DNA from: Aspidapion aeneum
Taxonomy: Eukaryota; Arthropoda; Insecta; Coleoptera; Brentidae
Assembly (NCBI GenBank): GCA_963576565.1
Contig: OY755039.1
Location: forward strand, 83,540,955 to 83,604,954
Direction: 5' to 3'
Length of the DNA stretch: 64,000 bases
This document shows, one piece after another, positions 1-64,000 of this stretch. Under the pieces are notes generated by a model. It saw only the letters and a list, made by a program, of their open reading frames with translations. It did not search any database and had not been told where the DNA came from. The stretch's first letter is position 1. Every line of letters starts with the position of its first letter. A program made the translations under genes and the position numbers.

Positions 1-1660
1 GGGTTAGTTGTCTCCCTTTTTGGATTTCACAAGATCATCTTAATGGTTGACAACTAAAACAACTGATCCGCCGTTTCCTCTTCTATGTTTTGCTGTGTAG
101 ATCAAGTGATTTATAACAATATTTAAAGTGACAGTAGTTTGATTTGTTTGTTGTCAGTTTTGGGCTTATAAAAAAGCCATCTTGACGGGTAACAAACAAG
201 ATCAGACGTAACCGTGAAATATGTTTCGTGGGTATTGTTGGAATCGGGTGATTTATAACAGTAAAATATTTAGACCGTAGGTTGGGTTAGTTGTCTCCCC
301 TTTTTGGATTTCACAAGATCATCTTAATGGTTGACAACTAAAACAACTGATCCGCCGTTTCTTCTTCTATGTTTTGCTGTGTAAATCGGGTGATTTATGA
401 CAATATTTAGAGTGACAGTAGTTTGATTTGTTTGTTGTCAGTTTTGGACTTATAAAAAAGCCATCTTGACGGGTAACAAACAAGATCAGACGTAACCGTG
501 AAATATGTCTCGTGGGTATTGTTGGAATCGGGTGATTTATAACAGTAAAATATTTAGACCGTAGGTTGGGTTAGTTGTCTCCCTTTTTGGATTTCACAAG
601 ATCATCTTAATGGTTGACAACTAAAACAACTGATCCGCCGTTTCCTCTTCTATGTTTTGCTGTGTAGATCAAGTGATTTATAACAATATTTAAAGTGACA
701 GTAGTTTAATTTGTTTGTTGTCAGTTTTGGGCTTATAAAAAAGCCATCTTGACGGGTAACAAACAAGATCAGACGTAACCGTGAAATATGTCTCGTGGGT
801 ATTGTTGGGATCGGCTGATTTATAACAGTAAAATATTTAGACCGTAGGTTGGGTTAGTTGTCTCCCCTTTTTGGATTTCACAAGATCATCTTAATGGTTG
901 ACAACTAAAACAACTGATCCGCCGTTCCCTCTTCTATGTTTTGCTGTGTAAATCAGGTGATTTATAACAATATTTAAAGTGACAGTAGTTTGATTTGTTT
1001 GTTGTCAGTTTTGGACTTATAAAAAAAGCCATCTTGACGGGTAACAAACAAGATCAGACGTAACCGTTAAATATGTCTCGTGGGTATTGTTGGAATCGGG
1101 TGATTTATAACAGTAAAATATTTAGACCGTAGGTTGGGTTAGTTGTCTCCCTTTTTGGATTTCACAAGATCATCTTAATAGTTGACAACTAAAACAACTG
1201 ATCCTCCGTTTCTTCTTCTAGGTTTTGCTGTGTAAATCAGGTGATTTATAACAATATTTAAAGTGCCAGTAGTTTGATTTGTTTGTTGTCAGTTTTGGAC
1301 TTATAAAAAAGCCATCTTGACGGGTAACAAACAAGATCAGACGTAACCGTTAAATATGTCTCGTGGGTATTGTTGGAATCGGGTGATTTATAACAGTAAA
1401 ATATTTAGACCGTAGGTTGGGTTAGTTGTCTCCCTTTTTGGATTTCACAAGATCATCTTAATAGTTGACAACTAAAACAACTGATCCTCCGTTTCTTCTT
1501 CTAAGTTTTGCTGTGTAAATCAAATGATTTATAACAATATTTAATATGGTCGTGGTTTAATCCGTTTGTTTTTTAAATTTTGTAACCTGAATATAACTTA
1601 ACGGCTAACAAACAAAATCACTCGATCCTTGTGTGTCTTATTGGGTATTATTGGAATCGG
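1..1660. repeat. 283-bp tandem repeat, about six copies
   Basis: Units begin at 1, 284, 568, 851, 1136 and 1419, each starting gggttagttgtctcc, so the period is 283-285 bp. The first five copies differ by only a few substitutions. The sixth matches to about 1545 and then decays until about 1660. The array runs off the left edge of the window, so its true length is unknown. No ORF crosses the units and I saw no hammerhead core in either strand. It could be a satellite or the internally repeated U3 of a large LTR. Confidence 0.95.
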
Positions 1661-2339
1661 GTGATGTGTGCTTTGACCTAGCCGTCTTGATTTATATTCC
1701 TGTTGAGCAATAAAGTGGCTCTGTTAAAGGGTAAAGGGCTGGAGCAATAAGTTAATCTTAAAACACTGAGTCGTTTTCTTCTAACCAATTGAATGTTAGC
1801 TGGCTTAAGGTTATTTTTGGAGCTATCCGTAAACCTAGTTGCTTGATTTAACTTTCGGTTATCTGGTTTTGAAAATGTCTAATTTTCTTCCGCTTTTATC
1901 CTGCCTGTGCTAAACTAAATTAATTGTTTATTATTTTTAAGAAATTGTTTATCTTTATTTTCTAGTTACTATTTTGGTACAAAATGTTTGCTAGTTTTTG
2001 GCCTAAACACGAATTCCGTATTGAAATAAAGTTTAACATTGTCGAGAGATTTGCTGACATTTTGTACTAAAGCCCTTATAAACAATTCCGTATATTTCAA
2101 TCCTTATGTTATTATTTTAATTGTTCTTTATGTTAAGGATATTTGTTGATTTTTTTATTTATGTAATAACTTGCTAAACATGTTAAAAATTTAATCTTGG
2201 GATTGTGCTAGAATGATTCTTATTACCTTTATTTTTGTTACAATTGACAAATGTGATTTTGAATTTGATTTTATTTTATAATTATATATTTTTATTACCA
2301 AATTTACGTTGTTCTTTGTTATGACTGTTAAATTTTTCC
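1661..2339. other. AT-rich non-coding sequence
   Basis: T-rich sequence with no ORF of note and no repeat I could identify. It joins the tandem array to the LTR-like edge that follows. Confidence 0.5.
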
Positions 2340-2432
2340 CTAAATAAACCTGGATTTCTCCACTGTTTAAAAGCTACCTCTGCTGGCACAGGAGACTCTA
2401 AGCTCCTTTATTTCTTAGAGTGGCGCCCGAGG
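2340..2432 (+). other. Possible LTR 3' edge and primer-binding site
   Basis: An AATAAA signal at about 2342 is followed, some 80 bases on, by tggcgcccgaggcaac. The first ten bases resemble the tRNA-Lys type primer-binding sites that follow LTRs in many retroelements. If correct, the 283-bp array could be U3 of that LTR. Against it, the bases just before the site do not end in CA and no gag follows. Treat as a weak suggestion. Confidence 0.22.
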
Positions 2433-2530
2433 CAACTTCTGTCAAAATCTTTGCAGCATTCCAGCTCCTAAAATTTGACAGGAACCCTGTGACGTCAAAT
2501 GAAAAGGGCGAAAATCAACGTTCCTTTACA

Positions 2531-2579
<49 letters not shown>

Positions 2580-2585
2580 CAGATT
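2531..2585. repeat. (GATA)n microsatellite
   Basis: About 13 uninterrupted gata units. The repeated Leu-Ser-Ile-Tyr peptide readable on the minus strand is only a translation of this repeat. Confidence 0.95.
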
Positions 2586-3925
2586 ACTATACCTTTTTTG
2601 TTTTTTAAGAAGTATAAAGTAAGCACCATACTCCCTATATGCATGAAGATATAAAAGCGCAGTAATAAAAACAAGTTTTTATGAAATAGCAGAGTAACAA
2701 GCAAAAAATACAAAAAGCCCTGCTATATTGCAGAAACAAACTTGATTGGCGCTTGTCGATTTGGAAAACGCAGTATTGGTTCTCTCAAACGGAACTAACA
2801 TTATTAAGGAGAGAAAAATCTAGGTACAAAAACTTGATACCACCAGTTGTCACAAATGGCTGCAAGATTAAAATAGTTAAAGATTTTAAGCCAAATGTTG
2901 CAAAATAATATCGATAAGCAAAGTAAAAAGAAGATGGAAACTGCAAGAAAGACGATGATAAGAAATATAAACGCATAAAAGGTTATAGTGCAAAAGGAAG
3001 AAATAAAAAGGAAGGTAAATTTGATTGCAGTTTGATATTGACGACAGAAAAATAACATTTTATAGACAAGAACACAATTCCAATAAAACGAAACAATTTA
3101 GCAATCAAGTATCTCTTTCGAAAAGCTCTTGAGAACAGTATAGTAGGAAGATAAATATTCCTTTCCACTTAAGAATGAACTCTGGCGCGTATCGGGCAAA
3201 GAAAGAAAACAGTGAACTCATTTGAAACCAGAGCGTCCGATCCAAAGTAAACGAAAACCTATTTCGTAGATTTCGTTTAAGGCTCGCAACTTAGGAGAAA
3301 AAAGTCCGCTTAGACATAGCAAAATTTAGAGCAGAAATAGGTCTGAAAACAGCAAAGAACAAGCATTCTAGAGAAGACTTATGGATAGATATATACAGTA
3401 AATTGATAATTGTTAATTTTTCCAGCAGGAAACCGAACCGAATGACCCACACAGTAAAAAGCAGCACACAAATGAATGCTAAAATAAATTATATATAATA
3501 GTACAAAGGCCTAAGTCAGCTACACGGAGAGTGTATATGATTAGATGTATTCTAACCAGGGTTTTGTTTATATTTAAAATGTTAATTTTGGTTTGATTTT
3601 TTATTGTTTTTTGAAATAAATTGAGTTAACGGACTGTAATGAATGTTTGTATTAACTTCTTTGATACACTCTCAAAACAGTAAAACTAAAAACAACTTTA
3701 CAGGATGAAAACTTTGAATACTAATTATAAAAAACACTGATTGAAAAATTTTTGTTTGCAAAACCGGGTTGACAATTTTTACACACTGTCACCGCTTCAG
3801 GCTAGCCAATTGTCCAGGTAAAATAATTTAAACTTCTTGGCGCGAACAGAGAGCATAAAGATATTGGAGGGGGTGCATCTCGCACTCATTTCCTTGTGAG
3901 TTTTACATCTACTCTAAAAATCTTA
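2586..3925. other. No recognisable feature
   Basis: AT-rich sequence. The short minus-strand ORFs are low complexity (Phe/Leu/Ser rich) and overlap each other in different frames, which fits chance rather than coding. Confidence 0.5.
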
Positions 3926-3928
3926 CAT

Positions 3929-5367
3929 TAAACAATCCCTCCTAGACTATACGGTTTACCAAAATTACACAAAAATAACATAACAATTAGACCAGTCTGT
4001 AGTTTTATTAACACCCTCATTCAACTTTTAGCCCGAGCTATTCTAAACATTTTTAATTAACTAACACAATTCAAACCTACTTATACCATAAAAAAAAACA
4101 CTTTACAATTAGTTAATACAACAATTTGATGTCTCCTATTTATATACATTTGTCCCAAAAAAGAAACAGTGGACTTAGTTATAGTGCTTCTAGAAAACAA
4201 GAACGTCAACCAACAAAACATTGTATACTCACGCACCCTTCTAAACCACTGTCTTTCTCAAGACTTTTACGTTTTTAACAACAACTTTTACAAACATTCA
4301 GATGGGCTTGCAACGGGGCTTTCTCTCTCAGGTTGGCTTTCAAATGTCTTTAGGGACAATTTAGAAAATAATCAAATAATCCCAGAAAATCCTGGAATAA
4401 AATTATGGAGATGATATTTAGACAATTGCTTAGCAATAATCAAAGGTAACCATGATACAGCAAACAAAATACTTAACAAAATTAATAAAATACACCCAAA
4501 CATTGGGATTACCGTTAAAACCGAGAGTAGTAACACTTTAAATATTTTAGACATCACAATTAAAAAGAAATCAACCTAATACCCGCCAACACCCAACACC
4601 TATGGAATCATAAAATCGCAGTCTTCAATTGCTACACTCACAGACTTGACGAAATACTACTTCAAAAATAAGAATTCACTAAAGAATTAAATATTATCAA
4701 ACAAATAGCAGTTAATAACGGTTACAACGATAAACTTATTGATAAAATTCAAAAAAGACACCCATTAAAAAGCACTAGAAAAAACAATAACAATCCCAAT
4801 ATAACTTCAACACATAACCAAAAATCATCACCCTTGCCTAATAAGAAATATTACAGTAAAGCTTTTATTAACAATAACCTCAATACCAAAATTGGCAATA
4901 TTCTCAAAAATCACAAATAAAAACAATTTAAAAAAAGCACTTACAAATAACAAAGATCCTATTAACGGCCTTAAGAAAAGCGGTGTCTACAACCTTAATT
5001 TCGGTGAATGCAATGCTTCATATATCGGAAGGACCTATCGCAGTCTCGAAACTCGAATTAAAAAACATATTCAAAGACCTAATAAATCTCAGTTTGGACA
5101 CCACATTGCATTCACAAAACATAATTTTAGTCCGAACACAAATACAAAAATCATAAAAAACATATTCTCAAAAAACTTTACGAGACTTGATTTTTGTTAG
5201 GATATAGAACTAAGAAAGAAATTAAAATCTAATAACCATTGCGTTAATGCACAGGTAAATCTTCAACGCAATTACATACCTTTTCATAGACTAATCCTAG
5301 GAATATATCAACAAAAACAACCACACAATACAACTAACCGTACAAGAATCCCAACAATTTTTTAATT
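3929..5367 (+). pseudogene. Penelope-like retroelement, reverse transcriptase and GIY-YIG endonuclease, decayed
   Basis: A 5'-truncated Penelope-like element. The reverse transcriptase opens with LYGLPKLHK (about 3947), a hallmark block of this family. A catalytic-Asp block FDVSYLYT follows near 4125, then FYKHSDGLATG (about 4280) and YLDN near 4415, where the family has YxDD. The C-terminal GIY-YIG nuclease is clear at 4960-5090: GVYNLNF, then YIGRTYRSLETRIKKH. One frame shift lies between 4130 and 4169, and in-frame stops occur at about 4412 and 5198. The tail stays readable in frame to about 5365. Loss of the second catalytic Asp and the stops make it dead. The family copies itself by target-primed reverse transcription using this nuclease. 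Confidence 0.88.
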
Positions 5368-5880
5368 CACTTAATTAAATTATTCCTTAAATCCAATTTA
5401 ACTTTTTCTTGACTCTACTATAAACAAAACACTTACACAAGACAAACTCTCAAACAGACAACAACAGCTGTCTTCTTTCAAAATTAGGCCTTTGTGTATT
5501 ATAAGAGCCGGAATTAATAGTGACGCCACTATTAACGGAAAATAATCGACTGGATTTATAAATTCGACTTTGGTATGCCAATTTTGAAAGATGGACTGTC
5601 AGTTTTCGATCCAAAACTGTCAGATTAGTGCCCGGCACAATTAGTGCCTGGCACTATTGCAATAAGTCCCTATTAAATAAATAACAATTTTCAAAATTTG
5701 TAAAAAAAAATATTTATGTAACAGGTTGGTAATTATGTCCTTTGTCTTATACTTTAACCGTTTTAAACGACCTCTTCATTGTTAATTAGGGTAAGTTAAA
5801 CTAAGATTTATTATTTAAGTTTCATTTAGACTACAGTTTTGTATCTAGTTATTAACTAAAACTAGAATAATTTTATTTTA
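5368..5880. other. AT-rich sequence downstream of the Penelope-like element
   Basis: Probably the 3' untranslated part of the element at 3929-5367, judged only by position. No other repeat or ORF is recognised. Confidence 0.3.
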
Positions 5881-5887
5881 GATACGT

Positions 5888-5920
5888 CTGATGCTGACAC
5901 AGGGGTGTCGAAAATGCTAA
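5888..5920 (+). ncRNA. Degenerate hammerhead-like motif
   Basis: CTGATGC is followed by a GACAC/GTGTC stem with an AGGG loop and then GAAAA. This is the order of a hammerhead core (CUGANGA, stem II, GAAA), but the final A of the first box is C and no UH cleavage site follows a convincing stem III. Penelope-like elements are known to carry hammerhead motifs in their terminal repeats, and this sits about 0.5 kb past one. Probably an inactive relic. Confidence 0.3.
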
Positions 5921-5924
5921 CATT

Positions 5925-7345
5925 TCTGATTTTTTTCAAATAAAAATGTTATATAAGTAAAGAACTTTTCGTGAACGACCTAAATGTTCGGAAGAGTTTT
6001 CCACTCAGAGAGTGAGCCACGGTCATCCAGGCAGAAAAATAATTAATCACATCACAAATATAATGCCCGAAACTAAAAATAACGTAAGGCATTAAGAGCA
6101 TCCAGAATCAAGAGCCGTCAAGTTGATAATATAATATAACAGGCAGTGAAAAGGCAAATAAGATTTATCAACCTCACATAGAAGACAGGACCGGCTTTAA
6201 GGAATCATAAGAAAGAAAGTTCATAGCGAACTTAACAAGTAGGCTTAAAATGTTGCTATTAAACCTTTTATGAAGTTTACAAATAATAGTGGGGGAAGCT
6301 GGGAATATTTTTTGGAACTTATTTTCTTAGTCGGTGTATATGAATAATATTGTTTATGATAATAATCATTTTTTTTTATTATGGTAATGATAATTTCGAT
6401 GGGTTTAAAAGATTAGCAAATGAAATGAGTCAACTTATTTCTTAGTTCTAAATCTTTTACATTAAAAAAAAGAGATCACGAACATTATAAGAAAAGCGAT
6501 CTGGCTTATCTCAAATGGTGGAAAATAACGCTGGATGAAAATGTTCAAATCTAAAAATTGCACTGATTTATGCCCTTATTTTCTTAATTGACTGAACGAA
6601 AAAGCTGATGTTATAATACACTGTAACTAAAAATAACTCGCTGATTTGCAAAGTTGGATAAAACACTTGGCAAAATTGCAAAATCAGAAACTTATTTTTT
6701 CAGTTTTGAAATTTTTTCACACATTAAATTATGCCATAATATCATGAAGAAAATTAGTCTGGCTATTATTTACAATCATTAAAGCGTCGCCAGAAAAGCT
6801 TTAAGATACAATCTAATAAATAGTTAACTAATTTTTAGCTCGTTAAGGACCCACATACAAAAATACTACAAGTGACCAGTAAGTGTTTAAAACAAGGAAT
6901 ATATTATGTATCTTAGAATTTATCAATGACGCACCAGGTTCAGGGGAAGGTAAGATTTTAGATTCTACTTAATATTTGGCATGTCTGTTGACGTACACTC
7001 TGTAGCAGGTCTGAGCCGAATTTCTTAAAAACTGCGAGAGATATCAATCAATCAAAGAAAATTGGAAAAAAGGAAAAAGTGTGTATCTTTATCAGACAAA
7101 CACGTGTTTATTTTTGCTTCCAGTTTTTCAAAGTTTTTGAAGCTTTAAAGTCATAGTAAATTTCTGATTTTTGGAAGGTGTCAAGTGACCAAGTCCATTA
7201 ATAAGCAGCAAAAACTGTAAGTCGATTACTCAACGCATTTAGAAGTTATTTGACTTTACATTTTAATTGACGTATAAAGTACCGTATTATTTTTTTTAAA
7301 ATCAGCAATTGATTGTCAATATGCCTGACCAAAAAACCATAAAAT
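5925..7345. other. No recognisable feature
   Basis: AT-rich non-coding sequence. I saw no ORF with recognisable protein features and no clear repeat. Confidence 0.5.
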
Positions 7346-7346
7346 A

Positions 7347-7815
7347 CCTTTTTATACGACTGTCTTGTAAAAGGGGGTTTTGCGCACGGAGAACACGATC
7401 TGAAAATGGCATTTTGCGCACGCTGTGTGCAAAAAGTTTTGCACACGCTTATGTCATTTGTGCGCACGCCTATGTCATTTCTGCATACGAGTCTCCCGTC
7501 ATTGTGATTTTTCTTGTTGTCACCCATCAATATAAGTTGGCTTAGTTCCGTAGCAACCGTCACTGCTCGTATGTTTTGTTGATTAGATACGTCAAAAAAT
7601 TGTTGAATTTTTAAAGTTTTGTTGTAAAAATGTCGGAAATAAAAACAAGTTAAATTAAAATTTGATTTTTCTTTCTTTATTAGCAGTCGTATAAAAAATA
7701 TTGTAAAAAACTCGTTTGAAAACCTCTTTGCACACTCCCTCGACTTGTAGACCTCGCCTTCGGCTCGGTCTACCAAACTGACTCGATCGTGTGCAAAGAG
7801 TCGTTTTCAAACCTT
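7347..7815. repeat. Inverted-repeat cluster with two nested hairpins
   Basis: The 17-base block at about 7349 (tttttatacgactg) recurs inverted near 7685. At 7714-7735 the arm gtttgaaaacctctttgcac is mirrored at about 7787-7811. Inside lies a second hairpin, gtagacc to ggtctac. The 176-codon minus-strand ORF across this stretch follows these repeats, has no recognisable domain and is probably spurious. It may be a short non-autonomous DNA element, but no target duplication was found. Confidence 0.45.
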
Positions 7816-7857
7816 GTTGTTTAAATAACTATTCCGGTGGCGAATTATTTCACGTCA

Positions 7858-8424
7858 TAAAAAAAGCTAACCAAGAACAAACAAAATCAAGAGCTTAACA
7901 GTAAAATAGATTCTGTTTTTAGTAAAGTATCAGAAACAGAACAAAAAGTTGACCAACTTCAGAACAAAATCACAAGTATCGATCGTAGGCTAAGAAGAAA
8001 TAATTTTGATATTCACGGCGTGCAAATCAGTAACAGAGATCACATTTTAAGTGAAACCTGAACAAAACTTAATTCCTTGTTGGGAACCTCAATTGTTGAA
8101 CAGGATGTAAACAATATATATTTCTGCAGCAATGCTCTTGATAAGTCACCAATAAAATTAGAGTTTATATCCAATTTACGAAAGCGCACAGTTTATAGCT
8201 TGGTTAGTAAACTAAAAGATACAGGCGTATCAATTTCCCATGACAGCTCTTATGAAGATCGGCAAAAACAAAAGGTCTTAGTTCGCCATTTCAAACAGGC
8301 CAAGGAGCAGCATCTTAACGCAAGAATAAGGAGGAGCGTGTTGAAAATTGGTAAAGATTCTTATACTGTGACGGAATTGCAACAACTTGAGTTAGCTATC
8401 GAAAAACTCAACAAATATTTCTGA
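7858..8424 (+). pseudogene. LINE-type ORF1 protein fragment
   Basis: One frame reads from about 7861 to a TGA-terminated end at 8424, broken by a single in-frame TGA at 8059-8061. The first ~40 residues are a Lys/Gln/Glu-rich coiled coil with heptad spacing. It is followed by RRLRRNNFDIHGV and a region ending KDSYTVTELQQLE. This layout (coiled coil, RRxNN motif, RRM-like and C-terminal RNA-binding regions) matches L1-type ORF1 proteins and insect relatives that coat the element RNA. No start codon or reverse transcriptase is attached, so this is an isolated relic. The RRM assignment is from pattern only. Confidence 0.62.
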
Positions 8425-8514
8425 AGAGGAAGATCAAATTACGAATACTAATTTTTAAGTTTAGGTAGTAACTAACTTTGTAATTGGAAATTGTTCTGTA
8501 AAACAGTTTCTTCT

Positions 8515-8831
8515 AAAGCCGGGATCAAACGACTCATGTACTTGGCGAATAAGTTATACTTGCGTATACTTGCCATGTCGTGTGAGTGGGTTACTTGTAC
8601 AATTATTAACTGTCACTCGTTGGTTTTCGATTTGTGGTCGGTAAAAATGGGCCGAGTCAAAGGGCTCACGATTATTCGTACACTTGCCAATACAATACTT
8701 GTCTGTACTTGTAAATTGTACACGTCGTGTGAGCGCCCTGTTTGCTATCGCAATTCGGAAAGCTCGTATACTTGCCAAGTATGCAAATTATTGTGTATTT
8801 GCCAAGTACACCAGTCGTTTGAGCCCGCCTT
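8515..8831. mobile_element. Short inverted-repeat element (MITE-like)
   Basis: The first ~32 bases (aaagccgggatcaaacgac and on to cttggc) match the reverse complement of the last ~31 (gccaagtac through cgtttgagcccgcctt) with few mismatches. Subterminal copies of acttgcc/ggcaagt recur inside. It is about 317 bp with no coding capacity. Target duplications are not obvious. ORFs on both strands here follow the palindrome and are unlikely to be genes. Confidence 0.7.
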
Positions 8832-9344
8832 AATAAAATAAAAAAACAAGATAAAGTTCCTCGTGTTTATATTTTCTTTTGCATTTTGCATCTAAACCCA
8901 TAGGATACCCCTCCCCCTTTATTCATATAACAAATTTTGCTTAGAGTTGATCAATGAACAATTCTATTAATGTTTGCTAATTAAGAAAACAAGTTCTCAA
9001 AATCTTCAATGCGTTCCCTACTATAAGATGCAAGCAGTCTAAGAAATTTGAAGAGGAGCAAAGTAAATACGAAACAAGATGGCTTCTAGGCATACTGATC
9101 GAATTAGGAAGTGCATAACCCAATTAGAAATTAAAAGGGATCCTAGTGGGGCAGATGCAAAGCATATGCCAGAGCAGGACAGTAGGTTTCTGTAGCTAAA
9201 ATGGTTTAATACTGTAACAATTACAATAATTTAAAAGTATATCTTTAATAATTATAGGACACACATGCATGAATTTCTATTAATATAAAAAGAAAAATAT
9301 AAATATTTTTTATCACTAAAAGCACACCATTTTAAGGATGTAAC
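8832..9344. other. No recognisable feature
   Basis: Non-coding sequence between two DNA-transposon copies. Confidence 0.5.
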
Positions 9345-9346
9345 TA

Positions 9347-10879
9347 CACTTACCGGCACGGAAAACGGAGCACGTGGAAATTTTATTATTAAAAAAGAAG
9401 ATTAATGTTTTGTAATGTTTTATTTTGCTAATAACTTGCATATAAGCAAAACAATGTGTTTTATCTTCTAATAATAAGTACCTGATTATTTCACAGAGAA
9501 AACTCTTTGCAAAAGTACAAAAGAACACAAATTGGTAATATGCCAATGTGACCTTAAACTAGTAAAAACTAAAACGTATTCCTACCAAAAACTGGGAAGC
9601 CGCATTTATAAAAATGGGTGTTGCCTCCACATGCGCACATTATTATGCCTGCATTTTTTTGCAATGGTTCCATGAGGTATAAGTTCCCATTCCTCTAAAA
9701 GAGTATGTTAAAATTCATTTAGTATTAAAGGAGCAGGAAAAGGACTTCATAGTATTCGCCCAAGCATCTCCCAGATATGTTTAATTGAGTTCGCATCTGT
9801 ACTTAACGCTGGCCACTCCAAGAAAGACCGGAATGTCTACATCGTTTAGGTATTGTTGCATTATCATGCATCAGAATAAAAGCATCTCCAAACAAAATCA
9901 ACATAAGGGTCAACAAAATTTTCCAGAATTTCTTCAATGTACCTGACAGCAGTTAAGGAGCCTCTTGGAAGGATGTACAGCTCTGGGTGTGCCTCAAGAG
10001 AAATTTTAGCCTTATATAATACCTTAAGTAAACCTCCTTAGTAGCCTACCCTAGGACTGAAAGTACATTCTGCAAATCATTCTTGCGGTCTTCGCCATAT
10101 CCTGTCACGCCATCTGGAGACCCCAGGCTAAATCTCGACTTGTCAGTAAACAAAATGCGTCTCCATTCATTTTCACCGCAGCGTTCATGCTTTCTGGCAA
10201 ACTGAAGTCGCGCAACATGATGAAGTCTAAGAAGCTCTGGGCCAGTTGCGGCTTTATGACTAGCAAGATTAGCTTCTCCAAGTCCTCACCGTTCGTTAAT
10301 GTTGGTGTTTTGAGCGTGATGAAATCGATTTCTGATGCAACAGCTGTAGCATGACGATCTCGCAGACCTTGTATGGTAATAAATTAATCATCATGAGCGT
10401 TAGTGTTTTATTGGGGACCAGTTCCTAGTCGTCTGGTTTAACCACCAGTTTCCAAAAAACGTGCATAAATACGATACACAGTGCTATTTGATACGGGATG
10501 ATAAGGTTGGGCTTACTTCTTCCGTCTTGAATCAACGCAACTTTCGGAGCCGCGGTTTCAGGACTAACAGCAAGCATTTTTAGCCTAAAAAACTTCATGA
10601 CTACATCAAAACTTTGACAAGGATATGTCAAAGTTCTCACAACAATAGGAGCCCATGATCAGCTATGCATTTCTAAGTGATTAAATTTGCAATTTTTTTA
10701 TTTATTACATTTTTACTAAAATTCAGATTTCTCTTTCACATTGGTTGCTATTGGAAATTACTTAAAACACGTTGTTTTGCTTGTATGTAAATTATTAGAA
10801 CAATAAAACATCACAAAATATTAAATTTCTTTTTTAATAATACAATTTGCAAGTGCTCAGTTTTTCGTGCCGGTGAGTG
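9347..10879 (-). mobile_element. Complete Tc1-type transposon, inactive
   Basis: The TIRs are about 55 bp. The left end starts cacttaccggcacgg at 9347, and the right end is its reverse complement, finishing at 10879. Both are flanked by TA (9345-9346 and 10880-10881), the invariant target of Tc1/mariner elements. The total of 1,533 bp fits a full-length Tc1. The transposase lies on the minus strand and is broken. Two arms differing by several bases and many coding lesions point to an old insertion. Confidence 0.92.
9600..10640 (-). pseudogene. Tc1-family transposase pseudogene
   Basis: Reading down the minus strand: a helix-turn-helix N-terminus at 10640-10425, with VALIQDGRSKPN where the family has its first helix. 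Next come GLRDRHATAVASE (about 10370), FTDKSRFSLGSPDG (first catalytic Asp, about 10140) and LMHDNAT (second Asp, about 9865). EWPALSTDANSIKHIWEMLG (about 9800) occupies the position of the family's WPxxSPDLNPIE block. A tail EEWELIPHGTIAKK ends near 9650. At least three frame changes and several stops intervene, so no functional protein is made. Tc1 transposases cut and paste the element at TA sites. Confidence 0.85.
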
Positions 10880-10881
10880 TA

Positions 10882-11925
10882 TATAAAAATGAGGATTTCG
10901 AATATTAAAGTTGCAATGAATATCGCTAAATTTCGTTGCGAAAAGAGAGAAAGTAAAAGTCTCGACATGGCTATTACCATAACGTTTGTTTTTTTGTGAC
11001 TTTGTTTTTTATCTAAAAACTTTGGCTTACTTAAACACATTTAAGGTATTGGAAATCCCTTTTGAGGCGGTTTGGTAGATACCCTCGCAAGATAAATGGC
11101 TTCAAGTCAAAACATCAAGGGCGAAACAAAAGGCGCGAATAAAGGAAAGGAACTTTTTGAGGCACCATTTAAAGATAACTTATCTCTATCTAAAGCTAAA
11201 ACGTATTTCCGGAAACTGTAAAAGAATATACAATGTTTTTGCTCCCTTCGGGGCACCTACAGCTGGAATATATTATCACTTATTTGGAGTCTTGTCTATG
11301 GGATTTCCTTTAGGGGATTTTCCCAAACCGATTCCTAAATAAGGCAATCTGCGGTATAGTGCGATACCTATCGCGTATCGTTTATATCCCCCAGCCGCAG
11401 AAAAGGATATTTAATTCTAAAAGCAGAGACAGTTACTACTATATATACTATACTGGTTTTAGTATAGTTCTAAAAAGATGGATAGGTATGTACCTACACA
11501 TAAATAACTGATAAAAAGGTATAGTACATACTTGGATTAAAAACAATGTCAATCTTAAAGTTACCTATTTCACATCTAGAGGATAAGTAAACGAGCCTAA
11601 TATAACCTTTAATATTTACAATAAGGAAATTCCAAATAGAACTAGAACTAAGTAGTTTTTTACTGGAAGTATCTAAATATTTTCCAGGATTTTTTACTAG
11701 AAAGCCCCTCTTCGAGAAGCCAAATATCCCGATTTTTACTATTCGTCAATAGCTTGGAATCTGAAATAAAGACTTCATAAAACGCACCTTTCCTATCTTC
11801 CTTTACTTTTTTTGGTACCCGTCGCTATTTTTACGTTTTATTTTTGGGCCGGACAGCGTGTTTTTTACATAAAATTCATCAATCCCTTTCTCTTCAACCT
11901 TCATAAAAATAATATTTGATAACAT
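10882..11925. other. No recognisable feature
   Basis: Non-coding. Short ORFs at 11157-11342 and 10834-11040 (the latter overlapping the Tc1 end) have no recognisable features. Confidence 0.5.
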
Positions 11926-11926
11926 T

Positions 11927-12731
11927 TCACACACCCGCTGAAAAAGAGTCACAACTCAAAAATCGCCCTTATTGAGATAAACCTGCCGCCATCATCGAAA
12001 TAATTTGTACTTTCTTCCATAAAAGCGTCACATTTATGTTTCGACAATTCACCGCGATGGCGATGTGACTCTTTTATTTTGTCCAGTTTAGCTGAGGATG
12101 CGTTCCTTTACAGTGTCACTTTTGACTTTATAACAGCGTGAAGGTGGAGTTTCATCCTGAAAAGAGTCACATTTCGAGTTGTGAATGTTTTCGTGTGAAC
12201 TATTGGTTAAATCTGACCCATATAACAAGTAAAATACTGTTCTTTTTTGTGTTGTGACTGTTTTTTCGAATTGTTTAGTGTACTTAGAATTAAGGAGAAT
12301 AAGAAAAAAATCTTTTGAATTTATTAGAGAATTATCACATTCCCAGTTGTTATTCAGCATTTTATAATTCGTTGTCAAAATAAATATAAAGTTTTTTCTT
12401 TATTTGTTTTCTTTTTTTATATTATTTACCATCCTGCGTGACAACCTGATTGACAACGTCATGATGCCTTGTTCTAAAAAAATGTCACAATATCGGGTTT
12501 TTGTCTTTTTTTTTAACTAAAAACGACAAAAATCTTTTTTTTTTTTTGAGAAACGTACGGCACCAATTACATTGAGTTAATAGGTTCTTGTCGATATAAA
12601 ATAACATGTTAACTCGTAATTTGTCATGTAAGTGAAAAATGAATCTCTCTAATGAACTAAATTCTTTAACAGCGATTTTCTCAAAACAATGTTTTTTGAG
12701 TTGTGACTATTTTTTAGCGGGGGTGCGATAT
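11927..12731 (-). mobile_element. TIR element family A, copy 1
   Basis: The ends are cacacccgctgaaaaagagt with cacaactcaaaaa on the left and, inverted, ttttttgagttgtgac through gcgggggtgcgata on the right. That gives TIRs of about 33 bp with ~85% match. The ~805-bp body matches copies at 12742-14991 and 16462-19188, which lie in the opposite orientation. It contains the small ORF at 12088-12378. I could not assign a superfamily: target duplications are not clear and no DDE motif is visible. Confidence 0.85.
12088..12378 (-). CDS. Conserved ~96-codon ORF of TIR family A, unknown function
   Basis: It begins MTTNYKMLNNNWECDNSL and ends VKSDTVKERILS. The same reading frame can be followed in copies 2 and 3 around their insertions (from MLNNNWECDYSLINSK onwards). 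The substitutions I compared are largely conservative at the protein level, and the stop in copy 2 is at the matching place. I do not recognise the protein. It is acidic/basic mixed, has no membrane segment and contains only two or three Cys. It may be an exon or N-terminal remnant of a transposase from the autonomous parent, or a chance ORF preserved because the copies are young. Confidence 0.35.
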   Translation of the reverse strand: MTTNYKMLNNNWECDNSLINSKDFFLILLNSKYTKQFEKTVTTQKRTVFYLLYGSDLTNSSHENIHNSKCDSFQDETPPSRCYKVKSDTVKERILS

Positions 12732-13046
12732 GTCATACATACATGTTATTTTATATCAACAGGAACCTATTAACTCAATGTAATTGGTGCAGTACGTTTC
12801 TCAGAAAAAATTATTTTTGTCGACAAAAACCCGATATTGTGACACTTTTTTAGAACAAGGCATCATGACGTTGTAAATCAGGATGTCACGCAGGATGGTA
12901 AATAATATAAAAGAAGAAAACAAATAAAGAATAAACTTTGTATTTATTTTCACAACGAGTTATAAAATGCTGAATAACAACTGGGAATGTGATTATTCTC
13001 TAATAAATTCAAAAGATTTTTTTCTTATTCTCCTTAAATCTAAGTA

Positions 13047-14630
13047 CAGGGTGTCCCAAATTGGGCAATTTTAGGGGATATAAGTTACTTCCAGGGGAGA
13101 CAGAGAAAAACTGACCACGCATTGCGAGGCTCAAATTTCAAGAGAAGACTTATAGTGAAAACTGCATTTTGAAATATCGTCTCGTCTTTGAGCTACGGAG
13201 GCTTTTTGAAAAGTCTGCATTTTGGAAGGAGGTCTATAACTTCGTTATTAGTGGAAATTTTGATTTAGAGTAAATTATAATTTTATAGACTTTGTCACGA
13301 GGAATTCACCGGCTAAATTAGAATTTAACTGTCACTTTTATTTTTTGAGATATGACATAAAGTTGTATTTTTTCTTATGGAATGGCGTATATTTTAATTA
13401 ATTTTCGAATTCGTCATTGAATTCTTATCAAAATGATGTATCATATGTCATAGTTTTTTTGAGCGGTTTCGGAGATAATTAAAGTTTTTTATTTTTGTCT
13501 AGATGCGTTGAATGACGTCATGCGCCATTGACATGAAAGCCTTGCGGTCAAATCCTACTGTTAACTACTCCTATAATTTTGTTGTCTGATACTATGCAAA
13601 TCAAGTTGGCCTTGCGTTTTGGCGTTTTGTCATTGTTTTCAATTGTTTAAACAATTTGACATTACGCTTTGATATGAAATTATTTTGCACAAAAGCGTTT
13701 TTAATTTTAATTTGAAATATGTATCAAAACGATGAAAAGTATGACATATTAAAATGTTACTGGGAAAGTAATGATACTCGACAGGGCGCTGGAAACTTAT
13801 ATATTCAAAAGTATCCCGAACGAAGACAACCGTATATGGATATATTTCCAAAGTTGAAAATGAACCTTGTTCAGTATGGCTCTTTTTCAAAACCGCGGGC
13901 CAAAATATATGACGTTAGGAGGTACCGTGAGTTAGAGGAGATAGGCAATATTGGTGAGTTAGAACAAAATAATTCACGATCATTGAGAAAATTAGAAGCT
14001 GCTACAGGCATACCGAGAACTTCAATCCACCGAACACTTAAACGGAATAATTATAAGCTTTGAGGGCCGTCAGCTGAATTATAATTTTCCAAACCAGGCT
14101 TACTATATTTTTGACTGTGTAAAATAATAAAAATACTGAAGTGCCTTGACCTGCCTCAGCAGGAAATCATAGCGCACTAGGAATAAGTGAAAAAGCTGAA
14201 TATCTCCTTAACCGCTCAATCAAACTATGACATATAATACATCATTTTGAAAAGAATTCAATGGCGAATTCGAAAATTAATTAAAATATAGGCTATTCCA
14301 TAAGAAAAAAATGCAACTTTATGTCATATCTCAAAAACTAAAAGTGACAGTTAAAATTTAATTTAGAGGGTGAATTCCTCGTGACAAAGTCTATAAAATT
14401 GCAATTTACTCTAAATCAAAATTTCCACTAATAACGAAGTTATAGACCCCCTTCCAAAATGCAGACTTTTCAAAAAGCCCCCGTAGCTCAAAGACGAGAA
14501 GATATTTCAAAATGCGATTTTCACTATAAGTCCTCTCTTGAAATTTAAGCCTCGCAATGCGTGGTCAGTTTTTCTCTGTCTCCCCTAGAAGTACCTTATA
14601 CCCCCTAAAAGTGCCCAATTTGGGACACTG
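13047..14630 (+). mobile_element. Mariner-superfamily element with 430-bp TIRs, catalytic domain deleted
   Basis: It starts CAGGGTGTCCC at 13047 and ends GGGACACTG at 14630. The left flank is TA (13045-13046) and the right flank is AA, a likely mutated TA. The inverted repeats are unusually long: 13047-13477 against 14201-14630. The only coding remnant is a DNA-binding N-terminus at 13719-14063. The remaining ~140 bp before the right TIR cannot hold a DDE domain, so this is an internally deleted, non-autonomous copy. The insertion point is proved by comparison with the uninterrupted copies 1 and 3 of family A. Confidence 0.9.
13719..14063 (+). pseudogene. Transposase N-terminal DNA-binding domain only (DUF4817-like)
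   Basis: 114 codons from an ATG at 13719. The N-terminus MYQNDEKYDILKCYWE, then AGNLYIQKYPERRQPYM and FPKLKMNLVQYGSF, match the helix-turn-helix block (DUF4817-like) that opens many insect Tc1/mariner-type transposases. The second helix-turn-helix ends LEAATGIPRTSIHRTLKRNN. The family protein continues into a DDE catalytic domain, but here a stop follows at once. If translated, it would bind transposon ends without cutting. Such truncated binders can act as repressors in other systems, but nothing here shows that. Confidence 0.72.
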
Positions 14631-14991
14631 AACACTGAACAATTCGAAAAAACAGTCACAACACAAAAAAGAACAGTATTTTACTTGTTATATGGGTCAG
14701 ATTTAACCAATAGTTCACACGAAAACCTTCACAACACGAAATGTGACTCTTTTCATGATGAAACTCCACGTTCACGCTGTTATAAAATCAAAAGTGACAC
14801 TGTAAAGGAACGCATCCTCAGCTAAACTGGACAAAATAAAAGATTCACATCGCTATTTCGCGGTGAATTGTCGAAACATAAATGTGAGGCTTTTATGGAA
14901 GATAGTACAAGTTATTTCGATGATTGCGGCGGGTTTATCTCAATAAGGGCGATTTTTGAGTTGTGACTCTTTTTCAGCGGGTGTGCGATAT

Positions 14992-15850
14992 TTTAAAGAA
15001 ATAGAGATGCAACAAACCAAACTAAAAAGTTACTAAAGAAGACTCTTTAAGAGAAAATAAAATATTTTTAAGTTGGCTATTACTGACAGCGTGCCTAGGG
15101 TGCTTCGTGTCAAGCTTCCTTTATTATAAATCTCCACCCTTTAGCAATTTAGTAAAATGATGTTTTTCTCTGATGATGGATATCTTAATAATGCTGTTAA
15201 AATTCATAACGTAAAATACTAAATTTCTCGCCAAAAGGCGTAGTTATTTACAACAAAGTACCGGGCTGAAAAATAAATATGGGTATAACACAAATAAGGG
15301 GTGAGAAAAAAGTCCGCTTCAGGTGGGTTTATGAGCCTAAAAACGAACTTTTATTACAGAAATTACGACGCTTTATCGCTGGGTTTATCAAAGCATTAGT
15401 TACTTTAAAATCTTTCGCTTAAAAATAATTAAAAGGTGTTTTGACAGTTAAATTCAACTTTTTGTGTTCCTGAGTGTGGACTCGTTTGGTATTAGCTCTC
15501 TATCTTTCTCTCACTCTCCCTCTAACTCTATGTCTCTTTCTCTCTCTGCTCCAAACTTTAAATCCTTATTTGAAACACTTCTGACCTTACCGCTGGCTTT
15601 TCTTGCAAAAGTGAGATACCAGCAATGTATTTTTTTCAGGTATCTTGGCATAGCCCAGGACAGTCACAACAAGGGTTAAGCCTGGGATTTTCTTTGTTCT
15701 CAGAGGTTTCTATTCTACCTTAAGCTGTTACGACATAGTTTTGCTGTTTGTTTGTAATCTTAGTATTGGTAATGACCCGTAAATCCGGCAAATAGGCCAG
15801 AAAAGGCCCTTTTTGTCATGCCTCGGGACTTTTCTTTAACTTACTCTCGG
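14992..15850. other. No recognisable feature
   Basis: Non-coding. The ORF at 15464-15679 is Ser/Leu low complexity from a ctctct stretch and is not credible as a gene. Confidence 0.5.
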
Positions 15851-15854
15851 CAGT

Positions 15855-16345
15855 TTTCTTTTATGATCAGGTAGCTCATTGAACCGTCCTGTTCCCCTAA
15901 CAATGTTCAGAATGTTGGCCCATTTAAGAACGTCTAGCTGTTTCTCGCTCAGGATTGGTGCCCCGAGTGTCTGTTTCTCTTCCTTGCGTAGGTTTTACAT
16001 TCTGCGATGAGGTGCCTTAATATCTCTTCTTCCTGTCCACAGGCTAAAAAGATAGGGTCGTTGTCCACTTCTAACTAACCATCAACCGGTTATGCCTAAA
16101 AATACTTTTCATGTCCGTTCTAAGCCTGGTTGCTTTTCGTCGGTCTACGAATTCTCTGGACTGTCGGTAACCTACTTTGTTTCCCAGGAGGTTATTGGTG
16201 CATCCTGTACACAGTTATTTTGCTGGCTCTGCACTTTTTTTTAGTGGCTCATTGCCTACGTAGTCGGTTCCTGCTCCGATCCATGTGAGCTTGTCCAAAT
16301 TCTTATTACTTGGTACTCCTGTATGCCCTGGTTCAAGGTGGCCTG
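15855..16345 (-). pseudogene. Non-LTR retrotransposon RNase H and C-terminal fragment
   Basis: Read on the minus strand, TWIGAGTDYVGNEPLKKSAE (about 16290-16230) resembles the conserved WIPGHxGVxGNExAD end of RNase H in R1/I/Jockey-type elements. Further down, DPIFLACGQEEEILRHLIAE then CKTYARKRNRH (about 16065-15990) is the Cys-x-x-Cys-like zinc-knuckle segment that follows it. A terminal block LDVLKWANILNIVRGTGRF ends near 15860. At least two frame shifts and several stops are present. No reverse transcriptase accompanies it. Confidence 0.65.
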
Positions 16346-16446
16346 GCTTAGAGTCCCTGTATGTTGACATATTTGGATATATTGATATATATTAATATAT
16401 ATTAATATATCCAAATATGTCAACATACAGGGACTCTAGCCTGGCT
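16341..16446. repeat. Long near-perfect palindrome
   Basis: Arms of about 48 bases, each including gagtccctgtatgttgacat and atttggatatatt, meet around 16392 in an AT-only centre. It could extrude as a cruciform or fold as a hairpin RNA. It abuts the RNase H relic on the left and TIR family A copy 3 on the right. Confidence 0.92.
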
Positions 16447-16932
16447 ATCAAAAAATACATATATCGCACCCCCGCTAAAAAATAGTCACAACTCAAAAAA
16501 CATTGTTTTGAGAAAATCGCTGTTAAAGAATTTAGTTCATTAGAGAGATTCATGTTTCACTTACATGACAAATTACGAGTTAACATGTTATTTTATATCA
16601 ACAGGAGCCTATTAACTCAGTGTAATTGGTGCAGTACGTTTCTCAGAAAAAATGATTTTTGTCGTTTTTAGTTAAAACAAAAACCCGATATTGTGACACT
16701 TTTTTAGAACAAGGCATCATTACGTTGTAAATCAGGATGTCACGCAGGATGGTAAATAATATAAAAAAAGAAAACAAATAAAGAAGAAACTTTGTATTTA
16801 TTTTTACGAGTTATAAAATGCTGAATAACAACTGGGAATGTGATTATTCTCTAATAAATTCAAAAGATTTTTTTCTTATTCTCCTTAATTCTAAGTACAC
16901 TGAACAATTCGAAAAAACAGTCACAACACAAA

Positions 16933-18896
<1,964 letters not shown>

Positions 18897-19188
18897 AAAA
18901 CAGTATTTTACTTGTTATATGGGTTCGGTTCGGTTCGAAATGTGAGTCTTTTCAGCATGAAATTTCACGTTCACGCTGTTATAAAGTCAAAAGTGACACT
19001 GTAAAGGAACGCATCCTCAGCTAAACTGGACAAAATAAAAGAGTCACATCGCCGTTTCGCGGTGAAATGTCGAAACATAAATGTGACGCTTTTATGGAAG
19101 AAAGTACAAGTTATTTCGATGATGGCGGCAGGGTTATCTCAATAAGGGCGATTTTGAGTTGTGACTCTTTTTCAGCGGGTGTGCGATA

Positions 19189-20080
19189 TTTGCACTTCCT
19201 TGCCATTCCTGACTCCTAAGATTATCGCCATTGTATTAGCGTATACTTCTAGCCACGGTTTGATAAGTTCAGGTATTTAAACTTATTTTTAACCATTAAT
19301 TTAATCTTTAAGTCAAGTTCAGTTTTTCTTTTATATTGGTACCGTAACCAAAAATTCCTTTGAACATTAATTCTTGGTTTTTTATTATGAAAACAAAATT
19401 AAATTTAAAAAAGTTAAAATTAAAAAACTCAGTCATAATAAAAATTCGATTACTTGATCATACAGCCGCTGTCGTATTATTTATTTTATTTCAGTCGAAG
19501 CAACAATGTGAAAATATGTTTTCGCGCCAATTCAAAAATTCAAAGGGGGTCTCGTAAACCACAAAGTTGAACACATATTTTGCCGTTTCGGCGCCTTGCT
19601 TTCGTCGTTCTTTGAGAAAACTTGGAACTACAAAGGCTCGTTACCATAAATCCAATATATCACCATGGCATGGCCCCAAAATTGGCTAAACGTTGTTATC
19701 TGAGTTGCCAAACTCATGTTTTCCAACGATGAATATATGCCGTGCCTAGGCTGTTGTGTTGCATCGAGCATACATGCATAAACTTGCTGGCAAATTATTC
19801 CATGAGCTCCATGTATTGAGCGGTAAATTGCAATTGCAAACTTAATTCTTTTGTTTTTTAAAATGCCGGAAAATATGCTCCATAAGTGAGTATATTATTT
19901 TAGTTTAGTTTTAGCAAATTTTACTGATAATAATTTATTCTGCCGGCCGTTCCGAAGAAGAAAGCCGCATGTAGAAATTTTACGTTTTGAGAAAACGTTT
20001 TATACTTTTTTATAATTATAACGAAAGCGATGCGGCTTTATTTTTATAAATTTTTATTTTATATATTTTACAGTTTGTAA
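19189..20080. other. No recognisable feature
   Basis: Non-coding AT-rich sequence. A 65-codon Lys-rich ORF at 19360-19557 shows no recognisable feature. Confidence 0.5.
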
Positions 20081-20082
20081 CG

Positions 20083-21070
20083 TTTTTTTTTACTGGTATG
20101 CGCGAGAAGTGGCAAGTGCGCGGAAATGTTGGTGTGTGTTGGTTTTAAAACGGTTCAGGTTGTAATCTGCAGGGAAAACTGTCACAGGGAGTCCATTCCA
20201 CAGCGATGCTGTTCTCCAGAGATATGAATTCTGATATGATGAGGTTCTTGGTGCCTCTATTTTGACAGTAAAATGATGGTTACCGTCTGTTTGACGTGTT
20301 CGCCTAGTAGGTGCTACTCCCGGGGGGATTATACGTGCCAGCTCTTCAGAGCATTTTCCGTGATTATACCTGTAGAAGAGAGATATATCACCCACAGTTC
20401 TTCGATGTTTGAGACTATCCAAGCTACGGTTAAGTGCGGGGCCATTGATCAGCTTGATAGCTCGTTTTTGCACAGTGTTCAAAAGCATCAAGGTATGTTT
20501 GGCTGCCGCACTCCATATATGTGGGTAGTACTCCATAGTTGGTCGAATCTGGACTTTGTAGAGTGTCAGCAGTTGGGTTGGTGTATACAGATGTCTTGTA
20601 CGAAATAGCACCCCAAGCTTTTGAGACGCCCTTTTAGCTATATCTGCCACGGACTGTGCCATGACATGTTGGTCTCTGCAGTGACTCCTAAGATGTTCAA
20701 CTGGCTCTGCAACGTGACTGCACTTCCAGATAGCATGATGTTTGACTCACCGGTGCTGGTCTTTTTTGAAAACATGGCTCCTTAGGCTTTCTGCGCGTTG
20801 AACTGTACAAGGTTTTTGTTGCCCCAGTCCTCTATTATCTCCAGGTCGTTATTTATCTGCGATATTTGAGTTAGTCTAAGATGATGGAATTCACGTGCGG
20901 AGAGACATGTGGGTAGTATGATTGAGGAGACTACATTGCCATCAGCGGCAAAGCAATAAAGTGGATTTACTGTTTTATCTATGAGGTCATTTATGTAAAT
21001 CAGAAAAAGTGTTGGCGAAAGGATTGCTCCCTGTGGCACACCAGCATTTTTTTGGTAAGAGTTGGAGTTT
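20083..21070 (-). pseudogene. 5'-truncated copy of the non-LTR element seen at 42.7-45.9 kb
   Basis: The poly(T) run at 20083-20091 is the 3' poly(A) tail read backwards. The body then matches 42769-43745 closely on the same strand. It keeps the reverse-transcriptase block MPQGAILSPTLFLIYINDLI and the catalytic box as CFAADGNVV, where the long copy has CFADDGNVV, so one catalytic Asp is lost. The C-terminus ends TNTHQHFRALATSRAYQ. A frame break lies between 20662 and 20782. The match stops near 21070, as expected of 5' truncation during target-primed reverse transcription. Confidence 0.92.
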
Positions 21071-21071
21071 T

Positions 21072-21400
21072 TAAAACTGTTTCATATTTATTTTATACAC
21101 ACAAGAGATCCATCCTCGTTTAAGGGTTCGATTTAAAACAAAATCGTACTCGAAAATATCTTCCAATCTTCTCCGGCTGTCGCCGTGTTCATCCGATTAC
21201 TTTCTTCAAATCGTCCGCCAATCTCATTTGGAGTCTTCTCCTGCTTCTTTTATTTTCCCAAGGTCTCCAGTTTACAATACATTTGTTCCATCGATCGTCT
21301 TTCTATCTTATATTATGACCGGAAAATTACCATTTTAATTTTGCTACTTCTCCTCTGACATCTCTTACTTTTATATTTTAATTTTTTATATGTGTGTTTA
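21072..21400 (-). pseudogene. RTE-clade retrotransposon C-terminal fragment
   Basis: Minus-strand reading gives VRDVRGEVAKLKW, FSGHNIR, KDDRWNKCIVNWRPWENK and RLQMRLADDLKKV. This matches the conserved C-terminus of RTE-type pol proteins (KLKWxxAGHxxR, then DxRWxxxxxxWxP). It is the same family as the fragments at 36658-37815. It contains stops and abuts the truncated element on its left. Confidence 0.72.
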
Positions 21401-22770
21401 AAAAATGGGGATAGAGAAATCATGCATCACCTATTGTAAAAATCACGAGCCACGACTATCGAGGATGTTCACATGTTTGATTTGAAGCACCGAAGCGTTT
21501 GGCAGCTTTTCCTCTTTTTTTGATTGGGTTGCATTGAAGGTAGCCATTCAAATCAAACGTGACAGAATATTTTCAGCACTTTTTTGTAAGTAACCTATCT
21601 CGACCTTTTACACTATAGCTTGTAATCAGCCACTTACTTGTTTTAGTTTTTGTTAAATATGCGTGTTTTCCTAGAACATTCCTAGATTTTTTCGCTCGAA
21701 CATTTTGAAATAAACTTACCTATTTACATTCACACCGTTACTAATTGGAGGCAGAATTCATATGCATCGCTGCAAGGCCAAACGACCATACGTATGGGTA
21801 CGTGCCTTAAAGGCGTGGCCAACAACAATCGATTGTTCGACGCATGGACCCGCGGCATGCGGACGCCATCCGATCTAAGTCGATACTTCAAAAGAAAACT
21901 CCTTGGTATATTGTCGACAATTTCATCCCAGTCGCCTCGTTTCGCGGCGCATCAGTTTTGTGTTGTTTGTTTTTTATACGTATATGCCAGTGGCGGCTAC
22001 TTCAATGAAAATAATAATCTAAGACAGGACAAAAAATTAAAAATCGCAGGCGCTTGGCGTCAGCAGAACTGAATGCACGGTTGGTTATTATACTATCAAC
22101 CTACTGTCGAATTCTATAGCGACATGTCGTCCTTTCTTTCTATATTTTGCAATTAGCAGGCAACAAAACATATCGCTTTAGAATTCTACAGTGCTCCTAG
22201 TTAGTTCCTATCAGTCTGCCACAGTTCAGCTTTCTAGCGTTTCTGGAAGTGTGCAGTGTTACTTTTGCATAACTTTACATGTATAGAGAAGGGGAGTAAA
22301 TCAGAATTTTGGGGTTTATTAACTTTTTCCAAGGGTTTGGTCATAATTTCCCTCTAGAAGTAAAGTAGAATTTTGATGATCTGTACATGAGTGGAACTTG
22401 GAGTGGTGATTAACTGTATGAAGATCTACGACTTTGTAAAGTTTGAGTTTCGTAGCTAAGTCCGAAGTAGAGTTTTAGTTAGGTAAAATATGATCTGAAA
22501 TGTTTCAAGAAAAGATGGTATAGCCGTTTGCGCGACCTTGGCGGGGCACTGCCGTGCCCCCAGATATCCATAATTTAAGTTGTTGTTTGGAGTATTTTAG
22601 GACTAATAAAAAGAAAACAGCTTTGTGCCAATGATGTATTAACTTTGGTTAAATGATCGTTTTGATCGAGTTTTATGAGAATCCTCTATATCAAAGAGAG
22701 TTTCATTCCTTTTAAATTGACGCATATCATAGAAGTAGAAATGCCTAATATCAAGAATCACTCTCTTTGT
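21401..22770. other. Mostly featureless, with two small hairpins
   Basis: At 22101-22195 the arm tgtcgaattctatagcgaca is mirrored by tatcgctttagaattctacag, a ~92-bp MITE-like hairpin. At 21470-21560, tttgatttgaagc and gccattcaaatcaaac form a second. The same cggcagctttt...ttgcattgaag core recurs near 50960. No coding region is supported; the 92-codon ORF at 21794 has no recognisable motif. Confidence 0.45.
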
Positions 22771-22774
22771 ATAA

Positions 22775-23275
22775 ATCGTTTGATGAAACGTGTCTGGGTT
22801 TTCCAATAAATATTTTAAGTAGTCATACTCAGACTATAAGTCCATGTGTAAGATCAGGTTGTATTAAGGCTTTGTAAAGTGTCTTTAAATGTTTTATATC
22901 AAAAAATTTCTCTTTTCTTTAATTTTTAAATTTGGAAACAAAGGTTAAATTTTAAGTTTCTTTCCATTAAGAAACCCAAATATTTAATTTTTTCTGTTAT
23001 TTTGATTTTTCTTTTATCAGTGTTAATTTTAAGGGTAAGCTCCGAGAAAGTAGGTTACTTAGATTCTAAGTAATATCCAAAAGGTATAAACAAGATCTTG
23101 TTAGCATTAATAGTAAGCTCTTGCTTTAAAAACTACTGGAATGTTCTACCTAAATCTGCGTCAGCCTGTTGTTCCTTTAGGTTTTTCCATGTGTCACTTT
23201 TATATAAGATGACAGAGTCATATGCAAAACATATTATTTCGCCGTTTGCGAAATAAATGGTTTATATAGACTCAA
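22775..23275 (-). pseudogene. Degenerate non-LTR reverse transcriptase fragment
   Basis: A minus-strand frame reads YFANGEIICFAYDSVILYKS, with FAYD in the place of the FADD catalytic box, then WKNLKEQQADADLG, ELTINANKILFIPFG and KIKYLGFLMERNLKFN. The spacing from the catalytic box to KIKYLGF fits the thumb region of Jockey/I-type reverse transcriptases. Two in-frame stops are present. Only this segment survives and the clade cannot be fixed. Confidence 0.65.
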
Positions 23276-23559
23276 AACAAAAGAGGAAAAGGACCCAGTT
23301 TCTAGCATCTGTTTTAATATTGTCACAGGGTTTTGTGTTTAGTGCCCTTGTGACTGAGGGATTAAGGGGAAGATGAATTTAGTTATAAAGAATCCAAATT
23401 TCATGAATGTTTTACAAATAAAACAGGTTAACATTTACAAAATATTACCATGACATTAACAGTATAAACTGATACATTCTATGGGGCATGCGTGCTGGAG
23501 AGAAAGGGCCCTTTGGACCGTACAGAGTGGACCTTATAAGGCCGTATAAAAAGTACCCA

Positions 23560-23760
23560 CTACAGGAGGTTGTACGTGGGGTGTATTTTGTACGGACCAC
23601 GTATTTCAATGGTGTACTGGGTGTGTTTGGTACGGACCACGTATTTCAGTGGTGCACTGGGTGCGGTTAGTACGGACCACGTATTTCAGTGGTGTCCTGG
23701 GTGTGGTTAGTAGGGACCACGTATTTCAGTGGTGTACTGGGTTGATCACGTGTAACAGTG
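23560..23760. repeat. ~40-bp minisatellite, 4-5 copies
   Basis: The core tacggaccacgtatttcagt recurs at about 23590, 23630, 23671 and 23711, each followed by a ggtgtactgggtg-type segment. The short ORFs here are translations of it. Confidence 0.88.
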
Positions 23761-24470
23761 ATGCCGGTCTATTGTCTAGCATCGGCTTTTATAGACGAAA
23801 TTTGTGCATACTCAGCAGTATTGATTATTGCTACGTTTTTATAGTGGTTTAATTAAATTTTAAACTACTTTATGACAATATGCAAATGTTCGGTTCTGAC
23901 CTACAAGTTTCAGTCTTTATATAAATCACTAAGCCTCTTGAGCATTTTAATTTATAGAGTATTGAATAAAGTTTCTTGATCATTAACCGGTACAATTTTC
24001 ATTATTGCTTTTTGAAGTTACAATGTATCGGTCATGATCCTATTTGCGTTCCAGGTCGACGTTGTACTGGTTTCGGACTCTTTTGAAATACAAAGATTGA
24101 ATACAGTCGCATTAAAAACGTTTGCTCTCTCTCTCTTTTATTTCTCTGTGTTTTTTGTATGTTGCACGGGAAAAATTGTACCTGTACACCTGAGTGCAAC
24201 ATCTGCAGCATCTGTTGATTTTTTTGCAAGAGCCTCTCAGATATACCCCATGGAAAAAAGCTCTACTGCCAAGGGGGCGACCTGTGAGCTAAAAGTTAAA
24301 AGAAGAGGGGAACACCGGATGTGAAATTTTACACCAGATTTGGCGGAAGAACAACCGACTTCGTTTTAAGGCATCGACATTAAGGTCATTAACTATATAT
24401 ACCTACTAAAGTACAAGCGACAAAATGTGATTTACCCGAGGGATGATCAGCTGCCCATAGTAGGTATACA
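23761..24470. other. No confident feature; one 96-codon ORF
   Basis: The plus-strand ORF at 24034-24324 has a hydrophobic stretch (ALSLFYFSVFFVCCTG) and overlaps a minus-strand ORF. I recognise nothing in it. Confidence 0.35.
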
Positions 24471-24474
24471 AATT

Positions 24475-24850
24475 TGTCTACAGGACCCCACAGGACTATA
24501 TAGGACTTCCACAGGACTATACAGGACTCCACAGGACTTCCACAGGACTATACAGGACTTCCACAGGACTCTACAGGACTCGACAGGACTTCCACAGGAC
24601 TATACAGGACTCCGAGAGTACTGGCGCCTAAGGGGTGCCGTAAGCATGATTAAGTACTAAGGTCGGCAAAGGCAAATCGGCTCGCTAAGAGAGTTAAGAT
24701 GTGATGACCTTTTTTTTTTGGTCGCGAAGTTTTTTATGGGCGCCTTGTCAGCCACAGGACTATACAGGACCCCACCGGCAGGACTATACAGGACTTGTAC
24801 AGGACTATACAGGACATGTACAGGACTATACAGGACAGTACAGGACCAAA
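24475..24850. repeat. CAGGACT-based minisatellite in two blocks
   Basis: Blocks 24479-24611 and 24752-24850 consist of ~10-11 bp units such as acaggactat and acaggacttcc. About 140 bp of unrelated sequence separates them. Apparent proteins rich in TGLYRT or QDYTGL are translations of this repeat. Confidence 0.9.
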
Positions 24851-25296
24851 AATTTATTAAAGTCCTGTTGGATGGTGTACAAATTTGGTTCAGCTTATCA
24901 CCCCTCGGATTTTCCTAACTTCTTAAAAGTATCACGATCTCTATTTCCTAAAAATGAAAATGAATCACAAAAACTTTGTGAATATTACGGCTTTGTATAA
25001 TATGTCGGTAATTTGGCCGTAATTTTTTTAAATACAATTTACATACAATAAGCAATTTTTCTAAGTAATTCACAAATCTCTTTTTTTTCTGTGTTTCTCT
25101 GTGGAACTATAATTTAGAGCTCTCGAATCCCACTTTTCCTTCGATCTACCTTTACGCGAGAAGTCGAAACCTATCCTGTCTTTTAGCCACGTGGCTTTCC
25201 AGTTAACTCTCTTGCATATGATCACATGCCTGAAGTAAATCGATCACTACGCCTACAGCATTTGTTTTTTGGACAGTTATTTGGTCGTTCCGTCTA

Positions 25297-25392
25297 ACCA
25301 AAACCGTTTTAAAACAGTCCTCGCACTGCATTGCGCGCGCTTTTACCAAAACCGTTTTAAAACAGTCCTCGCACTGCACTGCGCGCGCTTTT
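25297..25392. repeat. Two tandem copies of a 48-bp segment
   Basis: Both copies begin accaaaaccgttttaaaaca and end gcgcgcgctttt, differing by a single base (cattgc/cactgc). Flanking 300-bp stretches hold nothing recognisable. Confidence 0.85.
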
Positions 25393-25724
25393 TCGGACGG
25401 TTTTATGACTGTCGAACGACCTGATGGAACACTGCTAAAAAAACTTATAAAAAATCCAAAAAAGTTCTAGTTATAAATTGAAGATGGTGGCACATTAAAG
25501 TTCTTTTTTTCATTACACGACCATGCGAAAATAATTCGATCGCACTAACTTGCTTTTTGAAAAGGAAAATTTTATCCAAAAGTTTAAACTTAAAGTGGGC
25601 GAAAAGTTGTCCCGTATTTAACTTCAAATCCTTTCGTTTAAGGATAAAGAATATCTCAGTAAATAAATTGATTAAATGGTGGGTGTGCTTTCGGGCTGTT
25701 CGGCCGTCGTCGTTGGAAATTCAT

Positions 25725-25764
25725 TCTCGACGTTTCGGCATCTCGAGTGGATGGCATCTTCAGG
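25725..25764 (-). ncRNA. Hammerhead-like motif, disrupted by hAT insertion
   Basis: On the minus strand: CUGAAGA (complement of 25757-25763), a U, a GCCAUC/GAUGCC stem with one mismatch, then GAAAC and GUC (C17 at 25729). Stem I pairs GAGA (25725-25728) with UCUC, which now lies beyond the hAT insert at 26323-26326. The insert therefore separates stem I from its partner. Stem III would be only one or two base pairs, as in minimal hammerheads of Penelope-like elements. Confidence 0.5.
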
Positions 25765-26315
25765 CAGTGTTGCCACCCTCGACCCTGAGGTCTTCGGTAG
25801 AATGCTTCGAGAAAAATCGGTAGATTTCGGTAGATTTTTTAATCATCTTAGCAAGCAGTGCTGGAGAACTATCGAAAGTTTGGATAGATTTAGTAGGTAA
25901 ATTGTATATCTACGATTTGTTTTTACAGACAAAGTACCAAAATTAAGAATTAAATAAAAAAATTAGGTACAGATTAGGTAGATAATATTAGAAAAAAAAC
26001 CTCAGGTATAATAGCTTGATCTTTAATGCCGCTTGCGGTAGCCGGCTGATTATATCGCAAAATCCAAGAGATGGCGCCATAAATACACTTTTAAAAACAA
26101 TGCCTTGAAATAAAATTTTTATTCTACAAATAATCTTACATAAAAAGAATATTTTATTTATGGTGTTTTTTTTTAATCGCGATTACGAGGCGTATCAAAA
26201 AAAAACAAGTTTATATCGAAGAAAAAAATCTGTAGAAAACTATGGTAATTCGGTATGTAAAGTAAAAGGCTAAATCGGTAGATCTACCGAAAAATCGGTA
26301 GAGGTGGCAACGCTG
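25765..26315. mobile_element. hAT-type MITE, 551 bp, 8-bp target duplication
   Basis: The ends are CAGTGTTGCCACC and GGTGGCAACGCTG. The flanks carry the identical 8-mer TCTTCAGG at 25757-25764 and 26316-26323. An 8-bp TSD and CAG-type ends define hAT elements. There is no ORF for a transposase. The interior has repeated atcggtaga motifs near both ends, possible transposase-binding subterminal repeats. Confidence 0.9.
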
Positions 26316-26419
26316 TCTTCAGGAGATGTTGACTGTTTGTCGGCTTCTCGAAGACTGGTGAAGACCGAGCCGAACGGAACCGAACTACCAGTCCTTGGGA
26401 AGCCGACAAGCAGTCAACA

Positions 26420-26462
26420 TCTCCTGTAGATGCCATCCACTCGAGATGGCGAAACGTCGAGA
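26420..26462 (+). ncRNA. Hammerhead-like motif with mutated core
   Basis: It reads UCUC, then CUGUAGA, U, GCCAUC-loop-GAUGGC, GAAAC, GUC and GAGA. Stem I and stem II pair perfectly and the cleavage triplet is GUC. The fourth core position, A6, is U, which should inactivate it. It is the mirror partner of the motif at 25725. Confidence 0.5.
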
Positions 26463-26519
26463 ATGAATTTCCAACGACGACGGCCGAACAGCCCGAAAGC
26501 ACACCCATCATTGGACGCG

Positions 26520-27495
26520 CAAGCCTTTCACAATTTGTAATTTGATTAAATCTTTTTGTTTGAAAGTTGTAGAAAATGGTTAGGTATAAATAAAATTTCG
26601 CACTTGCATTTTCTATATTTATTTAAAAGACGTTTCGGGTAGTGGTGAGTGTTTTTTTTAGACTGCTAAATTTGTCTTCAAAAAATAAAATTTGAAATCA
26701 AGCAAAATTATATATGTCATCAGTGTTTTTCAAGCTTTAAATTTAGTACTTAACAAAAAGCCCCAATTGCTATTTGCTGTTTTTAGTCGTAGTAACTTTT
26801 AATTTTAAACAACTTTTCTTATTAACCTGTTCTGGTATATCTTAAAACAAAGGTATTTTAATCGTAACACTTTTTATCAAATCATCCTACTAAACCACCC
26901 AGTATATTAATTGATTTGTCTCATTTTCGTAACATGTTAGTTTAGGACAAAGCAGCAGCGATTCCCAGAAAATCAGAATCTAAATCGAATTTTTTTTTCA
27001 TTCTCGTTTATAGCTTACCCGAACTCTGTCCGTGGAGACACTGTAGGCCAGTTTTGTCGATGTAATGTTCCATCCATCTGGATTCAATATCCGAGTGTCG
27101 TAAAGTTAAAGCATTTTTCATTATTCACAAACATTCATACACCTAGCCAGGATTTGAACCCGGAGTGTGCGGCGTGTGAGGGCAATACACAAAACTACGC
27201 TACAAACTACAACAAACAAAAACCGCCAAATCAATTTTTTAATGAAATGTGGTGAAATAAACTGCACACCCACATTATGGCCAAATCCGAATCTTTCTTT
27301 TAACAATAAAAGGTAAAAATCGAGGAAACTTTCCTGAAAACTTTCGAAATTTATTTTTTCTTGTCAAAGATTAATAGAAATGGATTGCGCCTCATGCATT
27401 TGCTGGTTACACAGTTTTATCCCCAGCTTCCACGAGCTTTCCCTGAGTTTTATACCGACATGCCTCGGGTGATATATATTTATCGGCTTTCAGCT
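26520..27495. other. No confident feature
   Basis: Non-coding. Around 26625-26690 the minus strand has UGAAGA and, later, CCCGAAACGUC, which recalls a hammerhead frame but lacks a convincing stem II. Confidence 0.4.
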
Positions 27496-27500
27496 TTTAG

Positions 27501-27876
27501 TCCAAAACCAGATAAATTTTTTCGAAATGTAACGAATGGAAATTTTCTCCCATATATTTTGTCGTTTTTGCTCGTGTTCGTGGTTTGCTTACAGACTAAA
27601 TTAGACTTTGACCCTCTTCTTCTTTTTCTTTTTGCTCAAATTTTTTTATATGTTTTTCTTCTCTTTCGGTACCTTGCTTGAATAAATAAATAAATAAATA
27701 TAATATTTATTTATGCATATAGCTTTTTCAAAATATAATTGGAGCAACAAATTTTTAAAATAATGCATACAGCAAGAGTTAAAAGACATTAGACCGGAAT
27801 ATAAAATAATTAAATAAAAAAAAGTCTAGTCAGCTATTAGATAAAAGTACATATGGAGCTTTCCATGCCAACCCGG
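27501..27876 (+). repeat. ~376-bp direct repeat, copy 1
   Basis: It matches 28765-29141 almost base for base, from ccagataaattttttcgaaa to ccatgccaacccggc, including an aaataaataaataaat stretch. Copy 2 has a few substitutions and small gaps. The copies flank about 890 bp, but lack the TG...CA ends of LTRs. Confidence 0.88.
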
Positions 27877-28064
27877 CCGCGTATTTACGTTTCCGTACTC
27901 ATTTCACGTCGGCGCGGTTTTGAAATAGACACGGAAATATTACAATATATTTGGGTTCAAATACGTGTTGATTTTAAGAGTTTTGATCTCGAGATGAGCA
28001 CGGATCTGTAAGAGAACATCGCTCATTAAACTATTACAAAAGCGTATTCAACTGTCAGGTTAAA

Positions 28065-28565
28065 ACGCTAACATAACGAAAGCTAATCAATCAAATCTAA
28101 CTGAACCGGACCAAAGCAAACTGAACCAATAATTAAAATAAAATAAAAACTTTCCTGACTTCCTACCCGGGATTGAATCCGAAGCGAATTGAACCAAACC
28201 GAACCGAACCGAACCAAAGCAAATTGAACCAACAATTAAAAAAAAACTTTCCTGACTTCTTTCCCGGGATCCTAGAGGATGTGAATCCGAACTGAACCAA
28301 ACTGAACCAAAGCAAACTGAACCAACAATTAAAAAAAACTTTCCTGACTTCTTTCCCGGGATCCTAGAAGTTGTGAATAGTGTTGTAGTTTAGTTTGGTT
28401 AGGTTAGGTTTGGTTCGGTTTAGTTAGGATCGGTTCGGTTCGGATTCACATCCTCTAGGATCCCGGGTAGGAACTCAGGAAAGTTTTTTTTTTTAATTAT
28501 TGGTTCAGTTTGGTTTGGTTCGGTTCGGTTAGATTTGATTGATTAGCTTTCGTTAGGTTAGGTTT
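28065..28565. mobile_element. Palindromic element rich in (AACCG) with ~100-bp subrepeats
   Basis: The ends mirror each other: ataacgaaagctaatcaatc on the left and gattgattagctttcgttag on the right. Inside, three direct units and one inverted unit carry actttcctgacttctttccc, gggatcctaga and runs of gaaccgaacc. A further fragment of the family lies at 41518-41575. No ORF. Confidence 0.72.
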
Positions 28566-28764
28566 TTGAAACTTTCTATTTTCATGTGGTTAGAAATCAA
28601 GTGAAAATCATTTAAAACATTAAAATTTATTAATAACAGAACAACATCTGTCGTCGTAGTGTAAGACAATGAACACTGAACTTTGCAGGTATAGTTAATG
28701 GAAGAGTGTTCTTCAAACTTCAAAGAATTTCAAAATCTTGAGTAATATTAGTACAAATACTTTT

Positions 28765-29141
28765 AAAAACCAGATAAATTTTTTCGAAATGTAACGAATG
28801 GAAATTTTCTCCCATATATTTTGTCGTTTTTGTTCGTGTTCGTAGTTTGCTTACATATCAAATTAAATTTTAGCCCTTTTCTTTTTCTTTTTGCTCAAAT
28901 TTTTTTATATGTTTTTCTTCTCTTTCGGTACCTTGCTTGAATAAATAAATAAATAAATATAATATTTATTTATGTATATAGCTTTTTCAAAATATTATTA
29001 GAGCAACACATTTTTAAAATAATGCATACAGCAAGAATTAAAAGACATTAGACCGGAATATAAATAAATAAATAAAAAAAAGTCTAGTCAGCTATTAGAT
29101 AAAAGTACATATGGAGCTTTCCATGCCAACCCGGCTACCTT
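28765..29141 (+). repeat. ~376-bp direct repeat, copy 2
   Basis: Partner of 27501-27876. It ends at ccatgccaacccggc and is followed directly by the large palindrome. Confidence 0.88.
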
Positions 29142-29708
29142 TTGCACTTAACTATTTTGATTTTAATAAAAATTTATTTTTTGGTTCCTCTATAGATACC
29201 AATTACACAAAGATAAAAAATTTGAAAAAATGTTGCGACTTCTTAAATATACAGGGTGTTTTATCTTCTTAATTGGGCAAAACATATCTATGGTTTATCA
29301 TTTTTCCTAAATAAATACAAACTCTGCAAAAAATTTTTTACTACAAGAACAAGGGGTAAAAAAAAATATTGAAAATGACAAATAATCGCAGCAGTGACCT
29401 TAGTACAAGACAATAAATTTAAAAAATCGCCATTTTGAAAATGTGACCCCTTCGATTTTTTATATTTTTTTAGAAAAAGGTGATCTAATACTTATTTTAT
29501 TGACAAAATTTTAGAGTGTGCCGCGAAGTATAAATGCCAAAAAGAAAAAATTCTTGTGTAAGTGCGCGGAGGCCTTGACCGTACTTATCTGTGGTTTATG
29601 ATTTTTTCTGAAAAAATACGAACTTTGCAAAAAAAATTACTACTGTTTACAAATAAAAACAAGAGGCTTTAAGAAAAAATATTGAAAATAACAACTAATA
29701 GCATCAGT

Positions 29709-30162
29709 CAGTGGCGCACCCAGGAATGTGTCTTGGGCGGGGCCCGAGGGAGGCCTCTTGGGGGCCGACAGCTAAAAAGGGCGCCTCTCAAAAATCGTGC
29801 GACCAAAAAAAAAAAACAAAAAAAGGTCATCATATGTGGGGGGCCCGACAGCTAAACGGGCGCCCGTCACAATAAAAAGGGCGTCCCTCAAAAATCTTGC
29901 GACCAAAAAAAAAAGGTCATCATGTGTGAGGGGTCCAACAGCTAACAAGGGCGCCCCTCAAAAATCGTGCGACAAAAAAAAGAAAAAGGTCATCATGTCT
30001 TTAGCGGGGACGCGACGAACTACGCCGCTCCTTGGGGGGGGGGGCGAAGCCTTAAATTTTAAGCTATTGTTTGTGTTTTATCATGAAATATGTAGAAAAT
30101 ATGTAAAAAATCTAAGGCTTGGGGGGGGGCCCGGGCCCCGGCCACCCCCTGGATGTGCCCAT
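29709..30162. mobile_element. hAT-like insertion with 8-bp target duplication and ~80-bp internal repeats
   Basis: The TSD gcatcagt lies at 29701-29708 and 30163-30170. Ends CAGTGGCGCACCCAGG and CCTGGATGTGCCCAT are imperfect inverted repeats. The interior repeats a ~80-bp unit with cctcaaaaatcgtgcgacc and aaaggtcatcat three to four times. A shortened relic of the same right end sits in the other palindrome arm at about 31115-31190. Confidence 0.78.
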
Positions 30163-30607
30163 GCATCAGTGACCTTAATACATGGCAATAAATTCGATTC
30201 TTAATATTTTTTTGAAAAAAGATGCTCCAATATTTTGTATATTGCTTTTAAACATTTTAAAGTGGGCCGAGAAGTATAAATGTCAAAAACAAAACTTCTT
30301 GTGTAAGTGCGCGGAGGCCTTAGCCGTACTTATATGTATATGGGCAAGCGAGCAGTCTCATTGAGGCGCCCGAGGTGTGAATCAATATACATTTTATTAG
30401 AAAAAGTTGTTTTGCTTTAAGGAAAAGACCTTTTTTTGCATTATGACACCAAAACCCTAACATATGACATCAGCGGCGTCACATTGAATGGCCAAGACCG
30501 GCCTTGGCCTTCCACTGTTTAAAACATTATCAGCTACCAACATTGTGGCACATTTTTCTAATTAGACTACCTATTCCCACACTGTTATGAAACTCGACGC
30601 CACTATA

Positions 30608-30674
30608 CAGGGTGTCCCAAGTTTCTTTTTTACTGACCACTCGGAAGTGAAGGTCGAGACTTCCCAACACCCTG
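30608..30674. mobile_element. 67-bp TA-flanked inverted-repeat insert at the palindrome centre
   Basis: It runs from CAGGGTGTCCCAAGTTTC at 30608 to the partial inverse ending ACACCCTG at 30674. TA lies on both sides and mirrored cgccactata/tatagtggcg beyond. It sits at the exact symmetry point of the 2.27-kb palindrome. Confidence 0.65.
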
Positions 30675-31624
30675 TATAGTGGCGTCCAGTGTCATAGCAG
30701 TACAGGACTAGGTATTCTAATCAGAAAAATGTGCCACAATGTTGGTAGCCGATAAAGTTTTAAACAGTGGAAGACCAAGGCCCATCTTGGCTATTCAATG
30801 TGACGCCGCTGATGTCATATGCAAGGAGCGGGGGGTGTCAGAATGAAAAAAAGAGATTTTTTCCTTAAAGCAAAACACATTTTTTTAATAAAATGTATAC
30901 TGATTCACACCGCGGGCGCCTCAATGAGACTGCTCGCTTGCCCATATACATATAAGTACGGCTAAGGCCTCCGCGCACTTACATAAGAAGTTTTGTTTTT
31001 GACATTTATACTTCTCGGCCCACTCTAAAATGTTTAAAGGCAATATACAAAATATTGGAGCATCTTTTTTCAAAAAAATATTAGGAATCGAATTTATTGC
31101 CATGTATTAAGGTCACTGATGCATGGGCACATCCAGGGGGGGGCCGGGGCCCGGGCCCCCCCCCAAGCCTTAGATTTTTTACATATTTTCTACACAAGAA
31201 TTTTTCTTTTTGACATTTATAATTCTCAGTCCACTCTAAAAACTTTTAGAGGCAATAGACAAAATACTGGAGCATCTTTTTTCAAAAAAATATTAAAAAT
31301 CGAAGAGGTCAACCTTTTCAAAATTGCGATTTTTTAAATATATTGTCTTGTACTAAGGTCACTGATGCGATTATTTCTCATTTTTAATATCTTTTCTTAA
31401 AGCCTCTTGCTCTTATTTCTAAACAGTAGTAATATTTTTTTTTTGGAAAGTTTGTATTTTTTCAGAAAAAATCATAAACCACATATATATTTTGGCCAAT
31501 TAAGAAGATAAATCACCCTGTAGATTTAAGGAATCGCAACATTTTTTCAAATTTTTTATCTTGGTGTAATCGGTATCTATAGAGGAACCAAAAAATACAT
31601 TTTTATTAAAATCAAAATTGTTTA

Positions 31625-32440
31625 AAGCCCCATATGTCACAATAGAACATATCAATTTTGTTAAAAACATATTTGGCACTAAGCCACTTAGTGTAGTGAG
31701 CAACTTTAAAAGCAAAACTACATAAAAATTCATATAAAATAACTAATTTTAATTATTCACATAAAAAAACTATATATTTTTTTAATATTGCTATTTTCTA
31801 TCCCATTATATTTATAACATTTCTATCACTTAAGTTTATTTTTGTTTTTTTGATTGATTGATTGAAACATGCTTTATTGTCCAACAAAATCGTTTTTGAC
31901 AAAGCTAAATCTTTTATCTAATAGGGCAAAGTTCTAGAAATTTACTAGTAGTTACACATAGAAACAGGACAAACTAATCATGGTAAATACAATATTTCTT
32001 GATAAACAAAAGGAAGGCAAAAAAACAAATAAAAAACCTGCATACCTAGTATACCTAGTATAAAATAGTTAAAAAATTTAAAATAGGTTGCAAGAATGTA
32101 AAGATTAAAATGCTAAAATTAATATTGCATAGTCTCACACAAACATAATGGTTTTTTAAAACTACAGGTAAAAAATTTAAGTTACAAAAAAATCAAACAA
32201 AAAAAGTGCAAAAAGTCTATAAAAACAATAAAAAAAAACATAATAAAAAAACAAAATACAATAAAAAGCAGTCCTGAATAAAAGTAAAATATTTATAGTC
32301 AAGCATTAAAATTAATTTACCTATTAAACGCCTCTATATGTAAAAAATCTAAACTATAATTATTTTCTTACTTGATTTCCACACTTGGCTATTAGGGCTG
32401 TAAATTGACTATTAGGACCAGAGCTAAATTGAACATAAAC
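31625..32440. other. AT-rich sequence with a possible LINE 3' tail
   Basis: Near 31850-31900 the minus strand reads ggacaataaagcatgtttca followed by (atca)n. A polyadenylation signal before a short tandem tail resembles a non-LTR element 3' end. No coding part accompanies it. Confidence 0.35.
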
Positions 32441-32570
32441 AAGTTTAAAATTCAAACAAGTTTCATGGCTAATCGGGCAAAAAGGAGTTTTTTGTTTCTC
32501 TCATATTTTTCCGTGGGTAGCCCGAAAGCTTAACCTCACGGGGGTCCAAGATCTAATGGACACCTAATAA

Positions 32571-32616
32571 GTGTTGACAGTTAACTGTTTCGTCCTTATG
32601 GGACTCCTCAGAACAC
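32571..32616 (-). ncRNA. Hammerhead ribozyme (type I), copy 1
   Basis: Minus strand 5' to 3': stem I GUGUU; core CUGAGGA; stem II GUCC-CAUAA-GGAC; GAAA; stem III CAG-UUAA-CUG; U16.1; C17 (at 32576); stem I AACAC. All invariant positions (C3, U4, G5, A6, G8, A9, G12, A13, A14, A15.1 paired with U16.1, and a GUC triplet) are present, and all three stems pair without mismatch. Predicted cleavage lies between 32576 and 32575. Beyond an internal loop, ACC and GGU extend stem I, leaving room for loop-loop contacts. Confidence 0.9.
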
Positions 32617-33082
32617 TGCTGGTCAATGTGACAAATCTTGCGAAGTTAATTAGACGGTTTTGTCTCTAATTAAATGTAAATAATAAAAGAACTATAGCAA
32701 GAAGCGCCATCTACCGAGATACGAGAGAAACAAAAAACACAAGCAGGCGAAACACTGCTATACAATATCGATCAATGAAAAGATCGAATGCAAATAAAAG
32801 AAAACAACTATAGTCCGTGACCTACGACAGCTCTTTGTCTTTTCAGGCCGGATCAACGCATTTTGCATTTTTACCCGTCATCAAGACAGTGAGCGTCAAT
32901 CAACGGAATTTTTAAGCCAAATAATACTAACAAACGTGAAATTTCGTACCCGTGAATTTAAAAGCAAACAAGTTTCATGGCTAATCGGGCAAAAAGGAGT
33001 TTTTTGTTTCTCTCATATTTGTCCGTGGGTAGCCCGAAAGCTTAACCTCACGGGGGTCCAAGATCTAATGGACACCTAATAA

Positions 33083-33128
33083 GTGTTGACAGTTAACTGT
33101 TTCGTCCTTATGGGACTCCTCAGAACAC
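33083..33128 (-). ncRNA. Hammerhead ribozyme (type I), copy 2
   Basis: Identical to copy 1 through the core and all three stems; C17 lies at 33088. Self-cleavage at both copies would release a 512-nt monomer RNA. Confidence 0.9.
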
Positions 33129-33595
33129 TGCTGGTCAATGTGACAAATCTTGCGAAGTTAATTAGACGGTTTTGTCTCTAATTAAATGTAAATAATAAAA
33201 GAACTATAGCAAGAAGCGCCATCTACCGAGATACGAGAGAAACAAAAAACACAAGCAGGCGAAACACTGCTATACAATATCGATCAATGAAAAGATCGAA
33301 TGCAAATAAAAGAAAAAAACTATAGTCCGTGACCTACGACAGCTCTTTGTCTTTTCAGGCCGGATCAACGCATTTTGCATTTTTACCCGTCATCAAGACA
33401 GTGAGCGTCAATCAACGGAATTTTTAAGCCAAATAATACTAACAAACGTGAAATTTCGTACCCGTGAATTTAAAAATCAAACAAGTTTCATGGCTAATCG
33501 GGCATAAAGGAGTTTTTTGTTTTTCTCATATTTTTCCGTGGGTAGCCCGAAAGCTTAACCTCACGGGGGTCCAAGATCTAATGGACACCTAATAA

Positions 33596-33641
33596 GTGTT
33601 GACATTTAACTGTTTCGTCCTTATGGGACTCCTCAGAACAC
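33596..33641 (-). ncRNA. Hammerhead ribozyme, copy 3, stem III weakened
   Basis: The core and stems I and II match copies 1 and 2. One substitution changes stem III from CAG-UUAA-CUG to CAG-UUAA-AUG, losing the loop-closing pair of a three-pair stem. It is likely slower or inactive as a monomer. Confidence 0.8.
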
Positions 33642-34056
33642 TGCTGGTCAATGTGACAAATCTTGCGAAGTTAATTAGACGGTTTTGTCTCTAATTAAAT
33701 GTAAATAATAAAAGAACTATAGCAAGAAGCGCCATCTACCGAGATACGAGAGAAACAAAAAACACAAGCAGGCGAAACACTGCTATACAATATCGATCAA
33801 TGAAAAGATCGAATGCAAATAAAACAAAACAACTATAGTCCGTGACCTACGACAGCTCTTTGTCTTTTCAGGCCGGATCAACGCATTTTGCATTTTTACG
33901 CGTCATCAGGACAGTGAGCGTCAATCAACGGAATTTTTAAGCCAAATAATACTAACAAACGTGAAATTTCGTACCCGTGAATTTAAAAATCAAACAAGTT
34001 TCATGGCTAATCGGGCAAAAAGGAGTTTTTTGTTTCTCTCATATTTTTCCGTGGTT

Positions 34057-34497
34057 GTTTAGTTGTAATAGTAAAGTTTAACAAAACATTCCTAAATTAG
34101 TAAGAACCTTTCATTTTGGAATGTGTATTGGGGAACTTGGCTATACTTTTATCTCAATTCTTTTTATGGAATATCAGTTTGGCGTACTTGTCTTTTTTTA
34201 CATGGAATGTTTTTGTTGTGATAAAACTTTGTTGCAAACCTTTATTAATCTAAAATCTTAGTTTGCAGTGTTAATTATAAGCTCGATTGTAAAAAGAAAA
34301 AGTTTTTATTACAAGACCACAACTTCAATAAAATAAGAAACTTTTACGGAAAATATAATCTTATATTAACCGAGATGTAAAGATTCTTTCAAAACATAAT
34401 TATATCGCTAATCTACCTCAAAAACTTTCTTTTTACTTGTTAAATAAAATTCTGAGCAGAATAAAAAGAAATAGGCACGTGGCAAAATAACAGGGTA
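34057..34497. other. No recognisable feature
   Basis: AT-rich non-coding sequence between the ribozyme array and a MITE. Confidence 0.5.
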
Positions 34498-35192
34498 GGG
34501 GACAATTCGCCGCGAGATTTTTTATTTTATGATGTTACCATTGGCAATTGTTTAAACAGTTTTTTTAGCTTGATTTCATATAATATATTTGTTTATTTGT
34601 TTGATCATAACTTTCTTGAAACTTTCCCAACTAGGTTTTGGGGCTAGTATACAATTCAACAATTTTTTCTATTAGAAAAATAAATAAAATGGCGGATTTT
34701 CCCATTTGTGAACCGATTTGCATCAAACTCGGAACTTTGAGATCTTTCAGGTCGCTGATTATTATTTTTAACTTAATTTTAAAAAATCAAAATGACGGTT
34801 CCACAATAGCGCACTTTCTTATTTATAAACCGATTTGCCTCAAACTTGAAGCATTAAGTTACTTAAGCGCCGCGATGTTTCAAGTTTGAGGAAAATCGAT
34901 TCATAAATAGGAAAATCCGCCATTTTATTTATTTTTATAATAAAAAAAATGTTGAATTGTATTACACTAACCACCAAATAACTAGTTGGAAATGTTTGAA
35001 AAAGTTATGATCAAACAAATAAACAAATATATTATGTGAAGTCAAGCTAAGTTGTTTAAACAATTGCCAATGGTAACATTATAAAACAAAAAGTCTCGCG
35101 GCGAATTGTCCCCGCGGCAAATCGGCCGGCGGCGAATTGTCCCGCGGCGAATCGGCTGCGGCGAATCGGCCGCGGCGAATTGTTCCATCCCC
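34498..35192. mobile_element. MITE with ~240-bp inverted arms and GC-rich terminal repeats
   Basis: It starts ggggacaattcgccgcgaga and mirrors itself over about 240 bp: gccattggcaattgtttaaac on the left against gtttaaacaattgccaatgg on the right, and aaaatggcggattttccca against its inverse. The right end (35098-35185) has multiplied the terminal motif into five or six copies of gcggcgaattgtcc or gcggcgaatcgg. The centre has two ~100-bp repeats similar to those at 48478-48880. Confidence 0.8.
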
Positions 35193-35526
35193 ATAATAAC
35201 AATATCGTAAACATAGGTAATATAATACAATATCGTAAACATAGGTAATATAATATATATAATATATATATATATATATATAATATAATAAAATAAAAAA
35301 AAACTTGTGTCGAAAGTATACAAAGTAAGCAAAGTAAACATGTAGCATTTAAAAACTTAAATTTTAGGTTTTCTCGATAAATGTACCCTTATTTTAGACG
35401 TGCAAGAATTAAGTTAATAATAAGTATAATTTACTGGGAGCTTACATATTTATTACAGTGTGACCTTTTTAATATGATACAAAAACAATGTTGTTATTGA
35501 GATAATTTTAATAACAAAGTTTGAAA
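35193..35526. other. AT-rich sequence with a (TA)n tract
   Basis: A duplicated acaatatcgtaaacataggt at about 35200 and 35229 is followed by tatatata runs to 35285. No gene. Confidence 0.6.
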
Positions 35527-36130
35527 GTACAGGGATGCTGAACCACCCCATACAGTTTGCTGACGATCAAGTAATTGTAGCTAATGATAAAGAACATGGA
35601 GATATAATGAACTGGAAAAAAGAATAGTACAAGCAAAAAAGGTAATTGGTTGTCTTAACAGAGAATTTATGTAAGAATGTAAAATTTTACATATATGAAA
35701 CAGTGGTGAAAAGCACGCTGTTGTATGGAATAGAGACTTGTCGCGTAACAGAAAAATACAAAGCAAAAATGGAAAGTGTCGAAATGGATGCAATAAGAAG
35801 ATCAATGAGAATATTTAGAACAGGTCATATAAGAAATGATATCATAAAAGAAAAAATGGGAATCGAAGGAAGCATGACAACTGATATGGTACGGCCATGT
35901 ACAACGGATGAAAGACGAAAGATTACCAAAGCAGGTCCTAGAATGGCAACCAATAGGGCGCCGAAAAAGAGGGCGTCCTAAACTGAAATGGCAATAGTCA
36001 ATCCAAAGATCAATGTATCAAAAAAAACCTGACGGAAGATGATTGTCAGGATCGAAGGAGGTGGAGAACAGGCGTCACACAATGTAGAAAAACGTATAGT
36101 GGTAGTGGATTCACAGACGTGCAGATATTC
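35527..36130 (+). pseudogene. RTE-clade retrotransposon fragment with internal deletion
   Basis: It opens with the catalytic box region LNHPIQFADDQVIVANDKEH (35535-35600). It then jumps past the thumb to KFYIYETVVKSTLLYGIETC, KYKAKMESVEMDAIRRSMRI and the C-terminal [12 protein letters not shown]. The order and wording fit RTE-type pol. The sequence between is missing relative to the fragment at 38250-39765, which reads almost the same at the catalytic box. There are stops and at least one frame shift. Confidence 0.75.
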
Positions 36131-36655
36131 TTGTCTGCTAGTAACTGTTTTGGTAACCATTTTATGTTCATTTTACTCTCTTACATTAGATACCCACTTA
36201 CTGATGTCATTGTTTCTTCCTCAACATCTTCTATTTATAATTTCTTAATCTTTTCCTTGTTTTTTTTTCAATGGCTTCCTGACATTTGCTTTCTTATCTA
36301 AATTTTCATGACATAACTATATTCCAAATCTATGCCCCCGTTAGCAGTCTTTAACATTTTATTAAATAAATATATCTTACTCAATTTATTTTCATGATAA
36401 TGCTTCTCTGTTCCGCATAAAAAGAATCAAACTTTTTTTCCACAAGTTTTTTTTTGCCGAAAAGGCGGCTTTTCAAAAGTGATCCCACCAACCAAAAACT
36501 TGCTCTCCACACACTTTCTTTTGTTTTCTCGAGCTGAGCCCTCTTGCACAAAGTTTCTGGATTTCTCTCCAAAACACCAGCCAGTATCAAAACTTCATAT
36601 CAACCTAGGAAGTTCACTCCCGAAAAATGTCTACGTATTAATATAATTACCATTA
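36131..36655. other. No recognisable feature
   Basis: Non-coding. The two opposing RTE relics flank it. Confidence 0.45.
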
Positions 36656-36657
36656 TA

Positions 36658-37815
36658 TTATCTAACTACATATCTAGCCTTCTTCGATCCATCTCTGGAC
36701 AGACACTTGTTCAATCGCTCGTCTTTCTGTCTGATATTATGATCATCAAATTTCCATTTTAATTTTGCTACTTCTCCTCTGACATCCCTTAGTTTTGTTT
36801 TCTTTCTTATCGATTTATTCCTTCTTCTATCTGTTCGCTTCATATGTAACATTTGTCTTTCCATTGATCTTTGGGCTTTTGTTACCTTTTCCATGTTTGA
36901 TTTTGTACATTGGTTATACACTTTTGTTTTGAGGTAATGAGAATATTTTTTATTTTTTAATATGTAGGTTAATTTACCAAATGCTACCTAGGCCAATCTT
37001 ACTCGTCTCTTGATTTCAGCCGTTTGGTTTTCCTTTTTAGTTTAGTAATTTGTCTGAGGTATATATATTTCTCTACTTGTTCTATTGTCTCTTGGTTTAT
37101 TCTGATCGTGATATCCTCACCTGTGTTTGTTATGACTTTAGTTTTAGTGCAGTTTATACTCAAGCCTATATTTTTAAATTCTGTATACAGTTCCTCCAGA
37201 ATTTTTATCAGTTCTTCTTTCTTATCTGTTATTAAGGCAATATCATCATCAGCATATCTTAGCTGGTTCAAGTATTGTCCGTTTACTTTGATGCCTATTT
37301 CTTCACAATCTAAGTTTTTCAAAACATATTCTAGGGCTTGGTGAAATAGTTTAGGGGATATTGTGTAATCCTTCCTGACACCTCTTCTTATGCGGATTGG
37401 CTTGGTTCCTTTGTGAATTTTGATTGATATTGTTGCTTCGCTATATATATGATATATTGACTAATAAATCTGTATATCTCAAATCTATTCGGCTATTAAT
37501 TAAAGATGCTTTTACTGCCCAGTGCTCAATACTATCGAAAGCTTTTTTAAAGTCTATAAACGCATCATATGTGGAATGTTGTATTTGTTGGCTCATTCTA
37601 TTAGGATTTTTATGGTTAATAGGTGGTCAACTGTACTGAAACCATTTCTGAAGCCTGAGTGTTCTTTTTATTATCCGTCAAATTTTGTAGTTAGTCTATT
37701 TCCGTGAAACACTTGTAAATTATAGTGAGGAGTATCATAGGTCGATAGTTTTTTAGATCGCCTGTCGCCTTTCTTGTGTAGAATAATGGTTATGGATCCT
37801 TTCCAGTTGTTTGGT
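36658..37815 (-). pseudogene. RTE-clade retrotransposon, palm to C-terminus
   Basis: Minus-strand blocks in order: KGDRRSKNYRPMILLTIIYK (about 37770), GFSTVDHLLTIKILIE (about 37630), DAFIDFKKAFDSIEHWAVK (about 37560, first catalytic Asp), GVRKDYTISPKLFHQALEYV (about 37370), YADDDIALI (about 37240) and the C-terminus KAQRSMERQMLHMKRTDRRR then LKWKFDD. Frame shifts fall between several blocks. The family protein has an N-terminal AP-type endonuclease, which is absent here. Confidence 0.82.
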
Positions 37816-38249
37816 TATTATGGTTTTATATTATATTAAATTAAATTACAAACCTGGGAAATTGAAAAAGAATGGGTTATGACTTTTTTTTTCATCGACA
37901 AATTTTACGGTGTTAATTGAATTTATTTGAAGTAAAAGTACTACTTCTTGAAGTTTAGATGTTGTACAGCCAAAGTTTCCTTCTCATACCGACCGGTGTG
38001 TTATTATTCTCGGTTGGAGTTTGTTCAAGTATGAAATTTCCGGGTGTTGCTAGTTGTGAAATGAGGGCTGCTACTCCGGCCACGTAGCCAATCAACTTGA
38101 AAATGTATTAAAATTATATTATTTTACGTTAATTTTAAAAACATTTATATATCGTCAGCGCTTTGTAGTTGTAGTAGTAAATATTTCTAATTTATGAAGT
38201 GCGGTATTATTATCTTTATTACTGTATAATACTACCAGTATGTCGGGTT
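37816..38249. other. No recognisable feature
   Basis: Non-coding AT-rich sequence. Confidence 0.5.
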
Positions 38250-39765
38250 AGAACGTTCGACCTCCTTCGATCCTGATAATCTTTTGTTTTTTGCGCTCTA
38301 TTGGTTATCTTTCCAGGACCTTTTTTGGCAATCTATCGTCATTTCTTCGATGAAGATGGCCGTACCATATCAGTTTTCTTTTAGTGATGCCATCAGTTAT
38401 GGCTCCCTCGATTCAAATTACTTTGGAGATATAACATTTTGAAAGTATAAAACTGGCACGTTCTTTCCCTGCTGGCCAAATGAATTATTAGTAATATCTT
38501 GTGACACGACCTGTTTTTTCCCAGTTTGAATATTCTAGAAAATAATACACATCTTAAGACATCATTTGGCATATATAAACCACTTTCTTAGAAAAAACTT
38601 TGCACGCTTTTTCCCTGTGCTCTTCATATGTTAAATCTTGCATAGTTTTTATCTCCCTGATCTAATAACTTTTTTGCTTTTACTTATTTTTATTCCAGTT
38701 CTTTACAGTTTGTTGCTTTCTTTACAGTCTGTTCCTGCTTTTACAAATGTGACACCCAAATATACATACTCATTGCATGGAGATATTGTTTGTTCATCAT
38801 CTAGCTCTAACTCACTTGATACGTCTCTAATATATAATTACTTTGTATTGTCCATGTTTACTGCTAACCCTCACTTTTGGTATTCTTCCGTTAACTTTCT
38901 CATTATACAGTGTGTCCACGTAAGTTGGCGGCATATGGGAAACTTTTTTATTATTAGCTTTACGAAAAAAAGTTATTCTTCATAAAAAGTTCTGCATGGT
39001 CCAAAACCTAAAATGCAACCATCAGATGTTTAATTTTTTCATCATATTACGAGGTTTGTCAAAAAATGTGATTTTTGCTCTTGAGTAAAGTACCTTTCTT
39101 TTTGACAATATCGAAAATTGTTATAAAGAAAGATGTTTAGAATTAAAAATAGCTTTCAAATATTCAACATTGTTTATTTACATTATTATTATTTGCATCC
39201 TAGATTAATTATGCTTTAATGTGCAAACTTAAATTTCCAACGTAATCGCAGAAAATGTAGAAAAAAAATATTTTTTTAATGTAAATAAACAATGTTGAAT
39301 ATTTGAAAGCTACTTTTAATTCTAAACATCTTTTCTTTATAAATATTTTCGATATTGTCAAAAAGAAAGGTACTTTACTCTGGAGCAAAAATCACATTTT
39401 TTGACAAACCTCGTAATATGACTGAAAAAATTTAACATCTGATGGTTGCATTTTAGGTTTTGGACCATGCAGAACTTTTTATGAAGAATAACTTTTTTTC
39501 GTAAAGCTAATAATAAAAAAGTTTCCCATATGCCGCCAACTTACGTGGACACACTGTATACTTCATCTTTTCTTTATCATTAGCTACAATTACTTGGTCA
39601 TCAGCAAACTGTATATGGTAAATCGGTAGTTAAGTTGTATTCCCATGCCGTGTACTTTATGTTTCTAGTTTTTTAGAGCTACTGCGATATATATTTTAAA
39701 AAGAGTTGGAGAGATACATCTATGTCTACAGCCTTTCGTTACCAAGAATTTTTTCGATTTTAATT
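38250..39765 (-). pseudogene. RTE-clade retrotransposon fragment interrupted by a MITE
   Basis: Reading down from 39765: GCRHRCISPTLFKIYIAVAL, then YHIQFADDQVIVANDKEKMK (about 39625-39565). The MITE follows, then a thumb segment, EYVYLGVTFVKAGTDCKESN (about 38765) and a C-terminus KLIWYGHLHRRNDDRLPKK with QPIERKKQKIIRIEGG (38250-38400). Coding on the two sides of 38908-39556 is collinear with RTE pol, which proves the MITE inserted later. Stops and frame shifts are frequent. It is close to the fragment at 35527. Confidence 0.8.
38908..39556. mobile_element. Mariner-type MITE, 649 bp, almost a perfect palindrome
   Basis: It begins CAGTGTGTCCACGTAAG and ends CTTACGTGGACACACTG, flanked by TA on both sides (38906-38907 and 39557-39558). 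The inverted arms run about 270 bp each with a short unpaired centre near 39190-39270. It has no coding capacity. Confidence 0.93.
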
Positions 39766-41195
39766 TTCGATTTTGAACCTTTGTTTATGTGTTTTATCGC
39801 TTTAGTTTAAAGAAACTTAGAACAAAATAGAAAATCACTACTTCTATATTTCTGTAAAAAGTTGACTTTTCCTTGTTTTGCCTCGCATACGGTGTTAAAT
39901 GGGGTACCTAGATCTAAGTGGCAAAACGGGCAGGGCGGTTGTGTAATTTAGAATCAATATTTTTGTAACACAAGTTTTATTTATTAAAATACTAACCAAG
40001 ATTAAAATACTTAAAAAATAATAAAATATTAATAAAAAAAATAATGAAAAGTTGTAGTAAAAAATATATTTATAATAATTAGATTTAGTATTAACAAGAA
40101 AGATTTATAGCGACCTATTCCCAAATGAATTTCGTTCCTATTTTTTTGCAAAGACAGTATAAATTACAACTTTCAGTGATGGTAAGAGTATCAAAAAAAT
40201 TTGAAAAAAAAATTGGGGCAAAATGAGGTATAAGTTATTAGATATAACAAAATAACCCGTAGAAACTCCGTTCTGCCCCAAACCAACGATTAAATTTAAA
40301 AAAATCATACACAGTAAAAAGCTAATTTTACATTTAATTATGAATAATACATAAACTCACTAATTCTTCATTGTAAACCAAATTTTGAGAAATCTGTTAA
40401 ACATACACTTACCGTCACAAAATGCGCAAGCTATTTTTACAATAAAAAACAAACAACTTAAGCTCAGCCAACCGGCACCAATCATATTGGAAAGAGTTGA
40501 ACCAGCCATGAGGAAATAATAACTGATATTAAGAGGGTTAAAACTACGGTACCCCGTTTTACCCCGTACCCCATTTTTCGCCTCTTTCCGCTACTTGCTT
40601 TTTTTTAATAGGTATATAGATACAGATAGATTTATTTTTTGGATTTTTTATAATTGCTGATCTGAAAAACCAACCTTTCAAAGCTAGGACAAATGCTGCG
40701 AAAACCCGTCAAAAAATTCAGCTCACGATTCGCTTCAGGAAAACCTTTGATAATTTTCGGCTAAAAGAACAGTCCGTCGAAATAAAAGTAATTTCGGCGA
40801 AGGGTTTTAAGCGAAATTGTGTATTTTTCGTTTTGCTCTTACAATTTTTTTCTTTTTGGCCTTGCTTGAGAGTTTTTCTCATTCTTAAAAGCATTACGAA
40901 AATCAGCGTTACGTTTCAACGTACGTACTTTGTTTTTTGTCGGCAGACACAGACGGTAAAAAAAAGTCAGTTATATTCCTTGTTGTCGCACTCAGAGAAA
41001 TCTAAGAAAATTGCTGCCCAAAAAACAATAATATCTATTTGCGAAATTTGGGTAATTTCCAACCTTAGTTCACAGAAAAGGTATCTGTGTATCTTTGGCG
41101 ACCCTTTTTCTTATAATCGGTTGGCATTTCATGAAGTTATGAAAGTTTGAATTGGGGTATTTTTAAGAGTAATTCTTAACAACTTTGTTTGATAA
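39766..41195. other. No confident feature
   Basis: AT-rich. The 105-codon ORF at 40833-41150 has no recognisable motif and no repeat explains it. Confidence 0.4.
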
Positions 41196-41204
41196 CTTAT
41201 TTTA

Positions 41205-41460
41205 GGCTCTGGAATAAAATAGCGATGTACAAAATAGCGAGTATTAAAAGAGCGGTATCGAAATAGCGACAATCAAAATAGCGATGTAATAAAAGGGCGA
41301 CTATCAAAATAGCGATGTAACAAAATAACGATGTAACAAAATAGCGATTGTAAGAAAATAGCGATGTAATAAAATAGCGACTATCAAAACAGCGATGTAA
41401 CAAAATAGCGAATATCAAAATAGCGATGTAACAAAATAGCGACTTTCAAAATAACGATAT
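41205..41460. repeat. ~22-24 bp tandem repeat (aaaatagcgatgtaac)
   Basis: About ten imperfect copies of caaaatagcgatgtaac and tcaaaatagcgac alternate. The opening block ttttaggctctggaa plus aaatagcga recurs at 41584-41638. Peptides rich in YFVTSLF are translations of it. Confidence 0.85.
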
Positions 41461-41637
41461 TTCGGTTTCGTTTTGGCATATAGTTTGACTAAAGGGTTTG
41501 TTTCTAAGAAATTAAAAAAAAAATCCTGACTTCTTTCCCGGGATCCTAGAGGGTGAGAATCTGAACCGAACCGTGTTAGTGTATTTTAGGCTCTGGAACG
41601 AAATAGCGAAGTACAAAATAGCGAGTATTAAAATAGC

Positions 41638-41770
41638 GGAATGAGACAACTGGGCGCCGCCAACTCGGCGCCGCCAACTGGGCGCCGGGCCAACTGGGCG
41701 CTGGGCCACCTGGGCGCCGGGTCAACTCGGCGCCGCCAACTGGGCGCCGGCCAACTCGGCGCCGGACTAA
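41638..41770. repeat. GC-rich 13-14 bp tandem repeat
   Basis: About eight units of caactgggcgccgg or caactcggcgccg, each holding the palindrome ggcgcc. It is a sharp GC island in AT-rich surroundings and is preceded at 41518-41575 by a fragment of the actttcctgacttc family. Confidence 0.88.
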
Positions 41771-41893
41771 AATTTGTAGATGAAAAATAAAATATGTTTT
41801 GAAAAAATAGTCCATTTCTCAAAGTGGAGTCTGCAAATTACAAAGAAAAACTGAATGTCTTCTCCACTAAAGTCTTTATTGTTTCGGGTTTTA

Positions 41894-41937
41894 TTTAGGA
41901 CATGTTTCGAGTCTAAAGAGACCCATCATCAGCTAAA
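41894..41937 (-). ncRNA. Hammerhead-like ribozyme motif
   Basis: Minus strand: stem I UUUAG; CUGAUGA; a bulged U; stem II GGGUCU-CUUU-AGACUC (six pairs, one G-U); GAAA; C-AU-G; U16.1; C17 at 41899; stem I CUAAA. Core positions are all present. Two departures from the classic form are the extra U after A9 and a one-pair stem III with a 2-base loop. Minimal stem III forms are known from Penelope-like elements, which may cleave as dimers. The 90-codon plus-strand ORF over it has no recognisable domain. Confidence 0.6.
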
Positions 41938-42129
41938 ACAAAAAGAAAAGAGGTATCCTGAACAGGAGTGGGAAGTGGAGAATTCTGTTTCTTCTGAATT
42001 CACAGACACTGGTGTTTCCGAAAAAGGCATTTCCATCCTTAGCGTGGCTTGCCTGACTACAGTTAATCAAATTGACTACACGGTAAAAAAAATTGTCTTA
42101 GATCAAAAGCAAATAGCTTTGAAGTAAAA

Positions 42130-42454
42130 TAATTTGTGCTTTCCTATTCACCATGAGAATATTTTCTTGATATTGCACAAAAAATGTCTTGCCTCTTTAT
42201 TTTAATGTGAAACAGAAATTGTTTTAATATAAATTGGAACTGAATTAATCTAAGGCACCGGTTTCTCTGGAAGAAAAGTATGACTTATATGAAGACAAGT
42301 TGCTTTGTTGCAAAATGTTGCATACTGAAACAAAACAATCAAAGAAGAAAAATAAAGTCTCATTTCAAGATTAAACGCTGCATTGAACTAAAAAGAAATA
42401 TATTTATTCAAAACAAATTGTTTCAAGGTAAAACAATTTATTCATGAAAAGAAC
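42130..42454. other. No recognisable feature
   Basis: AT-rich non-coding sequence. Confidence 0.5.
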
Positions 42455-42700
42455 ATGAGCATGAAGTTAGCGAAGCACCCATCGCAGATCGAATCGTGAC
42501 TAGGTGGATAATTTGCCGTTAATTAGTCGTGAATTAGTTGTGGAAAAATTAATTTTGTCGCTCTTACTTTTGACCGTTTATGGGGTGCTTCGCTAACTTC
42601 ATATGAAGTTAGCGAAGCACCCTCGTAAAAATGGCTTTTATCAAAATCGAATATGGTGGATAATTTGCCGCTAATTAGTCGTGACTTAGTTTGCAGCAAT
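42455..42700. mobile_element. MITE family B, one full and one partial copy in tandem
   Basis: The full copy runs from gaagttagcgaagcaccc at about 42464 to gggtgcttcgctaacttc at about 42601. The next copy starts immediately, so the junction is the palindrome aacttcatatgaagtt. The second breaks off near 42695, where unrelated sequence begins. Same family as 47515-48005. Confidence 0.85.
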
Positions 42701-42768
42701 TCTTTATCCTGGAGGGGATAAACAATTTTTTTTTTTTACGGGTATGCGCACTCGCAAGGAGATCCCTA

Positions 42769-45215
42769 TCACGCTCGAGAAGCGGCAAGTGCGCGGAAAT
42801 GTTGGTGCGTGTTGGTTTTGAAACGGTTCAGGTTGTAACCTGCAGGGAAAACTGTCGCAGGGAGTTTATTCCACAGCGATGCTGTTCTCCAGAGATATGA
42901 ATTCTGATATAATGAGGTTCTTGGTGCCTCTATTGTGACAATAAATTGATGGTTACCGTCTGTTTGACGTGTTCGCCTAGTAGGTGCTACTCCCGGGGGG
43001 ATTATACGTGCCAGCTCTTCAGAGCATTTTCCGTGATTATACCTGTAGAAGAGAGATATATCACCCACAGTTCTTCGATGTTTGAGACTATCCAAGCTAC
43101 GGGTAAGTGCGGGGTCATTGATCAGCTTGATAGCTCGTTTTTGCACGGTGTTCAAAAGCAGTAAGGTATGTTTGGGTGCCGCACTCCATATATGTGAGCA
43201 GTACTCCATAGTTGGTCGAATCTGGGCTTTGTAGAGTATCAGCAGTTGGCTTGGTGTATACAGATGTCTTGTACGAAATAGCACCCCAAGATTTTGGGAC
43301 GCCCTTTTAGCTATATCTGCCACGTGACTGTGCCAAGACATGTTGGTCTCTGCAGTGACTCCTAAGATGTTCAACTGGCTCTGCAGTGCGACAGCACTTC
43401 CAGATAGCATGACGTTTGGCTCACCGGTGCTGGTCTTTTTCGAAAACAGGGCTGCTTGGGTTTTCTGCGCGTTGAACTGTACAAGGTTTTTGTTGCCCCA
43501 GTCCTCTATTATCTCCAAGTCGTTATTTATCTGCGATATTTCAGTTAGTCTAAGGTAATGGAATTCACGTGCGGAGAGACATGTGGGTGGTATGACTGAG
43601 GAGACTACATTGCCATCATCTGCAAAGCAATAAAGTGGATTTACTGTTTTATCTATGAGGTCATTTATGTAAATCAGAAAAAGTGTTGGCGAAAGGATTG
43701 CTCCCTGTGGCACACCAGCATTTATTTGGTAAGAGTTGGAGTTCCGGCCATCCAGTGCAACATAAATGGATCTATCCTTAAGGTAACTTTCAAACCAAGT
43801 GCAAAGTCTCGGCGACAATCCCGTTGCTTTGAGCTTGTTGAGCAGATTTTCATGCCAGACTTTATCGAATGCTTTAGATATATCTAAGGCAATTGTTCTT
43901 GTTTCACCTCGCAACTCAATCGCTTTTTGCCATAAGTGAGTGACGTATGTAAGTAAATCGCCAGTTGACCTATATTTTCGAAATCCGTATTGCTTGTCGT
44001 TGATAATTTTGTACTTTTCCAAGTACTTGGTTAGGTGATGGTTTACAACTCTTTCCATTACTTTTGATATCACCGGAAGTAGAGCAATTGGTCTATAGTT
44101 TAACGGATCTGTCTTTTTTCCTTTCTTTGGAATGGGTTGTACTGCGGCAGACTTCCATGATGATGGATATACTCCTTGCCTATAAGATAAATTGAATAAT
44201 TTTGCGAAAGTTGGGGTGAGTTCGCTAGCACAATTTTTGAGTACTATCGCGGGAATGCCATCTGGACCCATTGCTTTGTTTGTATCCAACTTTTTAAGGG
44301 ATTTTCGTATTTCTCTGTGACAAAAGGGTACCTCTGGCATACTGTGGGAAACCCTTTCAATGAACGGTGGAGTTTTTCCATTTGGCACTGTTAGGTTTGA
44401 GTTGGAGGAAAAGATTTTGGCCAGTATATTGGCTTTTTCCACTGATGTTGTGGCTAAGTGAGTATTTTTATCTGTAAGTGGTGGTATGGATGACTTGGTG
44501 AAGTTTGAGCCAACGGCTTTTGCAAGAGACCAAAAGGACCTAGAACTACTTGGACAATTCAGCAACCTGTTTTTTATTCTTTGATTGTATGTTTCTTTGG
44601 CGGCGTCAATAGTAATTTTGCAACTATTTCTGGCTTCTATAAATTCTGTGTGGTTTTGAGCGGTTTGTTGTCGTTTCCAAAGGTTATATGCTCTGTGTTT
44701 TTTCTGTACAGCCGTTTGACACTGGCTGTTGAACCAAGGTTTTGTATTAGCTCTGCGTTTTATTGTATGTGGGATATATGCATCCATTCCAGATAAGATT
44801 ACTTTTGTAATTTCATTACAGCAAATAGTGGGATCAGCCGTTTTAAAGCAAACCTCTTGCCATGGAAAATCCAGGTAAAACTGTTTCAGGTCATTCCATT
44901 TTGCCGATTTATAGTGCCACATTTTACGAGGAAGTGATTGTTGGCTTGGCGGTATGAACATTTCGCACTTTGTTCTTATAAGTTTATGATCGGATGAACC
45001 AAGTGGGGGATCTACTTGAATTGTGTACAAGTCAGGATTTGTAGTTTGGAACAAGTCTAAAAGCGCTGCAAATTCACCCCTTTCTGAGATACGGGTAGGT
45101 TCATCGACAAGCTGCGTTAGACCACAACTTATGGCAAAAGCTTCTGCTTCCCTGCCTTCATTATCTGTTTTGTTGTGGTGTTTTAGCCAGGGTATATTGT
45201 GGACGACACAATTTC
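42769..45215 (-). pseudogene. Reverse transcriptase part of the non-LTR element
   Basis: An open frame of over 800 codons, of which 761 follow the Met at 45054. The upstream part is the end of the endonuclease (GSSDHKLI). Reverse-transcriptase blocks follow: NYRPIALLPVISKVMERVV, FRKYRSTGDLL, ALDISKAFDKVWHENLL, GVPQGAILSPTLFLIYINDL and CFADDGNVVSS, with both catalytic Asp present. The C-terminus (SLKHRRTVGDISLFYRYNHG, then SLWNKLPATVFPAGYNLNRF) is shared by many insect CR1/Jockey-group elements. It nicks DNA and copies its own RNA at the nick. It has no stop inside, so damage is limited to the frame break upstream. Confidence 0.9.
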
Positions 45216-45737
45216 CGCATGTGGATAGTTAGACTGTATACTATCACATTTTTCGGATAATGTCGCAAAAAAGTTTTGATACTCGGTGTTACTTGGCGGT
45301 CGGTAGAGGCAGCAAATGAACTTAGTCGATGACTTTGAGGTGAATTTCAGCCATATGATATCGAGGTTCGCTGGTTCTAGCTTCTCCTCTCGATGACATG
45401 AAAGTTCATTCTTAATGTACACACAGATCCCAAAATTATGTCGAAATCGGTGGTGTAGGTCATAGCCGGGATAAAGATAGTTCACAGTAGGTGTTGCAGA
45501 ACTGATTTTAGTTTCAGTGAGAACAAGGATGTCAGGTCTTTGTTCTTCAAGATGTTGGTGAACTGAATTCATGTTGGTACTTAATCCTCTTATATTGCTA
45601 AAATCAATTCTGAGTTGAGTTTTTGGTCTTCTTTTAATATCTTTGCATGAAGGACCCCCAGGATCACCCGACGCCCGGAGATCCGAGTGGTCGGGTATTT
45701 TACCTCCGGAATATTTTGATCCTGGAGGCGCCATCAT
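45183..45737 (-). pseudogene. AP-type endonuclease part of the non-LTR element, out of frame
   Basis: From an ATG at 45737: a short Pro/Gly/Lys-rich lead, then SNIRGLSTN (metal-binding Asn), DILVLTETKI (catalytic Glu) and FICCLYRPPS. The frame ends prematurely at 45183. Just before this, around 45200-45215, the sequence jumps into the frame of the downstream ORF. The usual GDFN segment, which holds catalytic residues, is absent, so a short deletion removed it and shifted the frame. The start choice is the first ATG after the 5' hairpin. Confidence 0.85.
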
Positions 45738-45934
45738 GCTATCTGTTACTCATTGTTGGAACCGGACTGCCAGCGCAGTAGCGGAACGTGGTGATACCAC
45801 TTAGCGCTACTTACTTCTGGCATGGTGGTATCTCACCGGTCGACGCCCAATGAGTAAAAAGCGTCTACCACCTACAGCAAACATACAGCACGGCAGCTCT
45901 CTTAGTCAGGGCACTGGGGGTGGGGAAGGAGAAA

Positions 45935-47510
45935 AATATAACACTGATTTTTACATTGTTTTTGGACGCCACTAAATTTTTGAAATGCAATAATTAATTA
46001 GTTAAATTTTTTAAGATCATAAAATGTTGAAATTTTTAATTAAGGAAATTTAGAAACTTTATTAAGATAAACCTAGTTTTATTTTTGGAAAGGTTTCAAT
46101 AATAAAAAACTGAGTTTCCACAAAAAAGGAATATTATATTCTACTTTCTCACGGGGTAAAAAATATACAGAAAACGTATGTACAAAAAGTACCGGTAAAC
46201 ATTTTTAGATTGGTTATCTAAAAATATGCGCAACAATGGGAAATCAAAAAGTAATAGAAAAATATCTATAAAAAATGTCAATGGTTAATTATTATAAATA
46301 ATAATTAAACCAATTCAACCTAAAAACACCTGGGGAAAATTCTAGAATTTTTCTGGTGGTTTTTACAATAAATCGACTGTAAATAACCAAGTTAAGGGTT
46401 AAAATACTAAATCTAAAATTAAGGGAAAAATATAAAAAGTAAAAAGTAGCCTGTAAAAAAAACATCATATCGCAGTGTTCCTAACCTGATTTTGTATAAA
46501 TAAAAATATTTTATGGCAAATTTCACAAAAAACTGGCGATCAAATAGGGATGTAGAAAACTGAAAAATCTGGGTTCATCAAGTCGGTTCGGTTCCAATTT
46601 AACTAGTAGAAGAGGTGGATGTTAAAATTGGATCAGCCCATAATATTTACATGCGGATTTGGAGTTGACAGACATCTGTCGTTTTGAGGATCTTCATTAT
46701 TAAAAGAATGATATTCTCTAGCAGAGGAGTTTCTCTAGCAGAGGACTGGCAGGTGGGTGGATAGCAAGTAGGTGATTGGTTGGTGATTGGTTGGTGATTG
46801 GCCCTGTAACAAGGAGAGATTGTTTTTTAACAATTTGAGAAATATGGGAATTTATGACGAAACCCTTTAAGTACAAAAAAAGATAGTTTTTGTCCAATAA
46901 AATGTAACTTACCCCTAATAGAAAAAGGGTGAAACTAGCAGCAAAACAGCACCATTGTACAGTTGACTTTCTCTGCAGAACTGTAAGAAAATGACGGAGC
47001 TGAAAAAATGGAAACCGCCATAAGAAAATAGAAAATGTCTGCATCGAAACACGTGTACAACTTGGACAAAAAAGGTAATAATTTTTATAGAAAAAATTAG
47101 TACTTACATGAGTTCATCACAGCAAAATAATGAAAAACACAGATGGGGAAAACACTACAAAAACTTTTCAGAAGAAATTTTGCAGAGACCCCTTTTCATC
47201 ACTGTCGTGTGATTACTCGGTGGCTGCTTGAGAGAAAGTGAAAACCAGCTGAAGCGATGCGCCTTAGCGCGCGATATTCGTAGTTTCCCACTTTATTAGG
47301 ATTTATGAAAATTGCCAAAAATATGCATCGAAATTTCGATATTTGGTGAATGAGCTAGAACAAGTTATATTGGTCACTGTAAGAAATACCACTGCGATTT
47401 TATGCTTTGAACCAAAATAAAATTTAATCGAATTCTAATTCGAAAAAATTGATTCTTTTTCAAATAAAAAGAAGAAGACATGTAGCATTTTATTACGAGG
47501 AAAATAAAAA
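45935..47510. other. No confident feature
   Basis: AT-rich. Three gattggttggt units occur at 46770-46800. The 108-codon ORF at 46718-47044 (minus) is hydrophobic and has no recognisable motif. Confidence 0.4.
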
Positions 47511-47514
47511 TGCT

Positions 47515-48005
47515 ACAAGTTGTGGAAAAATTAATTTTGTCGCTCTTATTTTTGACCCTTTTTTTGGGTGCTTCGCTAACTTCATATTTTGGCACCCATC
47601 ACAAATCGAATCGCTACTAGGTGGATAATTTGCCGTTAATTAGTCGTGAATTAGTTGTGGAAAAATTAATTTTGTCGCTCTTGTTTTTGACCCTTTTTTT
47701 GGGTGCTTCGCTAACTTCATATGAAGTTAGCAAAGCACCCTCGTAAAAATAGCTTTTATCAAAATCGAATATGGTGGATAATTTACCGCTAATTAGTCGT
47801 GAATTAGTTGTGGAAAAATTAATTTTGTCGCTCTTGTTTTTGATCCATTTTTTGGGTGCTTCGCTAACTTCATATGAAGTTAGCGAAGCACCCTCGTAAA
47901 AATAGCTTTTATCAAAATCGAATATGGTGGATAATTTACCGCTAATTAGTCGTGAATTAGTTGTGGAAAAATTAATTTTGTCGCTCTTATTTTTGACCCT
48001 TTTTT
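47515..48005. repeat. Tandem array of MITE family B, about four units
   Basis: Units of about 150-160 bp begin atgaagttagcgaagcaccc and end gggtgcttcgctaacttcat. They sit head to tail, so each junction is a ~40-bp palindrome. Internal sequence (tatggtggataatttaccgc and tcgtgaattagttgtggaa) is nearly identical. The first unit is partial, the second has an altered start (gcacccatcacaaatcg), and the last lacks its right end. Confidence 0.88.
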
Positions 48006-48477
48006 TGGGTGTAGTTCACCAGTATACATTTTGTACCAAAATAGCTTCTGACGACATAGAAAACATAAAATTTGAGGTTTTCTTTTTCAGCAACAAAAGA
48101 AAATTAAATAACATTTCTAGCTTGGCAATAAATGTTTTATTTTATTCCTTTTAAATTTTTAAAAAATTTTATATATATTTGACAGATTTTTAAAATCCAG
48201 GTCTAAGCTAGAGATGCATTTCTTATAAAGAAGCATTGACAAGAAGAAAAATCTTTCACTATTTCAAATAAAATACTTGTTGAAAACTCAATAATATTTG
48301 TGACCGTCTATTCTACAAAATTTTCCTGTGTGCATCGTCTTGACGGCGCAGCGCACGATGAGCTCTTGAACCTGATTTTTGGTCAAAGTTAGAAAAAAAA
48401 AGAAGAAGGTATAGGTTAAATATTTTTAAAACTATTTTATTGACAAAAGAATAGTAATTATAAATCAAAGTAGTGGA

Positions 48478-48880
48478 TGTAACATGGCGAAGTTTCCTAT
48501 TTATGAATCGATAAGTATGAAAATTTGAACTTTGAGGTTTTTATTATCGCTTATTATGATTTTTGATTCAAACTTAAAAAAATTCCAATATGGTGGTCCA
48601 AAATGGCGGACTATTTCATTTATTTGCCGATATGTATTAAAACTGGAACTTTGGGGTACCTAAAGTCGCTGATTTTAATTATAGACCCAAACTTGAAAAA
48701 TAAATAACCGAACCGAACACGGCGAATCCAATTTCTCTTTATGAAACGATATGATTTGAAATTAGAACATTGGGTTGTATAAAGTGCTGAATATAATTTT
48801 TGACTCAAACCTAACAAAAACAAGAAGGCCAATACGATATGGCGGACTTTTACATTTATTAAAGGTTTTTCCAAAAGGCA
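48478..48880. repeat. Degenerate ~110-bp repeats with atggcgga core
   Basis: Three to four diverged units share atggcggac/atttc, a tatgaa-cgat segment, gaactttgggg and cgctgattttaattat. Similar pairs occur inside the MITE at 34680-34930, so this may be a relic of that family's interior. Confidence 0.6.
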
Positions 48881-50027
48881 GTATTTTGTAACCCCTAATA
48901 GCAGTTGAAAGCTGCTAGGTCCCAAAAGCGGTGTAACAAATCGGGATTTGAATATAAATGGTATTTTTGCCATTTATAAGTTTTTAAATATTTTTTTAAT
49001 TAAATATTTTTTTTGACATCAACAAGCATTAATTATATGTAAGACTAGGTTAAGGCGGCGACTTGTTTTTTGGCATATTTTCAGGTCTGCTGAATTTTAA
49101 TAAAAGTTGTATTCGGCTATCAAAATGTCCGTTGAGCCACTAACATCAAAATAATTCATATTTTGTAACTGGAAACAAATTTGCGAAACTATTTTCGGAT
49201 TTTAAAAAACACACTGTGTAATTTTAACTATTATCGATTTTCTCCAGTCTTAAGTCCACGCATCTTGGCTTGCCTTGGTATTTGGTCTCTTAGTGGAGCG
49301 TTTAAAGCGCAGGCTATCTCTTTCTCGCCAAAGCGACGATGAGTATAGTTCTAGCCAATCAACGACAAGCTTTTTGTGCTTGCAAGCGTAGGGTTGCTTT
49401 GACTAAGACAGGAAACTTTCAAAAGTCGTTAGAGCAAACATTCTTTAGTTTTTTTTGCTTTCGTTAACACTTCTTAAGGGGGGTTTTTTTAACTGTAAAA
49501 TTTATCAATTATTTTAATTATGTATAAAACTGTTAACTTTATTATCCATAATTATTTTGGTCTTTTCATTTAGTGTTTATTTTAACTTGAAACCTTTAGA
49601 TTTTATTACTGTTTCCAATGTTTTTAAATATTACTTATACCTTTTTTCTGATTTTTAACATTAAAATACAAACCATTCGTTGCCCTAAAATCGGCATTTT
49701 TAATCAATAATATATCCCAAACCTAAACAGTAATATTAAGTAAATTAAACAGTTGATTGAATAGTTTCACCTATTCAATCAACGTGTAAAATGTTGATAA
49801 ATAAAAATATTTACAACAAATATACAAAAGGTTTATAAAACCTAAAAGTTTAAGAAGTGTTAATATTTGAATTCAAAATTTTAATAGTACAAAAATTTGA
49901 TATTTAAATAATAAATATAAGAAGTAAAAGTGTGAAGCTACAAGAAGAAAATTGAAAAGGTATGTATGATTTTCCTACATTGTTTATACATTTAAGAAAA
50001 ACATTTATAGTATAAACTTTCTCCAAA
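48881..50027. other. No recognisable feature
   Basis: AT-rich non-coding sequence. Near 49740-49790 there is a ttgattgaatag/ctattcaatcaac hairpin. Confidence 0.5.
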
Positions 50028-50252
50028 AACCATCAAATTCCCTTTCGAGATCGTGTAAAAAATTCATATCTCACAAACTATACATGTTATTAGCAAACTC
50101 ATCGAGTTTCAATATAGTGGGGCCATAGAGATGCGAAAAAACCACACCTTCCGTGTAGATTCGGAAAAACGTCATTTAGCGATTTTTAGTATAGGGAATC
50201 CCATGAGACCAAAATGGCAGAACCATCAAATTCCCTTTCGAGATCGTGTAAA
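50028..50252. repeat. Single ~161-bp satellite monomer between 32-bp direct repeats
   Basis: The 32 bases starting aaccatcaaattccctttcg occur at 50028-50059 and identically at 50221-50252. Between them is one unit of the ~169-bp satellite found at 51380-52480. The arrangement looks like insertion of a single monomer with a long target duplication. Confidence 0.85.
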
Positions 50253-50813
50253 TTTAATAACATATAGCAACTTTTAATAATTTTATCAATTTTCAAATAG
50301 TTGCATAAATTGGTAGCTCGCAACTTTTAAGCCTTAGCCACTTGAGTTGACAGTACCACTGTCACACTAGCCGCCTGTTACAGCGGTTTCAAGAAAAATT
50401 TAGAAAAAAAGCAACCCATCTTTAAAACAAAAGGTCCCATATTTCTATAAGACTCCTTGGGAATAATTATAAAGTATTTTTCTCAGCAAACTCCACTTGC
50501 AGCAAAAACTAACTGAAAAAGCAACATTCTCTAGTAGTCTGTCCATGTTGAGATATTTCAAATTGAATATAAAGCCTTCTAAATATAGCTAGCTCTCTGT
50601 TGTTATACTCGAAAACATCTTCTGGAATAACAGAACTTCAAACAATGCTTCAGACAAGAACAAGTACAACTCTATAGAGTGACAAGAAAGGATTTCCGAG
50701 AGTTTCCAGTGCTTTATTTTATTTAGTTATTTTTATTTTTCAGCAACGTACAATTTTAATCTTTTTCTTTTGTGAAGTAGTGTTTAACTAACTCCGTAGA
50801 AAAAACACAGAGG
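50253..50813. other. No recognisable feature
   Basis: Non-coding sequence up to the left breakpoint of the 2.5-kb duplication. Confidence 0.5.
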
Positions 50814-53340
50814 CAGCTTCAAAAAAACAATAGAAAAACACTTAACTATTTTCAACAACTGCTCAAATCCCGAAATAAATTTCACAGCCAAGTTACCTAA
50901 GTAATACCACAGGGTGTTCACAGGCTCAGAGCATTTGATTTGACGTTATAAAGCGCTCGGCAGCTTTTTCTATTTTGTTGAATGGTTTGCATTGAAGAGC
51001 ATGCTTCGAGGCGTCAAATTAAACGCTCGACCCTCTGAAAACCTTAGGTCGGTGCTTCTGCTTATAACCTTATTTATATAGTGTGACGGTTATCCCAAAA
51101 AGGCGTTAAATATTCCTTCAAAGTTATAAATTGCATGTGGAAATTTTGGTTGACGCAATTTAGTCTGAACAATTACGCAAACATTGTAATGGGTTCGTTG
51201 CTCTGGGTTCCTAGGCCGAACTGAACCGAACCGAACCGGATCGTAAAGTCCCGCAACAAAACGTACCGAACCGGATCGTACCGTGCCGCACCAAAACGTA
51301 CCGAACCGGATCGTATCGTCCCGCAACAAAACGTACCGAACCGGATCGTACCGTCCCGCAACAAAACAATTGGTTGGGATGAAAAAAACCACACCTTCAG
51401 TGTGGATTCGAAAAAACCACATTTAGCAATTTTTATTATAGGGAATCGCATAAGACCAAAATTGCAAAATTTTGAAAATTCATATCTCACAAACTATACA
51501 TGTTATCAGCAAACGCACCGAGTTACAGTATAGTGGTGCCATAGAGATGCGAAAGAACTACACCTTCCGTGTAGATTCGGAAAAACGTCATTTAGCGATT
51601 TTTAGTATAGGGAATCCAATGAGACCAAAATGGCAAAACTTTGAAAGTTCATATCTCACAAACTATACATGTTATTAGCAAACGCACCGAGTTACAGTAT
51701 AGTGGGGCCATAGAGATGCGAAAAAACCACACCTTCAGTGTAGATTCGGAAAAACGTCATTTAGCGATTTTTAGTATAGGGAATCCAATGAGACCAAAAT
51801 GGCAAAACTTTGAAAATTCATATATCACAAACTTTACATGTATCAGCAAACGCACCGAGTTGCAGTATAATGGGGGCATAGGATGCGAAAAAACCACACC
51901 TTCCGTGTAGATTCGGAAAATCGTCATTTAGCGGTTTTTAGTTTAGGGAATCCAATGAGACCAAAATGACAAAACTTTGAAAATTCATATCTCACAAACT
52001 ATACATGTTATCAGCAAACCCACCGAGTTACATTATAGTGAGGCCATAGAGATGCGAAAAAATCACACCTTCAGTGTAGATTCGGAAAAACGTCATTTAG
52101 CGATTTTTAGTATAGGGAATCCGATGAGACCAAAATGGCAAAACTTTGAAAATTCATATCTCTCAAACTATACATGTTCTCAGCAAACGCACCGAGTTAC
52201 AGTATAGTGGTGCCATAGAGATGCGAAAGAACTACACCTTCCGTGTAGATTCGGAAAAACGTCATTTAGCGATTTTTATATCCAATGAGACCAAAATGGC
52301 AAAACTTTGAAAATTCATATCTCACAAACTATACATGTTATTAGCAAACGTGCCGAGTTACAGTATAGTGGTGCCATAGAGATGCGAAAAAATCCCACCT
52401 TCCGTGTAGATTCGGAAAAACGTCATTTAGCGATTTTTAGTATAGGGAATCCCACGAGACCAAAATGGGTCAGCGAAACCTAGTTTTCGGCCTAGGAACC
52501 CAGAGCAACGAACCCATTACGATGTTTGCGTAATTGTTTAGACTAAATTGCATCAACCAAAATTTCCGCATGCAATTTATAATTTATAACTTTGAAGGAA
52601 AATTTAATGCCTTTTTGGGATAATCGTCACAATAGTAATATAAGGTGGGCCAAGAAAAATCTTGCTCCACTTTTTTCGGCTGTAGTTTCTTTATTCTTTG
52701 TTCGATTTTTGTTATTTCGATCTCTATCGAAAGTTAGGTAAGTGTACTTAATTTGACATATTGACAAAAAGGCCACTCAACTGCAAAAATTGATACTTTG
52801 TGCTCATGCCAAAGGCGAGGTGAAGGACTACAATATAGATACTGGTATGTATAAGCGTTACTCTCTTTTAAAATTCGTTGCGTCCTAGAACTCATACACC
52901 AGTATTTACTAAGACCTTAAGACTTAGCATTGTAGACCGGGTTTAAGTATCAAGTCTATAGACTTGTTACCGACCGCTTTAGGTATATTTTTTAATACTC
53001 ACAGGTCAAATAGCTGCAAAGATTTGGTTCACCCTAATGTGCAATATGATAGTAAACATTTCTCAGTGTTTCTACTCATATAAATTCAAATTAACTTTGG
53101 AAATAAAGAATAACCACATAAAAATTTTGTAACGAAATGTCATTTTATGGAAACTTAGTCCGTGTTAGCTCCCGCTAAATTTCGCGGTTGTTTTTAATTT
53201 TAAATCCACACAATTGGATGACGGACAGAGTACATTTTTCGCGCATTGGACATGCGCACCAAGAATCAGTGAGATCCTTTTCTACCGCCTCGAGAAAATG
53301 GCGTGTTAATTTACTTTCTCCAACTATTACAAACAGCTTA
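50814..53340 (+). repeat. 2,527-bp segmental tandem duplication, first copy
   Basis: 50814-53333 matches 53341-55860 with only a handful of single-base differences (for example gtgcc/gtacc near 51541 and one added T in a T-run). Both begin cagcttcaaaaaaac. The first copy ends inside the 5' part of the BEL LTR (53164-53333). A 7-base filler, cagctta, joins the two. It contains the TIR element at 51082 and a ~130-bp hairpin element at about 50925-51045. Confidence 0.97.
51082..52631. mobile_element. TIR element filled with ~169-bp satellite, copy 1
   Basis: It begins tgtgacggttatcccaaaaa and ends with the inverse (tttttgggataatcgtcaca). The TIRs are about 140-150 bp and include ttgctctgggttcctaggcc. 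ATAG on both sides may be a 4-bp target duplication. Inside are four ~35-bp units (cgtaccgaaccggatcgtac), then six to seven units of ~169 bp with the core gattcggaaaaacgtcattt. As 169 is not a multiple of three, no protein spans the units. The superfamily is unknown. Confidence 0.82.
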
Positions 53341-55860
53341 CAGCTTCAAAAAAACAATAGAAAAACACTTAACTATTTTCAACAACTGCTCAAATCCCGA
53401 AATAAATTTCACAGCCAAGTTACCTAAGTAATACCACAGGGTGTTCACAGGCTCAGAGCATTTGATTTGACGTTATAAAGCGCTCGGCAGCTTTTTCTAT
53501 TTTGTTGAATGGTTTGCATTGAAGAGCATGCTTCGAGGCGTCAAATTAAACGCTCGACCCTCTGAAAACCTTAGGTCGGTGCTTCTGCTTATAACCTTAT
53601 TTATATAGTGTGACGGTTATCCCAAAAAGGCGTTAAATATTCCTTCAAAGTTATAAATTGCATGTGGAAATTTTGGTTGACGCAATTTAGTCTGAACAAT
53701 TACGCAAACATTGTAATGGGTTCGTTGCTCTGGGTTCCTAGGCCGAACTGAACCGAACCGAACCGGATCGTAAAGTCCCGCAACAAAACGTACCGAACCG
53801 GATCGTACCGTGCCGCACCAAAACGTACCGAACCGGATCGTATCGTCCCGCAACAAAACGTACCGAACCGGATCGTACCGTCCCGCAACAAAACAATTGG
53901 TTGGGATGAAAAAAACCACACCTTCAGTGTGGATTCGAAAAAACCACATTTAGCAATTTTTATTATAGGGAATCGCATAAGACCAAAATTGCAAAATTTT
54001 GAAAATTCATATCTCACAAACTATACATGTTATCAGCAAACGCACCGAGTTACAGTATAGTGGTACCATAGAGATGCGAAAGAACTACACCTTCCGTGTA
54101 GATTCGGAAAAACGTCATTTAGCGATTTTTAGTATAGGGAATCCAATGAGACCAAAATGGCAAAACTTTGAAAGTTCATATCTCACAAACTATACATGTT
54201 ATTAGCAAACGCACCGAGTTACAGTATAGTGGGGCCATAGAGATGCGAAAAAACCACACCTTCAGTGTAGATTCGGAAAAACGTCATTTAGCGATTTTTA
54301 GTATAGGGAATCCAATGAGACCAAAATGGCAAAACTTTGAAAATTCATATATCACAAACTTTACATGTATCAGCAAACGCACCGAGTTGCAGTATAATGG
54401 GGGCATAGGATGCGAAAAAACCACACCTTCCGTGTAGATTCGGAAAATCGTCATTTAGCGGTTTTTAGTTTAGGGAATCCAATGAGACCAAAATGACAAA
54501 ACTTTGAAAATTCATATCTCACAAACTATACATGTTATCAGCAAACCCACCGAGTTACATTATAGTGAGGCCATAGAGATGCGAAAAAATCACACCTTCA
54601 GTGTAGATTCGGAAAAACGTCATTTAGCGATTTTTAGTATAGGGAATCCGATGAGACCAAAATGGCAAAACTTTGAAAATTCATATCTCTCAAACTATAC
54701 ATGTTCTCAGCAAACGCACCGAGTTACAGTATAGTGGTGCCATAGAGATGCGAAAGAACTACACCTTCCGTGTAGATTCGGAAAAACGTCATTTAGCGAT
54801 TTTTATATCCAATGAGACCAAAATGGCAAAACTTTGAAAATTCATATCTCACAAACTATACATGTTATTAGCAAACGTGCCGAGTTACAGTATAGTGGTG
54901 CCATAGAGATGCGAAAAAAACCCACCTTCCGTGTAGATTCGGAAAAACGTCATTTAGCGATTTTTAGTATAGGGAATCCCACGAGACCAAAATGGGTCAG
55001 CGAAACCTAGTTTTCGGCCTAGGAACCCAGAGCAACGAACCCATTACGATGTTTGCGTAATTGTTTAGACTAAATTGCATCAACCAAAATTTCCGCATGC
55101 AATTTATAATTTATAACTTTGAAGGAAAATTTAATGCCTTTTTGGGATAATCGTCACAATAGTAATATAAGGTGGGCCAAGAAAAATCTTGCTCCACTTT
55201 TTTCGGCTGTAGTTTCTTTATTCTTTGTTCGATTTTTGTTATTTCGATCTCTATCGAAAGTTAGGTAAGTGTACTTAATTTGACATGTTGACAAAAAGGC
55301 CACTCAACTGCAAAAATTGATACTTTGTGCTCATGCCGAAGGCGAGGTGAAGGACTACAATATAGATACTGGTATGTATAAGCGTTACTCTCTTTTAAAA
55401 TTCGTTGCGTCCTAGAACTCATACACCAGTATTTACTAAGACCTTAAGACTTAGCATTGTAGACCGGGTTTAAGTATCAAGTCTATAGACTTGTTACCGA
55501 CCGCTTTAGGTATATTTTTTTAATACTCACAGGTCAAATAGCTGCAAAGATTTGGTTCACCCTAATGTGCAATATGATAGTAAACATTTCTCAGTGTTTC
55601 TACTCATATAAATTCAAATTAACTTTGGAAATAAAGAATAACCACATAAAAATTTTGTAACGAAATGTCATTTTATGGAAACTTAGTCCGTGTTAGCTCC
55701 CGCTAAATTTCGCGGTTGTTTTTAATTTTAAATCCACACAATTGGATGACGGACAGAGTACATTTTTCGCGCATTGGACATGCGCACCAAGAATCAGTGA
55801 GATCCTTTTCTACCGCCTCGAGAAAATGGCGTGTTAATTTACTTTCTCCAACTATTACAA
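53341..55860 (+). repeat. 2,527-bp segmental tandem duplication, second copy
   Basis: Partner of 50814-53340. It runs without a break into the complete 5' LTR, so this copy holds the original junction with the BEL element. Confidence 0.97.
53609..55158. mobile_element. TIR element filled with ~169-bp satellite, copy 2
   Basis: Exact counterpart of 51082-52631 at an offset of 2,527 bp, copied by the segmental duplication and not by a separate transposition, since the flanks are duplicated too. Confidence 0.85.
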
Positions 55861-56160
55861 ATTTCTACACTTGAAAGTGCTCGATTTTGGTCTACTGAAG
55901 CATAGAACTAGAAACTTCAGCCCTTCAGCTACGTGGTGCCATCATTAGATCCAGAAAGGGGCCCCTGGAACGGGGACAAATTGGCTGCAAACTCGTGAGT
56001 GCTTTGTTTCTGATTTCCGTTGTGTGGTAACAGCAATTAACTATGGACCTTTTGATTATTTCGTGATTTCGTATCAATATATTTATGTTTGTTCGCGCTT
56101 TCATTTAATAAAATATATACAGTCCATTGCAGTTATCGTTTTTCTAACTGCGGGCAAACA
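55691..56160 (+). repeat. BEL/Pao 5' LTR
   Basis: 470 bp with TG...CA ends and an AATAAA signal about 60 bases before the right end. Its first ~170 bases are repeated at 53164-53333 by the segmental duplication. Confidence 0.96.
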
Positions 56161-56384
56161 TTAGTGTTCCTTCGACCCGAATTATTTAAATTTACTCCAT
56201 ACGACGGTATTAATAAGTCGGCCATTTCACATTTTCACACGGCGACCAAACGGCCTTGAATTTGCCAAGCGTTCGACCATCGGTTTCGGCGCGATTCACC
56301 TGTTTTCGGTCCGCTGCTATGGTAACGCAGGGTCTACCGCGTGGTCACTTCAGTAAACAAAAATCGAGAATCAATCAAAACAAA

Positions 56385-56690
56385 CAACATTTCTCATTTC
56401 TGTGATTAGATGTGTTCCATATCATTTCGATATTTAAAACAATTTTCATCAATTGCGATAAATTAGTGCATATTTTCGACAATTCGTCATTTTTCTATTT
56501 CAGAAGCACTAATTTAGCGTTAATTGTATATTTACCGACATTTCTGTGATTAGATGTGTTCCATATCATTTCGATATTTAAAACAATTTTCATCAATTGC
56601 GATAAATTAGTGCATATTTTCGACAATTCGTCATTTTTCTATTTCAGAAGAATAATTTAGCGTTAATTGTATATTTACCGACAATTTCGT
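56385..56690 (+). repeat. ~150-bp direct repeat in the BEL leader
   Basis: The block from catttctgtgattagatgtg to taattgtatatttaccgaca occurs twice in succession (about 56390 and 56540), differing by a few bases around gaagcacta/gaagaat. It lies between the 5' LTR and the gag start. Confidence 0.9.
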
Positions 56691-56708
56691 CATTTCAAAG
56701 GTAAAATC

Positions 56709-57733
56709 ATGTCTATCAAAAAAGCCGTGCAAAAACGCAAGGGTTTTTTATCGGCGATTACCGAGTGTTATGTGTTTTCACAGACCGCGGCAACGGACGC
56801 AAAAGCGAGAAACGAGTTTCAAGTGAGGTATTCCGACTTGGATGAAACTTTCGATAAATGCATGTTGGCACATAATGATGTCATTATGATGATAGACGAC
56901 TCGGACGACGAGGAGCTTAAAACGCAAGATGCGATCCTTTCAGAAGCTCGTAAATATTTTTATGCGTGTAAGGAAGTTTACTCTGAAATATTTCCGGTTG
57001 AGGCTCCATCCTTTTCGGGATCATATGTTCGACAAAACGAAACTCCAAAACTCAAAGAGTTAGGTATTCCCATATTTCGAGGTGATAAAAAATTATGGCC
57101 AAGCTTTTTCGATCTTTTTAATAACATTATAGATCAAAATCAAAGTCTAAGTAACGTCCGAAAACTTCAATATTTATTTTCATATCTCGAGAATGAGCCT
57201 TTAAAATTGATATCAGGGATTAGCTTATCTGATCAAAATTATAAAATTGCTTACGACAAATTAGTCAATAGATATCAAAACAAGCGAGACCTCGCAAATG
57301 ATGCTTTAAGCACAATTATGAACTCTACATTAAAAAACGAGTCAGCTAAAGAATTGCGTAATTTAATTGACACCTTTTCAGAATCCCTAGCCTAGAAATT
57401 TTAAAATCACTTAGCTTTGACGTTGTCAGTTGGGACTTTATTATTTTTTCATTCTGTTAGAAAAATTGGATATTCCGACGCGTTCAAATTTCGAAATGAG
57501 TCACGCCAATACTAATACCGAAATTTCCACTTTTCAGTCACTTTTTCAATTTCTAGAAAAAAGATGTAAAGTTTTGAAATCAGTTCCTCCATCAACAGCA
57601 CCCAAAAAGGTGCCTACCTATCAAAAATCAAATTCTATGCCAAATCAGTTTGGGCAAAAGCCTACCTATAAATCATCCAATTCGCCTTTTATAGGACTGG
57701 CTGGCACCTCAACTAATTCAAGTACGGGAATAA
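56709..57733 (+). pseudogene. BEL/Pao gag region
   Basis: Starts MSIKKAVQKRKGFLSAITEC at 56709. The mid region KELGIPIFRGDKKLWPSFFD, followed by LFNNII and LENEPLKLISGI, is the conserved BEL/Pao gag segment that forms the particle shell. The first frame stops at 57395. The next part (LLEKLDIPTRSNFEMS, FQFLEKRCKVLKSVP) is in another frame to about 57733, so at least two frame changes break it. The start was chosen as the first ATG in the frame with gag similarity; an in-frame ATG lies earlier at 56667. Confidence 0.88.
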
Positions 57734-60700
57734 TGTTTTCGGTGTAATCAAGGTCACGTGCTTTCGAAATGTCAAACATTTGTTGACCTATCGCCTATCG
57801 ATCGCTTATCTTTCGTCAAGCAGAAAAAATTATGTCTAGCGTGTTTTCATCCCTCGCATGGGGTAGACACGTGCAAATCAAAATATTCACGCAGGACTTG
57901 AAATAGTAAAAGGCACCACACTTTAACTCATATCTTAGAAACTAATAAAGATTCTGGAAGCCAAGATACTAGTCCTGTCATTCACACTCCACCTGTCAAT
58001 AATCTTCATGTGTCATTAAATACCTCAGGACTTTCAGGTACCTTTCTTTTATGCACCGCCATAATAGATGTTATGGACGGTTGCGGAAATTTTCAACCTG
58101 TAAGGGCACTGCTTGATTCTGGATCACAGACAGGATTCATCAGTGAAAAGTGTATTCAGCGTCTAAATCTTCCTAGGCGAAGTTACACCACTGAAATATT
58201 CGGATTAAATCAAATGTCTTCTCTTACTTCCAAAGGGCTCGTTCAATGTCACATTAAGCCACAAGGACAGGTCACTCCTTTACTTAATTTCGAAGCAACT
58301 GTTGTTCCACAACTATGTTCGAATATGCCTACATTCACTTTGAACGATAATCAGTGGAAACACTTGGAAAACCTTAAACTTGCCGACTCATCTTATTTCA
58401 AATCTAGACCTGTGGACCTAGTTATTGGTTGCGAGCTATTCGCACAGATATTCAAGGAGAGCAGGGTTTTTGGACAAATAGGGCAACCTTCAGCCCTTGA
58501 AACCATCTTTGGCTGGGTCGTCATGGGAAAAGTGGACGAAGTAGGTAGTCTTACGGAACGAACCAGTTGTTTTTTAACGAGTCATTCACCTCCCTTGGAG
58601 GTCATTATCCCTAGGTTTTGGGAAATCGAACATTTGCCTAAAAAACAAATCTTATCAAAGGAAGAAAAACAAGCGGAATCAATTTTTACTGCGAGTGTCG
58701 TACGGCAACCGAGCGGTAGATTCATGGTAGATCTCCCGTTTAAAGATAAAATAAACCCTGACCTAGGAAATACTTATCCGCAAGCTTATCGTAGATTTTT
58801 ACTTCCAGAAAATAGATTACTCAAAAATCCTGATCTGTACACTGCCTATTCTAGTTTCATGCAAGACTATATCGATTCTAATCACATGAGTCTAGTTTTA
58901 CCTAGTCAACCAAAAGTCGACGTATCATGTTTTTTGGCACATCATTGCGTACTAAAGCCGGAAAGCTTAAGTACAAAATTAAGGGTAGTCTGGGATTGTT
59001 CGGCAGTCACCCCAAAGAATATTAGTCTCAATGACACGTTGTTGTCTGGACCGAAACTTCAAAAGGATATTGCTTCTTTACTCCTTACGTTTCGTCTTAA
59101 TCCTATTGCCTATATTGCTGATATCAAACAGATGTTCCATCAAGGCCTTATCAATCCTTATCACCGTCCTTATCAAAGGATATTGTGGAGGTTTTCTCCA
59201 CAGGACCCACTTTCAGTGTGGGAACTTTCTACTGTCACTTTTGGCATGACATGCTCACCTTTTCTAGCCATGCGTACATTAAATGAGCTGGCAGAGAGAG
59301 ACAAGGAACGTTTTCCTATGGCTAGTACTGTTCTAAAAACGTCAATTTACATCGACGATATCTTGGGAACTAGCCCTTCGCTTTCTGAAGCTCTTTCCCT
59401 TCAAACGGAACTCAATGATTTGTTTAAGTCGGGAGGATTTGAACTTAAAAAATGGGCAAGCAATTGTCCTGAGTTATTGGCAACATTGCCAGAATCCGAT
59501 CGTCAAATGCCTCTCTCTTTTGACAAGGATGAACCACACTTTATCAAAGTTTAAGGCCTTCAGTGGCATCCAAAAAACGACATTTTTTCTTATCAATGCC
59601 AAATGAAGGACAAACCCCCAACTAAACGTTCTATTTTATCTATCATAGGAACAATCTTCGATCCCTTAGGTTTTCTTTGTCCCTTGTTGCTACAAGCAAA
59701 ATTTATTTTGCAATAGTTGTGGATATCGAAAATAGGCTGGGACGAAGAACCAGATTCTTCTATCATCGACTCTTGGAACAAACTTCGTTCGGAATTCCCG
59801 CTTCTTTCCAATTTTCAATTACTTCGACAAATCAAACTGTCAAAAACCAATACCTATCAAATCATAGGCTTCTGTGACGCTTCAATTCGAGGCTACGCAG
59901 GCGTCGTATATTTTCGTGTAGAAGAGAAAAACAATATATCTGTTTCTCTTATATCTGCAAAATCTAGGGTCGCGCCTATAAAGTCACAAACTTTGGCTAG
60001 GCTAGAACTCCTAGGCGCATTTTTTTTAAGCGAATTAATTGACTTCTTTTTATCTAGCTATGAAGGAAAAATAACTTTTACAAATATCGTTACTTTCTGC
60101 GATTCGCAAGTCGTATTGCACTGGCTTTCATCCCCTCCTAATCGCTGGCAAACCTTTGTTGGAAATCAAGTCAGTAGAATCCAAGAAATCATTTCCTCAA
60201 ACTCATGGCGCTACATTCCTTCTGCTTTAAATGCAGCCGATATTGCGTCACGAGGGGCCACCCCTTCACAGCTCATTTCACATGACATCTGGTGGAACGC
60301 ACCGTCGTTTTTGTGGTCTCCCGAAAACGAATGGCCCGATTTTCATAAATCAAAAATGCCGATTGATTTCGGAGATATTAATCTGGAGGAAAAGCCAAAG
60401 GTCTGTTGCAATGTGATAATTGACTTTAACTTTTTAGATCAGCTTCTTATTAAATATTCATCTATATCAAAAATTCATCGTATCATTTGTTATGTCCTTC
60501 GAATAGTGAACTTTTTTCAAAACCATTCCTATCAAAAACCCACTAATCTACCGGACCAAAAAATTATTTTTGAAAATATTGTTTTTCCTACCACCGGTGA
60601 GATGCAAAGTGCGTTATACCTTCTTATCTAACGCGTTCAAGGTTCTTGTTTTTCTGAGCTTTTTTCCGCGTTATCTAAGGATAAACCAATACCGAAACCT

Positions 60701-62035
60701 TCTCGAAAACTTTCACCTTTTCTTGATGAAAATAATATCATTATAGTCGGTGGCAGATTACAAAAATCTGACCTTTTGTCTTATTCTGCAAAACACCCCG
60801 TCTTACTTTCGAGTAACCATCGTTTAACTACTCTTCTTATCGAGTCCACTCATAGACAATACCTTCATCCTGGGTTTAAAACATTACATAATCTGCTTTT
60901 AGAGCAATTTTGGATATTATCTGCCAGACGGGCAATTCAAAGAACCATATCCAAGTGCTTGCAATGCTTTAGAATCAACCCTAAACCCTATAGACCGCCC
61001 AGAATGAGTTCTCTTCCCGCTCATCGAATCAATCAACTTAAACCTTTTTCGAGTGTAGCTATCGACTTTTGTGGACCTTTCTTTGTGATTCCTCATCGTT
61101 ACCGTGATTGTAAAGCTTTCAAATCGTATGTCTGTGTGTTTGTCTTTACGGCCACACATTGCGTGCATTTGGAATTAACCATGGAACTGTCCACCGAAGG
61201 GTTTGTAGGTGCATTCCATCGATTCATTTCCAGACGTGGAAGCGTGACGCAATGCTGGTCAGATCAGGGCAGTAATTTTATAGGGTTTCGTAACCAATTA
61301 CTTGATTACGCAAGAAGTGCGTCCACCAGACTTTCTATTCGTTGGCATCTGGGACCCCCTCTCAGTCCACATTTCAATGGCCTGGCAGAAGCTGGCGTCA
61401 AAAGTTTTAAAACTCACTTTGTTCGAGTTGTCGGCGACCAGAAGTTGTCTATCATGGAAATGTCCACCCTTACATGTCACATAGAGGCTGTACTTAATAG
61501 TCGCCCTTTATCTCCTGCCTCTTCAGACCCACACGATCTTCAACCTCTTACCCCTGGGCATTTTTTGACCCTTGAACCCCTTAATTCGGAAATTCCGGAG
61601 TCAGATTTGTCCGAGGTTCCCCTAAATCGGCTCTCGAGATGTCAACTAATACAAAAACTACATAATGATTTTTGGAAACGGTATTCTGTAGAGTATTTGC
61701 ATACGCTACAACAGCGACACAAGTGGGCTGATTCGTCCCCAAATCTCAAATTAAATGATTTGGTTATCATAACGAGTGATCACATCCAATCACCTTTGAA
61801 ATGGCCAGTCGGTCGGGTCATCGAACTGCATCCCGGCGGAGACGGTCAAGTGCGTGTTGCGACGGTACGAACGGCTACCGGTGTTTACAAGCGGCCAGTT
61901 GTAAAACGTGCCGAATTAAAACTAATTTTCATTTTTCTACCTATTACCGGGTATTACAATAGGTTTTTCTTTCTTTTTATTTTTTTTGAATTTTTGTTTG
62001 TTTGGTTTGCCTTTTTCGGGTTTCGTTATCTCTAA
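57734..62035 (+). pseudogene. BEL/Pao pol region: zinc knuckle, protease, reverse transcriptase, RNase H, integrase
   Basis: One frame carries everything. Zinc knuckle: CFRCNQGHVLSKC and CLACFHPSHGVDTC (57734-57880). Aspartic protease: ALLDSGSQTGFIS (about 58108). Reverse transcriptase: LRVVWDCSA (about 58980), FHQGLINPY and YIDDILG (about 59348). RNase H-like region: GFCDASIRGYAGVVYF and FCDSQVVLHWL, then NAADIASRG. Integrase: the zinc-binding HRQYLHPGFK...CLQCF, then Asp in VAIDFCGPFF, Asp in CWSDQGSNFIG and Glu in GLAEAGVKSF. A DUF5641-like tail includes WPVGRVIELHPG. In-frame stops lie at 57899-57901, 59552-59554, 59714-59716 and 60629-60631. Catalytic residues are otherwise intact. Confidence 0.94.
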
Positions 62036-62151
62036 ATAAACTTACGATACTTATCTGTTTTCATTCATTTATATATTACGGTCGATCATTTTTCTTATAT
62101 CTATATCTGTCCGGTTGAGAATCTAAAATTGTGTGTTTTGGAGGGCAGTTA

Positions 62152-62621
62152 TGTTAGCTCCCGCTAAATTTCGCGGTTGTTTTTAATTTTAAAACCACAC
62201 AATTGGATGACGGACAGAGTACATTTTTCGCGCATTGGACATGCGCACCAAGAATCAGTGAGATCCTTTTCTACCGCCTCGAGAAAATGACGTGTTAATT
62301 TACTTTCTCCAACTTTTACAAATTTCTACACTTGAAAGTGCTCGATTTTGGTGTACTGAAGCATAGAACTAGAAACTTCAGCCCTTCAGCTACGTGGTTC
62401 CATCATTAGGTCCAGAAAGGGGCCCCTGGAACGTGGAGAAATTGGCTGCAAACTGGTGAGTGCTTTGTTTCTGATTTCCGTTATGTGGTAACAGCAATTA
62501 ACTATGGACCTTTTGATTATTTCGTGATTTCGTATCAATATATTTATGTTTGTTCGCGCTTTCATTTAATAAAATACATACAGTCCATTGCAGTTATCGT
62601 TTTTCTAACTGCGGGCAAACA
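62152..62621 (+). repeat. BEL/Pao 3' LTR
   Basis: 470 bp, the same length as the 5' LTR. It is followed directly by the TSD gtccg. Confidence 0.96.
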
Positions 62622-62626
62622 GTCCG

Positions 62627-63230
62627 TGCAATCGTAGGATTCTTGTTAAAAAAAGTCTTAGATTGTAGTACCACCCCTGAGGGGTGGTTTAAAGTTTGAA
62701 AAACAATAGAAATAATCCATGATTGACAAAAAACTTATATACAAAAATATTCAAAACTAAATAATACATAAATAAATTAAAACTAAATCTGTAGATGCAT
62801 TACCGCATTAAATACGTATCAATATTTAAATACTGTAAAAAGCACAAGATATATTAGAATCCCTTTTCAATTATACATTCCCAAAACAATCGACCATCGG
62901 TTTAATCGTCGCTAACTTGTCTAAAAAATTAACATGTAAAATATAGCGGACAGCTGACACTGACTTACACCGTTTTTATTCGACATTTCCTATTGACATT
63001 TCGAGGTTTAAATATGGCTACCATTTGTAAACCAAAATATTTTATTCTTTTTATTTATTTATAACCTTTGTGTGGAAATAATGTCTTTGTTACAACGAAA
63101 AAAGATGACCCATATCGCAACGTATTTATGAACAATTTATATAAATATTAAAAACTATTGCATTCACGGCAAAAATAAGTTAAACCTTCAACCAAAATGT
63201 AGACTGTTAAACCTAGCATTCTAGCATTTA
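62627..63230. other. No recognisable feature
   Basis: Non-coding. A small accacccctgaggggtggt hairpin lies at about 62670-62690. Confidence 0.5.
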
Positions 63231-63525
63231 GCACTGTCATTGAGTAAATAACCCATATAGAGGAGCCACCGGCGAGCTTTACCATATTAAGGGGAGATGG
63301 CGCTGAAATAAATTCGTCTGGTACGCAATATTCACAGACAACTACTATGATATAATGGCATTTGTATGATAGACATGAGCCTCGGAACTCGCATATGTAA
63401 CTAAATCGTACTAGCAGTCCCTGACTATTGCGTACCAGACGAATTTATTTCAGCGCCATCTGCCCCTCAGTATGGTAGAGCTCGCCGGTGGCTCCTCTAT
63501 ATGGGTTATTTACTCAATGGCACTG
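63231..63525. mobile_element. MITE, 295 bp, ~100-bp inverted arms
   Basis: The left arm gcactgtcattgagtaaata with acccatatagagg mirrors the right arm ending atttactcaatggcactg. Both carry gatggcgctgaaataaattc and its inverse. TA on each side (63229-63230 and 63526-63527) suggests a mariner-type target. Non-coding. Confidence 0.88.
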
Positions 63526-63527
63526 TA

Positions 63528-64000
63528 GACCCTTTAGTAAATACTGATATTAAAGCATAGTACATCAGTTGAAACAGAAAAACGACGTTAAAAAATAAAC
63601 TTTTTGCCTATAAATATGTTGCTGATCTGGTTTAACTGATGAGTTATGGAGTTCTACGACCCAGCAAGTTTTAAAAGAGAATAACTTGTATACTGGTGTT
63701 TATAATGTAGCTCTTCACCTTGCCTCCTAAACGAATTATGATAATTAAACTATACTTTTGTCCTTGGGATAAAACCATTTTGCTTTTAAGCGCTCTGTTA
63801 ATGTTTAACAGTACTTTTTAGGAAAAATGTCATGACAACGCAACTGTTTTTAATTTTGTATTGAAATGTAAATTTCATCGAATAAAACCGGCAATCAAGC
63901 AAACTTGATCTTATTGTTCAGTCGTCTTTTAACCTCCCTTTCAAAAGGTTAAAACAATAGCTATTTTGATGGTACACTAAAAACATAGGATAAAAAACAA
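63528..64000. other. No recognisable feature
   Basis: AT-rich sequence to the window edge. Confidence 0.5.

What the first reader, a model, noticed from the sequence alone, without database searches (positions are those of the whole stretch)
32445..34056. Retrozyme-like 513-bp tandem array with a hammerhead core
Seen: three full, nearly identical 512-513 bp units, each with CUGAGGA, a four-pair stem II, GAAA, a three-pair stem III with a UUAA loop, GUC and a five-pair stem I on the minus strand. Copies 1 and 2 meet every known core requirement. Known: animal retrozymes are non-coding tandem repeats with type I hammerheads that yield circular RNAs. Inference: this array may be expressed as 512-nt self-cleaving, possibly circular RNA and spread by retroposition with help from another element. 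This is the best candidate in the window for an undescribed system.
Basis: partly seen in the sequence, partly recalled or inferred. Interest (0 to 1): 0.88.

Follow-up and report, generated by a model that had tools for sequence, protein, structure and literature searches.

The report
Hammerhead retrozyme spread by Penelope elements
The array is one of thousands of copies of a small non-coding mobile element carrying a predicted self-cutting RNA motif, and its insertions carry the fingerprint of the Penelope retrotransposon machinery, long suspected but not shown to move such elements in animals.

Summary
Window 32453-34054 is three 512-513 bp units plus 59 bp, each unit with a type I hammerhead motif on the minus strand. 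It is not a local satellite: copies are dispersed over many contigs, and a hammerhead pattern has 10,294 exact genome matches, 0 in the control. Insertions often have AT-rich target duplications, most often 12 bp. RNA-sense 3' ends fall at two sites 35 nt apart, A and B. Two-armed insertions, with 3' ends pointing outward, nearly always pair one A with one B: 28 of 29 with both ends classed. A Penelope-like element (PLE) in the same genome has the same anatomy: two 3' ends 32-35 nt apart, outward arms, and one A plus one B with 13-14 bp duplications in 4 of 4 pairs fetched. This matches the two adjacent start sites shown in vitro for a lizard PLE (PMC11167929). Best reading: a metazoan retrozyme mobilised by a PLE. 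Self-cleavage and circular RNA are untested. The kind is known; the direct footprint of its helper, and the A-with-B rule, appear new.

The parts
32453..34054 (-). Whole retrozyme insertion: one arm of 3.1 units; RNA sense on the minus strand; sense 3' end at site A (left, uncertain by up to 9 nt), 5' end inside the fourth unit (right)
32458..32969 (-). unit copy 1 (512 bp)
32970..33482 (-). unit copy 2 (513 bp; reference unit, positions 1-513)
33483..33995 (-). unit copy 3 (513 bp; one stem III pair lost in its hammerhead)
33996..34054 (-). 5'-truncated fourth copy, 59 bp
32570..32617 (-). hammerhead motif, copy 1; predicted cut between 32576 and 32575
33082..33129 (-). hammerhead motif, copy 2; predicted cut between 33088 and 33087
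33595..33642 (-). hammerhead motif, copy 3 (weakened stem III)
32453..32457 (-). site A (sense ..CTTGTTTG): 3' end of this insertion; internal repeats at 32965-32969, 33478-33482 and 33991-33995
   Evidence: positions read
32931..32935 (-). site B (sense ..CACGTTTG), 35 nt downstream of A in RNA sense; also 33443-33447 and 33956-33960; used as an end in other insertions
   Evidence: positions read
33033..33135 (-). conserved island (unit 64-166): hammerhead plus the downstream region; unit 66-167 is identical in a subfamily (L062) that is 77% identical overall
32999..33018 (.). one strand of a predicted 20-bp stem (unit 30-49), pairing with 33231-33250 (unit 262-281); repeated in the other units
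25675..26537 (.). Separate PLE-derived two-armed insertion in the same window: A end on the left, B end on the right, with a PLE-type hammerhead motif; comparison for the retrozyme ends

Best explanation
A non-autonomous, non-coding metazoan retrozyme. Its minus-strand RNA, as a multimer or circle that still spans the hammerhead site, is bound by the protein of a Penelope-like element (probably Poseidon type). The enzyme makes a staggered cut of about 12 nt in AT-rich DNA and starts reverse transcription at two internal RNA sites, A and B, 35 nt apart. In two-armed insertions one target strand is extended from A and the other from B. The two cDNA arms are joined in the middle, giving outward 3' ends and target duplications. 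Shown here: hammerhead motif, dispersal, duplications, the two end sites, A/B pairing, and the same anatomy in a co-resident PLE. Inferred: that the PLE protein acts in trans, the dimer geometry, ribozyme activity, RNA circles.
For: Dispersed copies, full-length ones mostly 96-100% identical, on many contigs. Target duplications of 8 bp or more in 29 of 54 loci, against a mean of 2 in swapped-flank controls (maximum 7 in 200 rounds). With a wider flank window (no control run), 32 of 57 loci, mode 12 bp, 86% AT. Of 65 distinct uncut loci: 36 two-armed (28 A/B, 1 A/A, 0 B/B, 7 with one odd end) and 29 one-armed (13 A, 11 B, 3 odd, 2 of a second family that read through A to a B-like end). The first-pass figure, 27 of 28, gave p = 1e-7 against 1/2. 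In the 26 two-armed loci whose junctions are fixed by a duplication of 8 bp or more, 25 are A/B. PLE of the same genome: ends ..CACCCACC(ATT) and ..TTTCACAATTTG, 32-35 nt apart; four fetched two-armed PLE copies each have one A and one B end with 13-14 bp duplications; by eye, 20 '- then +' neighbour pairs and no '+ then -' within 5 kb among 111 listed matches. PMC11167929: a lizard PLE cuts and extends both strands and starts at two adjacent internal sites that explain the PLE 'tail'. Hammerhead region 94.7% identical in 20 divergent segments against 82.4% outside the island.
Against: No significant direct sequence similarity between the PLE 3' module and the retrozyme: 389 of 500 shuffles scored as high or higher, and the antisense control scored higher. 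The window copy itself has no clear target duplication (5-bp match only). The hammerhead fold (-9.8 kcal/mol) is less stable than a competing fold (-17.6) in a 73-nt window, and Rfam scores are below gathering. The loci were chosen by match to the unit or the hammerhead, so fragments lacking them are under-sampled. A ends are not single-base sharp: they run up to about 10 nt past GTTTG, and two (L064, L067) stop short of it. PMC11167929 reports no difference in start site between the strands, so the A/B rule goes beyond what that paper shows.
Confidence: 0.86

Rival explanations
1. An ordinary tandem satellite with a chance hammerhead, amplified and dispersed at DNA level (unequal exchange, extrachromosomal circles).
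For: Head-to-tail units with low divergence within an array (mean 1.7% in one arm).
Against: Dispersed short insertions with target duplications and ends at two sites, inverted arms with outward ends; conserved hammerhead island.
Confidence: 0.02
2. A SINE-like element moved by a LINE, with inverted arms from twin priming.
For: Twin priming (recalled from L1 biology) also gives inverted arms and target duplications; a LINE is present in the window at 42769-45737.
Against: Both outer ends lie at defined internal sites 35 nt apart, one of each per insertion; no added poly-A or simple-repeat 3' tail is seen at the junctions printed for 32 loci, though some duplications are themselves A/T runs; a PLE in the same genome shows the same signature.
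Confidence: 0.05
3. The unit is a fragment or solo repeat of a PLE rather than a retrozyme.
For: Same insertion anatomy; PLEs also carry a hammerhead next to their start sites (PMC11167929).
Against: No coding potential (longest stop-free run 39 aa in RNA sense, 82 aa antisense); the PLE hammerhead in this genome lacks a normal stem III (GAAACGTC) and its 3' module has no significant similarity to the unit.
Confidence: 0.07
4. Template question: uncut multimeric transcripts, not circles, are what is reverse transcribed, and the ribozyme is dispensable for movement.
For: 76 of 92 arms copy through the hammerhead cut site and none of 92 arm 5' ends lies within 5 nt of it; PMC11167929 found that ribozyme mutants still insert and that uncut RNA is the main substrate for the lizard PLE in vitro.
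Against: The same data fit a circle equally well. Cleaved linear monomers are disfavoured by both, but the sampling required a hammerhead or a good unit match. The conserved island argues that the ribozyme matters at some step.
Confidence: 0.45

Closest known systems
Metazoan non-LTR retrozymes (coral, mussel, axolotl; PMC7229834, PMC7761336)
   Same: Short non-coding tandem repeats with a type I hammerhead, thousands of motifs, low GC, target duplications longer than 4 bp, a short stem III whose stem plus loop is palindromic (CAGTTAACTG).
   Different: Unit is 513 bp against 150-450 bp reported; insertions are often two-armed; both start sites and the PLE-type footprint can be read. PMC7761336 states that animal retrozymes show no conserved motif from which the helper could be deduced.
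Penelope-like elements of the Penelope/Poseidon clade (PMC11167929)
   Same: Two adjacent internal start sites about 30-40 nt apart, both target strands extended, AT-rich targets, hammerhead upstream of the start sites, tandem organisation.
   Different: The retrozyme has no RT or GIY-YIG ORF; its hammerhead has a stem III; no significant sequence similarity at the start module of the PLE in this genome.
Plant LTR retrozymes (PMC4918200; search listing only)
   Same: Small non-autonomous element with hammerheads.
   Different: Plant ones have type III hammerheads, LTRs and 4-bp duplications (as described in PMC7229834 and PMC7761336).

Membership tests
Metazoan non-LTR retrozyme | type I hammerhead in each unit | tested here: met
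   Rfam RF00163 on all three copies, E 0.0024-0.003 though below gathering; strict core in copies 1 and 2
Metazoan non-LTR retrozyme | short non-coding tandem repeat, 150-450 bp | tested here: inconclusive
   Tandem and without a long frame, but 513 bp exceeds the stated range
Metazoan non-LTR retrozyme | many dispersed copies | tested here: met
Metazoan non-LTR retrozyme | target duplications longer than 4 bp, low GC | tested here: met
   29 of 54 loci above control, mode 12 bp; GC 0.35 in window 32001-34000
Metazoan non-LTR retrozyme | absence of LTR, PBS and PPT | not tested
   no scan for PBS or PPT was made
Metazoan non-LTR retrozyme | self-cleavage and expression as circular RNA | not testable with these tools
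   no RNA data or bench work
Penelope-like element (autonomous) | ORF with telomerase-like RT and GIY-YIG endonuclease | tested here: not met
   no frame long enough in the unit
PLE-type integration (works like) | two adjacent internal start sites, 30-40 nt apart | tested here: met
   sites A and B, 35 nt apart; PLE in the same genome 32-35 nt. Read from genomic ends, not from an assay
PLE-type integration (works like) | both target strands extended, AT-rich target | tested here: met
   36 of 65 loci two-armed; duplications 86% AT
Plant LTR retrozyme | type III hammerhead in LTRs with 4-bp duplications | tested here: not met
   type I motif, duplications mode 12 bp

The most novel reading that the evidence does not exclude
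Penelope-type integration is a paired reaction: one RNP, probably a protein dimer, starts reverse transcription at RNA site A on one target strand and at site B on the other within the same event, and it does so on ribozyme-processed circular or multimeric non-coding RNA. This would explain the PLE 'tail', the inverted arms and the tandem retrozyme arrays with one mechanism.
Probability: 0.55. Interest if true: 0.82.

Novelty: new member of a known kind. Interest (0 to 1): 0.72.

Why it matters
Which enzyme moves animal retrozymes has been open: the authors who described them named PLEs only as strong candidates because no motif pointed to the helper (PMC7229834, PMC7761336). Here the ends of the insertions point to it, and the presumed helper is present in the same genome in many copies with long open frames. 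The strict A-with-B pairing also suggests how PLEs complete both sides of an insertion, a step that PMC11167929 leaves open. The system is small enough to test in vitro.

Tried and rejected
Direct homology of the PLE start module to the retrozyme: an eyeballed match (AGCC..CGAAA before A, CGAAA..TTTCAC..TTTG before B) was not significant (389 of 500 shuffles at least as good; antisense control scored higher), so it is not used as evidence.

Circle against multimer from unit heterogeneity: units within an insertion are alike. Of 273 within-insertion differences, 159 were private, 48 seen in one other insertion and 66 in two or more, so some shared variants do differ between units of one insertion. 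This does not separate a circle from a multimer.

Arm 5' ends pile up at unit 25-27 (just before the 20-bp stem) and at 315; read as possible RT pausing, but the first also sits at a run of A, so not claimed.

Host species: not identified. COX1 (PF00115) requests did not complete; the PLE and LINE proteins match insects, other arthropods and (PLE only) lizards among named hits, none above 66% identity.

Counting PLE copies with and without the tail genome-wide: one of two patterns was answered (1,733 matches), the other never was, so no ratio is given.

Corrected on recheck: L062, first counted A/A, reads on through the whole A-B segment on its left side and is A/B; L031 and L070, first counted as A ends, read through A to a B-like end and belong to a second family. 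L021 stays A/A, but its right flank is an AT microsatellite.

Full report
Observation. The sequence shows three head-to-tail units, 32458-32969, 32970-33482 and 33483-33995, and a 59-bp partial copy. The minus strand of each unit carries a type I hammerhead motif; stem I pairs over 6 bp, stem II over 4, stem III over 3 with a UUAA loop in copies 1 and 2, and copy 3 loses one stem III pair. Rfam RF00163 matches all three copies at E 0.0024-0.003, but at 25 bits against a gathering score of 34. Below, positions 1-513 count along copy 2 on the plus strand; the RNA sense runs the other way.

Genome context. The window lies in a 1.286-Gb genome of 149 contigs. The unit matches dispersed places on many contigs: 133 matches listed, 1,922 first-look candidates of which 40 were scored. 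The pattern CTGANGAGTCCN{3,9}GGACGAAACN{4,20}GTC has 5,044 forward and 5,250 reverse exact matches and none in the reversed control; these are motifs, not insertions, since arrays hold several. The species is unknown; named relatives of its retroelement proteins are mostly arthropod, with lizards too for the PLE.

Anatomy of insertions. I held 80 loci; 14 repeat another locus, which leaves 66, and one was cut by its edge (L015). The 65 others (57, 8, rechecked) divide into 36 two-armed and 29 one-armed. In a two-armed locus an array in one orientation abuts an array in the other, so that both outer ends are RNA 3' ends. Outer 3' ends fall at two sites: A, ending ..CTTGTTTG, and B, ending ..CACGTTTG, 35 nt further downstream in RNA sense. 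Two-armed: 28 A/B, 1 A/A, 0 B/B, 7 with one odd end. One-armed: 13 A, 11 B, 3 odd, and 2 (L031, L070) of a second family that read through A to a B-like end. In the 26 two-armed loci whose junctions are fixed by a duplication of 8 bp or more, 25 are A/B; the other (L040) has A and an odd end. A ends run up to about 10 nt past GTTTG, and two stop short of it. The window copy is one-armed and ends at A.

Target duplications. With 22-nt flanks, 29 of 54 loci share 8 or more bases across the insertion, against a mean of 2 (maximum 7) when flanks are swapped among loci (200 rounds). With 26-nt flanks, 32 of 57 loci qualify (no control was run for that width); the commonest length is 12 bp (14 of 32) and the duplications are 86% A+T. 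The window copy shows only a 5-base match.

Constraint on the ribozyme. A subfamily (L062) with 77% identity to the window unit is identical to it over unit 66-167, which holds the hammerhead and the region downstream. In 20 divergent segments (below 90% identity; some come from one locus or one subfamily) the hammerhead region averages 94.7% identity, the island 92.5%, the rest 82.4%. A mosaic origin of L062 cannot be excluded from that one comparison; the wider set argues against it. Against function: the unconstrained 2D fold prefers another structure (-17.6 against -9.8 kcal/mol for 73 nt; -9.8 against -9.2 for the 48-nt core), and a 111-nt stretch folds no better than shuffles (z -1.35). 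Stem III plus its loop is a perfect palindrome, so a double hammerhead is possible, as published for axolotl (PMC7229834, parts 2-4 of 6 read).

The helper. A scan of the fetched loci for open frames found a protein in L077 with a GIY-YIG domain (Pfam E 1.1e-5). Its listed relatives carry RVT_1, PF26215 and in part GIY-YIG, and include Anolis proteins at 58-61% identity; 'Poseidon type' is inferred from that and from PMC11167929, not from a tree. The genome search scored 111 of 15,472 candidates, at 92-100% identity, with open frames up to 880 aa and tandem spacing of 2,600 bp in several places. By eye, 20 neighbouring pairs in that list are '- then +' within 5 kb and none is '+ then -'; likewise all 9 close opposite pairs (under 2 kb) among the listed places of a PLE 3'-module pattern (which lists only the first of 1,733). 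So the PLE has the same outward two-armed form. In held sequence its 3' ends are of two kinds..CACCCACC(ATT) (L070, window 25675) and ..TTTCACAATTTG (L067, L077, window 26537), 32-35 nt apart. Eight short stretches at the ends of four two-armed PLE copies show one A and one B end in each, with shared flanks of 13, 13, 14 and 13 bp. The window insertion at 25675-26537 is also A/B; L067 is B on one side and odd on the other.

Link to published biochemistry. PMC11167929 (parts 1-3 of 4 read) shows that a purified Poseidon PLE of Anolis cuts and extends both strands and starts reverse transcription at two adjacent internal RNA sites; the segment between them is the optional 30-40 bp 'tail' of genomic PLEs. 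It also reports that ribozyme mutants still insert, that the ribozyme needs protein in vitro, and that the protein is predicted to dimerise. The retrozyme layout is the same in order: hammerhead, then about 120 nt, then A, then 35 nt, then B (from the sequence).

Mechanism. Most likely, PLE protein takes retrozyme RNA in trans, one strand of the staggered cut is extended from A and the other from B, and the arms are joined. Because 76 of 92 arms copy through the hammerhead site and no arm 5' end lies within 5 nt of it (the 57 loci), the template is probably not a cleaved linear monomer; a circle and an uncut multimer both fit. Sampling favoured loci that hold the hammerhead or a good unit match, so that count is biased.

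Known or new. Animal retrozymes are known. PMC7229834 calls PLEs a strong candidate helper, PMC7761336 (passages) says that their repeats show no conserved motif to deduce the helper, and PMC8969392 (passages) says they may rely on PLEs. My searches (listings seen) listed no title or abstract opening that gives the footprint described here; Craig et al. 2021 on PLE structures (PMC8557442) is not held and could not be checked, and bioRxiv is not held.

Noticed in passing
window 25675-26537: PLE-derived two-armed insertion with A end left and B end right, PLE-type hammerhead, near-identical flanks (aaattgatta / aatttgatta); much of its middle does not match the PLE sequence held in L077.
   Followed up: partly
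window 4463-5068: Degenerate PLE-like coding remnant (27% identity to the L077 protein).
   Followed up: no
L031 1248-1680 and L070 (its minus strand): A second hammerhead family that shares the hammerhead-A-B module with the 513-bp unit but has a different body: possible modular exchange.
   Followed up: partly
unit 241-260 (window 33210-33229): A second conserved block (94% in divergent segments) around GCGCCATCTACC; it resembles, from memory, insect CTCF-like motifs; possibly an internal promoter or insulator site.
   Followed up: no
window 51230-52468 and 53757-54995: The same tandem-repeat block occurs twice, 2,527 bp apart, as if by a local direct duplication.
   Followed up: no
window 1-1544: Satellite array with a 142/284-bp period running off the window's left edge.
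   Followed up: no
window 17469-17958 and 18652-18757: ACAG microsatellites, each next to a 119-bp repeat array; ACAG-type arrays also lie near retrozyme copies in L068 and L071.
   Followed up: no
window 42769-45737 (-) and 56667-62035 (+): A LINE with RT and endonuclease frames, and a Pao-type retroelement split over several frames.
   Followed up: no
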